Shown: one piece after another, positions 1 through 64,000 of the stretch
Position numbering within the stretch: the stretch's first letter is position 1
Layout: each line of letters opens with the position of its first letter
Source: Qipengyuania nanhaisediminis
GTDB taxonomy: Bacteria; Pseudomonadota; Alphaproteobacteria; Sphingomonadales; Sphingomonadaceae
Reading direction: 5' to 3'
NCBI RefSeq assembly: GCF_900115585.1
Contig: NZ_FOWZ01000001.1
Location: 372,001 to 436,000 of the forward strand
DNA: 64,000 nucleotides
The notes under the pieces: generated by a model
What the model was told of the DNA's origin: nothing
Database searches by the model: none
Seen by the model: only the letters and a program-made list of their open reading frames with translations
Program-made: the position numbers and the translations under genes

Positions 1-332
1 ATCTGCATGCGGTCGGTGATGACCTGCTTGGCAGCCGTAGCGATGGTCATCAGGCCCGAGGAGCACTGGCGGTCGATGGTCATGCCCGAAACACCGATCG
101 GGCAACCGGCGCGCAGCGCGACCTGGCGGGCGAGGTTGCCGGCCTGTGCGCCCTGCTGGAGCGCGGCGCCCCACAGCACGTCGTCGACTTCGCCGGCGTC
201 GATGCCGGCGCGCTCGATCGCGGGCTTCAGAGCATAGGAGCCGAGCGTTGCGCCGGGCGTCGAGTTGAAAGCGCCCTTATAGGCCTTGCCCATACCGGTA
301 CGGGCGGTGGAAACGATGACTGCGTCACGCAT
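1..332 (-). CDS. Acetyl-CoA acyltransferase (thiolase), N-terminal part, cut by window edge
   Basis: Reading from 332 leftwards gives a thiolase N-terminus (MRDAVIVSTARTGMGK) and the acylated-cysteine motif RQCSSG at about residue 90. These are hallmarks of thiolase family II enzymes that condense or cleave acyl-CoA. The gene runs off the left end, so the C-terminal catalytic His and Cys are not visible. Two in-frame ATGs exist, at 338 and 332. AAGGA sits directly against the first but six bases before the second, so 332 is preferred. A MaoC-type hydratase lies 61 bases upstream on the same strand, suggesting a beta-oxidation or polyester pair. Whether it is biosynthetic or degradative cannot be told from this fragment. 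Confidence 0.93.
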   Translation of the reverse strand, partial: MRDAVIVSTARTGMGKAYKGAFNSTPGATLGSYALKPAIERAGIDAGEVDDVLWGAALQQGAQAGNLARQVALRAGCPIGVSGMTIDRQCSSGLMTIATAAKQVITDRMQ

Positions 333-393
333 GGTCATTCCTTAAATCTATCTGGTCGTTGAACGTCTGCTTCTCCCGGGGAGGGGAAAGAAA

Positions 394-843
394 TCAGACG
401 AAATACATGGTCATCCATTCGCAGATCAGGGCGGGCTTGTCCTCGCCTTCGATCTCGATGGTGATCTCCATTGTCTGCTGCCACTGGCCGGGGCGCTTCT
501 CGGTCATTTCGAGCAGCTTCCAGTGACCGCGGATCTTCTTGCCCGAGCGAACGGGGTTGATGAAGCGGGTTTTGTTGCCGCCGTAATTGACGGCCATCTT
601 GATCCCGTCGACGCGCGGCACATCGCTGTTTGCGGTGAGGTAGGGGATCATCGAAAGCGTCAGGAAGCCGTGGGCGATCGTGCCGCCGAACGGCGTCATC
701 TTGGCCGCTTCCTCGTTGACGTGGATGAACTGGTGGTCACCGGTCGCATCGGCAAACTGGTTGATGCGCTCCTGGCTCATTTCGACCCATTCGCTGGTGC
801 CGACCTGTTCGCCGACCTTGGCTGCTACGTCCTGGGGGGTCAT
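394..843 (-). CDS. MaoC family dehydratase (R-specific enoyl-CoA hydratase-like)
   Basis: This is a 149-residue single hot-dog-fold protein. The hydratase-2 motif with catalytic Asp and His is visible as ADATGDHQFIH near residue 33, followed by GGTIAHGFLTLSM, which lines the acyl-CoA tunnel. Family members hydrate trans-2-enoyl-CoA to R-3-hydroxyacyl-CoA. The ATG at 843 was chosen over an upstream in-frame start because GAGGAG sits 8-9 bases before it and the family N-terminus begins there. It is co-directional with the thiolase downstream. The substrate is unknown; fatty acid or polyhydroxyalkanoate metabolism is the usual setting. Confidence 0.93.
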   Translation of the reverse strand: MTPQDVAAKVGEQVGTSEWVEMSQERINQFADATGDHQFIHVNEEAAKMTPFGGTIAHGFLTLSMIPYLTANSDVPRVDGIKMAVNYGGNKTRFINPVRSGKKIRGHWKLLEMTEKRPGQWQQTMEITIEIEGEDKPALICEWMTMYFV

Positions 844-986
844 TGCTCGCTCTCCTCGAAAACTTGCTGAATTACGCGACTCCGCATCGCATTTGCGCGC
901 GGACTCATGGCGCATGGAGAGGGGCTGTGCAACTGCCGCAAAGTTGCCGTTACGGCATTGGGGTGCTTACGGCGCCGCTTGGCGAG

Positions 987-2099
987 TTAGCTGCGGGCAT
1001 CGCCCGTAGTCGGCGCGGATTTGTAAGGTCTGCGAGAGACAAGCCACTTCTGCGCGGGCCTCTCGAAACGGTAATGGAGAGCAGCCGAAACGATGAGCAC
1101 AATCGCGAGGAAGGCGGCGCATTGCGCAAGGGTCAGCTGGCCATCGGCGCCAACCACAGCGATCTTGAAGAGGATGAAAAGGAAGAAGTGCGTGAGGTAG
1201 GTCGCATAACTCAAATCCCCCAGCCAGCGCATGGGGCTGCTCGAGAAGAGCTTTGCGATAACCCCGCCTGAAAGCGCGAGCGCGAGCAAACCGCTTGCCA
1301 ATGCCAACGGCACGAAAGCGGTTTCCGGCACAAGCAACCATAGGCCAGCCGCGACACTCGCCATACATATGCCACCTGCTGCGAAGGCCATGCGTGCTCC
1401 TGCGCGGGACCAGCGTTGCCATATCATGCACAGCAGAGCGCCGACCGCAAACTCGATGAGGCAACGTATCAATCCCAGCCTTGCGATATCCTGGCCCAAT
1501 TCCCGATGGCCGAAATAGGCAAAGACCCCGTGCAGCAATGCAATCAGGAGCGCTGCGATCGCGAAGAGGCCACCTGTGCCGATCCTGTTCCAGTGAAGGG
1601 CTGCGACGAATGCCGGAAAGAGCAAGTATGCTGCCAATTCTGTGCTGATCGACCACGCGGGATGGTTCCAACTCAGCTGGTCTGTGACCCCCCAGTTCTG
1701 GATCAGCACCAGGTGCATGGGCAATTCCGCGAAGGGATACATGTCGGTGCTGCGTTCGGTCATCACCAGGACGAGGGCAAATACCACCATGCCGGCAAGC
1801 ACAAGCAAGTGGAGCGGCCAGATCCGGGCGATCCTCTTCCACCAGAAGTCGGCCGTTGCTCGCCAGCCGTGTCCCCTGAGCCGATGCCCGTAATTGAGCC
1901 ACATCACGAAACCTGACAGCATGAAAAAGAGATCGACCGCAAGGTAGCCCTTGCCCAGGACCCAGATCGCTTCCGCAGATACGATCCCGGACATGGAAAG
2001 GCGTATATGATAAAGCACGACGAACCATGCGGCGAGCCCACGCAAACCGGTCAATTGGTGTAATTGCGGAATCGTTGGTCGGAGGGGCGGGGCGATCAT
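987..2099 (-). CDS. Acyltransferase family 3 membrane protein (OafA/YrhL type)
   Basis: This 370-residue polytopic membrane protein begins with the family signature TGLRGLAAWFVVLYHI, which includes the conserved Arg and His. It has roughly ten hydrophobic segments and ends with the typical FERPAQKW element. Such proteins O-acetylate or O-acylate surface polysaccharides, LPS or other lipid-linked glycans at the inner membrane. The start overlaps the stop of the upstream O-ligase gene as ATGA, so the two are translationally coupled. This implies it decorates the glycan handled by that ligase. The acceptor is not identifiable. Confidence 0.9.
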   Translation of the reverse strand: MIAPPLRPTIPQLHQLTGLRGLAAWFVVLYHIRLSMSGIVSAEAIWVLGKGYLAVDLFFMLSGFVMWLNYGHRLRGHGWRATADFWWKRIARIWPLHLLVLAGMVVFALVLVMTERSTDMYPFAELPMHLVLIQNWGVTDQLSWNHPAWSISTELAAYLLFPAFVAALHWNRIGTGGLFAIAALLIALLHGVFAYFGHRELGQDIARLGLIRCLIEFAVGALLCMIWQRWSRAGARMAFAAGGICMASVAAGLWLLVPETAFVPLALASGLLALALSGGVIAKLFSSSPMRWLGDLSYATYLTHFFLFILFKIAVVGADGQLTLAQCAAFLAIVLIVSAALHYRFERPAQKWLVSRRPYKSAPTTGDARS

Positions 2100-3475
2100 G
2101 TCGCGAATTCCCGCTTGCTTTCGCGCCGCTCTGCCAGACGCTGTTTTCTGGCGCGCTCGGCTTCCACGCGATCATCATTCTTGATGACCGTCGCCAACCC
2201 GATCTGCAAAGCCAGAACCATGAGGATAAAAGGCTGGTAGGCTATGCCGACAAACAGAGCGCCAAGCAGGTAAACCAGTTGCACTTGCTGCAGCGAATTG
2301 GCCAGCGCACCCCATCGCTGCATATCGGGATCGTCAGATGCCAAGCCGCGCCTGCGCAATCGTTCCATCGCGATCAGCCCCGTGGCATGAAGCAAGATCC
2401 ATAAAACGAAGCCGGGGATCCCTTGCTCGCCGAGAACTTCGAAATAGGCGGAATGGAATGCGCGGCCGCTTTCGCTGACTTCGCGTCGTTCGGTGCTCGT
2501 AACATTACCTTCGCGCACCTTTTCGACCGTTTCATAGGTGAAAGAGTTGCCCAGGAAGGAGTCGAACCCGCCTCCGAGCGGGTTTTGCGCGACATAGCCG
2601 ATCGTCCATTTCCATACCTCGACACGAGTGGAGGCAGACTGGTCCGACTGGTGATCGACAATAGTCGACATCCGTTCCTGGTAGGATTGCGGAAGAAAAG
2701 GCAGGGAAAGCAGCGCCAAGGCTGCTGCAGCCGCCGCATATACGAAGCGGTATTTGACGGTGCGCATCATCAGTACGGCGAGAAAGGCGATGCAAAGCAA
2801 TCCGGTTCGTGTCTGCGTTCCGATGGGCACCAGTAGAGACGCGGCTGTCAGGGCAACTGCAAACAGCAGCGCCGCCCTAGTCCCGCCGGGAAGAATCTTG
2901 CCATGACGGGCAAGCCACCAGACCAATGGTATCGAGGCGATACTGATGGTCGAAAGCGTACTGCCTTCGTAAATTCCCGAATTGCTCTTGGAGAGCGTAA
3001 CCAGCACGCCGTAACCGCCGCCGCCGAGCAAGGTCTTGATGCCGCCCGATATCAATATGGTCGCGAGCGACAGGACACAGACATAGACAGCTGCTTCGAG
3101 CCTGAGTTTGGTACGCAGGACCAGGGGGAGGAACAAGGCGAAAAGCATCGACTTCCACACCCAGGCCCACTTCGATGCTGCACTTTCGGGAAAGTCTGCA
3201 ATCGAAGTCGTGAATGCACACCAGATCAGCAGCGCCAGAAGCAGTCCCTGGCGCGCTGTGAATTTGCTGCCCTTCTTGTTGTCGAACATGGCCCATCCGA
3301 CAAACGCCAGGATGAAGGTGATGAGAGACACTTTGAGATCGGGCAGGAAGACGTAACCCACCTGCTGCGGCACGACGATGTCGACGTATAGATAGGCCAG
3401 CACCCAGATGAAGGGTCGTCGCAGGCCCAGCACGACGAGAACCGCGAGAAAGGCGAGGATGACGAAGTCAAACAT
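2096..3475 (-). CDS. O-antigen ligase-like protein, exosortase A system-associated
   Basis: This is a polytopic inner-membrane protein of 459 residues with about ten transmembrane segments. It carries a large periplasmic loop containing NPLGGGFDSF, RAFHSAYFEVLGEQG and related features of the Wzy_C/O-ligase fold. The opening residues (MFDFVILAFLAVLVVLGLRR) and the motif VDIVVPQQVGY recall the putative O-glycosylation ligase family that travels with exosortase A loci. The ATG at 3475 is chosen because the family homology starts there and AAGGGA lies about ten bases upstream; an in-frame extension to 3577 has no such support. It overlaps a small membrane ORF upstream and the acyltransferase downstream. 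Confidence 0.88.
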   Translation of the reverse strand: MFDFVILAFLAVLVVLGLRRPFIWVLAYLYVDIVVPQQVGYVFLPDLKVSLITFILAFVGWAMFDNKKGSKFTARQGLLLALLIWCAFTTSIADFPESAASKWAWVWKSMLFALFLPLVLRTKLRLEAAVYVCVLSLATILISGGIKTLLGGGGYGVLVTLSKSNSGIYEGSTLSTISIASIPLVWWLARHGKILPGGTRAALLFAVALTAASLLVPIGTQTRTGLLCIAFLAVLMMRTVKYRFVYAAAAAALALLSLPFLPQSYQERMSTIVDHQSDQSASTRVEVWKWTIGYVAQNPLGGGFDSFLGNSFTYETVEKVREGNVTSTERREVSESGRAFHSAYFEVLGEQGIPGFVLWILLHATGLIAMERLRRRGLASDDPDMQRWGALANSLQQVQLVYLLGALFVGIAYQPFILMVLALQIGLATVIKNDDRVEAERARKQRLAERRESKREFAT

Positions 3476-3641
3476 CGCCGCCGCGTCCCTTGTCACGGCG
3501 GCGGCGCTTGCGCGTGCCCGGCTTGCCCGGCGCAGGCGGCGGTGCTGCCAGCGGATCGTCGAGATCCTCGCGCGCAAGCAATCGCCAGCACACGAGCACG
3601 ATCAGCCCGTGGGTCAGAAAAATGGCGAAATAGTCGATCAC
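3468..3641 (-). CDS. Small single-span membrane protein upstream of the O-ligase (57 aa)
   Basis: A GTG-started ORF of 57 codons reads VIDYFAIFLTHGLIVLVCWR, one clear transmembrane helix. A Pro/Ala-rich stretch and a strongly basic tail (TRKRRRRDKGRG) follow. Its stop codon lies just inside the ligase ORF (…GAT GTT TGA across ATG TTT GAC), which is the usual geometry for translational coupling. An in-frame TAA three codons upstream of the GTG limits the start choice. I cannot assign a function. The orientation signal suggests an N-out, C-in protein that could anchor or regulate the polysaccharide machinery. The weak ribosome-binding site and non-ATG start keep confidence moderate. Confidence 0.55.
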   Translation of the reverse strand: MIDYFAIFLTHGLIVLVCWRLLAREDLDDPLAAPPPAPGKPGTRKRRRRDKGRGGDV

Positions 3642-3701
3642 GCTTGGTTATGGCCCGCCCGTTGCCCGCAAAACGGCTCGCCACCCGGTAACAGCACAGG
3701 G

Positions 3702-3730
3702 TTGACGCGTCGTTAAGCCTGTTGTGTCAC
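3702..3730 (+). promoter_or_regulatory. Possible promoter for the exosortase-associated glycosyltransferase
   Basis: TTGACG at 3702-3707 is followed after 17 bases by TGTCAC. It lies 12 bases upstream of the ATG at 3743, within the short divergent intergenic region. The -10 match is poor (three of six), so this is tentative. Confidence 0.25.
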
Positions 3731-3742
3731 AGGACAACGATA

Positions 3743-4975
3743 ATGACACGGGTCCTTCACATCCTCGACCACTCGCTGCCCCTCCATTCGGGCTACACCT
3801 TCCGCACGCGCGCCATCCTGAAGAGCCTGCAGGCGGCAGGGTGCGAAGTGCGGGCCGTGACCGGGCAGCGCCATTCGGCGGACGGGCCGCAGGTCGAGGA
3901 AGTGGACGGGCTGGTCTTCCATCGCACGCCGGGCACCCCGTCGGGCCCACCCGTGGTGCGCGAAATGCGCGAAGTGGCGGCGCTGAAGGAAACGATCGAA
4001 AGCGTCGCGTCGCAATGGCGTCCTGACGTCATCCATGCCCATTCGCCTGCGCTATGCGGCATGGCCGCGCTAAAAGCCGCCCGCAACCTGGGCATCCCGC
4101 TGGTCTACGAAATCCGCGCTTTCTGGGAAGATGCCGCCGTCGGCAATGGCACGGGGCGCGAGGGCTCGGCCAAGTATCGCCTGACCCGCGCTCTCGAAAA
4201 CCGGGTCGTCAAACGCGCCGATGCCGTTTTCACGATCTGCGAGGGCCTGCGCAATGACCTCGCCGAGCGGGGGCACGACACGGCCAAGATCCGGCTTTCG
4301 CCCAATGGCGTCGACCTGTCGCTGTTCGGAGAGCCGCGTCAGCGCGACGATGCGCTCGGGACACAGCTGGGCCTCGGGAATGGTCCAGTGATCGGCTTCA
4401 TCGGCAGCTTCTACGATTACGAAGGGCTGGACGACCTAATCGCCGCCATGCCTGCCTTGCGTGACCATCATCCCGAAGCGCGCCTCCTGCTGGTCGGCGG
4501 TGGGCCGCGCGAAGGAGCTTTGAGGGCGCAGGCAAACGCCTCCCCGGCGGCCGATGCGATAATCTTCACGGGGCGCGTGCCGCATGACGAGGTGGATCGC
4601 TATTATTCGCTTATCGACGTGCTCGCCTATCCGCGCAAGAAGTCGCGCCTGACCGATTTGGTGACACCGCTCAAGCCGCTCGAGGCCATGGCCCAGCGCC
4701 GGATCGTCGCGGCAAGCGATGTGGGCGGACACCGCGAACTGATCGAGGACGGGGTGACCGGCGCTCTGTTCGCGCCCGACGATCCGCAGGCAATCGCAAC
4801 GGCTCTTTCCGACCTGATCGACAGCCGAGAGAAGTGGGATGCCATGCGCGAGGCAGGTCGCCGCCATGTGGCCGCGCATCACGACTGGGGACGCAATGTC
4901 GCGCGTTATCGCGAGATTTACCAGGCGCTGGTAGAAGCGGCAGCGCCGAAGCGAACGGGAATGAAGCAGGCATGA
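3743..4975 (+). CDS. Glycosyltransferase family 4, exosortase A system-associated
   Basis: This 410-residue GT-B enzyme has an N-terminal acceptor domain (VLHILDHSLPLHSGYTFRTR) and a C-terminal donor domain. The donor domain carries GFIGSFYDYEGLDDLI and the GT4 donor motif region KPLEAMAQRRIVAASDVGG. The N-terminal HSLP…SGYTFRT pattern matches the subfamily typically found in exosortase A/EPS loci, with activated sugar as donor and lipid-linked glycan as acceptor. The ATG at 3743 is preferred over an in-frame ATG 21 bases earlier because AGGA lies eight bases before it. It is transcribed divergently from the O-ligase group and overlaps the next gene as ATGA. Confidence 0.92.
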   Translation: MTRVLHILDHSLPLHSGYTFRTRAILKSLQAAGCEVRAVTGQRHSADGPQVEEVDGLVFHRTPGTPSGPPVVREMREVAALKETIESVASQWRPDVIHAHSPALCGMAALKAARNLGIPLVYEIRAFWEDAAVGNGTGREGSAKYRLTRALENRVVKRADAVFTICEGLRNDLAERGHDTAKIRLSPNGVDLSLFGEPRQRDDALGTQLGLGNGPVIGFIGSFYDYEGLDDLIAAMPALRDHHPEARLLLVGGGPREGALRAQANASPAADAIIFTGRVPHDEVDRYYSLIDVLAYPRKKSRLTDLVTPLKPLEAMAQRRIVAASDVGGHRELIEDGVTGALFAPDDPQAIATALSDLIDSREKWDAMREAGRRHVAAHHDWGRNVARYREIYQALVEAAAPKRTGMKQA

Positions 4976-5724
4976 GCTACACCGAAGACAGCAGCATGAC
5001 GCAGCGCGCATGGTTCCGCCCCCTGGTGGGATTGTGGTTCGCCTTCCTGCTGGGTGCGGGCACGCTGGGCGTGCTGTACGTGATGGCTCCCGCAACGCGC
5101 GATTACTACTTCGCGCGCACCGGCCTGGCCGGTTTGCACCCCTATTTCGAAGCGCCTGTCGGCATGGCTGGATTTGCCGCCGCCGCAGCCGTGGCCGCGC
5201 TTGTCGGCCTGGTGCTCGGGATGATTATCGCGGCGCGTCTCGCCAAAAGAGATGATGCGGACCTCGAGGAGGGCTGGGCCGACGAAGACGCCCGCGAGGA
5301 GGTCGTCGAAGATGAACCGGCGCGAAACCGTGTTCTCTCGGCCCGCGACGATATCGACGAGGACGGCATCGCCATTACCGAGACCGCGGAGTTCGTCGAG
5401 ATCGATGAGCCGGTCGAGACCGAGGTCGAGGTTCTCGAAGAAGACGCGCATATCGACGCCCCCCAAGAAGAGGACGCGCCAACGCCTGCCCCCGTGCGCG
5501 CCGCCGAAGACCTTTCACTCGACCAGCTGACCGCGCGCCTTGCCACCGCGCTGGAAGCGCACAAGGCCGCTGAAGCCGCGCCCTCGCGGGACGAGGATAC
5601 CGAGCAGGTGATCTCATTTTTGCGCCGCGAGGCCGAGCGCGAGGGCGGCGAATCGGTGCAGGATCCGCAGGCCGCGTTGCGCAGCGCGCTCGACAAGCTG
5701 GGCCGCGTCGGCAGGACCGACTGA
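4972..5724 (+). CDS. Membrane protein with long acidic cytoplasmic tail, unknown function
   Basis: This 250-residue protein has two transmembrane helices (around residues 17-37 and 58-84). A strongly acidic, low-complexity region rich in Glu/Asp/Val (about residues 92-165) and a short predicted helical C-terminus follow. No enzymatic motif is recognisable. It starts inside the stop of the glycosyltransferase gene (ATGA), so it is almost certainly made together with it. It may be a scaffold or regulator of the polysaccharide complex, but that is context-based inference only. Confidence 0.75.
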   Translation: MSYTEDSSMTQRAWFRPLVGLWFAFLLGAGTLGVLYVMAPATRDYYFARTGLAGLHPYFEAPVGMAGFAAAAAVAALVGLVLGMIIAARLAKRDDADLEEGWADEDAREEVVEDEPARNRVLSARDDIDEDGIAITETAEFVEIDEPVETEVEVLEEDAHIDAPQEEDAPTPAPVRAAEDLSLDQLTARLATALEAHKAAEAAPSRDEDTEQVISFLRREAEREGGESVQDPQAALRSALDKLGRVGRTD

Positions 5725-5988
5725 CCTCTCCACCCGCACCTGCCGCTACGTCCGCCGGGCGCGGATACGAATTCCTCTATGCTGCAATGCGGTAAAACGC
5801 CCTAAAACTTGGGCCGCGTGAAATTTTGCTACCCGTCCGGGCCATTGCAAAAGCGGTTTCGTGCCTGCAAAGGGATGGTTCGCGAAATTTTGGCAGTGCC
5901 AGATGCGGCGCTGCGACATTTTGACTCGCCTCTGTCCTTCCCTTCGGTCGGCAATGGAGACGGGTCCGGTTGGAGGACGCCTCGGCGC

Positions 5989-10649
<4,661 letters not shown>

Positions 10650-10650
<1 letters not shown>

Positions 10651-12086
10651 TGGGCAAGGAAACAGGTTTCCTCGAGTACGATCGCGAAGAGCGTGAGTAC
10701 GTCGCACCCGAAGAGCGGCTGAAGACCTACAAGGAATTCACCCTCCCGCAGAGCCCCGATGCTCTGAAGCGCCAGGCCGCGCGCTGCATGAATTGCGGCA
10801 TTCCCTATTGTCACAACGGCTGTCCGGTGAACAACATCATCCCGGACTGGAACCACCTCGTCTACGAAGACGACTGGAAGAACGCGCTCGAAGTGCTGCA
10901 CTCGACCAACAACTTCCCGGAGTTTACCGGCCGCATCTGCCCCGCCCCGTGCGAGGCAGCCTGCACGCTCAACATCGTGGACAGCCCGGTGACCATTAAG
11001 TCGATCGAATGCGCGATCGTCGACAAGGGATGGCAGGAAGGCTGGATCAAGCCGCAGGTGCCCGAAAAACAGACCGGCAAGTCGGTCGCGGTGATCGGCT
11101 CCGGTCCCGCAGGCCTTGCCGCTGCCCAGCAACTGGCGCGCGCCGGCCATGCCGTGACCGTGTTCGAGAAATCCGACCGGATCGGCGGCCTCCTTCGCTA
11201 CGGCATTCCCGACTTCAAGATGGAAAAGCACCTCATCAACCGCCGCGCGGTGCAGATGGAGGCCGAGGGCGTCCAGTTCCGCACCTCCAGCGAAGTCGGC
11301 GTGGAAGTCAGCTTCGAGGCGTTGAAAGAGAACTTCGACGCTGTCGTCCTTGCGGGCGGCGCGGAAGAAGCGCGCATGCTCGACATTCCCGGCGCGGAAT
11401 TGTCCGGCGTGCGCTTCGCGATGGAATTCCTCACCCAGCAGAACAAGCGCAATGCGGGCGACGACGAAGTGCGCGCCGCCCCGCGCGGCAGCCTGACCGC
11501 GACCGGCAAGCACGTCATCGTGATCGGCGGCGGCGATACAGGGTCTGACTGCGTAGGCACGAGCAATCGCCAGGGCGCGGCCAGCGTCACGCAGCTCGAA
11601 ATCATGCCCAAGCCGCCGGAAAAGGAAGACAAGGCCATGACTTGGCCCGACTGGCCGCTGAAGCTGCGCACCTCTTCCAGCCATGAAGAGGGCGCGGAGC
11701 GCGACTGGGCTGTCCTGACCAAGCGCGTGATCGAGGAAGGCGGCGATGTCGCTGGCCTCGAATGCGTGCGCGTCGAATGGAAAGACGGCCGCATGGTCGA
11801 GATCGAAGGCAGCGAGTTTACGCTGAAAGCCGACCTCATCCTCCTCGCCATGGGCTTCACCGGCCCCAAGCGCCGCGGACTGCTCGACCGGGCGGGCGTC
11901 GAACTGGATGCGCGCGGCAATGTTAAAGCCGACACCAACCGCTATGCCACGAGCGAACCCCATGTCTTCACTTGCGGCGACATGCGCCGCGGCCAAAGCC
12001 TGGTCGTCTGGGCCATCCGCGAAGGCCGCCAGTGCGCACGCGCGGTGGACGAAGAACTTATGGGGGCGAGCGAACTGCCGAGGTAA
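10650..12086 (+). CDS. gltD: Glutamate synthase [NADPH] small subunit
   Basis: The 478-residue beta subunit oxidises NADPH and passes electrons through FAD and iron-sulfur clusters to GltB. Visible features in order are the cysteine clusters [14 protein letters not shown] (about residue 46) and CPAPCEAAC (about 97), the FAD-binding [11 protein letters not shown] (about 149) and the NADPH-binding [10 protein letters not shown] (about 291). The C-terminal FAD motif [16 protein letters not shown] is also present. Its ATG shares one base with the gltB stop (TAATG), the standard gltBD coupling. Length is typical. Confidence 0.97.
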
Positions 12087-12111
12087 GCACCGGCTCCGTT
12101 CTTGGGTGAGA

Positions 12112-12130
12112 GCGGTCGCGATGCGACTGC
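12112..12130. terminator. Hairpin between convergent gltD and DUF4287 genes
   Basis: GCGGTCGC and GCGACTGC, separated by GAT, form an 8-bp stem with one G-T pair. It sits in the short convergent gap. No T-run follows on either strand, so a terminator role is only possible. Confidence 0.3.
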
Positions 12131-12676
12131 CTAGCCCGATTTGGAGTAGGCTTCCTTGACCCAGCTTTTGGCCTCGTCATCGAATTCGGAAATGCTTTCG
12201 AGGCGAATCCTGTGGCTGCACATTGCGTTGTAGCTTTCCAGGCGGCCGGTCGGCTCCTCGCCTTTCAGCGCAACGCCTAGATCAATCCGCGTCTTGGTCG
12301 CTGGTGTAACGAGCGCGAATTGCTTTTTCCGCCTGAGGCTCACGCTCGCCTTCTTCGGAGCGATCTCGACATCAGGCCCGAGAGATTTCGCGAAAGCGAC
12401 AATTTCCTCATAGAGCGGCCGTAGCTCAGCCTTCGCATCCGAATACTGCGAGGCGACGAGATCCACTTCTTCTCCCGTCTCGCGCGCTTTGGATGCAATC
12501 AGATTGGCGAAGCCGTGACTGATTCCGTGCTCCTCCTTGAGGAACTTGAGGATCGCACCATGTTTTTCATGGCCGCTCTTCCGGATGATGCCGATCCATT
12601 CAGCTAGCGGCTTCCCGGTCTTTTCGGGGATGTTTGCTAACATGGTGGCTAGCTGGTCTTCTGGTGAACTGCCCAT
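12131..12676 (-). CDS. DUF4287 / DUF5655 domain protein
   Basis: The 181-residue protein has an N-terminal DUF4287-like helical domain (AEWIGIIRKSGHEKHGAILK, EEHGISHGFANLIA). Its C-terminal DUF5655-like domain contains SVSLRRKKQFALV and the typical ending SWVKEAYSKSG. Neither domain has a firmly established biochemical role; DUF5655 proteins are often called DNA-binding-like or transport-associated without proof. The ATG at 12676 is chosen because GGGAGA precedes it by about seven bases; an ATG five codons earlier lacks a site. By eye the gene is distinctly less GC-rich than its neighbours (one checked 60-base line is about 52 percent), consistent with recent acquisition. Confidence 0.85.
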   Translation of the reverse strand: MGSSPEDQLATMLANIPEKTGKPLAEWIGIIRKSGHEKHGAILKFLKEEHGISHGFANLIASKARETGEEVDLVASQYSDAKAELRPLYEEIVAFAKSLGPDVEIAPKKASVSLRRKKQFALVTPATKTRIDLGVALKGEEPTGRLESYNAMCSHRIRLESISEFDDEAKSWVKEAYSKSG

Positions 12677-12782
12677 TTTCCATTCTCCCATCTAGATTGT
12701 TTCGCGTAGCTCGACCAGCATAGTGCCATGGAATGACACAACAGGCCGCTTTGCAATTCCGGGTCGCTAGCGCATTTCCAAT

Positions 12783-13109
12783 TTAGCCAGCACACTCCAC
12801 ACACTTCGCCACACTAGGGTCGTGTTGAAGCCGCTTCGCCGCGATCTCGTTGCCACAGGCGGTGCACCAGCCCCATTCGCCTTCGTCCATTCGTTCGAGG
12901 GCGGCTGCGATCCGGGCACGCTCGGCAACCCGGCGCCGCGCAGTCGCTTGCGCCATCGCCTGCTGCTGCATCGCATCCATCCGGCTCAGCCGACCCACGC
13001 TGTCCTGTTGCAGTTCGACCGCTTCGCGCGAATCCGCATTGGCAGCGTCCTGCGCGTCCAGCGCTTCGCGGCGTGCGATCAGCTTCCTGCGGGCCTCGGC
13101 CTCGGTCAT
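12783..13109 (-). CDS. DksA/TraR family zinc-finger protein
   Basis: This 108-residue protein has a helical N-terminal half and a four-cysteine zinc finger (WCTACG…KCVECAG) at the C-terminus, the arrangement of the DksA/TraR family. Classical DksA enters the RNA polymerase secondary channel and works with ppGpp. This protein is short, closer to the YbiI/TraR-like branch, and its tip lacks an obvious DxxDxA motif, so a full DksA role is uncertain. The ATG at 13109 has GGGAG eight bases upstream. Confidence 0.85.
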   Translation of the reverse strand: MTEAEARRKLIARREALDAQDAANADSREAVELQQDSVGRLSRMDAMQQQAMAQATARRRVAERARIAAALERMDEGEWGWCTACGNEIAAKRLQHDPSVAKCVECAG

Positions 13110-13272
13110 TTCCTACTCCCTCATGGCAGCGTAAGAGCTGGGACCAGGTCTTTCAAATCGTCGATCCGGGCGGAAGCATGCCGCCTGACTGTCAACCGGG
13201 CTTTCGGGCAGTTTCTCTTTTAATTTCAGGAGTTAAGGCACTGGATCGTCGAGCGACACAGTGTCAACTTCG

Positions 13273-13959
13273 TCACCCGCCAAGCCGCCAGTCCACCGCC
13301 CCGCGCCCATGCTCCTCCAGGAAGGCATTCGTCCGGCTGAAGGGTTTCGAGCCGAAGAAACCGCGATAGGCGGATAGCGGGCTTGGGTGCGGGCTGGCGA
13401 TGACGTGATGCGGCCCCGCCTTCAGCGCGCCGACGCGCTTCGCCTTGGCCTGCGCATGGCTGCCCCACAGGATAAAGACCGACGGCTCGTCGCGCGCGGC
13501 GACTGCCGCCACGCAGGCATCGGTGACAGCGTCCCAGCCTCGTCCGGCATGGCTGCCCGCCTGCCCTGCCTCGACCGTCAGCGTGTTGTTGAGCAGCAAA
13601 ACCCCCTGCCGCGCCCATGGCGTCAGGTCACCATGGCCCGGCGGCGCGATGCCGCAATCGGCCTCCAGCTCCTTGTAGATATTGGCAAGGCTGGGCGGGA
13701 CCTTCACGCCTTCGGGCACGGAAAAGCTGAGGCCCATCGCCTGTCCCGGCCCGTGGTAGGGATCCTGCCCGAGGATCACCACTTTCACGGCATCCAGCGG
13801 GGTGAGTTCGAGCGCCTTCAACCGGCTTCCGCGCGGCGGGTAGACGGTCTTGCCGGCATCCTCTTCCGCCCGCAACCAGCCGCCGAGACGACGCGCCTCC
13901 TCGCTCCCCAGCACAGGGTCGAGGACCGGCTTCCAGCTGTCGGGCACGCTCTCGCTCAT
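13273..13959 (-). CDS. ung: Uracil-DNA glycosylase
   Basis: This family 1 UDG of 228 residues removes uracil from DNA after cytosine deamination. The water-activating motif GQDPYHGPGQA (catalytic Asp at about residue 66), the uracil-binding LLLNNTLT and the DNA-intercalation motif HPSPLSAYRGF (His about 191) are all present. The ATG at 13959 is preferred to a GTG three codons earlier, although neither has a strong ribosome-binding site. It is a single gene, with the dksA-like gene downstream on the same strand. Confidence 0.96.
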   Translation of the reverse strand: MSESVPDSWKPVLDPVLGSEEARRLGGWLRAEEDAGKTVYPPRGSRLKALELTPLDAVKVVILGQDPYHGPGQAMGLSFSVPEGVKVPPSLANIYKELEADCGIAPPGHGDLTPWARQGVLLLNNTLTVEAGQAGSHAGRGWDAVTDACVAAVAARDEPSVFILWGSHAQAKAKRVGALKAGPHHVIASPHPSPLSAYRGFFGSKPFSRTNAFLEEHGRGAVDWRLGG

Positions 13960-14039
13960 GCGCGGCACTCTGGCCCCGCTTCGGTTGGCAAACCAGTGGC
14001 CCCTTCCCTACAATCCCCAATCGGCCTAAGGCGCGGGGC

Positions 14040-14657
14040 ATGGCAGTTCACTTTCACGAAGAAGACCTCCCCGAAGGCGTGCTCGCAGATGGCCCGGTGG
14101 CCGTCGATACCGAGACCATGGGGCTCATCACCATCCGCGACCGTCTGTGCGTCGTCCAGATCAGCGACGGCAAGGGCGACGAGCACCTTGTGCGCTTCGG
14201 CCCCGACAGCACATACGATGCGCCGAACCTGAAGGCGGTGCTGGCGGACCCGGAACGCCTCAAGCTGTTCCACTTCGCGCGCTTCGACCTCGCCGCGATC
14301 GAATACTATCTCGGGGTCACCGCAGCGCCTTGCTATTGCACCAAGATCGCCAGCAAGCTGGTGCGCACCTATACCGATCGCCACGGCCTCAAAAACCTGG
14401 TCGAGGAACTGCTTGGCGAAAACATTTCCAAGGCGCAGCAGAGCAGCGACTGGGGCGGGCCCGTCCTCAACGATGCGCAGCGCGAATACGCCGCCAGCGA
14501 CGTGCGCTTCCTCCACCGGATGCGCGAAGAACTGAACAAGCGCCTCGAACGCGAAGGCCGGATGGAACTGGCACAGGCCTGTTTCGATTTCCTTCCTGCA
14601 CGCGCCCATCTCGACATTCTCGGATGGGCCGATCACGACATCTTCAGCCACGCGTAA
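14040..14657 (+). CDS. Short ribonuclease D-type 3'-5' exonuclease
   Basis: This 205-residue DEDDy exonuclease has DTETMG (Asp23, Glu25), RFDLAAIEYY (Asp83) and EYAASDV (Tyr150, Asp154), which together provide the two-metal active site. It lacks the C-terminal HRDC domains of full RNase D, as is normal for the short alphaproteobacterial paralogue. RNA 3'-end processing is the likely role. It lies 24 bases before lptC on the same strand, an arrangement I believe is common in alphaproteobacteria. Confidence 0.92.
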   Translation: MAVHFHEEDLPEGVLADGPVAVDTETMGLITIRDRLCVVQISDGKGDEHLVRFGPDSTYDAPNLKAVLADPERLKLFHFARFDLAAIEYYLGVTAAPCYCTKIASKLVRTYTDRHGLKNLVEELLGENISKAQQSSDWGGPVLNDAQREYAASDVRFLHRMREELNKRLEREGRMELAQACFDFLPARAHLDILGWADHDIFSHA

Positions 14658-14681
14658 GGGCAAGGCAGGCAGCAGGACCCC

Positions 14682-15353
14682 ATGATACGTCGCCGCAAGC
14701 GCAGGATCGAAACGCAGGAAGCGCAGCAACTCCGCTCGCGCCGCCAGCATTTCGCTGCGCCCGGCGGCAGTCACGACAAGCTGGTCCACTTCCTCGCCCG
14801 CGCCCTGCCGATGGGCGTCGGCGTCCTCGCTGCGCTGATGGTCATCACCCCGCTCAGCCCGCGCGGCGAGATCAGCTTCCTGCTCGACCGCAACGAGGTT
14901 GCCGTGATTCAGGAACGCCTGCGCGTCGACAATGCGCTGTATCGCGGCACCGATGCCCAGGGGCGCCCGTTCTCGCTGACTGCGGATGAAGCAGTCCAGC
15001 GCTCAAGCGCGGAAGGGATCGTGCGGATGCGCGATATCGTCGCCCGCCTGTTGATGACCGAAGGCCCCGCGCGGATCAGCGCGGAAGGCGGCCAGTACGA
15101 TATCGATGCCGAGCGGATCGATGTGACCGGGACCATGCGCATGGAGGCCGCCGACGGCTATCGCATGCGCGCCAGCGGCGTCTCCGTCGAACTCGATACC
15201 AAGACGGTGACCGGCGCGGGCGGCGTCGAAGGCGCGGTGCCTGCCGGCACGTTCAGCGCCAATCGCCTCGATGCCGATCTTGCGGCAAGGACTGTAACCC
15301 TATCGGGCGAAGCGCGCTTGCGCATGGAACCCGGAAAGCTGAGAATGCCATGA
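14682..15353 (+). CDS. lptC: LPS export ABC transporter periplasmic protein LptC
   Basis: The 223-residue bitopic protein has a basic cytoplasmic N-terminus, one transmembrane helix (about residues 42-58) and a periplasmic beta-jellyroll. In the Lpt bridge it receives LPS from LptB2FG and passes it to LptA. Beta-jellyroll repeats such as YDIDAERIDVTGTMRMEAADGY are recognisable. AGGA lies a few bases before the ATG. The stop overlaps lptA (ATGATGA), indicating coupling. Confidence 0.9.
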   Translation: MIRRRKRRIETQEAQQLRSRRQHFAAPGGSHDKLVHFLARALPMGVGVLAALMVITPLSPRGEISFLLDRNEVAVIQERLRVDNALYRGTDAQGRPFSLTADEAVQRSSAEGIVRMRDIVARLLMTEGPARISAEGGQYDIDAERIDVTGTMRMEAADGYRMRASGVSVELDTKTVTGAGGVEGAVPAGTFSANRLDADLAARTVTLSGEARLRMEPGKLRMP

Positions 15354-15904
15354 TGAAGCAGCACCTGCCCGCCATGACCAAATCGCTCCTCGCCGGATTC
15401 GCGCTTACATGCGCGGCGCTGGGCGGGATGCAGTTAAACGCGCAGGCCATCGCCAGCCACAATTCGAACGCGCCGGTGTCCTTCGATGCCGGGCGGATCG
15501 AATTGCAGGACCGGCAGAACCGCGTGGTCCTTTCGGGCGCAGTGCGCATCACGCAAGCCGGCCTCACGCTGAACGCAGCGCGCACCGTCGTCGATTACAG
15601 CGATGCCGGAACGCTGGAAATCCAGCGCATCCTGGCCACCGGCGGCGTGACCGTGTCGCGCGGCAATGAACGCGCGAGCGGTGATACGGCGGTCTATGAT
15701 TTCAACCGCCGGATCATCACCATGGCCGGCAATGTCAGCCTCAATCGCGGGACCGATCGCCTGAACGGCGGACGTCTGGTGATCGACCTGGCGAGCGGAG
15801 TGTCGAGCGTCGATGGTCGGGCCAGCGGGTCCTCCTCGGTGACGGGCGACACCCAGCAATCGGGCGGCCGCGTCACGGGCACTTTCTCCGTCCCGCAAGA
15901 CTGA
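15350..15904 (+). CDS. lptA: LptA/OstA family periplasmic LPS-binding protein
   Basis: The 184-residue precursor has a signal peptide (about 32 residues, ending near NAQA). An OstA-like jellyroll follows with the pattern FDAGRIELQDRQNRVVLSG and later GDTAVYDFNRRIITMAGNV. It bridges LptC and LptD across the periplasm. Two adjacent ATGs (15350, 15353) overlap the lptC stop. The usual neighbour lptB does not follow; a nucleotidyltransferase-like gene starts in its stop codon instead. Confidence 0.92.
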   Translation: MMKQHLPAMTKSLLAGFALTCAALGGMQLNAQAIASHNSNAPVSFDAGRIELQDRQNRVVLSGAVRITQAGLTLNAARTVVDYSDAGTLEIQRILATGGVTVSRGNERASGDTAVYDFNRRIITMAGNVSLNRGTDRLNGGRLVIDLASGVSSVDGRASGSSSVTGDTQQSGGRVTGTFSVPQD

Positions 15905-17046
15905 TGCGCCGCGCCCTGCTGGCGCTGACAGGGCATCGCTCCGGCGAAATCGGGACGCTGACCGAAAGGCAGTGGCACTCGCTCGACCGGCTTGCATCGG
16001 GGCATCGCTTGCAGCCGCATTTGCACGGCAAGCTGGTTCGCAAGGAAATAGAGGCGGAGGTGCCCGGCGATATCGCGCAAGGCTGGCAGGAAGCGCACCG
16101 CTTCAACGCGCTCGACCAGCTCGTGCAACGGCGGGCGCTGGCGCAAGTCACAGAGACGTTGGGCGAACGCGGCATCGCGACCGTCGCGCTCAAGGGGGCT
16201 GCGCTCGCGTGGAGCGTCTGGCCCTCACCTGCCGAACGGGTCATGCGCGATATTGATGTGCTGGTCCCGCAAGCTCGGGCGACGCAGGCCTATCGGGCGC
16301 TTCGCGACGCGGGATGGCAGGCTCCGCAGGCGGACAGCGAATTGCTGGACCGCATGGCAAGCGAGGAAACGCACTTGCCCCCGCTGTTCTCGCCGGACGG
16401 GGTGATGTGCGAAGTGCACGCCCACGCCTGGGCCAGCGCGCCGCTGGCGAGTGTGGCGATGCCGCCATGCGATGACGCTGGAATTTTTGCGCGAGCCCGG
16501 CAGGACGAGGTGGTCAGCATGATGGTGCCCGGCGACGAGGACATGCTCGTCCACCTGGTGGTCCATTGCGCAGTGTCCCACCTGTTCAATGTCGGGCCGC
16601 TCGGACTGATAGACATCGACCTTTTCGTTGCCGAACGGGAGATCGACTGGGCTGCGTTCTGGCAGCGCGCGCAAGGTGAGGGCTTCGCACGCCCGGCCGC
16701 GCTGGTCTTTGCCCTGGTGGACCGGTGGGTGCGACCCGGCTTTCAGGAGAACACCAGCTGTCCGATCCTTGCCGACGCCGCGCTGCTCGACCGGGTCGAG
16801 GACCTGCTCGTTCAGGACCCCGCTGCGCGGAAGGACATCAACGCGATTGCCGGGCTGGCAAACGGAGAACGAGGTACGCGCCTGAAAGTGGCACCGCTCG
16901 ACCAGGCGGAGGGCTCGACAGGGTTCCGGCGTCTCGGGCGCCTCGCGACTCGCGGCGCATCATTGGCAGGCACGCTGGTGAACAGGCAGAGCAGGAATGA
17001 CGGGCTTGCGACGGCCGAACTGGCCCGCTGGCTGTCCTCAGACTAG
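15904..17046 (+). CDS. Nucleotidyltransferase family protein (NTP_transf_5-like)
   Basis: This 380-residue soluble protein has the pattern VALKGAALAWSVWP…ERVMRDIDVLVP, the GS-less nucleotidyltransferase motif seen in the uncharacterised NTP_transf_5 family. A later His-rich region (HLVVHCAVSHLFN) is also typical. The substrate is unknown; relatives occur in exopolysaccharide and peptide-modification loci. Its ATG shares one base with the lptA stop, so it is probably expressed with lptC-lptA. It converges with holA and overlaps it by four bases. Confidence 0.78.
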   Translation: MRRALLALTGHRSGEIGTLTERQWHSLDRLASGHRLQPHLHGKLVRKEIEAEVPGDIAQGWQEAHRFNALDQLVQRRALAQVTETLGERGIATVALKGAALAWSVWPSPAERVMRDIDVLVPQARATQAYRALRDAGWQAPQADSELLDRMASEETHLPPLFSPDGVMCEVHAHAWASAPLASVAMPPCDDAGIFARARQDEVVSMMVPGDEDMLVHLVVHCAVSHLFNVGPLGLIDIDLFVAEREIDWAAFWQRAQGEGFARPAALVFALVDRWVRPGFQENTSCPILADAALLDRVEDLLVQDPAARKDINAIAGLANGERGTRLKVAPLDQAEGSTGFRRLGRLATRGASLAGTLVNRQSRNDGLATAELARWLSSD

Positions 17047-18080
17047 CGTCGCGCGGCCAATCTGGCGAGGTTCGTGAGGCCTTGGGCAAGCAGCAGTTCC
17101 GCCGCTTGGCTGTTCGACAACAGGTCGCGGTGCAGCTTGGTCAGGCCGTTGGTCAGGCGGTCGAGCTTGGGCCCGCGCCAGCGATTGACCTGGTCGGCAA
17201 TATCGCGCTCTTCCTTCCAGAAGATGCCGAGCCGGGCCTTCTGGCCCTTGTCGAGATCCTGGTATCGGCGATTGCCGAGCGCAGCCGAAATGCGGGCGAG
17301 TTGTGCGGCGCGGCGTTCGATGGCGAGCAAGGTGCCGACGGGATTGAGGCCGACCTGCTTCATCCGCGCGATCTCGCCGCCCACCTTGCCGGTCTGGCCG
17401 CCGAGAACCGCATTGACAAGGCTGGCGAAGCCATCCTCCTCGCTGGCCGCGCCGATGGCATCGAGATGCTCCATCGTGCCGGGGCGAGGCGATTGCGCGG
17501 TGGCATCGAGATAGGTCGCCAGCTTGGTGACCTCGCTCTGCGCAAGCCGCACGTCGAGATTGGCACCGCGGGCAATCCGTTCGGCCACCGCCTGGTCGAG
17601 GCGCACGCCGGCCGCATCGCCCATCGCCCGCACGGACTGCGTCACCGAGCGCAAATCGGGCGGATAGAACATCGCGACGACCGCATCCTTGCGCTTCTCG
17701 AGCAGCTTCGCCGTGCGCGATTTATCTGTGGCCGAAGTCGCGACGACGATGACCGGGCACGCTTCGCCCGCGCCCATCTCGCCCGTCTTGATCAGCGTTT
17801 CGAGCGCGGCATGGGCTTCGTCGCCTGTGACCCGGGACCAGATATGGCGCGTGTCCCCGAAGAGGGAGGAAGAGCGCGCCTCGTCGCCCAGTCTGGCGGG
17901 ATCGGCGCGAAGCTCTGCGCCGGGTATCTCTACCCGCTCTCCGGCATCTGGCAGGGCTGCTACAAGCTCCCGAGCAGCGGCGCTGGCACCAGCTTCATCC
18001 TGGCCGCAGAAGAAGAAGATGGAGCAATCCTTCGCGAGGCCCTGCAGCTTCGCAGCGAATTCGTTGCCCCTGACCTTCAC
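17043..18080 (-). CDS. holA: DNA polymerase III subunit delta
   Basis: The 345-residue clamp-loader delta subunit opens the beta sliding clamp. The N-terminal AAA-like domain (IFFFCGQDEAGASAAARELV), the SLFGDTRHIW element where the beta-binding residues lie, and the C-terminal collar domain (LLAIERRAAQLARI) are in the expected order. It starts with GTG, 13 bases after lptE. The order leuS-lptE-holA is well conserved in alphaproteobacteria, which supports the call. Confidence 0.93.
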   Translation of the reverse strand: MKVRGNEFAAKLQGLAKDCSIFFFCGQDEAGASAAARELVAALPDAGERVEIPGAELRADPARLGDEARSSSLFGDTRHIWSRVTGDEAHAALETLIKTGEMGAGEACPVIVVATSATDKSRTAKLLEKRKDAVVAMFYPPDLRSVTQSVRAMGDAAGVRLDQAVAERIARGANLDVRLAQSEVTKLATYLDATAQSPRPGTMEHLDAIGAASEEDGFASLVNAVLGGQTGKVGGEIARMKQVGLNPVGTLLAIERRAAQLARISAALGNRRYQDLDKGQKARLGIFWKEERDIADQVNRWRGPKLDRLTNGLTKLHRDLLSNSQAAELLLAQGLTNLARLAARR

Positions 18081-18093
18081 GCCCCGGCCGCCC

Positions 18094-18578
18094 TCACTGC
18101 TCGCGCAGCGTCAGCGCCACGCGGGTCACGATCCTGTCCGCGATTTCACGGGCGAGGTTTTCCAGCGCCGTCTGCTCCGCCGCGATGGTGGCGTATTCGC
18201 TGGACACGACATCGATCCCTGCATCGGCGCCTTCCGTGGCATCGAGCAGGATTTCGCCGGTCGACGCATCCACCAGCTGGTAGCGGGCACGCAAAGTCCG
18301 CCGTTCCCGGCTGACCGTGTCGTCGGCCAGAATGCCGAGCGCTTCGAGATTGTCGTCGAGACGAACGTCGAGACGATATTGCGGTGCTGAATTGCCCGCC
18401 GCGCCGAGACGGTCGTTCAACTCACCGCGCACCAGCCATCCGGCCCGTCCTGCGATCGGCGGAACGTCCACGGCTGCCAGTCCCTGTGCGACCGCCCCGC
18501 TGCCACCGCCGGCATACATGGGCGACAGGTTGCAGGCCGCGAGCGCGAAACAGGCGAGAAGGCTGAAGACGAAACGCA

Positions 18579-18579
<1 letters not shown>
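18094..18579 (-). CDS. lptE: LPS assembly lipoprotein LptE
   Basis: The 161-residue lipoprotein has signal peptide and lipobox LAAC (Cys16) followed by NLSPMYAGG, the characteristic LptE N-terminus. It plugs the LptD barrel in the outer membrane. ATG at 18579 overlaps the leuS stop as TGATG; a GTG one codon earlier is less likely. Overall length fits the family. Together with lptC-lptA nearby, this window carries three Lpt bridge components on two operons. Confidence 0.92.
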
Positions 18580-21092
<2,513 letters not shown>

Positions 21093-21138
21093 GCCCGAAG
21101 CCCTTAGGCAATTCGGGCGCAAATGGAACCCGTCAGAA

Positions 21139-21588
21139 TCAGTTGGCGATTGCCTGGCGGCGCAATTCGCGCGCCTTGGTCAGGATGATGTCTTCCAGCT
21201 TCTGGACCGTGGCGGCCTGGACCGGGGCATCGACCCAGCCACCCGACTGGGCGACCTGGCGGCTGGCGGCAACGCGCAGGGCATCGGCACGCAAGTCGCG
21301 GTCTAGGATGGTCACGGTCATCTTGACCCGCTCGCCCGGATTGTTGGGATTCGCATACCAGTCGGTGACGATCACGCCGCCGCTGCTGTCGGCCTGGAGC
21401 AGCGGGGCAAAGCTGACCGCTTCGAGCGATGCGCGCCAGAGATAGGAGTTCACGCCGATGGTCGAGACCTGCGCAGCGGCGAGGTCGGCGCGGGGACGTT
21501 CACCCTTGCTGCAAGCGCCCAGCGCCAGTGTGGCGACCGCAAGGCCGGCAATGGCAGCAGTACGACGGATGGAGCGGGTGAAAGTCAT
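21139..21588 (-). CDS. DUF3576 family lipoprotein
   Basis: This 149-residue protein has a lipoprotein signal peptide (lipobox LGAC, Cys26). It is followed by the DUF3576 core, with [20 protein letters not shown] and [19 protein letters not shown]. It is probably a periplasmic or outer-membrane lipoprotein of unknown function. Its constant place just upstream of leuS and lptE in alphaproteobacteria hints at envelope assembly. The ATG at 21588 was chosen; an in-frame ATG six codons earlier has no clear advantage. Confidence 0.88.
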
Positions 21589-21900
21589 GAACGATCCTTG
21601 GGTCAAAAGTGTTATCCGGCTCTATAGTGCCTGCTCGCGCTCGGGCAAGCGCCAGCTTGGCCGCATAGACGTCGCAGGCGCGTGAATACCGTCTGAATTG
21701 AATGGTATTTGTGGAGGCTATGCAACACTCCGTCATCATGTCGGGACGCCCTTGTGGAAAAGCTGGCCTTGGCCATATGCGAGGCGTAGTCTCTTTGGTC
21801 CGGGCCGAGTCGCAGTTTGGCGATATCGCGTTCGGGAACAGTTAAGCGGGCCTCGTCTTTAATGACTGGCACACCCGCAATGGAGAGGACATTCGGCCTG
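21589..21900. other. Divergent intergenic region (312 bases)
   Basis: This separates the minus-strand DUF3576 operon from the plus-strand secreted-protein gene. Apart from the minus-strand promoter noted within it, I see no convincing gene, repeat or structured RNA. The start of the plus-strand gene could move left to 21862 or 21880, shortening the gap. Confidence 0.5.
21621..21648 (-). promoter_or_regulatory. Predicted promoter of the DUF3576-leuS-lptE-holA operon
   Basis: On the minus strand TTGCCC (21648-21643) and TATAGA (21626-21621) are spaced by 16 bases. They lie about 33 bases upstream of the ATG at 21588. Each element matches the sigma-70 consensus at four of six positions. Confidence 0.4.
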
Positions 21901-22656
21901 ATGGGCACGCAACGGAACAGCAAAGGCAAGGATCGGCTCGCGCCGGTCGTGCTGGCGGCTGCCGTTTGCGCACTCGCCATTCCGGGCGCCGGCCTCGCCG
22001 TCGTATCGAGCGCACCCGAAGCCGCGCCCGAAACGATGGAATTCCTGCCGTTCACGCCTGCAGGTGTCGATCCGGAACTGGCAGCTCGCGTTGCTGCAGT
22101 GATCGGTGAAGACGCGCTGCGGTTCACCCCGGCCACCAAGCCCCGCCTGTCGAGCCAGCGTACCGTGAATTTCGCGGTCCGGGTGGACAAGGATATCGCG
22201 GCATCCATTTCCGGTCGTGCACCGGGTGACAAAATCGCCAGCGCCAACCCGATCGAAAGCGTGCTGCCGGTTACGCCGACCCGCTACAACCTCGGCGTCG
22301 CACGCGGTTACCAGAGCTTTGCGCAGCCGACCCGTTCGGCAGCAGCCGTACCGACGGGTATTCGCGATATCGCGATGCCCGACCTGTCGTCTTACCGTGA
22401 CGGCGAACGCGACGAGCCCAGCCGCTTCCAGTCGCGGATCGAGATCGGTCAGAAAGGCCGTGCCGGTTCCTCGCCGCTCACTATCGAAGGTGCCGGTTCG
22501 CAGCAGGTCGACCTCGGCGGCTCCTATAGTCTGAGCCGCAACCTCGACGTGACCGCCGGGGTTCGCCTCAAGCAGGAACGCGATCGTCTCGCTCCGCTTA
22601 CCAATGGGGTGGAAGACGATCAGGCCGTCTACGTCGGCACGCAGATCCGCTTCTAG
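21901..22656 (+). CDS. Secreted protein of unknown function with outer-membrane-like C-terminus
   Basis: This is a protein of about 251 residues with a signal-like N-terminus (KGKDRLAPVVLAAAVCALAI). The middle is low in complexity. The C-terminal 60 residues alternate polar and hydrophobic residues like beta strands (VDLGGSYSLSRNLDVTAG) and end in phenylalanine (YVGTQIRF), the classic outer-membrane sorting signal. I do not recognise a named family. Starts at 21862, 21880 and 21901 are all possible; GGAGAGGA lies about 12 bases before 21901. It stands alone between two divergent or co-directional neighbours. Confidence 0.7.
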   Translation: MGTQRNSKGKDRLAPVVLAAAVCALAIPGAGLAVVSSAPEAAPETMEFLPFTPAGVDPELAARVAAVIGEDALRFTPATKPRLSSQRTVNFAVRVDKDIAASISGRAPGDKIASANPIESVLPVTPTRYNLGVARGYQSFAQPTRSAAAVPTGIRDIAMPDLSSYRDGERDEPSRFQSRIEIGQKGRAGSSPLTIEGAGSQQVDLGGSYSLSRNLDVTAGVRLKQERDRLAPLTNGVEDDQAVYVGTQIRF

Positions 22657-22740
22657 GCGGACGAACACTTCCATTTTCCAACGAATACGATTGTCGGCCT
22701 TCCCCGAAGGTCTGATTGCCTTTGCGCCGTAATGTATCCA

Positions 22741-22756
22741 TGCCTAGTAATAGGCA
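22741..22756. promoter_or_regulatory. Inverted repeat upstream of the acetoacetyl-CoA reductase gene
   Basis: TGCCTA and TAGGCA, separated by GTAA, form a perfect 6-bp palindrome 30 bases before the ATG at 22787. It could be an operator or a small hairpin. TGC/GCA half-sites are reminiscent of PhaR binding sites, but the spacing does not match the published consensus exactly. Confidence 0.35.
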
Positions 22757-22786
22757 AAACGCTACGGAATGCTTGGGAGAATCACT

Positions 22787-23512
22787 ATGGGACGAGTTGC
22801 AATCGTAACCGGCGGCACGCGCGGAATCGGTCGGGCTATTTGCGAAAGACTGCGCGACGAACGTGATTGTACGGTCATTGCCAATTACGCCGGCAATGAC
22901 GAGGCGGCCCGTAAGTTCACCGAAGAAACCGGCATTCCCACAGTGAAATTCGACGTCGGCGATTTCGACGCCGTGCAGGAAGCCTGCGAAAAAGTAGCGG
23001 AAGAGCACGGCACCATCGACATCGTCGTCAACAACGCCGGTATCACGCGCGACGGCACGCTCCTGAAGATGAGCTATGACGACTGGGACGCCGTGATGCG
23101 CACCAATCTGGGCGGCTGCTTCAACATGGCGAAGGCCGCCTTTCCCGGCATGAAAGAGCGCGGCTGGGGCCGGATCGTCAACATCGGTTCCATCAATGGA
23201 CAGGCCGGACAATATGGCCAGGTAAACTACGCCGCCGCCAAGAGCGGGATCCACGGCTTCACCAAGGCACTCGCCCAGGAAGGCGCGCGCTTCGGCATCA
23301 CGGTCAATGCGATTGCCCCGGGCTATATCGATACCGACATGGTCGCAGCCGTGCCTGAACCTGTGCTCGAAAAGATCGTTGCCAAGATCCCGGTAGGCCG
23401 CCTCGGAAAGGCCAGCGAAATCGCCCGCGGCGTAAGCTTCCTGTGCTCCGAACATGCCGAGTTCGTCACCGGCTCGACCATGAGCATCAATGGCGGCCAG
23501 CACATGTACTGA
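22787..23512 (+). CDS. phbB: Acetoacetyl-CoA reductase (PhaB/PhbB type SDR)
   Basis: The 241-residue short-chain dehydrogenase has the cofactor motif TGGTRGIGRAI, NNAGITRD and the catalytic YAAAKSG, with Ser in the NIGSINGQAGQYGQVNY stretch. The QYGQ-NYAAAK and GYIDTDM signatures are those of the acetoacetyl-CoA reductases that make R-3-hydroxybutyryl-CoA for polyhydroxybutyrate with NADPH. GGGAGA seven bases before the ATG at 22787 fixes the start. No PHA synthase lies nearby. Confidence 0.93.
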   Translation: MGRVAIVTGGTRGIGRAICERLRDERDCTVIANYAGNDEAARKFTEETGIPTVKFDVGDFDAVQEACEKVAEEHGTIDIVVNNAGITRDGTLLKMSYDDWDAVMRTNLGGCFNMAKAAFPGMKERGWGRIVNIGSINGQAGQYGQVNYAAAKSGIHGFTKALAQEGARFGITVNAIAPGYIDTDMVAAVPEPVLEKIVAKIPVGRLGKASEIARGVSFLCSEHAEFVTGSTMSINGGQHMY

Positions 23513-23523
23513 CAAGGAATCGC

Positions 23524-23541
23524 AACCTCTGACGAGGTTTT
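23524..23541 (+). terminator. Probable terminator of the acetoacetyl-CoA reductase gene
   Basis: AACCTC and GAGGTT flank a TGAC loop, and the stem runs into a short TTTT 12 bases after the stop codon. The stem is only six base pairs and the T-run is short. Confidence 0.45.
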
Positions 23542-23667
23542 CCCAATTACGCATGCCTGAAATGACGCGGCGGCTTACCTTGTTCAGGTAGGCGACGCTC
23601 ATTCTCGAGCCGGTCCGGCATATCAATTGATGATGCGCGCCGGCGCGAAGCAGTTTAGGTCAGGTGC

Positions 23668-23961
23668 ATGACGACCCCTTACCATCCGCCGAAGAAATAC
23701 TCGGTCCGCATCGAAGGGCATCGCACTTCGGTGAGCCTGGAGCCTGTATTCTGGGACCTGCTGCGCCGTGCAGCCGCGAGACGCGGCCTGGCCGTCAACA
23801 CGCTGGTGGCAGGTATCGATGCCGAACGCATCAGGAGCGACACGCCGCCGGGCCTCGCCGGAGCTATCCGCGTGTGGCTCGCAACTCACGAAATGACCGA
23901 GCGCACGCAAAAGGGCGACGGACCGTGGTCCGCCGCCCCTGGTAACGATCAGCAGGACTGA
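23668..23961 (+). CDS. Ribbon-helix-helix domain protein
   Basis: This 97-residue protein contains KKYSVRIEGHRTSVSLEPVFWDLL followed by RGLAVNTLVAGID, the ribbon-helix-helix pattern of the RHH_4 family. Such proteins are usually small DNA-binding regulators. No toxin partner is adjacent, so a toxin-antitoxin role is not supported. It converges directly with the next gene; their stop codons are contiguous. Confidence 0.82.
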   Translation: MTTPYHPPKKYSVRIEGHRTSVSLEPVFWDLLRRAAARRGLAVNTLVAGIDAERIRSDTPPGLAGAIRVWLATHEMTERTQKGDGPWSAAPGNDQQD

Positions 23962-24189
23962 TCAGTATTTCGCGGTCGCGTCGCTAGCCGGATAGGTTTC
24001 GTCGAGCGCTTCGTCGGTCGAACTCATCGTATCGCCCTTCGTAGCAGTCGCTTCCGAGCCGGCATTGCGGAAGGCGCCTTCCGGCTGACCGTCCGCAAAT
24101 GCGACGCCGTTGCTGTCGCGTTGGTTCTTCTCGTAGTATTTGTACCCGGCATAGCCGAGTGCACCGAGTGCTGCGAGCTTGAGGATCAT
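23962..24189 (-). CDS. Small membrane-anchored hypothetical protein
   Basis: This 75-residue protein has an N-terminal hydrophobic helix (ILKLAALGALGYAGYKYY). A hydrophilic, Ala/Thr/Asp-rich tail ends in the pattern DEALDETYPASDATA. The tail motif recurs in small alphaproteobacterial proteins of unknown role. AAGGGAAG precedes the ATG. Nothing in the context reveals its job. Confidence 0.75.
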   Translation of the reverse strand: MILKLAALGALGYAGYKYYEKNQRDSNGVAFADGQPEGAFRNAGSEATATKGDTMSSTDEALDETYPASDATAKY

Positions 24190-24260
24190 AATGCTTCCCT
24201 TTCGAAAATGATTTCATCCGATCAACGGCTGAAAGCGACGAAAGGTCCGCAACCCCCTCC

Positions 24261-25544
24261 TCAATCGTCGCCGACCCGTTCGATATCCGCGCCGACCAGC
24301 TGAAGCTTTTCCTCCAGGCGTTCGTAACCGCGGTCGAGGTGGTAGAGGCGCCGCACCGTTGTCTCGCCTTTCGCGGCCAGGCCCGCGATCACCAGGCTCA
24401 TCGAAGCGCGAAGGTCCGTGGCCATCACTTCGGCGCCGGTCAGCTCTACCGGACCGCGAACGATTGCAGTACGCCCCGTGGTCTCGATATCGGCGCCCAT
24501 GCGGATGAGCTCGGGAACGTGCATGAAGCGGTTCTCGAAGATCGTTTCCTTGAGCACGCTGGTGCCCTCTGCCTTGCACAGCAGGCTCATCAACTGCGCC
24601 TGCATGTCGGTCGCGAGGCCGGGGAATGGCGCAGTCGTGAGATTGTGCGCCTTGAGCGGCTGGTTCGCGGCGACCCGCACGCCCTTCTTGTCGGTCTCGA
24701 TCTCGACACCGATGTTGCGCAAGGCATGGATCGTCGACGCCATGTCATCGGCATCTGCGCCTTCGAGAAACACCTCGCCACCGGTGATCGCCGCAGCGCA
24801 GGCGTAAGACCCCGCCTCGATCCGGTCGGGCATCACGCGATAGGTCGCGCCGTGCAGCTTCTTCACTCCGTGGATGGTCAGTTCGGAACTGCCGATACCT
24901 TCGATTTCGGCGCCCATGGCGGTGAGCAGGTTGCACAGGTCGACGATTTCCGGCTCGCGCGCGGCATTGATCAGCTTGCTGGTGCCATTGCACAGCACCG
25001 CCGTCATCAAGGCATTTTCCGTGGCGCCCACGGACACGACGGGAAAATCGAACTCGCCACCCGGCAGCCCGCCGTCCGGAGCGACTGCCTTCACATACCC
25101 TTGCGCCAATTCGATCTGCGCGCCGAAAGCCTCGAGGGCCTTGAGGTGGAGATCGATCGGGCGGTTACCGATCGCGCAGCCGCCAGGGAGCGACACCGTG
25201 GCTTCGCCGGTTCGGGCAAGCAGCGGACCGAGAACGAGGATCGACGCGCGCATCTTGCGAACGAGATCGTAAGGCGCGACCGAGCTGGTGATCCGCATGG
25301 CTTCGAGCGTGACATTGCGGCCGAACTCCTCGGGCCGCTTGCCGGGGATCGTGTGACTGACACCGAACTGGGTCATGAGGTGCTGGAAACCGTCGATATC
25401 GGCGAGACGCGGGAGGTTCCGCAGCGTCACCGCCTCTTCGGTGAGCAGCGCGCACGGTATCAGCGTAAGCGCCGCGTTCTTGGCGCCGGAAATGGGAATG
25501 GTCCCCGAAAGGCGATTGCCGCCGCGAATGATAAGTTTGTCCAT
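24261..25544 (-). CDS. murA: UDP-N-acetylglucosamine 1-carboxyvinyltransferase
   Basis: MurA catalyses the first committed step of peptidoglycan synthesis. The 427-residue protein opens with [26 protein letters not shown] and carries the catalytic-loop Cys in [11 protein letters not shown] (about residue 120), the fosfomycin target. Two inside-out alpha/beta domains are complete. The ATG at 25544 is chosen over an upstream start that would add 26 non-conserved residues. Confidence 0.97.
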
Positions 25545-25669
25545 GGCCCCCTGCCTTAATCCTCTCCGGGGCTGTGGCAAGCGCCATGCGCTTGGTGCCT
25601 CCCCCGGTTCCTGCTCGCTCAACCGTCCAGCGATTGACCTGTTCCGGTCGCCGACCTAACCCCGGCCGC

Positions 25670-26548
25670 ATGACCCAGCACAAACCGATCAAGAAGGCCG
25701 TCTTCCCCGTTGCGGGACTCGGCACAAGATTCCTGCCCGCCACCAAGGCGATTCCGAAGGAACTGCTTCCCATCGTCGACCGGCCGCTGATCCAATATGC
25801 GGTGGACGAGGCCCGCGAGGCCGGGATCGAGCAGATCATCTTCGTAACCGGCCGCGGCAAGACCGCGATCGTCGAGCATTTCGACGTCGCATACGAGCTC
25901 GAAAGCACGATGGAAGAGCGCGGCAAGGACATGAGCGTGCTCGATCCGACGCGAGCGACGCCGGGCGACATCATCACCGTGCGCCAGCAGGTGCCGCTGG
26001 GACTGGGTCACGCGATCTGGTGCGCGCGTGCAATCGTCGGCAATGATCCCTTTGCGATCCTGCTGCCAGACGAACTCATGGTCGGCGAGCCGGGCTGCAT
26101 GAAGCAGATGGTCGAAGCCTATAACGAGGTCGGCGGAAACCTGATCTCGGTGCTCGAAGTCCCGCAGGACGAGGTGTCGAGCTATGGCGTCATCGCTCCT
26201 GGCGCGGAAATCTCCGATGCGCTGACCGAGGTGACGGGACTGGTCGAAAAGCCGCCGGTTGCAGAAGCGCCGTCGAACAAGATTATCTCCGGACGCTATA
26301 TCCTCCAGCCCGAGGTGATGCGGACGCTCGAAACGCAGGGCAAGGGTGCGGGCGGCGAAATCCAGCTGACCGATGCCATGGCGCGCATGATCGGCAACCA
26401 GCCGTTCCATGCCGTGACCTTCGCCGGCAACCGCTACGATTGCGGAAGCAAGACCGGTTTCGTCGAAGCGACCCTCGCGCTCGCGCTTGAACGCGACGAC
26501 ATGGGAAGCGAAGTCCGCGCCATCGCCGAGCGCCTGCTCGCGAAATAG
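25670..26548 (+). CDS. galU: UTP--glucose-1-phosphate uridylyltransferase
   Basis: The 292-residue nucleotidyltransferase has the signature VFPVAGLGTRFLPATKAIPKE, then VDRPLIQYAVDEA, EKPP and GGEIQLTDA. It supplies UDP-glucose for LPS, exopolysaccharide and glycolipid synthesis, fitting the envelope theme of the window. The ATG at 25670 begins at the conserved N-terminus. It is transcribed divergently from murA. Confidence 0.96.
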   Translation: MTQHKPIKKAVFPVAGLGTRFLPATKAIPKELLPIVDRPLIQYAVDEAREAGIEQIIFVTGRGKTAIVEHFDVAYELESTMEERGKDMSVLDPTRATPGDIITVRQQVPLGLGHAIWCARAIVGNDPFAILLPDELMVGEPGCMKQMVEAYNEVGGNLISVLEVPQDEVSSYGVIAPGAEISDALTEVTGLVEKPPVAEAPSNKIISGRYILQPEVMRTLETQGKGAGGEIQLTDAMARMIGNQPFHAVTFAGNRYDCGSKTGFVEATLALALERDDMGSEVRAIAERLLAK

Positions 26549-26558
26549 AAAGCGCCCA

Positions 26559-26615
26559 TTTCAAAAGGAAAGGGCCGGTCCGCCGCTGTGGCAGGCCGGC
26601 CCTTCCTGTTTGAAA
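26559..26615. terminator. Bidirectional terminator between galU and the M28 peptidase gene
   Basis: A long GC-rich stem (AGGAAAGGGCCGG against CCGGCCCTTCCT) with a loop of about 16 bases is flanked by TTTCAAA and TTTGAAA, which extend the pairing. It lies between convergent genes and serves either direction. Confidence 0.75.
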
Positions 26616-26624
26616 CAACCTTTA

Positions 26625-28313
26625 TCAGCAGCCGGTTTCAGCCGCCGTGCAGGTTTCATCACGCGTGGCCTTGAACTCGTCGCCCTCGTTCCAGTTGGGC
26701 CAGCTCGTGCTCATGCCGAGCATACGGCCAAGGCGGTAGAAGAGCTGGAGATCGGCCATCACGCCGGACCAGTCCCAGTTCGGATCGTATTCGTCCTTGG
26801 GGCCGTGGTAACGGTTCTCGCGATAGTCGAGCGCCACTCCCGCGCCCGCTTCCGTGCCGCCGTCGACAAGGTCCTCACCGCCATCGACATAGAGCATGGG
26901 CACGCCGCGCTTGGCGAAGGCGAAGTGGTCGGACCGGTAGTAATAGCCCGCTTCCGGATTGGGGTTGGGCGTCGAAACCCGGCCATCGGCTTCAAGAGCC
27001 GCTTCGAGGAATTGGTCGAGCTGCGATTTGCCCGGCCCGACCACCGTCACGTCCTTGCTCGGTCCGGCAATCAGGAAAGCATCCATGTTGATGCCGCCGA
27101 CCGTCTGGTCGAGCGGGAAGACCGGGTTGGCCGCGTAATAATCGGCGCCCAGAAGCCCCGATTCCTCGGCCGTAACGGCGAGGAACACCAGCGTGCGGCG
27201 CGCAGGCCCGACCTTGGCGTGCGCTTCGGCCAGAGCGACCAGGGCCGCCGTGCCGGTGGCATTGTCGACCGCGCCATTGCAGATGTCGTCACCGTCGGGC
27301 GCTGCGGTACACCGGCCCAGGTGGTCCCAGTGCGCGGTGTGGATGACGTATTCGTCCGGCGCTTCCGTCCCGGGAAGGATACCGATCACGTTCTGCGATT
27401 CGAAAGTGCGGATGTCGTTCGAAAAGCTGGTCGATGCTTCGAGGCCCAGCGGCACTGTCTTGAAGCCTTCCTTCTTGGCAGCGGCAAACAGCTTGTCGGC
27501 ATCCTGTCCGGCAGCTTCGAGGATCTGGCGACCCGCCTCGTTCTGGACCCAGCCGTTCATGACGGTGAGCGCAGGCGCATTCTCGCCGCGCTGGGCATAG
27601 GCCTGCGGCCCCGACCAGCTGCTTTCGACCACGTTCCAACCATACGAAGCAGGCTCCGTATCGTGGATGATGATCGCTCCGGCAGCGCCCTGGCGGGCAG
27701 CTTCTTCATATTTATAGGTCCAGCGGCCGTAATAGGTCATGGCCTTGCCGTTGAAGGGACCTTCCAGGCTTTCGGTACCGAAATCGGGATCGTTAACGAG
27801 GATCACGGCGGTCTTGCCGGTCATGTCGACGCCTTCGTAATCGTTCCAGCCACGCTCGGGCGCGTTGACGCCATAGCCCACGAAGACCAGCTCGCTGGCT
27901 TCGAGCGTGGTCTGCGCATCTTCGCGATAGGTCACTCCGACCCAGTCACTGCCATATTCGAGCGCGATATCGGTGCCTTCGCCGGAAATCGTCAGCGGCG
28001 CAAAGTCCTTGCCGGTAATTTCTACAAGCGGCGCTTCCTGCACCCACGAGCCGTTGTTGCCGGGCTCCAGCCCGGCCGCAGCGAACCGTTCGGTCAGCAG
28101 GGCGACGGTCTTTTCCTCCCCGATCGTGCCGGGCATGCGGCCTTCGAATTCGTCGGAGGACAGCTGCTCGGTAATGTCCTTCATCGTCTGCTCGGAAATG
28201 TCGGTTGCTGCGATATCCGGGATATCGAGCCCTGCTCTCGCCCCTTCATCGCTGCCGGCGGTACAGGCCGCCAGGAGCAGCGCACCTGCTGCGGTCAGGC
28301 TTGTGCGGATCAT
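26625..28313 (-). CDS. M28 family zinc peptidase, lipoprotein
   Basis: The 562-residue exported peptidase has a lipobox in LLLAACTAG at the N-terminus. A PA-like insert follows (RQGAAGAIIIHDTEPASYGW). The M28 catalytic domain has HTAHWDHLGR, GAVDNATGTAALVALAEA, the general-base pair in AEESGLLGADYY, and RSDHFAFAKRGVPML as zinc ligands. It is probably an aminopeptidase in the periplasm or outer membrane. The ATG at 28313 starts the signal peptide. It is divergent from glnE with a gap of about 100 bases. Confidence 0.93.
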   Translation of the reverse strand: MIRTSLTAAGALLLAACTAGSDEGARAGLDIPDIAATDISEQTMKDITEQLSSDEFEGRMPGTIGEEKTVALLTERFAAAGLEPGNNGSWVQEAPLVEITGKDFAPLTISGEGTDIALEYGSDWVGVTYREDAQTTLEASELVFVGYGVNAPERGWNDYEGVDMTGKTAVILVNDPDFGTESLEGPFNGKAMTYYGRWTYKYEEAARQGAAGAIIIHDTEPASYGWNVVESSWSGPQAYAQRGENAPALTVMNGWVQNEAGRQILEAAGQDADKLFAAAKKEGFKTVPLGLEASTSFSNDIRTFESQNVIGILPGTEAPDEYVIHTAHWDHLGRCTAAPDGDDICNGAVDNATGTAALVALAEAHAKVGPARRTLVFLAVTAEESGLLGADYYAANPVFPLDQTVGGINMDAFLIAGPSKDVTVVGPGKSQLDQFLEAALEADGRVSTPNPNPEAGYYYRSDHFAFAKRGVPMLYVDGGEDLVDGGTEAGAGVALDYRENRYHGPKDEYDPNWDWSGVMADLQLFYRLGRMLGMSTSWPNWNEGDEFKATRDETCTAAETGC

Positions 28314-28414
28314 GGTAATGCACCCTCTTGTTGGTTTGCGTGGCGCGCTTGTTGCAGCACCGGGCAAAGAGGGCAAGCTTGCACCGGACGGCCAAGGGAG
28401 GCAGACCGCGCGCA

Positions 28415-31099
28415 ATGACCGCCGACTGGACCGACGCGCTGCAAAGAGCGCGGGCTCACGCCCCTTACCTGGCGCGCGGGCTGGAGCTATATCCGGAGAT
28501 TGCGGACCTGCTGGCGCAGGGCGATGGCGAGGCGGCTCTCGAAGAAGCAAAGCGGATCGCGGCAGGTGTCGATGATGTCGGCCTCGCCCTGCGGCGCGAG
28601 AAGCGTGCACTCGCCACGGCACTCGCGATAGGTGACCTCGCCGGAGCTTTCGATCTCGACAAGGTCATGCGCGAGCTTTCGCTGTTTGCCGACCGCGCAA
28701 TGCACCGGGCTATCGAGGCAGCGATCGCGCGCCGGGTCGAAGGCGCGCCCAGCGATGGCATGATCGCGCTGGCATTGGGCAAGCACGGTTCGGGTGAGTT
28801 GAACTACAGCTCCGATATCGATCCGATCCTGCTCTACGATCCCGAAAGGCTGGCACGGCGCGAGCGGGACGAGCCGGGAGAAGCGGCGCAGCGCTATGCC
28901 CGCGAGATGGTGCGCACGCTGTCTGACGTAACCAGCGAAGGATATGTTTTCCGGGTCGATCTGCGCCTGCGCCCGGCATCCGAGGTGAGCCCGCTGGCGA
29001 TCCCCCTCGATGCCGCGATTACGCATTACGAAAGCTCTGCCTTGGCGTGGGAGCGCGCCGCTTTCATTCGCGCACGCTCCTGTGCGGGCGATATTGCGGC
29101 AGGCGAGAAATTCCTTGACCAGATCCGTCCCTTCGTCTGGCGCCGCAGCCTCGATTTCGGTGCGATCGACGCGGTGCGGCAGCTGACCCGCAGGATCAGG
29201 GAGCAGCAGACCGGACTCACCGCTCCTGCGCCGGGCTACAACGTGAAGCTCGGTCGGGGAGGCATTCGCGAGATCGAGTTCTTCGCCCAGACGCACCAGC
29301 TCATTCATGGCGGGCGCAATCCGGATCTGCGTGACAAGCGCACGCGCGCCGCCCTCGACGCACTGGCCGATGCCGGACATATCGACAAAGAGGACGCCGC
29401 TTCGCTTGGCGCTGCTTACGACGGATTGCGGCAGATCGAACACCGCCTGCAGATGGTGGGAGACCGCCAGACGCACACTCTCCCCGAAGGCGACGCACTC
29501 GACAATGTCGCCCGGCTCGACGGTTTTTCCGATGGCACCGCCTGGATCAAGCATATCACGTCGCTGACCGCTCCTGTTGCGCAGCGCTACGATGCATTGC
29601 TCGCCGAAGACGAGGTCTCCGTGCCAGTCGACAGCCCGCATGTGGAGGCCGCACCTGCCCGGAAGGAACTCGACGCGGACATGGTTGAACGTGTCGCAAG
29701 CTGGACCGACGGCCGTTATCCGCCCCTGCGCAGCACCGCGGCCCTGTCGGCCTTCGAAGCGATACGCGCGCCTCTTCTCGATTCCCTCGCATCGGCGAAG
29801 GAACCGGAACGCGCCGCCGCGCGCTGGGAGAGCCTGCTTTCCAAGCTGTCGAGCGCGATCAACCTTTTCCGACTGCTGGAGGCGCGGCCCGGCCTGTTCC
29901 AGTTGCTAGCCGATTGCCTGACACTGGCCCCGCCACTGGCGGACGCGATCGCCCTGCGCCCCGAACTCGTCGACGCTCTGATCGACCGGACCGCACTCGA
30001 TTTGCCGGGCGAGCGTGGTGATCTGGCTGCAGAGATGCGGCGCGGCGAACGGGGCGACACTTACGAAGACAGGCTCGACCGCATTCGCATCGTCACCGGG
30101 GAAGCACGCTTCGCTCTCGGCGTGCAGGTGATCGAAACGGCGCACGACCCACTCGATATCGCTGCCGCCCTGTCGCGCGTGGCCGAAGCCGCGATCGAGG
30201 TTGCGCAGGAAGCCGCAGAAGCGGAGTTCGCAGAACGCCACGGCAGGATCGCTGACAGCGAGCTGGTGGTGCTGGGGCTTGGCAGGCTTGGCGGCGGAAT
30301 GCTGACGCACGCCTCTGACCTCGACGTTGTCTATCTCTTCACCGGCAGCCACGAAGGCGAATCCGATGGCGAGCGCCCGCTCGGCGCGACGCTCTATTAT
30401 AACCGGCTCGCGCAGCGGGTGAGCGCGGCGCTGTCCGTGCCGACTGCCGAAGGCGCGCTCTACGAGGTCGACACCCGGCTCCGCCCCCAAGGCGCACAGG
30501 GACCGCTTGCCGTCAGTCTGGAAAGCTTTCTCAGGTACCAGAAGGAAGACGCCTGGACGTGGGAACACATGGCCCTCACCCGCGCGCGCGCGCTGACGGG
30601 AAGCGGTGAGGCACGACGCCAGGTCGACGAGGCCTTGCGCGAAGTCTTGTGCTGCAAGCGCTCCACAGAGGCGCTGGTCGACGACGTCAGGACGATGCGC
30701 AGCGACATGGCGACGCACAAACCCGCGCGCGGTCCGCTCGACATCAAGCTGCTGCGCGGCGGGCTCGTCGATCTCGAATTCCTCGTACACTACCTGCAAT
30801 TGCGCGAAGGCGAGGCACTGACGCCGCGGCTGGACGATGCGATCGCCCAGCTTGCCGCGCGCGAACTCATTCCCTCTTCGCTGGGTCAGGCCCACGACTT
30901 GATGACGCGACTGCTGGTGGGTACGCGGCTGCTCGCACCCGACCTGGCGATCCCGGAAAAGCCGCAAAAGGCGATCCTGTCGCGCCTGTGCCGGGTCGAG
31001 AAATTCCGCCACCTGAGAACCGCGCTCGATGAGGCGCGCGAACAGGTGGCAGAGCAATGGAACCGCTTGCTGGAAGAGCAATTGGAGATCGAACGATGA
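28415..31099 (+). CDS. glnE: Bifunctional glutamine synthetase adenylyltransferase/deadenylase
   Basis: The 894-residue enzyme adds AMP to, and removes it from, glutamine synthetase in response to PII. Two nucleotidyltransferase domains are visible: the deadenylase GKHGSGELNYSSDIDPILLY near residue 120 and the adenylylase GLGRLGGGMLTHASDLDVVY near residue 620. Each is followed by its helical domain (RIREQQTGLT…VKLGRGGIREIEF and IKLLRGGLVDLEF). The ATG at 28415 has AAGGGAGG about 12 bases upstream. Its stop overlaps bcp (ATGA). Confidence 0.96.
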   Translation: MTADWTDALQRARAHAPYLARGLELYPEIADLLAQGDGEAALEEAKRIAAGVDDVGLALRREKRALATALAIGDLAGAFDLDKVMRELSLFADRAMHRAIEAAIARRVEGAPSDGMIALALGKHGSGELNYSSDIDPILLYDPERLARRERDEPGEAAQRYAREMVRTLSDVTSEGYVFRVDLRLRPASEVSPLAIPLDAAITHYESSALAWERAAFIRARSCAGDIAAGEKFLDQIRPFVWRRSLDFGAIDAVRQLTRRIREQQTGLTAPAPGYNVKLGRGGIREIEFFAQTHQLIHGGRNPDLRDKRTRAALDALADAGHIDKEDAASLGAAYDGLRQIEHRLQMVGDRQTHTLPEGDALDNVARLDGFSDGTAWIKHITSLTAPVAQRYDALLAEDEVSVPVDSPHVEAAPARKELDADMVERVASWTDGRYPPLRSTAALSAFEAIRAPLLDSLASAKEPERAAARWESLLSKLSSAINLFRLLEARPGLFQLLADCLTLAPPLADAIALRPELVDALIDRTALDLPGERGDLAAEMRRGERGDTYEDRLDRIRIVTGEARFALGVQVIETAHDPLDIAAALSRVAEAAIEVAQEAAEAEFAERHGRIADSELVVLGLGRLGGGMLTHASDLDVVYLFTGSHEGESDGERPLGATLYYNRLAQRVSAALSVPTAEGALYEVDTRLRPQGAQGPLAVSLESFLRYQKEDAWTWEHMALTRARALTGSGEARRQVDEALREVLCCKRSTEALVDDVRTMRSDMATHKPARGPLDIKLLRGGLVDLEFLVHYLQLREGEALTPRLDDAIAQLAARELIPSSLGQAHDLMTRLLVGTRLLAPDLAIPEKPQKAILSRLCRVEKFRHLRTALDEAREQVAEQWNRLLEEQLEIER

Positions 31100-31566
31100 C
31101 GAGCTTTGAACAGGGCGATGCCTTTCCTGACTTCGAAATGGAGACCCCCGACGGTGGCACGGTCACCAAGGGCGACCTCGCCGGCAAGAAGGCCGTGATC
31201 TTCTTCTATCCCAAGGACAACACGCCGGGCTGCACGACCGAAGCGAAGGATTTCAGCGCCCTGAAGCCGGAGTTCGAGAAGGCCGGGGTGCGCCTGCTTG
31301 GCGTCAGCAAGGATAGCGCGAAGAAGCACCAGAACTTCATCGCCAAGCACGACCTGACGGTCGAACTCGCTACCGACGCGGAAGAAGACGGCCTTTCGGA
31401 TAGGCTCGGCGTATGGGGCGAAAAGAAGAATTACGGGCGCACCTATATGGGCATGATCCGCTCGACCTTCCTCATCGGCGAAGATGGTAAGATCCTGCGG
31501 GTCTGGCCGAAGGTCAGGGTCAAGGGGCACGCCGACGAGGTACTCGAAGCAGCACGCTCCGCGTGA
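31096..31566 (+). CDS. bcp: Thioredoxin-dependent peroxiredoxin (BCP/PrxQ), 1-Cys form
   Basis: The 156-residue peroxiredoxin has the peroxidatic motif FYPKDNTPGCTTEA and the conserved GVWGEKKNYGRTYMG. BCP enzymes reduce hydroperoxides in the cytoplasm. The resolving cysteine normally five residues after the peroxidatic one is a lysine here (CTTEAK), and the protein has no other cysteine. It must therefore work as a 1-Cys enzyme needing an external thiol. It is coupled to glnE upstream (ATGA) and to the DUF455 gene downstream. Confidence 0.94.
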   Translation: MTSFEQGDAFPDFEMETPDGGTVTKGDLAGKKAVIFFYPKDNTPGCTTEAKDFSALKPEFEKAGVRLLGVSKDSAKKHQNFIAKHDLTVELATDAEEDGLSDRLGVWGEKKNYGRTYMGMIRSTFLIGEDGKILRVWPKVRVKGHADEVLEAARSA

Positions 31567-32363
31567 CGTCACGACGCCGCAGCGTATCGGGCGCCATCAG
31601 GGACGCCCTCCTCACGGGCGATAAGTCCGCCAAGGTCTTCGCCGCCCGGCAAGTCGCCCGCGATTGGCGGCTGGGACGACTGGCGTTCGATTTCGACTGC
31701 CCGATGCCCGACCGACCGGCCTGGCCGGAAGAGCTGGAACTGCTGGCACCGGGCAAGATGCCGCGGCGCTCGCGCGGGGGATCTCTGACGGGTCGGATCG
31801 CCCTGTGGCACTCTTTGGCCCACATCGAATTCGTCGCGATCGACCTGGCGCTCGATATGGCCGGGCGGTTCGGCGAATCGATGGGCGAGCAGTTCGTCGG
31901 CGATTTCCTGTCCGTGGCCGCAGACGAAGCGATGCATTTCGCCCTGATCGAGCGCAAGCTCGCGACCATGGGGTCGCATTATGGCGCGCTGCCGGCGCAT
32001 GACGGGCTGTGGGGCGCCGCGCAGGATACAGCGCATGACGTCACTGCACGACTGGCGATCGTTCCCATGGTGCTCGAGGCGCGCGGCCTCGACGTCACGC
32101 CGGCCATGCTGGAGCGCGTACGGTCTCAGGGAGACGAAAACGGGGCGCGAATCCTCGAACGAATCCTTGACGACGAGATTCGCCACGTCGCTTTCGGGGC
32201 CAAGCACTTTCGTGAGCTGTGCATTACGCGCGACGAAAAGCCGCCGGAATCATGGCAAAAATTGGTCGAAATGCATTTTTCAGGGGGGCTGAAGCCGCCA
32301 TTCAACGACTCGGCGCGTGCGGCAGCCGGTTTATCGCGCGACTTCTACGCAGCTATTGCTTGA
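31563..32363 (+). CDS. DUF455 family ferritin-like protein
   Basis: This 266-residue helical protein carries carboxylate/His motifs characteristic of a di-iron ferritin-like fold: HIEFVAIDLALD, ADEAMHF and LDDEIRHVAFG. DUF455 proteins are widespread but have no proven substrate. A GTG start overlaps the bcp stop as GTGA. An operon of a peroxiredoxin followed by a di-iron protein suggests an oxidative or iron-linked role, which is inference. Confidence 0.87.
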   Translation: MTSRRRSVSGAIRDALLTGDKSAKVFAARQVARDWRLGRLAFDFDCPMPDRPAWPEELELLAPGKMPRRSRGGSLTGRIALWHSLAHIEFVAIDLALDMAGRFGESMGEQFVGDFLSVAADEAMHFALIERKLATMGSHYGALPAHDGLWGAAQDTAHDVTARLAIVPMVLEARGLDVTPAMLERVRSQGDENGARILERILDDEIRHVAFGAKHFRELCITRDEKPPESWQKLVEMHFSGGLKPPFNDSARAAAGLSRDFYAAIA

Positions 32364-32469
32364 TTAACCTTTGCAGCCATAACCCATACTCACGAGATGC
32401 CGGGGGGTTCCGGCGGTTTTGAAGAAACACGGTCCGAAAGGCATGGGACGCCTGAGGATCGCAAGGACA

Positions 32470-32488
32470 CGATACCGAAAAGGTATCG
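32470..32488 (+). promoter_or_regulatory. 5'-leader hairpin of the M23 peptidase gene
   Basis: CGATACC and GGTATCG form a perfect 7-bp inverted repeat with a GAAAA loop, ending 16 bases before the start codon. It could be an operator, or an RNA hairpin near the ribosome-binding site. Confidence 0.4.
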
Positions 32489-32504
32489 ACAGGACGGGTT
32501 AGCA

Positions 32505-33194
32505 ATGATTTCCAAGCGCAGCACGATTGCCGTGACGATGCTTGCCGCAGGCATGAGCATCGCAGCCGCTCCGGCGCACGCGGAAACCAACGCAGCGGCA
32601 GCTGCGGTCGGTGCCATCGACGTGTCGAAGGTTACCTCCGACAGTGCCGGCGAAGCGGACGAGCAGTTCACCGAACTCTTCGCACGCTGGGAAGCACCCA
32701 ACCAGGCTTCGCTCATCACGGCGGGTCCGCAGGTTGCCATCCCTTCGCGTATGCCGCTCGAAGACGCCAAGCTGACGAGCGACTATGGCATGCGCACCCA
32801 CCCGGTTCTGCGCCGCCGCATGGGCCACAAGGGCGTCGATCTCGCCGCACCGACCGGCACGCCGATCTACGCAACGGCCGACGGCGTCGTCTCCAAGGCG
32901 GAGCGCTTCTCCAGCTACGGCAAGTTCGTCAGCATCGAACACGGCGCCCGCATCCAGACGCGTTATGCGCATATGTCCCGGATCGCCGTGTCCGATGGTG
33001 CCCGCGTCAAGAAGGGCGACCTGCTCGGCTATGTCGGCTCGACCGGCCGCTCCACCGGCCCGCACCTTCACTATGAAGTCCGCATCGACGGCGAAGCGGT
33101 CAACCCGGTTCCCTATATGGTCGAATCGTCCGCACAGCGCGCTTTCGCCCTTGCGATCGGTGAAGGCGGCCAGGGCGGCGGCGATGAAGACTGA
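32505..33194 (+). CDS. M23 family metallopeptidase (LytM type), exported
   Basis: The 229-residue protein has a signal peptide cleaved near APAHA. A short linker and a complete LytM domain follow: TSDYGMRTHPVLRRRMGHKGVDLAAP with the zinc His and Asp, then YAHMSRI and the HLHYEVRIDG ending. With all ligands present it is likely an active peptidoglycan endopeptidase rather than a degenerate activator. It is monocistronic, closed by a strong terminator. Confidence 0.94.
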   Translation: MISKRSTIAVTMLAAGMSIAAAPAHAETNAAAAAVGAIDVSKVTSDSAGEADEQFTELFARWEAPNQASLITAGPQVAIPSRMPLEDAKLTSDYGMRTHPVLRRRMGHKGVDLAAPTGTPIYATADGVVSKAERFSSYGKFVSIEHGARIQTRYAHMSRIAVSDGARVKKGDLLGYVGSTGRSTGPHLHYEVRIDGEAVNPVPYMVESSAQRAFALAIGEGGQGGGDED

Positions 33195-33237
33195 GTTTTT
33201 ATTCGAAAGGCCACGAGCCCTTCGGGTCAGCGGAATT

Positions 33238-33266
33238 AGGCGTCGGAGCGATCCGGCGCCTTTTTT
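33238..33266 (+). terminator. Intrinsic terminator after the M23 peptidase gene
   Basis: A 10-bp stem (AGGCGTCGGA and TCCGGCGCCT with one G-T pair) and a GCGA tetraloop are followed directly by TTTTTT. This is a textbook rho-independent terminator. Confidence 0.9.
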
Positions 33267-33354
33267 CTTGCCCGAACGCAACAGGTAGGTAGGTTTCTTT
33301 GAGCAACCGGACGAGTCCGCCAACAGGACCGACGGCAGTGAGAGAGAGGACCCT

Positions 33355-34902
33355 ATGCACCCCATCACCCATGCGCAGGCGCGCCCCGACCATCCCGCGA
33401 TCATCATGGCGGGCACCGGCGAGACGGTCACCTATGGGGAGATGGACGCCTACGCCAACCGCTTCGCCCAATTGCTACGCGCGCACGGCCTGAAACGCGG
33501 CGACCACGTCGCGATACTGATGGAAAACACCATCGATTACCTGCAGCTGGTCTGGGGTTCGCAGCGCGCAGGCACCATGATGGTGCCGATCTCGACACGC
33601 CTCACCGCACCGGAAATCTGCTACATCCTGAAGGACGCAGGCGCGAAGCTGCTGGTCACCTCGCGCTACTTCGACGAGGTAATGGATGATATCCGTGCCG
33701 ACTGTCCGGACATGGAAATCCTCGCCAAGGACGGGGAGGGCGAGGAAAATCTTGCGGCTGCGCTGGCGAAATATCCCGCCGAACCGATCGCGGACGAGGC
33801 TCCGGGCCAGTACATGCTCTATTCCAGCGGCACGACCGGCAGGCCCAAGGGTATCCGCCCCGCGCCGCCCGCCGATGACGATATCCTCGCGGTGAACCCG
33901 CTCGTCGGCCTTGCCGTGATGGGCGTCGGCTGGCCGGCGGATGGTAGCATGATCTATCTTTCGCCCGCCCCGCTCTATCACGCGGCACCGCTTGGCTGGT
34001 GCACCACAGCGCATCGCCTCGGCGCGACTATCGTGGTCATGGAAAAGTTCGACCCCGAGACCGCTCTTGAAGCGATCGAGAAATACCGCGTGACCGACAG
34101 CCAGTGGGTGCCGACCCATTTCGTGCGCATGCTCAAGCTCGATCCCGAAGTGCGCACGCGCTACGACCTCTCCACCCATGTCCGCGCGATCCATGCGGCG
34201 GCCCCGTGCCCCGTTCCGGTGAAGCGCGAAATGATCGAGTGGTGGGGCCCCATCGTCATCGAATATTACGCCGGATCGGAAGGCATCGGCATGACGCTGG
34301 TGAAGAGCGAGGACTGGCTCACGCACCCCGGCACGGTCGGCAAGCCGATCCACGGGCAGCTGCATGTCTGCGGTCCCGATGGCGAGGAAGTGCCCGCAGG
34401 GACCGACGGCCTGCTCTATTTCGAAAACGAGAACATTCCGACCTATCACAACGATCCGGAAAAGACCGCCGACGCCATGCATCCGAAGGGGTGGATGACA
34501 TTGGGCGATATCGGCCATGTGGACGAGGACGGATTCCTCTTCCTGACCGACCGCAAGAGCCACATGATCATTTCCGGCGGCGTCAACATCTACCCGCAAG
34601 AGATCGAGAACCTGCTCGTCACGCATGACAAGGTCATGGACGCCGCCGTGATCGGTGCGCCCTGCCCCGATTTCGGCGAGAAGGTCGTTGCCGTTGTCCA
34701 GCCAATCGACATGGGCGAGGCTGGCGAAACGCTGGAAGCCGAACTGCGCGATTTTCTCGCCCCGCAGCTAGCCAAGATCAAGATGCCCAAGCTGTTCGAC
34801 TTCCGCGAGCAATTGCCGCGCGAGGCGAACGGCAAGCTCTACAAGCGCGAATTGCGCGACGAGTACGCGAAGAAGGCGGAGATAGAAGCGGAGCAGGCGT
34901 GA
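33355..34902 (+). CDS. Acyl-CoA synthetase (AMP-binding, fatty acid-CoA ligase type)
   Basis: This 515-residue ANL-family enzyme activates a carboxylic acid as acyl-AMP and then acyl-CoA. Motifs are YSSGTTGRPKGI (about residue 156), YYAGSEGIGMT and GDIGHVDEDGFLFLTDR. The C-terminal Lys is in PREANGKLYKREL. The N-terminus (MHPITHAQARPDHPAIIMA) resembles the ligases used for steroid, terpenoid or branched fatty acids. GAGGA precedes the ATG. The gene is coupled to a P450 by a TGATG overlap, so the P450 substrate or product is probably an acid handled by this ligase. The substrate is unknown. Confidence 0.92.
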   Translation: MHPITHAQARPDHPAIIMAGTGETVTYGEMDAYANRFAQLLRAHGLKRGDHVAILMENTIDYLQLVWGSQRAGTMMVPISTRLTAPEICYILKDAGAKLLVTSRYFDEVMDDIRADCPDMEILAKDGEGEENLAAALAKYPAEPIADEAPGQYMLYSSGTTGRPKGIRPAPPADDDILAVNPLVGLAVMGVGWPADGSMIYLSPAPLYHAAPLGWCTTAHRLGATIVVMEKFDPETALEAIEKYRVTDSQWVPTHFVRMLKLDPEVRTRYDLSTHVRAIHAAAPCPVPVKREMIEWWGPIVIEYYAGSEGIGMTLVKSEDWLTHPGTVGKPIHGQLHVCGPDGEEVPAGTDGLLYFENENIPTYHNDPEKTADAMHPKGWMTLGDIGHVDEDGFLFLTDRKSHMIISGGVNIYPQEIENLLVTHDKVMDAAVIGAPCPDFGEKVVAVVQPIDMGEAGETLEAELRDFLAPQLAKIKMPKLFDFREQLPREANGKLYKRELRDEYAKKAEIEAEQA

Positions 34903-36200
34903 TGGCGAGCGCAGCGAAACCCCGCCTCGATCCGCCAACCGCCTACGAGGTCATCTCTCCGGAAAGCTACGCCGGATGGGACCCGCTGCTCGACACCTTC
35001 GATCGCCTACGGGACGAAAGCCCGGTGGCCTGGGTCGAGGATCCCGAGGGCCGCCACCCGCCGTTCTGGCTGGTCAGCCGCTATGACGACGTGATGCGCG
35101 TCTCGAAGGACAATGCGACCTTCCTCAACAATCCGCAGACGGTCGTCTTCAGCCTGACCGAAGGAATCGAGTTCGCCAAGAACCTGACCGGCGGCAGCCC
35201 GCATATGGTCGCCAGCCTCGTCACCTTCGACGCGCCGATCCACATGAAATACCGCAAGCTCACGCAGGAATGGTTCATGCCCAAGAACCTGCGCACGCTG
35301 GAGGACGAGATCCGCGAGCTGGCGCAAAAGACGGTCGACCGTCTGATCGAAGCCGGGCCGGAAGCGGACTTTTGCAAGCTCGTTTCGCAGCCCTATCCGC
35401 TTCACGTGGTCATGCAGATCCTCGGCGTGCCCGAGGAAGACGAGCCGCGCATGCTGATGCTCACGCAGCAAATGTTCGGCGGACAGGACGAAGACCTCAA
35501 CCAGTCCGGCATGAAGGACCTGCCGCCCGAAGCCATCACCCAGCTGGTCGCAGGTGCGGTGAAGGATTTCGAAGCCTATTTCGCAGGCCTGACCGCCGAA
35601 AAGCGCGCCAATCCGACCGACGATGTCGCCAGCACCATTGCCAATGCCACGGTCGACGGAGAACCGCTCAACGACCGCGACATGATGGGCTATTACATCA
35701 TCGTCGCTGCCGCCGGCCACGACACGACCAGCGCCAGCACGGCAGGTGCCATGCTCGCCTTGGCGCAGGACCCGGAGCAATGGGACAAGGTGAAAGCCGA
35801 CCGCTCGCTGCTGCCCGGTATCGTGGAAGAAGCGATCCGCTGGACCAGCCCGGTGCAGCATTTCATGCGCACGGCGGCCGAGGACACCGAGCTTGGCGGC
35901 CAGCACATCGCCAAGGGCGACTGGCTGATGATCAATTACGTCGCCGCCAATCACGATCCGGCCCAGTTCGGAAACCCGCGCAAGTTCGATGCCAGCCGCA
36001 GCCCCAGCCGGCACCTCGCTTTCGGGGCCGGGGCGCACCAATGCCTCGGCCTCCACCTCGCACGGCTGGAGATGCGCATCCTGTTCGAAACCCTGCTCGA
36101 CCGGGTCGAGAGCGTGGAACTGGCCGGAGAACCGAAGCGCGCGAAGTCGACCTTCGTCGGCGGGCTCAAGACCTTGCCGCTCCGGATCGCCGCTGCCTGA
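34902..36200 (+). CDS. Cytochrome P450
   Basis: The 432-residue soluble bacterial P450 has the oxygen-activation helix AAGHDTTSAS (about residue 272), the K-helix ExxR as EEAIR and the heme-binding FGAGAHQCLG (Cys about 381). It hydroxylates an organic substrate using two electrons from a ferredoxin, which is not encoded beside it. It shares TGATG with the acyl-CoA synthetase, so both act in one pathway. The sequence style is that of families oxidising sterols, terpenoids or long-chain acids; the exact family cannot be fixed by eye. A 7-bp hairpin lies after the stop. Confidence 0.94.
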   Translation: MASAAKPRLDPPTAYEVISPESYAGWDPLLDTFDRLRDESPVAWVEDPEGRHPPFWLVSRYDDVMRVSKDNATFLNNPQTVVFSLTEGIEFAKNLTGGSPHMVASLVTFDAPIHMKYRKLTQEWFMPKNLRTLEDEIRELAQKTVDRLIEAGPEADFCKLVSQPYPLHVVMQILGVPEEDEPRMLMLTQQMFGGQDEDLNQSGMKDLPPEAITQLVAGAVKDFEAYFAGLTAEKRANPTDDVASTIANATVDGEPLNDRDMMGYYIIVAAAGHDTTSASTAGAMLALAQDPEQWDKVKADRSLLPGIVEEAIRWTSPVQHFMRTAAEDTELGGQHIAKGDWLMINYVAANHDPAQFGNPRKFDASRSPSRHLAFGAGAHQCLGLHLARLEMRILFETLLDRVESVELAGEPKRAKSTFVGGLKTLPLRIAAA

Positions 36201-36224
36201 GACGTAATGCCGACGGGTGACGAA

Positions 36225-36241
36225 GGCGACAGTGTGTCGCC
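36225..36241 (+). terminator. Hairpin after the ligase-P450 operon
   Basis: GGCGACA and TGTCGCC around a GTG loop form a perfect 7-bp stem 24 bases after the P450 stop. No T-run follows, so it may be a transcript-stabilising hairpin instead. Confidence 0.4.
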
Positions 36242-36542
36242 CGCGGCGAAAGGACATTTGTTCTTTTACTACAAGATTTTTACGGCCCAACCCGCCGGGT
36301 GACACTTTCGCTGCATTTTGTCCTTCGGCGAGCAACGGGAATGATGTCCACATAGCCGCCGATCGCCATGTAGGAAATTGCCGCTTGCGATGCCCCTGGC
36401 CGGATGCAGGAGCAGCACCTGTCGGCCGGGACCGGTCTTTCTTCGCCTGCCCCAAGACTTGGTCACCATAACATTTGCCCGGCCGAAGTCGAAAGTCCGC
36501 AAAACCAAGTCAAACCCGCGCAATTGTGGGGAAAATCGAACT

Positions 36543-36582
36543 CGGTTCATCGCATATTTCTACGGTTCACCGCACATTTCTG
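36543..36582 (+). repeat. Tandem 20-base direct repeat upstream of the yqiJ-flotillin operon
   Basis: Two adjacent copies begin CGGTTCAtCGCAtATTTCT and CGGTTCAcCGCAcATTTCT and agree at 17 of 20 positions, ending 92 bases before the first gene. Such direct repeats commonly bind a dimeric activator, but the factor is unknown. Confidence 0.6.
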
Positions 36583-36674
36583 CTAGATGAATGACATGGA
36601 TACAACAGTAGGGGGATCCACTTTCGGCTGAGGCCGGAGGCGGGACTTCCTGCGCATAAGAAAGGGGGGAATCT

Positions 36675-37313
36675 ATGACATTGCTAGAGCCGCACAACAT
36701 GCCGTTTGCGGCCGCGCTCGTCATCATGCTCATCCTCGCGATCGTCCAGTTGATCGGGGTTGCCGATTTCGGCGATGCCGACGTGGACATGGAGGTGGAT
36801 GCCGACGGGATGCCGGATGCGGGAATGCTCGACGGGCTGCTCACGCTGCTCGGCATCGGGCGCATACCGCTGACGATCTGGCTGGCACTGTTCCTCTTCC
36901 TGTTCGCAGGGATAGGCCTTTCGATCCAGGAGCTTGCCGCCAGCCTTACCGGCGGTCCGCTCTACAGCTGGCTCGCCGCGCTGATCGCCGGCGCTGCCGC
37001 ACTGCCGGTCACGGGCATCTTCGCACGGCCTTTGGGCCGGATCATGCCCAAGGATCACACTACCGCGGTGAGCACGGACAGCCTTGTCGGTCGCCGCGCC
37101 CGGATCACAGACGGCGTCGCCCGCCAGGCTTCGCCTGCGCGTGCCCGGGTCAAGGACGTGCACGGCCAGTCGCATTACGTGATGGTCGAGCCGCACGAGG
37201 CATCATCCGAACTCCACGCAGGTGACGAGGTCCTCCTCGTGCGCCGCGAGGGCAATCAATTCTATGCGACCGCGCTCGCCGAGCGTCGCCTGTCGCCAAC
37301 AAATCAACAATAA
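36675..37313 (+). CDS. YqiJ-like OB-fold membrane protein
   Basis: The 212-residue protein has three to four transmembrane helices: PFAAALVIMLILAIVQLIGV, LTIWLALFLFLFAGIGLSI and one near residue 100. A cytoplasmic C-terminal OB-like domain follows (SLVGRRARITDGVAR…HYVMVEPHE). This is the NfeD-like partner that accompanies flotillins. It lies nine bases before the flotillin gene. Such pairs organise ordered membrane microdomains; the specific function here is not known. Confidence 0.85.
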   Translation: MTLLEPHNMPFAAALVIMLILAIVQLIGVADFGDADVDMEVDADGMPDAGMLDGLLTLLGIGRIPLTIWLALFLFLFAGIGLSIQELAASLTGGPLYSWLAALIAGAAALPVTGIFARPLGRIMPKDHTTAVSTDSLVGRRARITDGVARQASPARARVKDVHGQSHYVMVEPHEASSELHAGDEVLLVRREGNQFYATALAERRLSPTNQQ

Positions 37314-37322
37314 GGAGAAGCA

Positions 37323-39083
37323 ATGGACAGTCTATTTGGAACCTCGCTGGTAATGGTCGGGGGTGCCACCCTACTCGGCATCATCATCATCACTTTCCTG
37401 CTGAAAATGTATCGCCGTGCCTCGAAGGAAATCGCCTTCGTGCGGACCGGTGTCGGCGGCGAAAAGGTCGTCATGAACGGGGGCGCACTGGTACTGCCGG
37501 TCTTCCATGAAACCATGCCGGTCAACATGAACACGCTGGTGCTTTCGGTCATTCGCCGCGATGGCGAGGCGCTGATCACGCTCGACCGCCTGCGGATCGA
37601 CGTGAAAGCGGAATTCTACGTCCGCGTGAAGCCCGATGCCGATGCGATCGCCATGGCCGCGCAGACGCTCGGCCAGCGCACGATGCAGCCGGAAATGCTG
37701 AAGGACCTCGTCGAAGGCAAGTTCGTCGACGCACTGCGCTCCGTCGCAGCCGGCATGACGATGAACGAGCTGCACGAGCAGCGTGCCGACTTCGTCCAGA
37801 AGGTGCAGCAGGTGTCGTCGAACGACCTCGCCATGAACGGCCTGGAGCTGGAATCGGTCTCGCTGACCGGTCTCGACCAGACGAGCATCGAGCACTTCAA
37901 CGCCAACAACGCTTTCGACGCCGAAGGTCTGACCAAGCTGACCGAGCAGATCGAGGCGCGCAAGAAACTGCGCAACGACATCGAGCAGGACACGCGCGTG
38001 CAGATGGAAACGAAGAACCTCGAGGCCGATGCACGCAGCTTCGAAATCGGGCGCGACAAGGAATACGCCCGCCTCCAGCAAGAGCGCGAGGTGGAAATCC
38101 GCCGCGCCGCGCAGTCCTCGGAAATCGCCCGCGAACAGGCAGAGCGCAGCCGCGAGGCCGATGCTGCCCGGATCGAAGCGAAGAAGCAGGTCGACGCGCA
38201 GCAGATCGAGGCCGACCGCCTTGTCGAAGAGGCGCGGATCGACCAGCAGCGCGCGCTCGAAATCGCCCGGCAGGAGCAGCAGATCGCGGTCCAGAACAAG
38301 AGCCGCGAGGAAAGCCAGGCCAAGGCGGAGGCCGATGAGGCCCGCGCCAAGGCAGTCGCTGCCGAAGAGCAGGTTGCCACCAGCCGTGAAAGCGAGATCG
38401 CCGAAAGGCAGAAGAAGATCGAGCTGATCGAAGCCTCGAAGCAGGCCGAGCGCGAAGCCATCCAGGTCCGCGTCGAAGCCGAGGCAGAGAAGGACGCTGC
38501 GACCAACCGCGCCGAAGCTTTGCGCCTCGAAGCGCAGGGTGAGGCCGAGGCCGAGAAGCTGCGGGCAGAAGCTGCCCGTGTGCGCTTCGAAGTCGAGGCA
38601 GCCGGTCAGAAGGCGATCAACGAAGCGGCGAACATCCTGTCGTCCGACCAGATCAGCCTGCAAACCAAGATGGCCCTGCTCAAGGTCCTGCCCGAACTGG
38701 TCAAGGAAAGCGCCAAGCCGATGGAAGCGATCGAGAGCATCAAGATCGTCCAGGTCGACGGGCTTACCAATGGCGGCGGCAAGTCGTCGGGCGGTGCAGC
38801 CGGTGTCAGCGGCGGATCGGGCAACCTCGCGACCGATGCGGTCAGCGCAGCACTTGCCTACCGTGCCCAGGCTCCGGTGCTTGACGGGCTGATGAAGGAA
38901 CTGGGCCTCGACGGCTCCAGCCTCAACAGCCTGGTAAAGGGCCCGGCCGAGCAGACCGGAGGCTTCGAAGTGGAAGACGCGCCCGAGCCGAAGAAGGAAG
39001 ACGCCCCCAAGGCGCTTCCCGCCAACGGCAAGGACGCAGGCAAGAGCAAGGACAGCGACGAAAGCCCCAAGGCCGACGCCTGA
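37323..39083 (+). CDS. yqiK: Flotillin family protein (YqiK-like)
   Basis: The 586-residue protein has an N-terminal transmembrane anchor (about residues 9-28), then an SPFH/band 7 domain (VRTGVGGEKVVMNGG…VLPVFHETMPVNMNTLVL). A long alanine/glutamate-rich coiled coil spans about residues 220-430, and a flexible acidic tail closes the protein. Flotillins oligomerise at membrane microdomains. AAGGAG lies before the ATG. It forms a two-gene operon with the OB-fold protein and ends in a strong terminator. Confidence 0.93.
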   Translation: MDSLFGTSLVMVGGATLLGIIIITFLLKMYRRASKEIAFVRTGVGGEKVVMNGGALVLPVFHETMPVNMNTLVLSVIRRDGEALITLDRLRIDVKAEFYVRVKPDADAIAMAAQTLGQRTMQPEMLKDLVEGKFVDALRSVAAGMTMNELHEQRADFVQKVQQVSSNDLAMNGLELESVSLTGLDQTSIEHFNANNAFDAEGLTKLTEQIEARKKLRNDIEQDTRVQMETKNLEADARSFEIGRDKEYARLQQEREVEIRRAAQSSEIAREQAERSREADAARIEAKKQVDAQQIEADRLVEEARIDQQRALEIARQEQQIAVQNKSREESQAKAEADEARAKAVAAEEQVATSRESEIAERQKKIELIEASKQAEREAIQVRVEAEAEKDAATNRAEALRLEAQGEAEAEKLRAEAARVRFEVEAAGQKAINEAANILSSDQISLQTKMALLKVLPELVKESAKPMEAIESIKIVQVDGLTNGGGKSSGGAAGVSGGSGNLATDAVSAALAYRAQAPVLDGLMKELGLDGSSLNSLVKGPAEQTGGFEVEDAPEPKKEDAPKALPANGKDAGKSKDSDESPKADA

Positions 39084-39105
39084 TCCGCTCTGCGACCTGA
39101 CGGGA

Positions 39106-39133
39106 AAGGGGGCGCTTCGGCGTCCCCTTTTTT
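39106..39133 (+). terminator. Intrinsic terminator after the flotillin gene
   Basis: The stem AAGGGGGCGC and GCGTCCCCTT (one G-T pair) with a stable TTCG tetraloop is followed by TTTTTT. Confidence 0.9.
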
Positions 39134-39170
39134 ATTGCGCGGGACGATCACCTCGTCCTAACCGCCGCGC

Positions 39171-40175
39171 ATGAGCACAACGCCCGAATGGATGATGCCG
39201 CCCGAATGGGCCCCGCAGGACTGGCTGTGGATCGGCTTTCCGCACGACCCGCAGGAATGGCCCGAAGTCCTGCCAAGGGCGCAGGAGCAGATCGCGGCCT
39301 TCGCCAATGCCGTGGCCGATTGCGGGCAGGAAGTCCGCCTGCTGGTGCGCGACGACGCGAACGAGGCGCGCGCACGGCAGCTGGTCGGCGCGAACGTCAC
39401 GCTGGAGCGACGTCACTACGGCGATGTCTGGCTGCGCGACACCGGGCCGCTGGTTGTCTCGAACCGCGATGGCGAGCGTGCGGCCCGCCGCTTCGGCTTC
39501 AACGGCTGGGGCGGGAAGTACCTGATGGACGGCGACCAGACCGTCGGCGCGCAGCTGGCCGCGGACGAGGGCCTGCCGCTGCAGACGGCGGACTGGATCC
39601 TCGAAGGCGGCGCGGTGGATGGCGACGGGACCGGCCTCGTCGCGACGACCGAGCAATGCCTGCTCAACCCCAATCGCAATCCGCAGCTCTCGCGCGACGA
39701 GATCGAGCAGCGTCTCGAACGCGATCTCGGCTTTACCGGCGTGCTGTGGCTCGGCGACGGGTTGATCAACGATCACACGGACGGCCATGTCGACAATCTC
39801 GCCCGCTTCGTTGCGGCCAACACGCTCGTCATCCCGCGCGCCACGGGCAGCGCAGATCCCAATGCGGAGATATATGCCGATGCGCGCCGCCGGGCGGAAG
39901 CGGCTGGCGTTTCGGTGGTCGAAATCCCCTCGCCCGGCCTCGTGACCAGCGGCGACCATGTCGAGCCGGCGAGCTACGTGAATTTCGCCATTACCAGCCA
40001 CCTCGTCGTGGTGCCCACCTTCGACAGCTCGTACGACGAGGAGGGCGTGGCGGCGATCGGCGCGCTGTTCCCGGATCGCGCGACTATCGGCCTGCCGGGC
40101 GATGCCGTGCTAGCAGGCGGCGGCGGCTTTCACTGCGCCAGCCAGCAAATGCCCTCTGCCGGATGGAAGCCTTAA
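39171..40175 (+). CDS. Agmatine deiminase family protein
   Basis: The 334-residue pentein-fold hydrolase has the catalytic elements WILEGGAVDGDG, NDHTDGHVDN and the nucleophile Cys in GGGFHCASQQ (about residue 322). The family converts agmatine to N-carbamoylputrescine in polyamine synthesis; some members use peptidyl-arginine or related guanidino substrates. The gene appears monocistronic, starting shortly after the flotillin terminator. No N-carbamoylputrescine amidase is visible nearby. Confidence 0.92.
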   Translation: MSTTPEWMMPPEWAPQDWLWIGFPHDPQEWPEVLPRAQEQIAAFANAVADCGQEVRLLVRDDANEARARQLVGANVTLERRHYGDVWLRDTGPLVVSNRDGERAARRFGFNGWGGKYLMDGDQTVGAQLAADEGLPLQTADWILEGGAVDGDGTGLVATTEQCLLNPNRNPQLSRDEIEQRLERDLGFTGVLWLGDGLINDHTDGHVDNLARFVAANTLVIPRATGSADPNAEIYADARRRAEAAGVSVVEIPSPGLVTSGDHVEPASYVNFAITSHLVVVPTFDSSYDEEGVAAIGALFPDRATIGLPGDAVLAGGGGFHCASQQMPSAGWKP

Positions 40176-40209
40176 CGCTTCGTTAGGGTTTGGCCGCGAG
40201 AATGGCGGC

Positions 40210-40338
40210 ATGGCAAAGGCTATCGCTCTCGCACGCACCCACGTCCCGGCATTCCCGCTGGCAGAGGCTGCGCGCGCGCTTATCGTGAGCGGATGCGGCT
40301 TCGCCCTGGTCCTCGCCGGACCGGCGCTACCCTTCTAA
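40210..40338 (+). CDS. Possible 42-residue small protein
   Basis: The ORF reads MAKAIALARTHVPAFPLAEA and continues into a hydrophobic C-terminal segment ending GPALPF. It overlaps the 3' end of the convergent TauE gene by 12 bases. A good ribosome-binding site is lacking. It may be chance coding; listed because it fills an otherwise empty 150-base gap. Confidence 0.25.
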   Translation: MAKAIALARTHVPAFPLAEAARALIVSGCGFALVLAGPALPF

Positions 40339-41067
40339 CAGTTTCCAGACCGCACCGGCTGCCGCGCCGCCCAGCACGAGGGCGACGCTCACCTGCCATT
40401 GCCGCGGCGTCACGCGCCCGAACGCCGCGTGGCCCATGAGATCGCCGACCAGCACCGCCGGAAAGAGCAGCAGGGCAAGCAGGACCTCGCGCATCCCGCC
40501 GACGCCGAGCGCGATGAACAAGGCAGATGATAGCGGCGTCAGCACCAGGAAAATCGCCATCATGGATGCGCGCGCCTCGCGCGGGGGCAGGCGGCCGCGC
40601 AGGTAGAACGGCGCCATGCCCGGCCCCGGCATTCCCGCGAACCCTCCGAAAAAGCCCGTGAAAAAGCCCGACAGCCCCATGGCAGGCTTGCGCGGCATGG
40701 CGATCTTGCCGAGCGGCACCACCACCAGCACGAATGCGCCAAGCGACACGAGAGCGATCAGGAGCCGCGCCCAATCCGCGCTCAGCGTGACGAGCGCCCA
40801 CAGGCCAAGCGGCATGAAGGCCAGCGCCAGCAGTGTGATCGGAATGGCCGAACGGTCGGCTTCGCGCCGGATGCGCCCGATGTCGGTCAGGCCGATCAGG
40901 AATAGCGAGATATTGCCCACTAGTACCGCTTCACGCGGAGCGATGGTCAGCGCGAGGACGGGCACGATCACGACCGACAGTCCGAACCCGGCAAGCCCGC
41001 GCACGAAACCCGCCGCCAGCGCGGTTACCAGGGCAATGCCGATCGCTTCGAGGGACAGGCCGAGCAT
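40327..41067 (-). CDS. TauE/SafE family membrane permease (copy 2)
   Basis: This 246-residue protein has about eight transmembrane helices in two repeats. The family motifs are FVRGLAGFGLSVVIVPVL and GFFTGFFGGFAGMPGPGMAPFYL. TauE/SafE proteins export or import small anions such as sulfite, sulfoacetate or other organosulfonates; the substrate here is unknown. Its ATG abuts the stop codon of the preceding paralogue without any gap. Confidence 0.92.
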   Translation of the reverse strand: MLGLSLEAIGIALVTALAAGFVRGLAGFGLSVVIVPVLALTIAPREAVLVGNISLFLIGLTDIGRIRREADRSAIPITLLALAFMPLGLWALVTLSADWARLLIALVSLGAFVLVVVPLGKIAMPRKPAMGLSGFFTGFFGGFAGMPGPGMAPFYLRGRLPPREARASMMAIFLVLTPLSSALFIALGVGGMREVLLALLLFPAVLVGDLMGHAAFGRVTPRQWQVSVALVLGGAAAGAVWKLLEG

Positions 41068-41814
41068 CTAGGAGAATGCCTTCCACAAGGCTGCAAGAGC
41101 CGCTCCGCCGAGCACGAGACCGACGCAGATGCGCCAGGTCCGATCCTCGATCCTGCCCGACGCCTTGTTGCCCAGCCAGTTGCCCGCCAGCACGGCCGGG
41201 AACAGCAGCACGGCGAACAGGAGCAGCGACCAGTCGAGCACGCCGATGGCCGCCCCGCTGATCAGGCCCGTGCTCGATGCGCAGGTGAAGATCAGCAGCA
41301 TCGATGCCTTGGCGGTCTCGCGCGGAATGTCGCGCCCGACATAATAGGGGACGACCGGCGGTCCGGGCATGCCGGCATATCCCGTCATCAGGCCGCTCAA
41401 TATGCCTACCCCGCCGGTGGTCGCCGGATGATGCTCCAGCGCACCGCGACGTGGCAGCAGGATGGCGATGAAGGCGGAAAGTGCGATGAAGGCGATGACG
41501 ACGCGCGCCAGGGCAGGCGTGGTCACGCTGAGCAGGTACAGCCCCACCGGCGTGGTCAGCGCGACAAGCGCGATTATGACCCATGCCGACTTTTCCGCAC
41601 CGCGCAGCAGGCGGCGAATCTCCGTCAGACCGATGAAGACCGAAAGAAAATTGGTCAGCAGCACGGCATCGACCGGCGACAGCGCAAGCGCCAGCACCGG
41701 TACGATGAGGATCGCCATTCCGAACCCGGTCAGCCCGCGCACGAAAGCCGAGCCGAATGCAGTCACCAGCGCGGCGGCGATCGCTACCGCAGAATAGCCG
41801 CCGAACAGGTCCAT
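41068..41814 (-). CDS. TauE/SafE family membrane permease (copy 1)
   Basis: This 248-residue paralogue of the following gene has matching motifs FVRGLTGFGMAILIVPVL and GLMTGYAGMPGPPVVPYYV. The tandem pair looks like an old duplication because the two are clearly related but far from identical. It begins nine bases after the thrS stop on the same strand, so read-through from thrS is likely. Function otherwise as for its neighbour. Confidence 0.92.
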   Translation of the reverse strand: MDLFGGYSAVAIAAALVTAFGSAFVRGLTGFGMAILIVPVLALALSPVDAVLLTNFLSVFIGLTEIRRLLRGAEKSAWVIIALVALTTPVGLYLLSVTTPALARVVIAFIALSAFIAILLPRRGALEHHPATTGGVGILSGLMTGYAGMPGPPVVPYYVGRDIPRETAKASMLLIFTCASSTGLISGAAIGVLDWSLLLFAVLLFPAVLAGNWLGNKASGRIEDRTWRICVGLVLGGAALAALWKAFS

Positions 41815-41823
41815 CGCGCGCGC

Positions 41824-43842
41824 TTAGCCTTCGCGCAGGTCCGGCGGCGTGGCTTCGGCCTTGAGCATCGCAATCGCTTCTTCGAGCGGCATCACCTTCT
41901 GGTGCTGCTGGCCGAGCGTGCGGACAGCGACCATGCCTTCTTCCGCCTCGCGCATGCCCACCACCAGGAGGTGGGGGACCTTGGCGACCGAGTGTTCGCG
42001 GACCTTGTAATTGATCTTCTCGTTACGAAGGTCGCTGTCGACGCGGATGCCCGCCGCCTTGAGCTTGGCGACGGCTTCCTTGGCATAGCCATCGGCGTCC
42101 GAGACGATCGTCGCAACCACCGCCTGCGTTGGGGCGAGCCAGACGGGCAGTCGTCCGGCGAAGTGTTCGATCAGAATGCCGATGAAACGCTCGTACGAAC
42201 CGAAGATCGCGCGGTGCAGCATGACCGGGCGGTGTTTCTCGCCATCTTCGCCGATGAAGCTTGCATCGAGGCGCTCGGGCAGCACGCGGTCGCCCTGGAT
42301 CGTGCCGACCTGCCAGGTGCGGCCGATGGCGTCGGTAAGGTGCCATTCGAGCTTGGGCGCATAGAAAGCGCCTTCGCCGGGGAGCTCTTCCCAGCCGTAT
42401 TCCTCGTTCGCCATGCCCGCTTCGGCCACGGCGTCGCGCAATTCCTGCTCGGCCTTGTCCCAGTCCGCTTCGCTACCGAAGCGCTTTTCCGGGCGCAGGG
42501 CGAGCTTGACGTGATAGGTGAAACCGAAGTCGCGATAGACGCTGTCGGCCAGCTTGCAGAAGGCACGCACTTCCTCGACCACCTGGTCCTCGGTGCAGAA
42601 GATATGCGCATCGTCCTGCGTGAACTGGCGCACGCGCATGAGGCCATGCAGCGCGCCATGCGGTTCGTTGCGGTGGCAGCAGCCCATTTCGCCAAGGCGG
42701 ATGGGCAGTTCGCGATAGGACGTGATGCCCTGCTTGAAGACCAGCACATGGGCCGGGCAGTTCATCGGCTTGATCGCCATCCAGTCGGCATCGGGCGCGA
42801 CCGAGGGGTTCGCCGGACCATCACCCAGCTCGTCCACTTCGGGCACCATGTCGGGCACGGCAAACATGTTCTCGGCATATTTGCCCCAGTGTCCGGACTG
42901 CTCCCACTGGCGCACGTCCATCAGCTGCGGCGTCTTGATTTCCTGGTAGCCCGCACCGTCCATCTTGCGGCGCATGTACGCTTCGAGCTCACGCCAGATC
43001 ATGTAGCCGTTGGGGTGCCAGAAGACGCTGCCGTGCGCCTCTTCCTGCAGGTGGAACAGGTCCATCTCGCGGCCCAGCTTGCGGTGGTCGCGCTTGGCGG
43101 CTTCTTCCAGCCGCGTGAGGTGGGCGTTGAGCTGCTTCTTGTTGAGCCAGCCCGTGCCGTAGATGCGCGTGAGCTGCGGATTGTTCTGGTCGCCGCGCCA
43201 ATAGGCACCGGCAACGCGCGTCAGCTTGAACGCCTGCGGATCGAGCTTGCCGGTCGAGGCAAGGTGCGGTCCGCGGCACATGTCGAGCCAGTCTTCTCCC
43301 GACCAGTAGACCGTCAGTTCCTCGTTTTCGGGAAGTTCCTTGGCCCATTCGGCCTTGAAGACTTCGCCTTCCGCTTCCCACTTGTCGATCAGCTGCTGGC
43401 GGCTCCACACTTCGCGCTTGAGCGGCTTGTCGGCCTTGATGATGCGGCGCATTTCCTCCTCGATCGCGGGGAGGTCGTCCATCGAGAACGGCTCGCGCGT
43501 ATCGGGCGCCTTCACATCGTAATAGAAGCCATCGTCCGTCGCCGGACCGAAGGTGATCTGCGTACCGGGGAAGAGCGACTGCACCGCTTCTGCAAGGACG
43601 TGCGCGAAATCGTGGCGCGCCAGTTCCAGCGCGTCTTCCTCGTCGCGGCTCGTGACCAGCGCCAGTTCCGCATCGCCTTCGAAGGGGCGGTTGATATCGC
43701 GCAGCTCGCCATCGACGCGCGCGGCGATGGCGGCCTTGGCAAGGCCCGGACCGATCGCGGCGGCGACATCGGCAGGCGTGCTGCCGGGTTCCATCTCGCG
43801 CACCGAACCATCGGGCAGGCTGATCTTGAGCAGTTCCGTCAT
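41824..43842 (-). CDS. thrS: Threonine--tRNA ligase
   Basis: The 672-residue class II synthetase has a TGS domain (residues 1-62), a second editing domain with HDFAHVLAEAV and the Cys in DMCRGPHLASTGK, the catalytic core (motif 2 region GEMGCCHRNEPHGALHGLMRVRQF), and an anticodon-binding domain with VWLAPTQAVVATI. All catalytic zinc ligands appear present (for example PMNCPAHV). The 260-base leader upstream encodes a threonine-rich peptide and alternative hairpins, implying regulation by threonyl-tRNA level. Two permease genes follow closely. Confidence 0.97.
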   Translation of the reverse strand: MTELLKISLPDGSVREMEPGSTPADVAAAIGPGLAKAAIAARVDGELRDINRPFEGDAELALVTSRDEEDALELARHDFAHVLAEAVQSLFPGTQITFGPATDDGFYYDVKAPDTREPFSMDDLPAIEEEMRRIIKADKPLKREVWSRQQLIDKWEAEGEVFKAEWAKELPENEELTVYWSGEDWLDMCRGPHLASTGKLDPQAFKLTRVAGAYWRGDQNNPQLTRIYGTGWLNKKQLNAHLTRLEEAAKRDHRKLGREMDLFHLQEEAHGSVFWHPNGYMIWRELEAYMRRKMDGAGYQEIKTPQLMDVRQWEQSGHWGKYAENMFAVPDMVPEVDELGDGPANPSVAPDADWMAIKPMNCPAHVLVFKQGITSYRELPIRLGEMGCCHRNEPHGALHGLMRVRQFTQDDAHIFCTEDQVVEEVRAFCKLADSVYRDFGFTYHVKLALRPEKRFGSEADWDKAEQELRDAVAEAGMANEEYGWEELPGEGAFYAPKLEWHLTDAIGRTWQVGTIQGDRVLPERLDASFIGEDGEKHRPVMLHRAIFGSYERFIGILIEHFAGRLPVWLAPTQAVVATIVSDADGYAKEAVAKLKAAGIRVDSDLRNEKINYKVREHSVAKVPHLLVVGMREAEEGMVAVRTLGQQHQKVMPLEEAIAMLKAEATPPDLREG

Positions 43843-43928
43843 TCTATCCGTCCGTTATCCTGGCGCGGCCTCCCGTGACCGGCCTCGGTATGTCGAGGCC
43901 CATGGCACAGCTAGGCGCGCGCTTGAAG

Positions 43929-44031
43929 CGGCGTTTGTGAGAAATTCGATTTCGGGAGGAAACGCCGACCGCCCGAAACCGGGCGGCGGAGCGCTACGTC
44001 AGGACGCGCGCACCCGCCCCCGGCCGCCCGG
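43929..44031 (-). promoter_or_regulatory. Candidate thrS attenuator with alternative hairpins
   Basis: On the minus strand segment 1 (44031-44024, CCGGGCGG) pairs perfectly with segment 2 (43986-43979, CCGCCCGG). Segment 2 pairs equally well with segment 3 (43975-43969, CGGGCGG) to give a compact hairpin with a four-base loop. A further 8-bp pairing (43967-43960 with 43936-43929, CGGCGTTT and AAACGCCG) encloses a small inner stem at 43953-43941. Pairings 1:2 and 2:3 exclude each other. The hairpin lacks a clear T-run, so Rho or translation effects may complete the switch. Confidence 0.6.
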
Positions 44032-44070
44032 GGTGGTGGTGGTGGTTGTCGTGATGCGCTGATGCGTCAT
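43999..44070 (-). CDS. thrS leader peptide (23 aa, seven consecutive Thr codons)
   Basis: The ORF starts MTHQRI, continues with seven threonine codons (ACG ACA ACC ACC ACC ACC ACC) and ends PGGRGRVRAS before TGA. It recalls the Thr/Ile-rich leader of the enterobacterial thr operon, but sits upstream of thrS. Its stop codon lies 13 bases before hairpin segment 2. A ribosome stalled at the first Thr codons would leave segment 1 free, while one at the stop codon would cover it. A predicted promoter places the transcription start at or one base before the ATG, so the peptide may be leaderless. This explains the lack of a ribosome-binding site. Confidence 0.7.
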   Translation of the reverse strand: MTHQRITTTTTTTPGGRGRVRAS

Positions 44071-44077
44071 GCGCCAG

Positions 44078-44106
44078 GAGATAGCGACGACAGGTTAAAA
44101 TCTCAA
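44078..44106 (-). promoter_or_regulatory. Predicted promoter of the thrS leader
   Basis: Minus-strand TTGAGA (44106-44101) and TATCTC (44083-44078) are separated by 17 bases. The -35 element overlaps the stop codon of the upstream phosphatase gene. The expected start point is about position 44071-44070, where the leader ATG begins. Confidence 0.45.
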
Positions 44107-45767
44107 CCGAGATCGAGCGCGCGCGCTCCGGCAAGGGTTGAGAGGCGCTTCGTCGCGACGACTTCGGCCCCCTTCTCACGCACCGAGGACAGGAAGCGAT
44201 ATTCGCTCGTCGCACGCGTCGGCGTGAGTTCGACCGCCATGTAACCGCGGCGCGAGGCGTCCATCCATTTAAGCTCGGGATTGCGGGCGACCATGGCCGC
44301 GCTGACATCGCCGGGCGCCAATTGCGGCAAGTATCCCTCGAAGCCGGGCGAGGTGACCGACTGGCCGCCGAATTCGACGCCGACCTTCTCGCCCTCGTGG
44401 GCAAGGTCGAAAGCCCATGCGTTGTGGGTATCGCCCGCGAGGCTGACGAGATTTGCGTCCGCCGCAAGAGCCGCTTCGTAAAGACGGGCGCGGGCTGCGG
44501 GATAGCCGTCCCAAGCATCCATGTTGAGCGGCAGACCGGCGCGCGAGGCGATGGCGCCTGCGACCACGCGGCGCATGATGTAGTCTGGCAGTCCTTGCGG
44601 CAGGGCGTCGGTTAGCGAGGTGGCGGAGGCGGTCTTGCCCATCAGGACCTGCTGGACGAGCACCTGCCACGTCTTGCCGCCCTTGGCCGAGCGCATGAGA
44701 CCATTGCCGAGCCAGGCCTGCTGTGCGGCGCCGAGCACTTCGCGCGTGGGGTCGCGATAGCTCTCCTCCCGGAATGCGGTGAGGGCAGCGATGCCCTGTT
44801 CGGGAGAAGCCATTCCGCGCAGCAGCGTGCCGTAATCGAATTGCTGTGCGCGCGCCGACAGGCGGGTCTCCAGGCGGAACAGGGTCGCGAGATCGCCGAT
44901 CTCGTATTCGGCCCAGGGTTCATCCGAGACGGGCATCCATTCGCGATAGGCTTTCATGGCAGCGGCTTTGCGCACGCTCCATTCGCCTTCGGTCTCGCCC
45001 TGGTGGTTCTGCGCACCGCCTTCCCAGCTGTCGTTTGCGCTCTCGTGGTCGTCCCAGCCGGCGATCATCGGATAGATCTGGTGGATGCGGCGCAGGTCCG
45101 GATCGCTGCGATACTGGGCATAGCGCGCGCGGTATTGCGCAAGGGCCACCGTTTCGGATTGCGGATCGAGCGGAGCGCGGGTGCCGAGCCACTCGCTCTC
45201 CGAGGGGTAGGTGCCCTGGCCGTATTCGTAGAAATAGTCGCCTAGGTGCAGCGTGCAGTCGAACTCGTTCGCCGCGGCTGCGTGCGCGTAGGCGTTGAAC
45301 CAGCCGAAGCCTATGTTGGAGCAGGAGAAGACCGCCATCTTCCAGCGCGCGGTCGGTCCTTCAGGAAGGGTGCGCGTGCGACCGATATCGGAGTGGCTGC
45401 CGTCGGGCGCAGTGAAACGGAAGTAATACCAGCGACCCGGCGCGAGCCCGTCGGCCCACGGCTTGGCGCATCCGTCATTGGCGGGGCTCGCCGTGACGGA
45501 GCCCGATGCAATCGGGGAAGCGAAGGAAGCCGTCTCGCTCATCTCCCAGGTCAGCGGGACGTCCTGATCGGCTGCGTAACGCGTCCACAAAAGGACGCGC
45601 GAGGACCCCGGCTCTCCGCTGGCCACACCATGCGTGAAGCCGCGCGCGCCGCCGGCGGAAGACAGGGGCGCCGCAGCGAGACCTGCACCCAGCACCCCGC
45701 CCTTGAGCAATTGCCTGCGATCGAGCGGCAGGATCGGCGCAGTTACGGGCGGTTCGGTCTTTATCAT
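44103..45767 (-). CDS. phoD: Alkaline phosphatase D family protein (PhoD type), Tat-exported
   Basis: This 554-residue phosphodiesterase/phosphatase starts with a Tat-type signal (LDRRQLLKGG, hydrophobic stretch, SSAGG). The metallophosphoesterase domain follows with GVASGEP, FSCSN, LHLGDYFYEYG, GWDDHESAND and SLAGDTHNAW, which hold the Fe/Ca ligands. It acts in the periplasm to release phosphate from organic esters. The ATG at 45767 has GGAGG and AGGA elements upstream; a 43-residue extension is not supported. No Pho box could be identified confidently. Confidence 0.93.
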   Translation of the reverse strand: MIKTEPPVTAPILPLDRRQLLKGGVLGAGLAAAPLSSAGGARGFTHGVASGEPGSSRVLLWTRYAADQDVPLTWEMSETASFASPIASGSVTASPANDGCAKPWADGLAPGRWYYFRFTAPDGSHSDIGRTRTLPEGPTARWKMAVFSCSNIGFGWFNAYAHAAAANEFDCTLHLGDYFYEYGQGTYPSESEWLGTRAPLDPQSETVALAQYRARYAQYRSDPDLRRIHQIYPMIAGWDDHESANDSWEGGAQNHQGETEGEWSVRKAAAMKAYREWMPVSDEPWAEYEIGDLATLFRLETRLSARAQQFDYGTLLRGMASPEQGIAALTAFREESYRDPTREVLGAAQQAWLGNGLMRSAKGGKTWQVLVQQVLMGKTASATSLTDALPQGLPDYIMRRVVAGAIASRAGLPLNMDAWDGYPAARARLYEAALAADANLVSLAGDTHNAWAFDLAHEGEKVGVEFGGQSVTSPGFEGYLPQLAPGDVSAAMVARNPELKWMDASRRGYMAVELTPTRATSEYRFLSSVREKGAEVVATKRLSTLAGARALDLG

Positions 45768-45858
45768 CGAATAGGTCCTCTCTCCTCCTTCCATGACTGC
45801 GCCGGATGGCAGGCAGATGACAAGTAGAAAGAGGTGATGGAAAGGACAGTCGCCAACT

Positions 45859-45876
45859 TGTAAAGCAACCTTGACT
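45859..45876 (+). promoter_or_regulatory. Imperfect inverted repeat overlapping a -35-like element
   Basis: TGTAAAG and CTTGACT (five of seven complementary) are separated by CAAC. The right half contains TTGACT, a plausible -35 sequence for the small-membrane-protein/HTH operon. This could be the operator of the HTH protein encoded at the end of the operon. Confidence 0.35.
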
Positions 45877-45928
45877 CTAATGCCTCGACATGACAAACAC
45901 CCTTTACACCAAGAAAAGGATGCTTGTC

Positions 45929-46114
45929 ATGAAATCGCTACCTCCTCCCGTTTTGCTAGCCTTATCCATGTTGGGCGTCGCCTTGCTGGGGAATGCTGGC
46001 GTGCTGCCGGGCACGGTCGCACAGCTCGCCCCCTTCCTGCTGCTCGTCCTCTTCGCCCCGGTCTGGCTGGGCGACGATCGTCCCTGCAGGTTTTCGAGAG
46101 GAACGGCCCGATGA
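45929..46114 (+). CDS. Small membrane protein, first gene of an HTH module
   Basis: This 61-residue protein has two hydrophobic helices (PPVLLALSMLGVALLGNAGV and LAPFLLLVLFAPVWLG). The ATG at 45929 is preferred because AAAAGG lies seven bases before it; in-frame ATGs at 45890 and 45920 would lengthen the N-terminus. The stop overlaps the next gene (ATGA). No family is recognised. Confidence 0.65.
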   Translation: MKSLPPPVLLALSMLGVALLGNAGVLPGTVAQLAPFLLLVLFAPVWLGDDRPCRFSRGTAR

Positions 46115-46689
46115 CTGCTCGAACGCACATCAGGGGGCGCCCCGGACTGTGGGTCGGCCTGTTCTTCGCCAGCGCGGGCGTCATCATCGCGCTGCGCCTT
46201 AGCGGAGCTATCGAAGAGCCCGTGGGCTTCATCCTGCTCGCACTGTCGATGGGCCTGATGATCCCGTTCAACAAGGCAATGAAGAACAGTGCCTGCACCT
46301 ACAGCGAGGCCATGGACGTCTACAACCGGCGCATGATGGTGTGCAGCATTGGCTATGTCCTGGGCCTTGGGATCGCCATTGTCTTGTGGCGCAATTACGA
46401 ACTGGCCGACTGGACGGTCTTCGCGCTCACCTTGCTCCCGATCCTGCCGACCTTCGGGATGATCTGGGCGATGGCACGATACCTTAAGGAAGAGAGCGAC
46501 GAATACCTGCGTCACAAGTCCATGATGGCATCGCTGGCAGCGCTCGGCTTCGTGCTGGCGCTCGGTATCTTCTGGGGCTTCCTCGAGATGTTCGGCCTCG
46601 TCCCGCATATCTGGGCGTGGTGGGTCCTCCCCGCCTGGGCCATCGGACTTGCCGGGGCGCAGCTGTGGCAGAAGGTCAGGGGCGCATGA
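46111..46689 (+). CDS. Multi-pass membrane protein of an HTH module, unknown function
   Basis: This 192-residue protein has about six transmembrane helices, for example LWVGLFFASAGVIIALRL, VGFILLALSMGLMIPF and SIGYVLGLGIAIVLW. It has a charged loop KEESDEYLRHKSMM. It overlaps the preceding small gene and the following HTH gene, each as ATGA, so all three are co-translated. Membrane proteins coupled to YozG-type HTH regulators are common, but their ligand or function has not been established to my knowledge. Confidence 0.8.
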   Translation: MTARTHIRGRPGLWVGLFFASAGVIIALRLSGAIEEPVGFILLALSMGLMIPFNKAMKNSACTYSEAMDVYNRRMMVCSIGYVLGLGIAIVLWRNYELADWTVFALTLLPILPTFGMIWAMARYLKEESDEYLRHKSMMASLAALGFVLALGIFWGFLEMFGLVPHIWAWWVLPAWAIGLAGAQLWQKVRGA

Positions 46690-46877
46690 AGAACCGCCTC
46701 AAGGTGCTGCGCGCAGAGCGCGACTGGAGCCAGCAGGACCTTGCCGACCGGCTCGAAGTCAGCCGCCAGTCGGTCAACGCCATCGAAACAGGGCGTTACG
46801 ACCCGTCGCTGCCGCTGGCATTCAAAATTGCCGATGTATTCGGGACACAAATCGAAGATATATTCCAGCGCGACTGA
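46686..46877 (+). CDS. Short XRE-type helix-turn-helix regulator
   Basis: The 63-residue protein is essentially one HTH domain (KNRLKVLRAERDWSQQDLADR…VSRQSVNAIETGRYDP…FGTQIEDIF), typical of the YozG/HTH_3 mini-regulators that often repress or activate their own operon. It is translationally coupled to the membrane protein upstream. A candidate operator lies at 45859-45876. Confidence 0.92.
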   Translation: MKNRLKVLRAERDWSQQDLADRLEVSRQSVNAIETGRYDPSLPLAFKIADVFGTQIEDIFQRD

Positions 46878-46970
46878 CCCTTTGCCTTGACTTGCGGGCC
46901 CCTGCTTTGAAAAACCGGACACGGACGGGTTTTCGATTACAATTTTTACAAGCGGGGGGTCGCTCACAAT

Positions 46971-48056
46971 ATGGAACAGGCACCGATCGAGGCGGAAAGC
47001 GCCTTCGGTTTCGACGGCAATTGGCAGGACTTCGCAAAAATCGCGTTCCCGAACCTGTTGCTGACTATCGTTACGCTGGGAATTTACCGCTTCTGGGCGA
47101 CCACGCGAGAGCGGCAATACCTTTGGGCGCATAGCCGCTTCGTGGACGAGCGTCTCGAATGGACCGGCACCGGCAAGGAACTGTTCGTCGGCTTCGTGCT
47201 GGTTTTCATCCTCTTCATTCTCCCGCTTTCGCTGTTCAGCTTCGTCCAGCAGGGCCTGATCGCCCGCGGGTACGAAGTGGTGGCGATGGTTTTGACCTTC
47301 GTAATCTTCTTCGGCTTCTTCTATCTCACCGGCGTCGCGAGATTCCGCGCGCTGCGGTATCGCCTGTCGCGCACGCGCTGGCGCGGCATCCGCGGGGGCA
47401 GCAACCATCAGGGCTTCCGTTATGGCTTGTCCTATATGTGGAAGACGATTGTCGGCTACATCCCGCTCGGCCTGCTCGTGCCATGGTCGATGACCAGCCT
47501 GTGGAACGAGCGCATGCGCAAGATGAGCTTCGGCCCGCACGAGTTCGATGCCCATGCCGACAGCTCCAACGTCTTCGCGCGCTACCTCCTCTTCTATCTC
47601 GCCCCGATCATCTTTTTCATCGGCGGGATCGCGGCGGGCGCGATGGGAATGATCGCCGGACAGAGCCTTGGCGGCGACCAGGGAGCCGGCATCGGCATGG
47701 TCGGCGCGGTGGTATTCCTGGTCCTGTTCTTCTACCTCGGCCTCGGCCTGATCGCCGTGGCGTTCTTCGCGAAATTCTATCGTGAAGTCGTCGGCAGCAC
47801 GACCTGGGGCAACCTCAATTTCAGCTTCGAAGCGTCCACCATGGACTGGGTCAAGCTGCTGATCGTGGATGCGCTGCTGGTGGTCTTCACCGCCGGCATC
47901 GGCTTCATCTTCCTGAGCTATCGCCACTGGAAGTTCTTCATGGTGCACCTTGAAGCCAATGGCGAAATCCTGCTCGACGAACTCACCCAGTCGACCACGA
48001 CCACCGCCAAGCACGGCGAGGGACTGCTGGACGCGTTCGACATAGGCGCGATCTGA
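46971..48056 (+). CDS. DUF898 (YjgN-like) membrane protein
   Basis: This 361-residue protein has about eight hydrophobic helices and the DUF898 signature TLGIYRFWATTRERQYLWAH near the N-terminus. It is repeated in form near the C-terminus (TAGIGFIFLSYRHWKFFMVH). Function is unknown. It is directly followed, after one base, by an M48 peptidase gene, a conserved partnership in proteobacteria that suggests joint action at the inner membrane. Confidence 0.92.
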   Translation: MEQAPIEAESAFGFDGNWQDFAKIAFPNLLLTIVTLGIYRFWATTRERQYLWAHSRFVDERLEWTGTGKELFVGFVLVFILFILPLSLFSFVQQGLIARGYEVVAMVLTFVIFFGFFYLTGVARFRALRYRLSRTRWRGIRGGSNHQGFRYGLSYMWKTIVGYIPLGLLVPWSMTSLWNERMRKMSFGPHEFDAHADSSNVFARYLLFYLAPIIFFIGGIAAGAMGMIAGQSLGGDQGAGIGMVGAVVFLVLFFYLGLGLIAVAFFAKFYREVVGSTTWGNLNFSFEASTMDWVKLLIVDALLVVFTAGIGFIFLSYRHWKFFMVHLEANGEILLDELTQSTTTTAKHGEGLLDAFDIGAI

Positions 48057-48057
48057 C

Positions 48058-49131
48058 ATGACCGACGCGTCCTTTCGCACTCCGGCACAATGGTATGACG
48101 GCCACAACGCCATCCGCCACGAGGGCGAAGCCATATGGAGCGAGGAGGACACGCTCCTCCTCGCCGGCGCGACTGGCACGATGGAAGTCCCCTTCGCCGA
48201 TCTCGAATGGGGCGAAAATCGCGGCGGGGAGAATGTCTACCGTCGCCAGAGCGAACCCGACTTCCGCCTCATGGTACCGGAGGATCTGCCTCCCGGTCTC
48301 GCCTCGCGGTTGCCTGCGAAGGCGACCTATGGCGCTTGGGTCGACAATCTCGGCCTGCCCAAGGCGGCCGCCCTGTTCGCAATCGTCAGCGCCGCTGCCG
48401 TAACCTTGTTCATGACCGCTCCCGAATGGCTGGGCCCGCGCGTTCCCGAAAGCTGGGAGCGGCAAATGGGCGATGCGATGATCGGCGATTTCGGTGGACG
48501 CCTGTGCAGCACGCCGGATGGCGATGCAGCCATGGCGAAACTGCTCGACGCGGTCGATCCGGAACGCGAGCAGGTGCGCGCCAATGTGGCGAACATCGAC
48601 ATGGTCAACGCCGTCGCATTGCCCGGCGGACGGGTCCTCCTGTTCGATGGACTGGTGCAGGATGCCGAAACACCCGAGGAGCTTGCAGGCGTGCTCGGGC
48701 ACGAAGTCGGCCACGTCCGCGAACGCCACGTCATGACCGCGCTGCTCAGGCAGTTCGGCCTGTCCATCCTGCTTGCCGGTGCAGACAGCGGTTTCGGTGA
48801 CACGCTCTTCGGCGTCGCCCAGATGGGGTATTCGCGCGACGCGGAGCGCGAGGCGGACGCCTATTCGAGAGCCCGCATGGCCGAAAGCAATGTCTCCCCG
48901 CTAGGCGCGGCAAAGTTCTTCGAACGGCTCGGCGGCGATCATGAAGAAGGCGAGAGCCTGGGGATTTCCGGATGGATCGCCAGCCACCCCGCTCCGGGAG
49001 AAAGGGCGCGCGCCTATCGCGAAGCGGCCAAGGGGAAGACCTTCGCCCCCGTGCTCACAGCGGCGGAATTCGAAGCCATCAAGTCGATGTGCGAACAGGA
49101 CCCCGACGTCGAAGAGTTCGAATTCTTCTAG
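48058..49131 (+). CDS. M48 family metallopeptidase, membrane-anchored
   Basis: The 357-residue protein has an N-terminal domain of about 95 residues, one transmembrane segment (AAALFAIVSAAAVTLFM) and an M48 catalytic domain. The domain carries HEVGHVRERH and the third zinc ligand in EREADAYS. It is similar in style to BepA/LoiP quality-control proteases. It is coupled to the DUF898 gene. No signal peptide is present, so the catalytic part probably faces the periplasm after the single span. Confidence 0.93.
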   Translation: MTDASFRTPAQWYDGHNAIRHEGEAIWSEEDTLLLAGATGTMEVPFADLEWGENRGGENVYRRQSEPDFRLMVPEDLPPGLASRLPAKATYGAWVDNLGLPKAAALFAIVSAAAVTLFMTAPEWLGPRVPESWERQMGDAMIGDFGGRLCSTPDGDAAMAKLLDAVDPEREQVRANVANIDMVNAVALPGGRVLLFDGLVQDAETPEELAGVLGHEVGHVRERHVMTALLRQFGLSILLAGADSGFGDTLFGVAQMGYSRDAEREADAYSRARMAESNVSPLGAAKFFERLGGDHEEGESLGISGWIASHPAPGERARAYREAAKGKTFAPVLTAAEFEAIKSMCEQDPDVEEFEFF

Positions 49132-49169
49132 GCTTGTAATGCCGCGCGCACGGGCCGACATCGTGACGC

Positions 49170-49919
49170 ATGAACGATATCCAGTTTCATGCCATGCCGG
49201 ACGGACGCCGGATCGCATTCCGCCACACGCCGGGTAACGGCCCCACGCTGGTATTCCTGCCGGGCTACATGTCGGACATGGACGGCGGCAAGGCGACGGC
49301 GCTCTATGAATGGGCGAAAGCGCGCGGCCATGGCTGCCTGCTGCTCGATTACTCGGGCTGCGGCCGCAGCGACGGCGATTTCGCAGATGGCACGCTGTCC
49401 AGATGGCGCGACGAAGTGGTCGCCCTGATCGAAGCCCGGGTGCAGGACCGGTTCATCGTGATCGGATCGTCCATGGGCGGCTGGCTCATGCTCCTCGTCG
49501 GTCTCGCGCTCGAGGAACGCCTTGCAGGTATCGTCGGCATCGCCTCCGCACCCGATTTCACCGACTGGGGCAGGGACGCGGCCGAGAAGGCGAGGCTGCA
49601 GGCGGGCGAAACCGTCTTCGACGAAAACCCCTATGGCCCCGAGCCGACACCGATGCACAGCGCTTTCTGGGCCGACGGGCAGGCACAGCGCCAGCTGACA
49701 GGGACCATCGCGATCGATGCGCCGGTGCGCCTGCTTCACGGCCAGCGCGATGCCGACGTGCCGTGGGAAATCAGCGCACGGCTCGCCGAGGCGCTACGTT
49801 CGGACGATGTTCAAGTCACTTACATCAAGGACGGCGACCACCGCTTGTCGCGGCCGCAGGATATCGCCTTGCTGCTGCGCACGATTGGCGGACTAATCGA
49901 CGATCTGGAAGCCGAATGA
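49170..49919 (+). CDS. Alpha/beta hydrolase (ABHD10-like)
   Basis: The 249-residue hydrolase has the nucleophile elbow GSSMGGW, the acid region GQRDADVPW and the catalytic His in DGDHRLSRP. Early residues LVFLPGYMSDMDGGKA and LDYSGCGRSDGDF resemble the mitochondrial ABHD10 thioesterase/esterase group. It is a cytoplasmic esterase or thioesterase; the substrate is not known. The stop overlaps the TPR gene (ATGA). Confidence 0.92.
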   Translation: MNDIQFHAMPDGRRIAFRHTPGNGPTLVFLPGYMSDMDGGKATALYEWAKARGHGCLLLDYSGCGRSDGDFADGTLSRWRDEVVALIEARVQDRFIVIGSSMGGWLMLLVGLALEERLAGIVGIASAPDFTDWGRDAAEKARLQAGETVFDENPYGPEPTPMHSAFWADGQAQRQLTGTIAIDAPVRLLHGQRDADVPWEISARLAEALRSDDVQVTYIKDGDHRLSRPQDIALLLRTIGGLIDDLEAE

Positions 49920-50752
49920 CCCTTAGCCTTGCTCCTCTCGCCCTTCTTTTCATGCAGGTCGGCCCAAACCCGTCCGCAGGCGCCATGCCCGGCATCCCGG
50001 ACGAACTCGCCAACCGGCCGCCGCGGGCCGAAAGCACCGAGCCGCAGGTGCAGCCGCGCCTCGCGACCTGCCTGCGGCAGGCGGCAAATACTCCCGATGC
50101 GGCACTCGACTATGCGCAGGGCTGGCGCGAGACGGCAGAAACCGACCTCGAAATGGCGCAATCGGCGCATTGCCTTGGCCTCGCGCTGGTCCAGCTTGAT
50201 CGCATGGGGGAAGCGCGCGAGATCTTCGAACTCGCCAGCGCGGAAGCGCCTGCAGACAATCTCGCCTATGCCGCCCGGCTGAATGCGATGGCAGGCAATG
50301 CGGCCCTCGCTGAAGGCGATATGGAAAATGCTCTCGTCCTGCTCGACCGGGCAGGAGGACAGGCACTTGCGGCACCCGACGGGGCCCTTGCCGCCGACCT
50401 TCGCGTCGATCTCGCCCGCGTGCTCGTGCGCATGGGCCGTCAGGAAGACGCGGCAGAAGCCTTGTCCGAAGCGCGCGAAGCCGATGGTGACGATGCGCAG
50501 GCATGGCTGCTCTCGGCGACCTTGTCCCGTCGGCTGTCGCGACTCGGCGAAGCGCAGCAGCAGATCGAGAGGGCCGCACTCCTTGCCCCCCGCAATCCGC
50601 AGGTCGGGCTGGAAGCAGGCGTCATAGCCGCGCTGTCCGGCCGCGAGGAGGCTGCGCGAAAGAGCTTCCAGTCCGTGCTCGACGTCGCACCGGACAGTCC
50701 GCAGGCCGATCAGGCACGCGAATATCTTGCGCAGATCGCACCGGCAGAATGA
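49916..50752 (+). CDS. Tetratricopeptide repeat protein
   Basis: The 278-residue protein starts with a short hydrophobic stretch that could be a signal peptide (LSLAPLALLFMQV). Three to five TPR units follow (for example AHCLGLALVQLDRMGEAREI and SAREADGDDAQAWLL-like segments). It probably mediates protein contacts in the periplasm or at the membrane. It is coupled at both ends by ATGA overlaps, so hydrolase, TPR protein and oxidoreductase form one operon. Confidence 0.85.
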   Translation: MTLSLAPLALLFMQVGPNPSAGAMPGIPDELANRPPRAESTEPQVQPRLATCLRQAANTPDAALDYAQGWRETAETDLEMAQSAHCLGLALVQLDRMGEAREIFELASAEAPADNLAYAARLNAMAGNAALAEGDMENALVLLDRAGGQALAAPDGALAADLRVDLARVLVRMGRQEDAAEALSEAREADGDDAQAWLLSATLSRRLSRLGEAQQQIERAALLAPRNPQVGLEAGVIAALSGREEAARKSFQSVLDVAPDSPQADQAREYLAQIAPAE

Positions 50753-51723
50753 CCGCTTTCTCGGTCCTCGATCTCGTTCCCGTCCGTGAAGGCGGGACCC
50801 TTGCGGAAGCCTTCGAAGCCGCCACCCTATTGGCGCAGGCCGCCGAAAGACTCGGCTGCGCGCGATATTGGGTGGCCGAGCATCATGCGATGGAGGGCAT
50901 CGCTGGCGGGGCCACTTCCGTGGTCCTCGCGCATATCGGTAACGCAACGGACACGATCCGGATCGGCTCGGGCGGCATCATGCTGCCCAACCATACCCCG
51001 TTCCAGATTGCCGAGCAGTTCGGCACGCTCGACGCGCTGTTTCCAGGGCGGATCGACTTGGGGCTGGGCCGGGCACCTGGAGCGGGTCCGGAGCTACAGC
51101 GCGCCTTGCGCAAGGACCTGAATCGGGCTGCGGAAATGTTTCCGCAGGACGTGGTGGAGTTGCAGGCCCTGATGCGCGGGGACACCACCATCCATCCGAC
51201 ACCGGGCCTTGGCGCCAAGCCTGAATTCTGGATGCTCGGGTCCAGCCTGTTCGGCGCGCAGCTGGCTGCCAGGCTGGGGCTGCCCTATGCTTTCGCGAGC
51301 CATTTCGCCCCCGATCACCTCGACGCGGCGCTCGAAATCTACCGCCGCGATTTCGAGCCTTCGGACCAGCTCGATGCGCCCTATGTGATGGCGGCAATGA
51401 ACCTCTTCTGCGCAGAGACGGAAGAAGAGGCGGAGACGCTCTCGACGTCGCAATTGCAGGCTTTCGTCGCCCTGCGGACCGGGTCACCCGCAAAACTCAA
51501 GCCGCCGGTGGCCGGTTATCGCGAGAGCCTTCCGGCCCCTGCGCAAGCCATGCTCGCCCATATCGGGCAAGCCAGCGCGGTCGGGACGCCCGGTCAATGC
51601 GCGGACACGATCCGCTCGTTCATTGCACGTACCGGAGCGGACGAGATCATCTTCGCCGGACCGACCTTCGATCCGCAAGAGCGCATGGACTCGCTGTCCC
51701 GTGCGCTTTCAGCGCTCGGCTGA
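50749..51723 (+). CDS. LLM class flavin-dependent oxidoreductase
   Basis: This 324-residue luciferase-like monooxygenase has FSVLDLVPVREGG, RYWVAEHHAMEGIA and SGGIMLPNHTPFQIAEQF-type patterns. It also has LFPGRIDLGLGRAPG, typical of the group annotated as MsnO8-like. It uses reduced FMN and oxygen; the substrate is unknown. ATGA overlap with the TPR gene. No flavin reductase lies adjacent. Confidence 0.92.
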   Translation: MTAFSVLDLVPVREGGTLAEAFEAATLLAQAAERLGCARYWVAEHHAMEGIAGGATSVVLAHIGNATDTIRIGSGGIMLPNHTPFQIAEQFGTLDALFPGRIDLGLGRAPGAGPELQRALRKDLNRAAEMFPQDVVELQALMRGDTTIHPTPGLGAKPEFWMLGSSLFGAQLAARLGLPYAFASHFAPDHLDAALEIYRRDFEPSDQLDAPYVMAAMNLFCAETEEEAETLSTSQLQAFVALRTGSPAKLKPPVAGYRESLPAPAQAMLAHIGQASAVGTPGQCADTIRSFIARTGADEIIFAGPTFDPQERMDSLSRALSALG

Positions 51724-51896
51724 CATCCTTCGCCGACGCTACGGAACCGAGGAACGCATACGATTGCGCCTTTTCCTTTTGGTTGGCCTTGCGAGCCTGC
51801 GACAACGGGCCTAATCGCGAGCCAGCGCGTCGCCGAAGACGACTCGGAAATTACACGGGTGCGAAAGTATCGTACGCCGCAAGCGAGAGGCCTTTC

Positions 51897-54800
51897 ATGG
51901 GTTCCACAGCCGCCAAGGCAAGCCAGAGCATGTCCCCCCAAGCCAAGGCCATTGCGCAGCACATGCGCGAATCCCTGCTTCCAGGCGACACTCCGATCGA
52001 TGACGAGCACCTGTTCGAAGCAGCCGCTTTCCTTGCCGAAACTGCCGAGAAGCGCGCTGCTGGCGAACCCGCGATCGCGATCCAGTCGATCAGCGACGAC
52101 CGCCGCTATACGCGCATTGCGATCATCAATGATGACATGCCGTTTCTGGTCGATTCCACTGCGGCGGCAATCGCTGCAATGGGCCTTGCCATCGATCGCC
52201 TGATCCACCCGGTCGTCCCGGTCGAACGGACCAGCGATGGCGCACTCGGCAAGGTCATAAAAGGCGAGCCGGAAGAGGCTTTCTGGGAATCGATGATCTA
52301 CCTCGAGGCGCCGCGCGTCGACGCCAAGCGCAGGCAGTCAATCGAGGAGACCCTGCTGGAAACGCTCGCCGACGTCCGCGCCGCCGTGTGCGATTGGCCA
52401 AAGCTCCAGGAAGCGATGGGCGCCGATGTCGACCGGGTCGATAATGAAGAAGGCGCTGCGCTGCTCGAATGGCTGAATTCGGGCATGCTCACGCAGTTGG
52501 GCCATGTCGTTCGCAAACGCGATGGATCGCAGGAAAACGAGCTTGGCATCTGCCGCACTTCCTCCCGCCAGTTGCTGGTCGATGCCAGCTACGAGCGCGC
52601 CTTCGCCTGGTTCGAGGGCAAGGGCGAAGCACGCACGCCGCTGATCATCAAGGCCAACCACATGGCGCGCGTGCACCGCCGCGTGCCGCTCGACCTGTTC
52701 ATCGTCCCGATCCGCGACGGCAAGAAGGTTACGGCTCTTTCGGTCCACGCCGGCGTCTGGACGAGCGCTGCAATCGCCTCGCCTCCACGCAGCGTCCCGA
52801 TCCTGCGCGAACGGCTCGACGCCATCCGCGACGAATTGAATTTCGACGACACCGGCCATGCCGGCAAGGCGCTGGTCCACGCCCTGACGGCCCTGCCGCA
52901 CGACCTCGTGATCGGCTTTTCCGAAGAAGACACCGCGCGCATCGCTACCACCATGATGAGCCTGGTCGACCGGCCTCGCCCGCGCCTGGCCCTGGTCGAA
53001 GCGCCCTTGGCCCGCCACCTCTTTGCCTTCGTGTGGATGCCGCGCGACATGCTCGCCACACAGGTGCGCTTGCAGATCCTCGGCCTGCTCGAAGAAGGCG
53101 CGAAAGCGCGACTGCTGGACTGGAGCCTCGAGGTAGAAGGCGGCAATCTCGCCATGCTACGGTTCGTCCTCGACATTCGCGAAGGCGCCCAGAAGCCCGA
53201 CGAAGCGGCTCTCGAAAAACAGCTCCAGACCCTGCTTCGCGGATGGAGCGAAGCGGTCGAGAACGAATTGCTCGCCTTCGAGGAAAAAGGCCGGGCAGCG
53301 GCGCTGGCCCTGCGTTTCGCAGAAGCTTTCCCGACCGCCTATCGCGCGCGCTTCGGCCCTCGCGAGGCGGCCGAGGATATCGCCCGCCTGCGCGCACTCG
53401 GCCATCACGCCGATGACGAAGACGAGGCGCCCCACCGCGGCGCACGCCTGTATCTGTGCGAGCGTGATGACGAGCGCTGCCTGCGCCTGAAACTGTACCA
53501 GGCTGAGGGCAGCCTGCCGCTGTCCGATGCCGTCCCCGCATTGGAAAACTTCGGCTTCCACGTGCGCTCGGAAATGCCGACGGTCCTCGAAGAAGGACGC
53601 CTCGGGACTATCCACGATTTTGCACTGCAGCTTGCCCCCGGGCTCGATGCTGACGAGTTGATCGAGCGGGCTGAAGGGATCGAGGATGCGATCGGCGCCG
53701 TGCTCAACGAGCAGGCCGAAAACGATGTCTTTAACCGCCTTGTCGTCGAAGCCGCGCTTGACGCGCACCAGACCGAATGGCTGCGCGCTTTCTATCGCTA
53801 CCTGCGCCAGATCGGGATGGGGTTCACGATCTACACGGTCGTCGATGCGCTGGCGAAATCGGCGGATATCACCCGCGCCCTCATCGACCTGTTCACCGCA
53901 CGCCACGACCCGGACTTCGACGGCAACCGCGAGGAAGCGGCCAAGGAAGCGGGCGACACGATCCGGCGCGCACTGACCAGGGTCAAGGCGATCAACGACG
54001 ACCGCCTTCTGCGCCTTTACAAGGCGTTGATCGACGCCATCCTGCGCACCAATGTCTTCGCGCCGGCAGCCAACGAGGCGCTGGCATTCAAGATCGACAG
54101 TTCGATGGTGCCGGGACTTCCCAAGCCCGTGCCATGGCGCGAGATCTTCGTGTATTCGCGTCGCGTCGAGGGCATCCACCTGCGCTCCGGCCCGGTCGCC
54201 CGCGGAGGCCTGCGCTGGTCCGATCGCCGGGACGACTTCCGCACCGAAATCCTTGGCCTGATGAAGGCGCAGCGCGTGAAGAACGCCGTGATCGTACCGG
54301 CGGGCGCGAAGGGCGGTTTCTACCCCAAGCAACTGCCCGATCCGTCCATCGATCGCGATGCCTGGGCAGCAGAGGGCAAGGCCAGCTACGAAGTCTTTAT
54401 CCGCAGCCTGCTGTCGGTCACCGATAACATCGTCGACGACAAGGTCGTGCACCCTGACAATGTCGTCATCACCGACGGCGAGGATCCCTATTTCGTCGTG
54501 GCCGCGGACAAGGGCACGGCCAGTTTCTCCGACGTCGCGAATGCGATCGCCGAAAGCCGCGACTTCTGGCTCGACGACGCCTTCGCCAGCGGCGGCTCTA
54601 AGGGCTACGACCACAAGGCCATGGGCATCACGGCCAAGGGCGGCTGGGTCAGCGTCCAGCGCCACTTCCTCGAAATGGGGATCGACGTGCAGACCGATTC
54701 CATCGAGGTCGTGGGATGCGGGGATATGTCCGGCGACGTCTTCGGAAACGGCATGCTGTTGTCCAAGGCCATCAAGCTCGTCGCGGCCTTCGATCACCGC

Positions 54801-56594
54801 CACATCTTCCTCGATCCCAATCCCGATCCGGCCAAGAGCTGGAAGGAAAGGAAGCGCCTCTTCGAAATGACCCGGTCGAGCTGGGCGGATTATGACGAGG
54901 CCCTGATCTCGCGTGGCGGCGGTGTCTATCCGCGCGATGCCAAGACCATCAAGCTGTCGAAAACGATGCAGGGCGTGCTCGGCATCGAACAGGACGAGAT
55001 CGAGCCCGAAGCGCTGATCTCGGCAATCCTCAAGGCACCGGTCGACCTGATCTGGTTCGGCGGCATCGGCACCTACATCAAGGCCAGCAGCGAAAATAAC
55101 GTCCAGGTCGGTGACCCGGCGAACGACGCGCTGCGCGTCGACGGCAAGGACCTGCGCGCCAAGGTTATCGGCGAAGGCGCCAACCTCGGCACGACGCAGG
55201 CCGGACGCATCGAATATTCGCTTGGCGGCGGGCGCTGTAATACCGATTTCATCGACAATTCCGCCGGGGTCGATTGTTCGGACAACGAGGTCAACATCAA
55301 GATCGCCCTCGCCGCTGCCAAGCGCGCAGGCCGCCTGTCCGAACCCAAGCGCGTTGAGCTGCTGGAAGAGATGACCGACGAGGTTTCGGATCTCGTCCTG
55401 GAAGACAATCGCTTGCAGGCGCTGGCTCTGTCGATCGCCGAGAAGGGCGGCGCGCGGGCCATGGCGTCGCAACTGCACCTGATTGAAACGCTGGAAGACG
55501 GCGGCAACCTCGATCGCAAGACCGAGGGCCTCGCCGACAACCAGACGCTGCAGCGCCGTGCGGCCGACGGCATCGGCCTGACCCGCCCCGAACTCGCAGT
55601 GCTGCTGTCGTCGGCCAAGCTGGTGCTTCAGGACGCGATCCAGACCAGCGACCTGCCGGACGATCCGATCCTGCACGACCTGCTCATGCGCAGCTTCCCC
55701 GAACCGATGCGCGGCAGGTTCCGCAAGCAGATCGAAAACCATCGCCTGCGCCGCGAGATCATTGCGACCAAGCTCGCCAATGCGATGGTCAACCGGATCG
55801 GGATCATCCACCCGTTCGAGCTGGCCGAAGAAGAAGGGGTCGAACTTTCCGAAGTCGCGGGTGCCTTCGTCGCGGCCGCGCATCTGTTCGATCTCAGGAC
55901 CATCTGGAACGAGCTGGACAATGCCAAGATCGACGAGACCGCGCGTCTCCTGCTGTTCGATCGCCTTGCCGCTGCCGTCGGCAATTTGATGTCCGACGTC
56001 CTGCGCACCGCTGCCGGGCGTGTGCGTCCTGCCGAGATGGTTGAAGAGCTCGGCAAGAACGTCGCCCTGCTCGTCAAGTCGACCGACCAGCTGCTTGGCT
56101 CGCAGCTAAAGGACCAGTCGCAAAACCTGCACGAGACATTCACTGACGCAGGGGCGAATGATGCGATTGCCTCGCGGATCACGCATATCTTCAATCTCGA
56201 CGGATCGGTCGGCCTCGCCAAGCTGGCTGCCGATACGGGCCTCGATCCGGAACCGTTGACGCTGGGCTTCACCGATATCGGGGCAAGCCTCGGCATCGAC
56301 TGGGCGCAGGGTACTGCTGCCCTGATGAACCCGTCGGATGTGTGGGAGCGCCTGCTCGTCTCCGGGATCGCGCGCGATTTCCAGCAGATGCGGCTTGACC
56401 TGCTGCGCCGCCTCTCGCGCCGCAAGGATGCGAAGGAAGACATGCGCGGGGTGGTCCAGGCCTGGGCTGCGGACCACCAGTCGGCGATGCGGCAGTTCCG
56501 CTCGATGATCGAGCGGGCTCAGTCGCAAACCCCGGTTGCACCGGCCATGCTGGCGCAGATTGCCAGCATGGCGCGTAACCTGCTGGCGCGCTGA
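51897..56594 (+). CDS. gdhB: NAD-specific glutamate dehydrogenase, large (about 180 kDa) type
   Basis: The 1565-residue enzyme catabolises glutamate to 2-oxoglutarate and ammonia with NAD. ACT-like N-terminal regulatory segments precede the catalytic domain (KNAVIVPAGAKGGFYPKQLP). The Rossmann region (VVGCGDMSGDVFGNGMLLS) and WFGGIGTYIKAS follow. The long C-terminal helical part is complete. The ATG at 51897 is taken because the family N-terminus starts there and GAGAGG lies upstream; the frame is open for another 100 codons without homology. The 173-base upstream gap has no clear promoter. Confidence 0.96.
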   Translation: MGSTAAKASQSMSPQAKAIAQHMRESLLPGDTPIDDEHLFEAAAFLAETAEKRAAGEPAIAIQSISDDRRYTRIAIINDDMPFLVDSTAAAIAAMGLAIDRLIHPVVPVERTSDGALGKVIKGEPEEAFWESMIYLEAPRVDAKRRQSIEETLLETLADVRAAVCDWPKLQEAMGADVDRVDNEEGAALLEWLNSGMLTQLGHVVRKRDGSQENELGICRTSSRQLLVDASYERAFAWFEGKGEARTPLIIKANHMARVHRRVPLDLFIVPIRDGKKVTALSVHAGVWTSAAIASPPRSVPILRERLDAIRDELNFDDTGHAGKALVHALTALPHDLVIGFSEEDTARIATTMMSLVDRPRPRLALVEAPLARHLFAFVWMPRDMLATQVRLQILGLLEEGAKARLLDWSLEVEGGNLAMLRFVLDIREGAQKPDEAALEKQLQTLLRGWSEAVENELLAFEEKGRAAALALRFAEAFPTAYRARFGPREAAEDIARLRALGHHADDEDEAPHRGARLYLCERDDERCLRLKLYQAEGSLPLSDAVPALENFGFHVRSEMPTVLEEGRLGTIHDFALQLAPGLDADELIERAEGIEDAIGAVLNEQAENDVFNRLVVEAALDAHQTEWLRAFYRYLRQIGMGFTIYTVVDALAKSADITRALIDLFTARHDPDFDGNREEAAKEAGDTIRRALTRVKAINDDRLLRLYKALIDAILRTNVFAPAANEALAFKIDSSMVPGLPKPVPWREIFVYSRRVEGIHLRSGPVARGGLRWSDRRDDFRTEILGLMKAQRVKNAVIVPAGAKGGFYPKQLPDPSIDRDAWAAEGKASYEVFIRSLLSVTDNIVDDKVVHPDNVVITDGEDPYFVVAADKGTASFSDVANAIAESRDFWLDDAFASGGSKGYDHKAMGITAKGGWVSVQRHFLEMGIDVQTDSIEVVGCGDMSGDVFGNGMLLSKAIKLVAAFDHRHIFLDPNPDPAKSWKERKRLFEMTRSSWADYDEALISRGGGVYPRDAKTIKLSKTMQGVLGIEQDEIEPEALISAILKAPVDLIWFGGIGTYIKASSENNVQVGDPANDALRVDGKDLRAKVIGEGANLGTTQAGRIEYSLGGGRCNTDFIDNSAGVDCSDNEVNIKIALAAAKRAGRLSEPKRVELLEEMTDEVSDLVLEDNRLQALALSIAEKGGARAMASQLHLIETLEDGGNLDRKTEGLADNQTLQRRAADGIGLTRPELAVLLSSAKLVLQDAIQTSDLPDDPILHDLLMRSFPEPMRGRFRKQIENHRLRREIIATKLANAMVNRIGIIHPFELAEEEGVELSEVAGAFVAAAHLFDLRTIWNELDNAKIDETARLLLFDRLAAAVGNLMSDVLRTAAGRVRPAEMVEELGKNVALLVKSTDQLLGSQLKDQSQNLHETFTDAGANDAIASRITHIFNLDGSVGLAKLAADTGLDPEPLTLGFTDIGASLGIDWAQGTAALMNPSDVWERLLVSGIARDFQQMRLDLLRRLSRRKDAKEDMRGVVQAWAADHQSAMRQFRSMIERAQSQTPVAPAMLAQIASMARNLLAR

Positions 56595-56647
56595 TCCGGC
56601 GCAGGAATGCTTGACCGCGTGAGAGTTTAGCGCCAGCCCTGCGCGTC

Positions 56648-57874
56648 ATGGAGCATTACGACGTCGTCATCGTGGGTTCGGGTCATGGCGGAGCGCAGGC
56701 TGCTATCGCGCTACGCCAGGCGGGGCATGAGGATACGATCCTCATGGTCAGCCGCGACCGCAACCCGCCTTATGAGCGCCCGCCACTGTCGAAGGATTAT
56801 CTGGCGGGCGACAAGCCCTTCGAGAAGATCCTGATCCGGCCGGAACAGTTCTGGGCCGATCGCAACGTGACCTTGCGCCTCGGCGCGAATGCGAACGAGA
56901 TTGATCCGCGTTCGCACACCATCGCATTGTCCGACGATACCAAGGTGACGTACCGCAAGCTCATTTGGGCCGGTGGCGGCGATGCGCGGCGCCTGTCATG
57001 CCCGGGCGCGGACCTGGCTGGCGTCCATACGATCCGCGGACGCCGTGACACCGATGCACTAAAGGCCGAACTGGAAGGCGGCGCCAAGCGAGCGGTCATC
57101 GTGGGCGCGGGCTACATCGGGCTCGAAGCCGCTGCCGTATTGCGCAAGCTCGGCTGCGACGTGGCCGTAATCGAGATGCAGGACCGCGTTCTCGCGCGGG
57201 TTGCCGGAGCGGAACTGTCGGGCTTTTACGCTGCCGAACATCGCGCGCACGGGGTCGACCTGCGGCTCGAGACGGGCGTGGAACGCATTGAAGGCGACGA
57301 CGGACGCGTAACCGGCGTGACCCTCACCACCGGAGAGACCATTCCCTGCGACATCGTGATTGCAGGGATCGGCATCGTGCCTTCGGTCGGGCCGTTGATT
57401 GCGGCAGGCGCCGCAGGCAGCAACGGAGTGGACGTCGACACTTACTGCCGCACGTCACTCGACGATATCTACGCCATCGGTGACTGCGCCGCGCATGCCA
57501 ATCCCTATGCGGACAACGCGGTCATCAGGCTGGAATCGGTCCAGAACGCCAACGACATGGCAACCGTCGCGGCCAAGGCGATCATGGGCGACAAGCAGGA
57601 TTACGACGCCGTCCCCTGGTTCTGGTCGAACCAGTACGATTTGCGTCTGCAGACTGTCGGCATTTCCACCGGCCACGATGGCTGCGTGCTGCGGGGCGAC
57701 CCGGCCGACCGGAAGTTCGCCATGATCTACCTCAAGGAAGGCGGCGTCATCGCGCTCGATTGCGTAAACAATACCCGCGACTACGCGCAGGGACGCAAGC
57801 TGGTGGAAGCGCGGGCGGAGGTCGATCCCGACCTTCTCGCCGACACCGCGGTTCCGCTCAAGGAAATGCTCTGA
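56648..57874 (+). CDS. FAD-dependent ferredoxin reductase-like oxidoreductase
   Basis: The 408-residue flavoprotein has FAD-binding [17 protein letters not shown], the active loop [12 protein letters not shown], an NAD(P)-binding [15 protein letters not shown] and the FAD contact [10 protein letters not shown]. This is the putidaredoxin-reductase/rhodocoxin-reductase family that supplies electrons to P450s through a 2Fe-2S ferredoxin. No ferredoxin gene is beside it, but two P450 genes are in the window, so it may serve them. It converges on queG with a 17-base overlap. Confidence 0.92.
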
Positions 57875-58919
57875 GCCGCGCGGCTGCCCAGTCGGCCGCA
57901 TCGCTCACTGCCGGATCTGGGTCGCCGCGAAGCGCCTCGACCAATGGAGCCAGCCACGCGCTCCCGCTGTTTCCCGCTGCGTAGAGACAATTGCGCACGA
58001 ACCGATCGCGGCCGATCCGCTTGATCGGCGAGCCAGAGAAGAACTGGCGAAACCCTGCATCGTCGAATGCGAGGAAGCGCGCGAGATCGGGGGCCTGCAA
58101 TTCCTCGCGTGGTGCAAGCTTCAGATGCCGGTGCGCGCTGTCCGCGAACTTGTTCCATGGGCACACCGCGAGGCAATCGTCGCAGCCGTAAATCCGGTTG
58201 CCCAGTGCTTCGCGAAACTCTTCCGCGATCGGTCCCTTGTGCTCGATCGTCAGGTAGGAAATGCACCGGCGCGCATCGAGCCGGTAGGGTGACGGGAAGG
58301 CGGCGGTCGGACAGGCATCCTGGCAGGCGCGGCACGACCCGCACACATCCCTGCCCGGCGCATCGGGTTCGAACGGCAGAGTCGAATAGATAGCACCGAG
58401 GAACAGCCAGCTGCCATGTTCGCGGCTGACCAGATTGGTGTGCTTGCCCTGCCAGCCGATCCCGGCGGCTTCTCCCAGGGGCTTTTCCATGACCGGTGCA
58501 GTATCGACGAAGACCTTGAGCTCGCTGTCCGGCTCCTGTTCGATGAGCCAGCGCGCCAGGGCCTTGAGCGCCTTCTTCACGACGTCATGATAGTCACGTC
58601 CCTGGGCATAGACCGAAATCCGCGCCTTATCGGGATTGCCCTCAAGCGCCAGCGGATCCACATCGGGCGCATAGCTCATGCCCAGCGCAATCACGCTGCG
58701 CGCTTCCGACCACAGGCCCTGCGGAAAAGCGCGCTGCTCTTTTCGCGCCTCCATCCACTCCATCGAGCCGTGCCTGCCCTCGCCCAGCCATTCTTCGAGC
58801 CTCTCTGTACGCGTGCGATCCTCGCCCGCAGAAGTGAAGCCGCATGCAGCGAAGCCGAGTGCGCGTGCTTCCTTGCGCAGATCCTCCTGCAGGGCCTTCA
58901 AAGAAGGGTTCTTAACCAA
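57858..58919 (-). CDS. queG: Epoxyqueuosine reductase
   Basis: The 353-residue cobalamin- and iron-sulfur-dependent enzyme makes queuosine in tRNA from epoxyqueuosine. Two 4Fe-4S motifs, [12 protein letters not shown] and [10 protein letters not shown], are clear, as is the N-terminal [13 protein letters not shown] and the YAQGRDYH segment. No in-frame ATG exists near the conserved N-terminus; TTG at 58919 with GGGAG about ten bases upstream is the best start. Its 3' end overlaps the convergent reductase gene by 17 bases. Confidence 0.95.
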
Positions 58920-58963
58920 ACTTGCTGTTGCTCCCGTTCACTCGGCGCGGTTAACGCTGATGC

Positions 58964-59962
58964 ATGCTTACCGAGCCGAACGCCATGCCGCGACCCCTGA
59001 CCGACACGTCGCCCCCACTTGCCATAGAAGCAAAGGGCCTGGTCAAGCGGTTCGACGATACACTCGCCGTCGACGGAGTAGATATCAGCGTCCCTGAAGG
59101 CGCGATCTACGGCATTCTTGGGCCCAATGGAGCGGGCAAGACGACCACCCTGCGCATGCTGCTCGGCATTATCGATCCCGACGAGGGGGTGCGCCGCATT
59201 TTCGGCCATGAACGCCCCCACGAGATAGCGCGCCTGATCGGTTACCTGCCCGAGGAGCGCGGCCTCTATCCTGCGATGAAGTGCGATGAAGCCATCGGTT
59301 TCCTCGGTGCCTTGCGCGGCCTGCCTGTCGAGGAAGGCAAGCGGCGCGGGCGCGAGATGATGGAAGCGCACGGCCTTGGCCACGCCATCGACCGCCAGAT
59401 CCGCCAGCTGTCCAAAGGCATGGCGCAGACGGTGCAACTGCTCGGAAGCCTGGTCCACAAGCCGAAACTGGTAGTGCTCGACGAACCCTTCAGCGGTCTC
59501 GATGCCATCAACCAGGGTAAGCTCGAAGGCATGATCCGCGAGCTGGCGGATGACGGGACGACGGTTATCTTTTCGACCCACGTCATCCACCACGCTGAAA
59601 GGCTTTGCGACGACGTGGCGATCATCGCGGGCGGCAAGGTGCCCTATGCCGGATCGGTGGACGCTGCACGCGACCGAATCCCCGCGCAAGTGCGACTGGA
59701 GACAGCCAATGGCGGCGGCGAATGGAGATCTGCCCTACCCGACGATGCCCGCCACGACGCGAAGGCGCATGGTGGCCATTTCTGGTATTTCCCCGTGCCC
59801 GAGAGCGGGATCGAAGAGCTGCTCAAACGGCTCATAGAGGGAGGCGCAGGCATTCTCTCGCTATCGATAGAACGGGCCGGTCTTCACGATGCCTTCGTGG
59901 AGATTGCCGGTGAAGCCGCGGCGCGCGCACTCGATGAAGACGCGGCAGGAGATCTGGCATGA
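58964..59962 (+). CDS. ABC transporter ATP-binding protein (NatA-like)
   Basis: The 332-residue ATPase has Walker A GPNGAGKTT, signature LSKGMAQ, Walker B KLVVLDEP and H-loop STHVIHH. A C-terminal extension after residue 235 is typical of NatA/CcmA-like exporters. An ATG at 58964 or at 58985 is possible. It overlaps the permease gene (ATGA). It powers export of an unknown solute, perhaps sodium or a drug-like compound. Confidence 0.93.
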   Translation: MLTEPNAMPRPLTDTSPPLAIEAKGLVKRFDDTLAVDGVDISVPEGAIYGILGPNGAGKTTTLRMLLGIIDPDEGVRRIFGHERPHEIARLIGYLPEERGLYPAMKCDEAIGFLGALRGLPVEEGKRRGREMMEAHGLGHAIDRQIRQLSKGMAQTVQLLGSLVHKPKLVVLDEPFSGLDAINQGKLEGMIRELADDGTTVIFSTHVIHHAERLCDDVAIIAGGKVPYAGSVDAARDRIPAQVRLETANGGGEWRSALPDDARHDAKAHGGHFWYFPVPESGIEELLKRLIEGGAGILSLSIERAGLHDAFVEIAGEAAARALDEDAAGDLA

Positions 59963-61179
59963 GCGACAATGCAAGCAGGCTTCCGCTCTGGCGCGCGGCG
60001 CTGGTCATGGCGCGGCGGGATTTCAGGGCAATCCTGTTCTCCAAGGCCTTCCTCTTCTTCCTGCTCGGCCCAATCTTCTTCGGAGCGATCAGTGCGACCG
60101 CCGGTGCACTGGGCGCCAAGGCTGCAGAGAGTTCCGATCCACCCAAACTGGCAGTAGCCCTGTCCAATGCCGAGAATGCCGCCTTCGCAAGGGCGCATGA
60201 GCATCTGGCCGAAGCGGTAGGCCTGCCAGCGATCGTGACAGTCCCGGAAAGCGACCGAAGAGATGCGGCCGAATTGCTTGCCGACAAATCGGACAATTTC
60301 GGCGCGGTCCTGACAGGGTCGCTCGAGACCCCGCAATTGACGGGTACCGAGGAACGGATCGCACGGTGGCAGGGTGAGGTCGCCCTGCTTTCTGCGCAGG
60401 CGCTTGGCGGTTCGAGTGCGGAATTGCCGGAAGTGAACCTCTCGCCGACGCAAACCAGCGTCGCGACAATCCGTAGCGCCCAGACGGCGACCGCCACCGG
60501 GGCGATCACGCTCCTGTTCCTCCTGACGATGCTTCTGGCCGGCATGGTCCTTTCCAACCTCGTCGAGGAGAAAGCCAACAAGATCATCGAAATCCTTGCT
60601 GCGGCCATTCCGATGGAAGCGGTTTTCTATGGCAAGCTTTTCGCCATGCTGGCGGTCAGTTTCGTCGGCATCGCGGTATGGGGCGGCATTGCGCTGTTGG
60701 TCCTGACCCTCGGCAGCGCCGCGCTCGGCCCAATACCCGAGCCTGCCGTGGGTTGGCCGCTCTTCGTGATCCTGTTCGTGACCTATTTCGCCACGGCCTA
60801 TCTTTTGATCGGCTCGATCTTCCTCACGATCGGTTCGATGGCTCCGACCGTGCGCGATGTGCAGACGCTGTCGATGCCGGCAACGATCCTGCAACTCGCC
60901 GTGTTCTTCCTCGCCACCTACTCGCTCAGCGATCCCGGCTCGGCGGCGGAGATCTTCGCGGTGCTTTTCCCGGTCTCCTCGCCCTATGCGATGGTTGCCC
61001 GCGCGGCACAGTCGCCGGTCCTCTGGACCCATACCGCAGCACTTGCCTGGCAGCTGCTTTGGGTCGCGATTTTCGTGCGCACCGGGTCAGGCCTGTTCCG
61101 CAAGCTGGTCATGAAGTCGGGCACCGGAGGCGGCACGGCGAAGTCACGCTTTTCCTTGCGCAGGGCTACGCGCCCGTAA
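59959..61179 (+). CDS. ABC transporter permease (NatB-like, ABC-2 type)
   Basis: The 406-residue membrane protein has one N-terminal helix (LFSKAFLFFLLGPIFFGAI), a large extracytoplasmic domain (about residues 50-170) and five to six C-terminal helices including TATGAITLLFLLTMLLAGMV. This ABC-2 topology matches the NatB family. The partner ATPase is upstream and coupled. The substrate cannot be told from the sequence. Confidence 0.92.
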   Translation: MSDNASRLPLWRAALVMARRDFRAILFSKAFLFFLLGPIFFGAISATAGALGAKAAESSDPPKLAVALSNAENAAFARAHEHLAEAVGLPAIVTVPESDRRDAAELLADKSDNFGAVLTGSLETPQLTGTEERIARWQGEVALLSAQALGGSSAELPEVNLSPTQTSVATIRSAQTATATGAITLLFLLTMLLAGMVLSNLVEEKANKIIEILAAAIPMEAVFYGKLFAMLAVSFVGIAVWGGIALLVLTLGSAALGPIPEPAVGWPLFVILFVTYFATAYLLIGSIFLTIGSMAPTVRDVQTLSMPATILQLAVFFLATYSLSDPGSAAEIFAVLFPVSSPYAMVARAAQSPVLWTHTAALAWQLLWVAIFVRTGSGLFRKLVMKSGTGGGTAKSRFSLRRATRP

Positions 61180-61243
61180 TTGCGTCGCATTGATGCAATC
61201 TTGCGAAAGGGGGGCGATTTAGGTTCCGTTTTGCAACGCACTA

Positions 61244-61272
61244 TTGACACGCATGTCAGTTAGTTCAGGATG
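61244..61272 (+). promoter_or_regulatory. Promoter-like element with inverted repeat before CYP153
   Basis: TTGACA at 61244-61249 is a perfect -35; CAGGAT or AGGATG 16-17 bases on is a weak -10. The -35 lies inside a palindrome TGACA-CGCA-TGTCA (61245-61258) that could bind a repressor. Confidence 0.45.
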
Positions 61273-61329
61273 CACCGCAGAGGATAACGGCAGAGACTCG
61301 CCAAAGAGTCCGCCAAAACGGAGAGAGAT

Positions 61330-62667
61330 ATGGCCACCATCGCCCCGCAGCGACCCGAAGTCCGTTCGAGCCCGACAGCCTACGAAGCGCTGACCAGGCA
61401 CTTCGAAGAGCATCCGGAACAGCGGCTCCAGCACACGCACAAGTGGGACGTCAGCCGGAGCGATATCTATTACGAGAACACCTGGCAGCCGATCTTCAAG
61501 GAGATGCGCGAAGCCGGCCCGCTGCATTATATCGAAGATAGCCCCTTCGGCCCCTATTGGGCGGTCGTGCAGCACAAGGCGATCCAGCATATCGAAGCCT
61601 TGCCCGAGATATTCTCGTCCAGCTGGGAATATGGCGGCATCACGATCCTCAACCGTCTTACCGAAGAAGAGCTGGCCGAAAGCGGTGTCGACCGGCGCGA
61701 ATTGCCGATGTTCATCGCCATGGACCGGCCGCAGCACACGGGCCAACGGCGCACCGTCGCTCCCAAGTTCACGCCGAGCGGCATGGCCGAGATGGAAGGC
61801 GAGATCCGGCAGCGCACCGGCGAATTGCTAGACTCCCTGCCGCGCGGGGAAGTCTTCGATTGGGTCGACAAGGTATCGATCGAACTGACCACCGGCATGC
61901 TTGCGATCCTGTTCGGCTTCCCCTGGGAAGACCGTCGCCTGTTGACCTTCTGGTCTGACTGGTCGGGCGATACCGAACTCGCCAGCGTTCGCGAGCTCGA
62001 CGAGATGCGCTGGAGCTTCCTCCACGAAATGGGGGCTTACTTCCAGTCGCTGTGGGTCGAACGCACGATGGACAAGGAGCCGGGCGACGACCTCATCTCC
62101 ATGATGATCCACTCCGAAGCGATGAACCAGATGCGGCCCGAGGAATTCATGGGCAATCTGGTGCTGCTGATCGTCGGCGGCAACGACACGACCCGCAATT
62201 CGATGAGCGGTATCATCTACCAGCTCGACAAGAACCCCGACCAGCGCAAGAAGTTCGAACAGAACCCCGACCTCATTCCCAACGCCGTGCAGGAAATCCT
62301 GCGCATGCAGACCCCGCTCGCGCATATGCGCCGCACCTGCACCGAAGACACCGAGGTCTTCGGAAAGCAGATCAAGAAGGGAGACAAGGTGGTGCTGTGG
62401 TATCTCAGCGCCAATCGCGACGAGCAGGTGTTCGAGAACCCCGACAAGCTGGATATCGAGCGCGAGAACGCCCGTCGCCACATCGCTTTCGGCTACGGCA
62501 TCCACCGCTGCGTCGGTGCCCGCCTGGCAGAGCTGCAGCTGCGCGTCCTGCTCGAAGAACTGCACAAGCGCCGCATGCGGGTCCACGTGGCCGGCGACAT
62601 CGAGCGCGTGCGGGCGAACTTCGTCCATGGGTTCCGCAAGCTCGAGGTCGAAATCACCGAATTCTGA
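61330..62667 (+). CDS. Cytochrome P450, CYP153-like alkane hydroxylase
   Basis: The 445-residue P450 has oxygen-activation motif GGNDTTRNS (about residue 284), the K-helix ExxR as EILR, and heme motif FGYGIHRCVGARLAE (Cys394). The combination GNDTTRNS and IHRCVGxRLAE is characteristic of CYP153 enzymes that omega-hydroxylate alkanes and fatty acids. GGAGAG lies just before the ATG. The ferredoxin and reductase that usually accompany CYP153 are not adjacent; a reductase-like gene lies 3.5 kb upstream (ends at 57874). Confidence 0.93.
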   Translation: MATIAPQRPEVRSSPTAYEALTRHFEEHPEQRLQHTHKWDVSRSDIYYENTWQPIFKEMREAGPLHYIEDSPFGPYWAVVQHKAIQHIEALPEIFSSSWEYGGITILNRLTEEELAESGVDRRELPMFIAMDRPQHTGQRRTVAPKFTPSGMAEMEGEIRQRTGELLDSLPRGEVFDWVDKVSIELTTGMLAILFGFPWEDRRLLTFWSDWSGDTELASVRELDEMRWSFLHEMGAYFQSLWVERTMDKEPGDDLISMMIHSEAMNQMRPEEFMGNLVLLIVGGNDTTRNSMSGIIYQLDKNPDQRKKFEQNPDLIPNAVQEILRMQTPLAHMRRTCTEDTEVFGKQIKKGDKVVLWYLSANRDEQVFENPDKLDIERENARRHIAFGYGIHRCVGARLAELQLRVLLEELHKRRMRVHVAGDIERVRANFVHGFRKLEVEITEF

Positions 62668-62745
62668 CGGTGATGCGCCGCAGCGCTTCGTAACCTTTCT
62701 GCCGTTTCAAGCGTAAGTTCAGGTGCGCAGGTCTATCATTCGCGC

Positions 62746-63258
62746 ATGAAACGGAACGACGCCATGACCAACATACCTTCGCGCCGGGGCTTTCTCGGCT
62801 GGATCGGTGCAACAGCGAGCTTTGCAGCTCTCGCGGCCTGCGGGTCCGGCCGGGCCGAGGCCAAGAGCTTCCCCGTCTCGCTGAGCGAAGCCCAATGGCG
62901 CAGCAAGCTGACCAAAAGCGAATTCTACGTCCTGCGGCAGGAAGGTACCGAACGGCCTTACTCGTCCCCCCTCAACGACGAAAAGCGCGCCGGGGTCTTC
63001 GTATGCGCGGGATGCGGCAATGCTCTGTACAGTTCCAAGACCAAGTATGATTCCGGAACCGGCTGGCCGAGCTTCTGGGCGCCGGTCGACCAGAGGGCTG
63101 TCGGCACAAGCCGGGATTTCAAACTCGGTTACCCCCGCACCGAAGTGCATTGCGCCGACTGCGGAGGGCATCTCGGGCACATCTTCAGCGACGGCCCGCG
63201 CCCGACCGGGAAGCGTCATTGCATCAATGGCGTCGCGATGGATTTTCGTCCGGCCTGA
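62746..63258 (+). CDS. msrB: Peptide-methionine (R)-S-oxide reductase, exported form
   Basis: The 170-residue MsrB has two zinc CxxC pairs (CAGC, CADC) and the catalytic Cys in RHCINGVAM (about residue 159). The conserved GTGWPSFW patch is also present. It repairs R-methionine sulfoxide. Unlike cytosolic MsrB it starts with a twin-arginine-like signal (PSRRGFLGWIG) and a lipobox-like LAAC at Cys32. It is therefore likely translocated by Tat and perhaps lipid-anchored. It converges with the next gene with six bases between stops. Confidence 0.95.
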   Translation: MKRNDAMTNIPSRRGFLGWIGATASFAALAACGSGRAEAKSFPVSLSEAQWRSKLTKSEFYVLRQEGTERPYSSPLNDEKRAGVFVCAGCGNALYSSKTKYDSGTGWPSFWAPVDQRAVGTSRDFKLGYPRTEVHCADCGGHLGHIFSDGPRPTGKRHCINGVAMDFRPA

Positions 63259-63264
63259 CTTTCG

Positions 63265-64000
63265 TCAGTAGGGGAGCACGCGCCAAACCTTCAAAGCCTC
63301 GGGGCCATCGAGGTCTACCGGCTCGAGCCAGTCGGGCGGATCTCCTGCCAAGAGCGTCACGGCAAGACTTTGCTCACCACCGGCATTCGCCAGCGTGTGG
63401 GGCTCGGCAATATCCGTGCAGATGACAACGAAATCCGCCTGGTGCCGCGCCACCAGCCGTCGTGCTTCATCGGGTGGCGACATCATTCCAGCGAGAACGT
63501 CGCGCATCGCGAAATTCGCACGATGGTGACCGCTGGCAACGACCGAATGCGGGGTGTTGAGCAGGATGAATGGCCCCACGTCCAGCGGCGCAAAAATCGT
63601 CGACTTTGGCAGTGCGGCAAGCCCCGTCGTGCTGCGCCCGAGATCACAAGCGGATTCCCTCAGCTCCACTATGTCCGAATGGCTTTCCTGCGTCACGAGC
63701 GTGTCCTGTTTGCCCAAGAAGGTCGCGCCGAGTGTCACGATGCCGCCCGGAAGCAAGACATAATACGTCAGTAGCGCCGCGCCTGCCCGCTTCGGCAGGG
63801 TACCGCCCTCCAGCACCATTCGGATTGCGACGCTCGCCGCCCATCCGATCGGCACCGCAGCGATCACGGCGACGAAATACAAGGAACGGAAGGTTGCAAT
63901 GGTGGCGAGGCAAGCCACGACAAGCAGCAGCAGATGCTCGATCCACCAGGTCCGTTGCCAGTCCCGCTTTCTGAGTACTAGCAGCACGCAGGTACCCAGC
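63265..64000 (-). CDS. Membrane protein, C-terminal part, cut by window edge
   Basis: The reading frame is open to the window edge and continues past the GTG at 63987, so the gene extends right. The visible part has three hydrophobic helices (EHLLLLVVACLATIATF, YFVAVIAAVPIGWAASVA, ALLTYYVLLPGGIVTLGA) and a soluble periplasmic-looking tail of about 130 residues. It resembles the end of a polytopic glycosyltransferase or polyprenyl-mannose transferase, but this cannot be confirmed. It is convergent with msrB. Confidence 0.7.
   Translation of the reverse strand, partial: LGTCVLLVLRKRDWQRTWWIEHLLLLVVACLATIATFRSLYFVAVIAAVPIGWAASVAIRMVLEGGTLPKRAGAALLTYYVLLPGGIVTLGATFLGKQDTLVTQESHSDIVELRESACDLGRSTTGLAALPKSTIFAPLDVGPFILLNTPHSVVASGHHRANFAMRDVLAGMMSPPDEARRLVARHQADFVVICTDIAEPHTLANAGGEQSLAVTLLAGDPPDWLEPVDLDGPEALKVWRVLPY

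Follow-up and report, generated by a model that had tools for sequence, protein, structure and literature searches.

The DNA upstream of the threonyl-tRNA synthetase gene thrS in the window (the whole 64,000-nt stretch that was analysed) probably encodes a ribosome-mediated attenuator of thrS that senses Thr-tRNA, a reading to which we assign a probability of about 80%. Its computed support consists of conservation, the reading frame, codon bias, coevolving and mutually exclusive helices, and linkage to thrS.

A threonine-rich leader ORF upstream of thrS

The elements that define the locus are as follows.

43999..44070, minus strand: leader peptide ORF MTHQRITTTTTTTPGGRGRVRAS, 23 codons, putatively leaderless
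44032..44052, minus strand: run of seven Thr codons, the presumed sensing codons
41824..43842, minus strand: thrS, threonyl-tRNA synthetase (Pfam tRNA-synt_2b, HGTP_anticodon, TGS, tRNA_SAD), the presumed regulated gene

The initial annotation had described an ORF of 23 codons upstream of thrS, seven of them Thr codons in a row, and the ORF is present as described. On the minus strand (44070-43999), Thr is encoded by codon 2 and, consecutively, by codons 7-13. Its neighbours are a gene for a phoD-like phosphatase (45896-44103, Pfam PhoD) and thrS (43842-41824), the latter separated from the end of the leader ORF by 156 nt. Two tandem permease genes of the TauE/SafE family (40327-41814, minus strand) lie directly 3' of thrS, the first of them at a distance of 9 nt. 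Of 80 loci, 59 have a relative of this first permease on the downstream side of thrS, and the attenuator may therefore cover an operon.

Conservation was judged from 81 upstream regions, consisting of the window and the best 80 of 585 named thrS loci, a choice that makes the sample one of close relatives. The closest named thrS matches among these best 80 were Qipengyuania aestuarii (94%) and Erythrobacter vulgaris (95%). A short Thr-rich ORF precedes thrS in 50 of the 81 regions, and 31 are without a leader. The leader is 22-24 codons long in 48 of the 50 and contains 5-12 Thr residues, while the N-termini of the peptides are variable. With a strict definition (ATG ORF of 10-40 codons, at least four consecutive Thr, within 330 nt of thrS), 46 of the 81 regions carried such an ORF, whereas 60 dinucleotide shuffles averaged 0.03 per 81.

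The longest Thr runs of the 50 leaders contain 180 ACC, 48 ACT, 36 ACG and 16 ACA codons, and the two alternative frames across the runs give mixed residues. This variation in the third base, together with the mixed residues in the other frames, points to selection on threonine. ACT and ACA account for 64 of the 280 run codons, versus only 2 of the 58 Thr codons in the window's thrS plus phoD.

Promoter-like elements on both sides of the leader

Two pairs of promoter-like elements were recognized.

44101..44106, minus strand: P1 -35 element TTGAGA, overlapping the phoD-like gene upstream at its stop codon
44079..44084, minus strand: P1 -10 element CTATCT, separated from the leader ATG by 8 nt
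43923..43928, minus strand: P2 -35-like element CTTCAA, directly adjoining helix B (see below)
43900..43905, minus strand: P2 -10-like element CCATGG

P1 reads TTGAGA-N16-CTATCT in the window. An NTGA element near -35 occurs in 45 of the 50 leaders and [CT]TAnnn at -10 in 46; when aligned on the leader ATG, 43 leaders have both elements, versus 1.6% of 3240 control positions. A Shine-Dalgarno-like tetramer precedes the leader ATG in just 2 of 50. The spacing of P1 would place the transcription start at the A of the ATG and so probably make the leader mRNA leaderless, a type of message that is common in Caulobacter (375; PMC4117421).

The pattern CTTnnn-N17 followed by a -10-like word was found at 39 of the 50 leader loci and at 19 of the 31 loci without leader, against 0.8 per 81 in shuffles, where the word list was chosen after viewing the sequences and the shuffle was mononucleotide, so that the peak at spacer 17 and not the exact count is the evidence. 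A spacer of 16 occurs at 11 leader loci and 3 loci without leader, a spacer of 18 at 0 and 4, and spacers of 13-15 or 19-21 at 0 or 1. We read P2 as a second promoter that was kept where the leader was lost. The -10 variants in relatives are CCATGG, CTAAGG and GCAAAG, possibly a common form of the sphingomonad housekeeping promoter. Scans with E. coli-type consensus sequences gave no sigma-70 promoter here.

Alternative helices in the leader RNA

The segments that can pair, listed in part by overlapping roles, are the following.

44028..44033, minus strand: segment a, CCCCGG, overlapping the last Thr codon and able to pair with the start of segment b
44014..44023, minus strand: segment b, CCGGGGGCGG, candidate antiterminator 5' arm within the leader ORF, encoding RGR (assessed by codon usage)
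43979..43989, minus strand: segment c, CCGCC(G)CCCGG, pairing with b (10 bp, one bulge) or with d
43980..43987, minus strand: hairpin A 5' arm, GCCGCCCG, with compensatory GC/AU exchange
43968..43975, minus strand: hairpin A 3' arm, CGGGCGGT, identical to segment d (assessed by swap test)
43972..43981, minus strand: helix X 5' strand, CGGTTTCGGG, overlapping the loop and 3' arm of A
43947..43956, minus strand: helix X 3' strand, CCCGAAATCG, within the loop of B
43960..43967, minus strand: helix B 5' arm, CGGCGTTT, with compensatory exchanges (e.g., UA 25/CG 20 and UA 21/CG 15)
43929..43936, minus strand: helix B 3' arm, AAACGCCG, candidate stem of a terminator, with CTTCAAGC (a weak U-run) after it

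Minimum free energy (MFE) folding of the whole leader gave an ordinary value in comparison with shuffles (z -1.17, with 25 of 200 folding equally well), and single-sequence folding alone is therefore no evidence. Pairing was examined in a structure alignment of 49 of the 50 leaders, omitting L046, which is without A and B. Swap tests, which need no alignment and are inflated by relatedness, were done in two versions. The first used 44 of the 49 leaders (L021, L030, L037, L042 and L056 were dropped as the anchor pattern is absent), reduced to 36 by removal of near-duplicates; the second, with better anchors, used 32 of the 49 sequences.

Helix X is the clear case among the apparently coevolving helices in these tests. 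It pairs a CCGGTTTCGGG-like with a CCCGAAAYCGG-like sequence; some of its bases also belong to A, and the 5' arm of B lies inside it. Native strands gave -14.9 kcal/mol and swapped strands -12.4 kcal/mol, and 0 of 2000 permutations of the 36 dereplicated sequences were as good. In a search for the best stem 3' of the leader stop codon, X ranked first in 22 of 49 sequences and the rest had other stems, mostly A. In a MAFFT alignment (A2) only 66.5% of the X cells are paired because the loop of B is misaligned, and the swap tests were used instead.

The seven outer pairs of hairpin A are 96.8% paired in the alignment, and 1 of 2000 permutations was as good in the test with better anchors (32 sequences), versus 83 of 2000 in the first test. 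The result for helix B was modest (29 of 2000, first test). For A and B together, 56 cells had both sides changed, versus 27.4 after shuffling, and two-sided change occurred in 9 pairs versus 5.5 (3 of 500 shuffles). Of all A and B cells, 86.3% are paired, as compared to 82.2% in shuffles and 33-57% in slid versions, over which the structure is favoured by having been taken from the window's own sequence. For further pair types in A plus B there was no excess over shuffles (82 of 500).

Helix b:c consists of 10 bp around one bulged purine; 91% of its cells pair standardly in the alignment, and its swap tests were modest (21 of 2000 permutations as good in the first, 52 of 2000 in the second). 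Coevolution of a:b was not significant in the two swap tests (144 and 674 of 2000). Its pairing is possible by eye and by duplex energy, and we retain this helix only as a possible one that lacks coevolution support.

Segment b is distinctive in its codons. RGR is present in 39 of the 50 leaders, where CGG makes up 77 of 78 Arg codons and GGG 35 of 39 Gly codons. CGG provides 2 of 88 Arg and GGG 4 of 110 Gly codons in thrS and phoD of the window taken together, a comparison of leaders from many species with just two genes of the window. Since RGR is written in locally rare codons, conservation in segment b appears to act on nucleotides rather than on amino acids.

These results refine what had been proposed from the letters alone. 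The annotated Thr leader with mutually exclusive helices before thrS is conserved and covaries across genera, as the alignment test suggested at that time asked. Both of its pairings exist in the window, the 8-bp one between 44031-44024 and 43986-43979 (CCGGGCGG/CCGCCCGG) and the 7-bp one between 43986-43980 and 43975-43969. However, among the 49 aligned leaders the arm 44031-44024 occurs as such in the window alone, and we rejected it as a conserved antiterminator arm; the adjacent 44023-44014 is conserved instead. The 7-bp hairpin, which corresponds to A, is borne out as a covarying pairing but loses its role as the decisive stem, with X competing with A and B and the GC-rich 5' arm of B that follows it being part of a better terminator candidate.

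Folding as a function of ribosome position

We modeled the effect of translation by folding the RNA ahead of a ribosome, the front edge of which was assumed to lie 13 nt past the first base of the A-site codon. The model covers 42 of the 49 sequences, counts a helix if at least four of its pairs are expected, and describes equilibrium folding with kinetics ignored. The numbers of sequences (n = 42) that formed each helix were as follows.

X, before the B 3' arm is made: ribosome at last Thr codon 37, at first Thr codon 23, at stop codon 7, no ribosome 12
Hairpin A, before the B 3' arm is made: last Thr 4, first Thr 5, stop 25, no ribosome 13
B, full RNA: last Thr 9, first Thr 29, stop 39, no ribosome 26
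X, full RNA: last Thr 19, first Thr 4, stop 1, no ribosome 5

For the full RNA of the window, X has 9.6 expected pairs and B 0.2 with the ribosome at the last Thr codon, versus 0.0 and 7.6 at the stop codon and likewise 0.0 and 7.6 at the first Thr codon. The counts thus support a switch set by a ribosome that sits over segment a towards the end of the Thr run, and in the model the mutually exclusive helices depend on ribosome position. The initial annotation had considered a stall at the first Thr codons sufficient. At that position the modeled switching is weak, with B still forming in 29 of 42 sequences, and the first Thr codon was set aside as switch point in favour of the last.

Proposed mechanism and alternatives

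According to the proposed mechanism, transcription from P1 would start at the leader AUG, and translation of the 23-codon leader would begin at the extreme 5' end of the message. When Thr-tRNA is plentiful, the ribosome would reach the stop codon and cover segment b, allowing c to fold with d into hairpin A and helix B to form, which is predicted to end transcription before thrS. When Thr-tRNA is short, the ribosome would stall late in the Thr run and cover segment a. Segment b could then pair with c, freeing d to pair with its downstream complement in helix X, which would enclose the 5' arm of B and prevent B from forming, and RNA polymerase would continue into thrS. P2, just after B, would provide a basal level of thrS mRNA.

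Of the leader helices, B is the best candidate for a terminator. Hairpin A was thought unlikely in that role, since in the alignment it is succeeded by the GC-rich 5' arm of B. A scan of the leader for canonical terminators found none. In 43 of the 49 leaders, the 8 nt after B contain on average 2.7 T, versus a background of 1.4, and at least four T are present in 6 of the 43.

The step from helix B to its effect is where the most serious alternative enters. The same sensor might have another output: in place of intrinsic termination at B, stalling could govern termination by Rho, decay of the RNA or interference with P2. Such an output would suit a helix that is not followed by a good U-run and that directly abuts the -35-like element of P2. 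Nevertheless, B has compensatory changes, its formation tracks ribosome position in the folding model, the T content after it is about twice the background, and a terminator (GGAGGGTTTTTT) stands at the corresponding place in 7 of 8 leaders of another family (f72, see below). We therefore hold a different output to be unlikely, though worth keeping in mind, and prefer attenuation at B.

The short RNA or peptide released by attenuation could also act in trans on other genes, like rnTrpL/peTrpL of Sinorhizobium meliloti, which the leader resembles in that the RNA starts at the leader-ORF ATG (PMC7298713). The variable N-termini of the leader peptides argue against this, and the codons of the conserved RGR indicate that RNA pairing accounts for it, which makes trans action improbable.

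In E. coli, autoregulation by ThrRS acts on translation. Control of thrS translation by sequestration of its start site would have a precedent there, as E. coli ThrRS regulates its own expression (PMC2965389), but the window's helices stop 86 nt short of the thrS start, from which a promoter-like element separates them, and we give this possibility very little weight.

That the Thr repeat is coincidental or part of an ordinary small protein, with helices due to chance in a GC-rich region of unexceptional MFE, is hardly credible in view of the 46 regions versus 0.03 in shuffles, the covariation of the helices, the codon constraint in segment b and the presence of thrS next to the leader in 67 of 67 loci examined.

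Distribution and loss of the leader

A covariance model (R1) built for the candidate attenuator matched 132 of 397 genomes of the window's family (35 of 96 genera), 127 of 396 genomes (22 of 84 genera) in a sample of the order that overlaps this one, and 4 of 385 genomes in a sample of the class, each count including the window's own genome. All matches in the order and class samples fall in the window's family, with one match per matching genome. The counts are lower bounds, since the search uses stricter filters above 40 genomes and the Thr leader at L218 (genome G155) was missed by R1. All 67 R1 loci examined, including that of the window, have thrS downstream and a Thr-rich ORF; 47 of these loci were returned by searches and 20 were picked mainly among weaker matches.

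Orthologous thrS regions lacking the ORF had been named beforehand as an observation that would speak against an attenuator. They make up 31 of the 81 regions, while the other 50 have the leader. L014 has no leader ORF, yet upstream of thrS a stretch similar to the B 3' arm persists beside P2, which suggests secondary loss of the attenuator. At L071 and L080 the phoD alignment runs to within 41 and 46 nt of thrS, too close for a leader to fit in between, and a deletion is probable. L046 has a Thr leader ORF 119-50 nt upstream of thrS with A and B missing and a P2-like region close behind the stop codon, and represents either a natural deletion or an assembly error. The 31 regions without leader and L046 without A and B imply that the device is dispensable.

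Thr leaders in other alphaproteobacterial families

Thr-rich ORFs were also searched for outside the family. A class-wide scan of 60 thrS upstream stretches, drawn from 121 genomes with thrS and including one stretch of just 210 nt, flagged 4, of which 3 are convincing. A scan of 40 stretches from the order flagged 3, with one convincing case (L218, in the window's family). In the families to which the three convincing class-wide cases belong, 8 of 9 usable thrS loci were flagged in f72 (L250, L252-L258), 13 of 30 in f73 (within L300-L329) and 2 of 28 in f58, where the one convincing case is the original match. The scans for Thr ORFs picked up L155, L211, L247 and L272, which look like chance.

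An example leader from f72, MTARTTTTATTTRTSCGGP, has CTTGACA and GATATT elements 7 nt before the ATG, and GGAGGG also occurs at the end of its ORF. The terminator found in 7 of 8 f72 leaders has a strong U-run. An example from f73 is MDRMFFPAPTTLTTVRT. In most f72 and f73 leaders the promoter is positioned for near-leaderless transcripts. Plain MFE folds of seven leaders of the f72/f73 type did not consistently replace the terminator under stalling. Peptides and hairpins in f72 and f73 differ from those of the window. This suggests independent origins for the Thr leaders that precede thrS in at least two further alphaproteobacterial families.

A wider view would be that leaderless Thr-codon attenuators of thrS arose several times independently in Alphaproteobacteria, and that the sphingomonad version governs RNA polymerase through a cascade of five helices, lacks a U-run terminator of the classical kind and abuts a second promoter, the stalled ribosome setting both read-through and which promoter feeds thrS. 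We offer this view tentatively and consider it doubtful in its entirety.

Comparison with known systems

Judging by its title, a 2010 paper by Lopatovskaya et al. is reportedly a comparative survey on attenuation of aminoacyl-tRNA synthesis operons, which may include thrS. No description of a thrS leader peptide in Alphaproteobacteria was found in the titles and abstract openings of the literature matches listed, in a search that largely covered papers free of subscription. We regard the element as a well-supported, conserved candidate attenuator that follows a known general principle, with a target and layout for which this search returned no description.

The E. coli thr and his operon attenuators have alternative RNA helices and a short leader ORF in which cognate codons follow one another, and the his leader forms an either/or cascade of several helices. 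The present element is alike in these respects, especially to the his cascade. It differs in that its target is a synthetase gene and not biosynthesis, that it probably has no Shine-Dalgarno sequence, that B is without a good U-run, and that a second promoter-like motif follows. Rfam includes a Thr_leader family, and here there is no Rfam match: a scan of 40000-48000 up to E 5 gave three unrelated low-scoring matches and neither Thr_leader nor T-box. Synthetase control relies on T-boxes in Firmicutes and, in E. coli, on autoregulation by the enzyme. With the predicted device, a large group of environmental bacteria gains a candidate tRNA-charging sensor for an essential synthetase. As the leader is probably leaderless, it offers a natural test of whether leaderless translation is coupled tightly enough to RNA polymerase for attenuation. 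The differing Thr leaders before thrS in at least two more families suggest convergent evolution of the same control.

Partial parallels exist in several bacteria. Bacilli have histidine leader peptides before hisS paralogues, which share the cognate codons before a synthetase-family gene and differ in belonging to Firmicutes and in using His (PMC2965389). Leaderless polycysteine short ORFs attenuate downstream genes in mycobacteria (Canestrari et al., 2020, as cited in PMC9031893); these are also leaderless short ORFs with a run of one residue, but with Cys and in actinobacteria. The trpL/rnTrpL attenuator of S. meliloti is likewise alphaproteobacterial with an RNA that starts at the leader ATG, and differs in its Trp codons, its trpE(G) target and its trans-acting products (PMC7298713). 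Caulobacter crescentus has a translated small leader CDS before trpS, also an alphaproteobacterial small CDS before a synthetase gene, although the gene is a different one and the accessible text gives no mechanism (PMC4117421). The nearest case in accessible sources is the uORFC-8-2 motif upstream of cysS in Rhodobacterales, a predicted leader-peptide attenuator (PMC8632094). Like the element described here, it is a predicted attenuator of an aminoacyl-tRNA synthetase gene in Alphaproteobacteria; it differs in having Cys codons, two stems and a U-run at the 3' end, and in belonging to another order and another gene.
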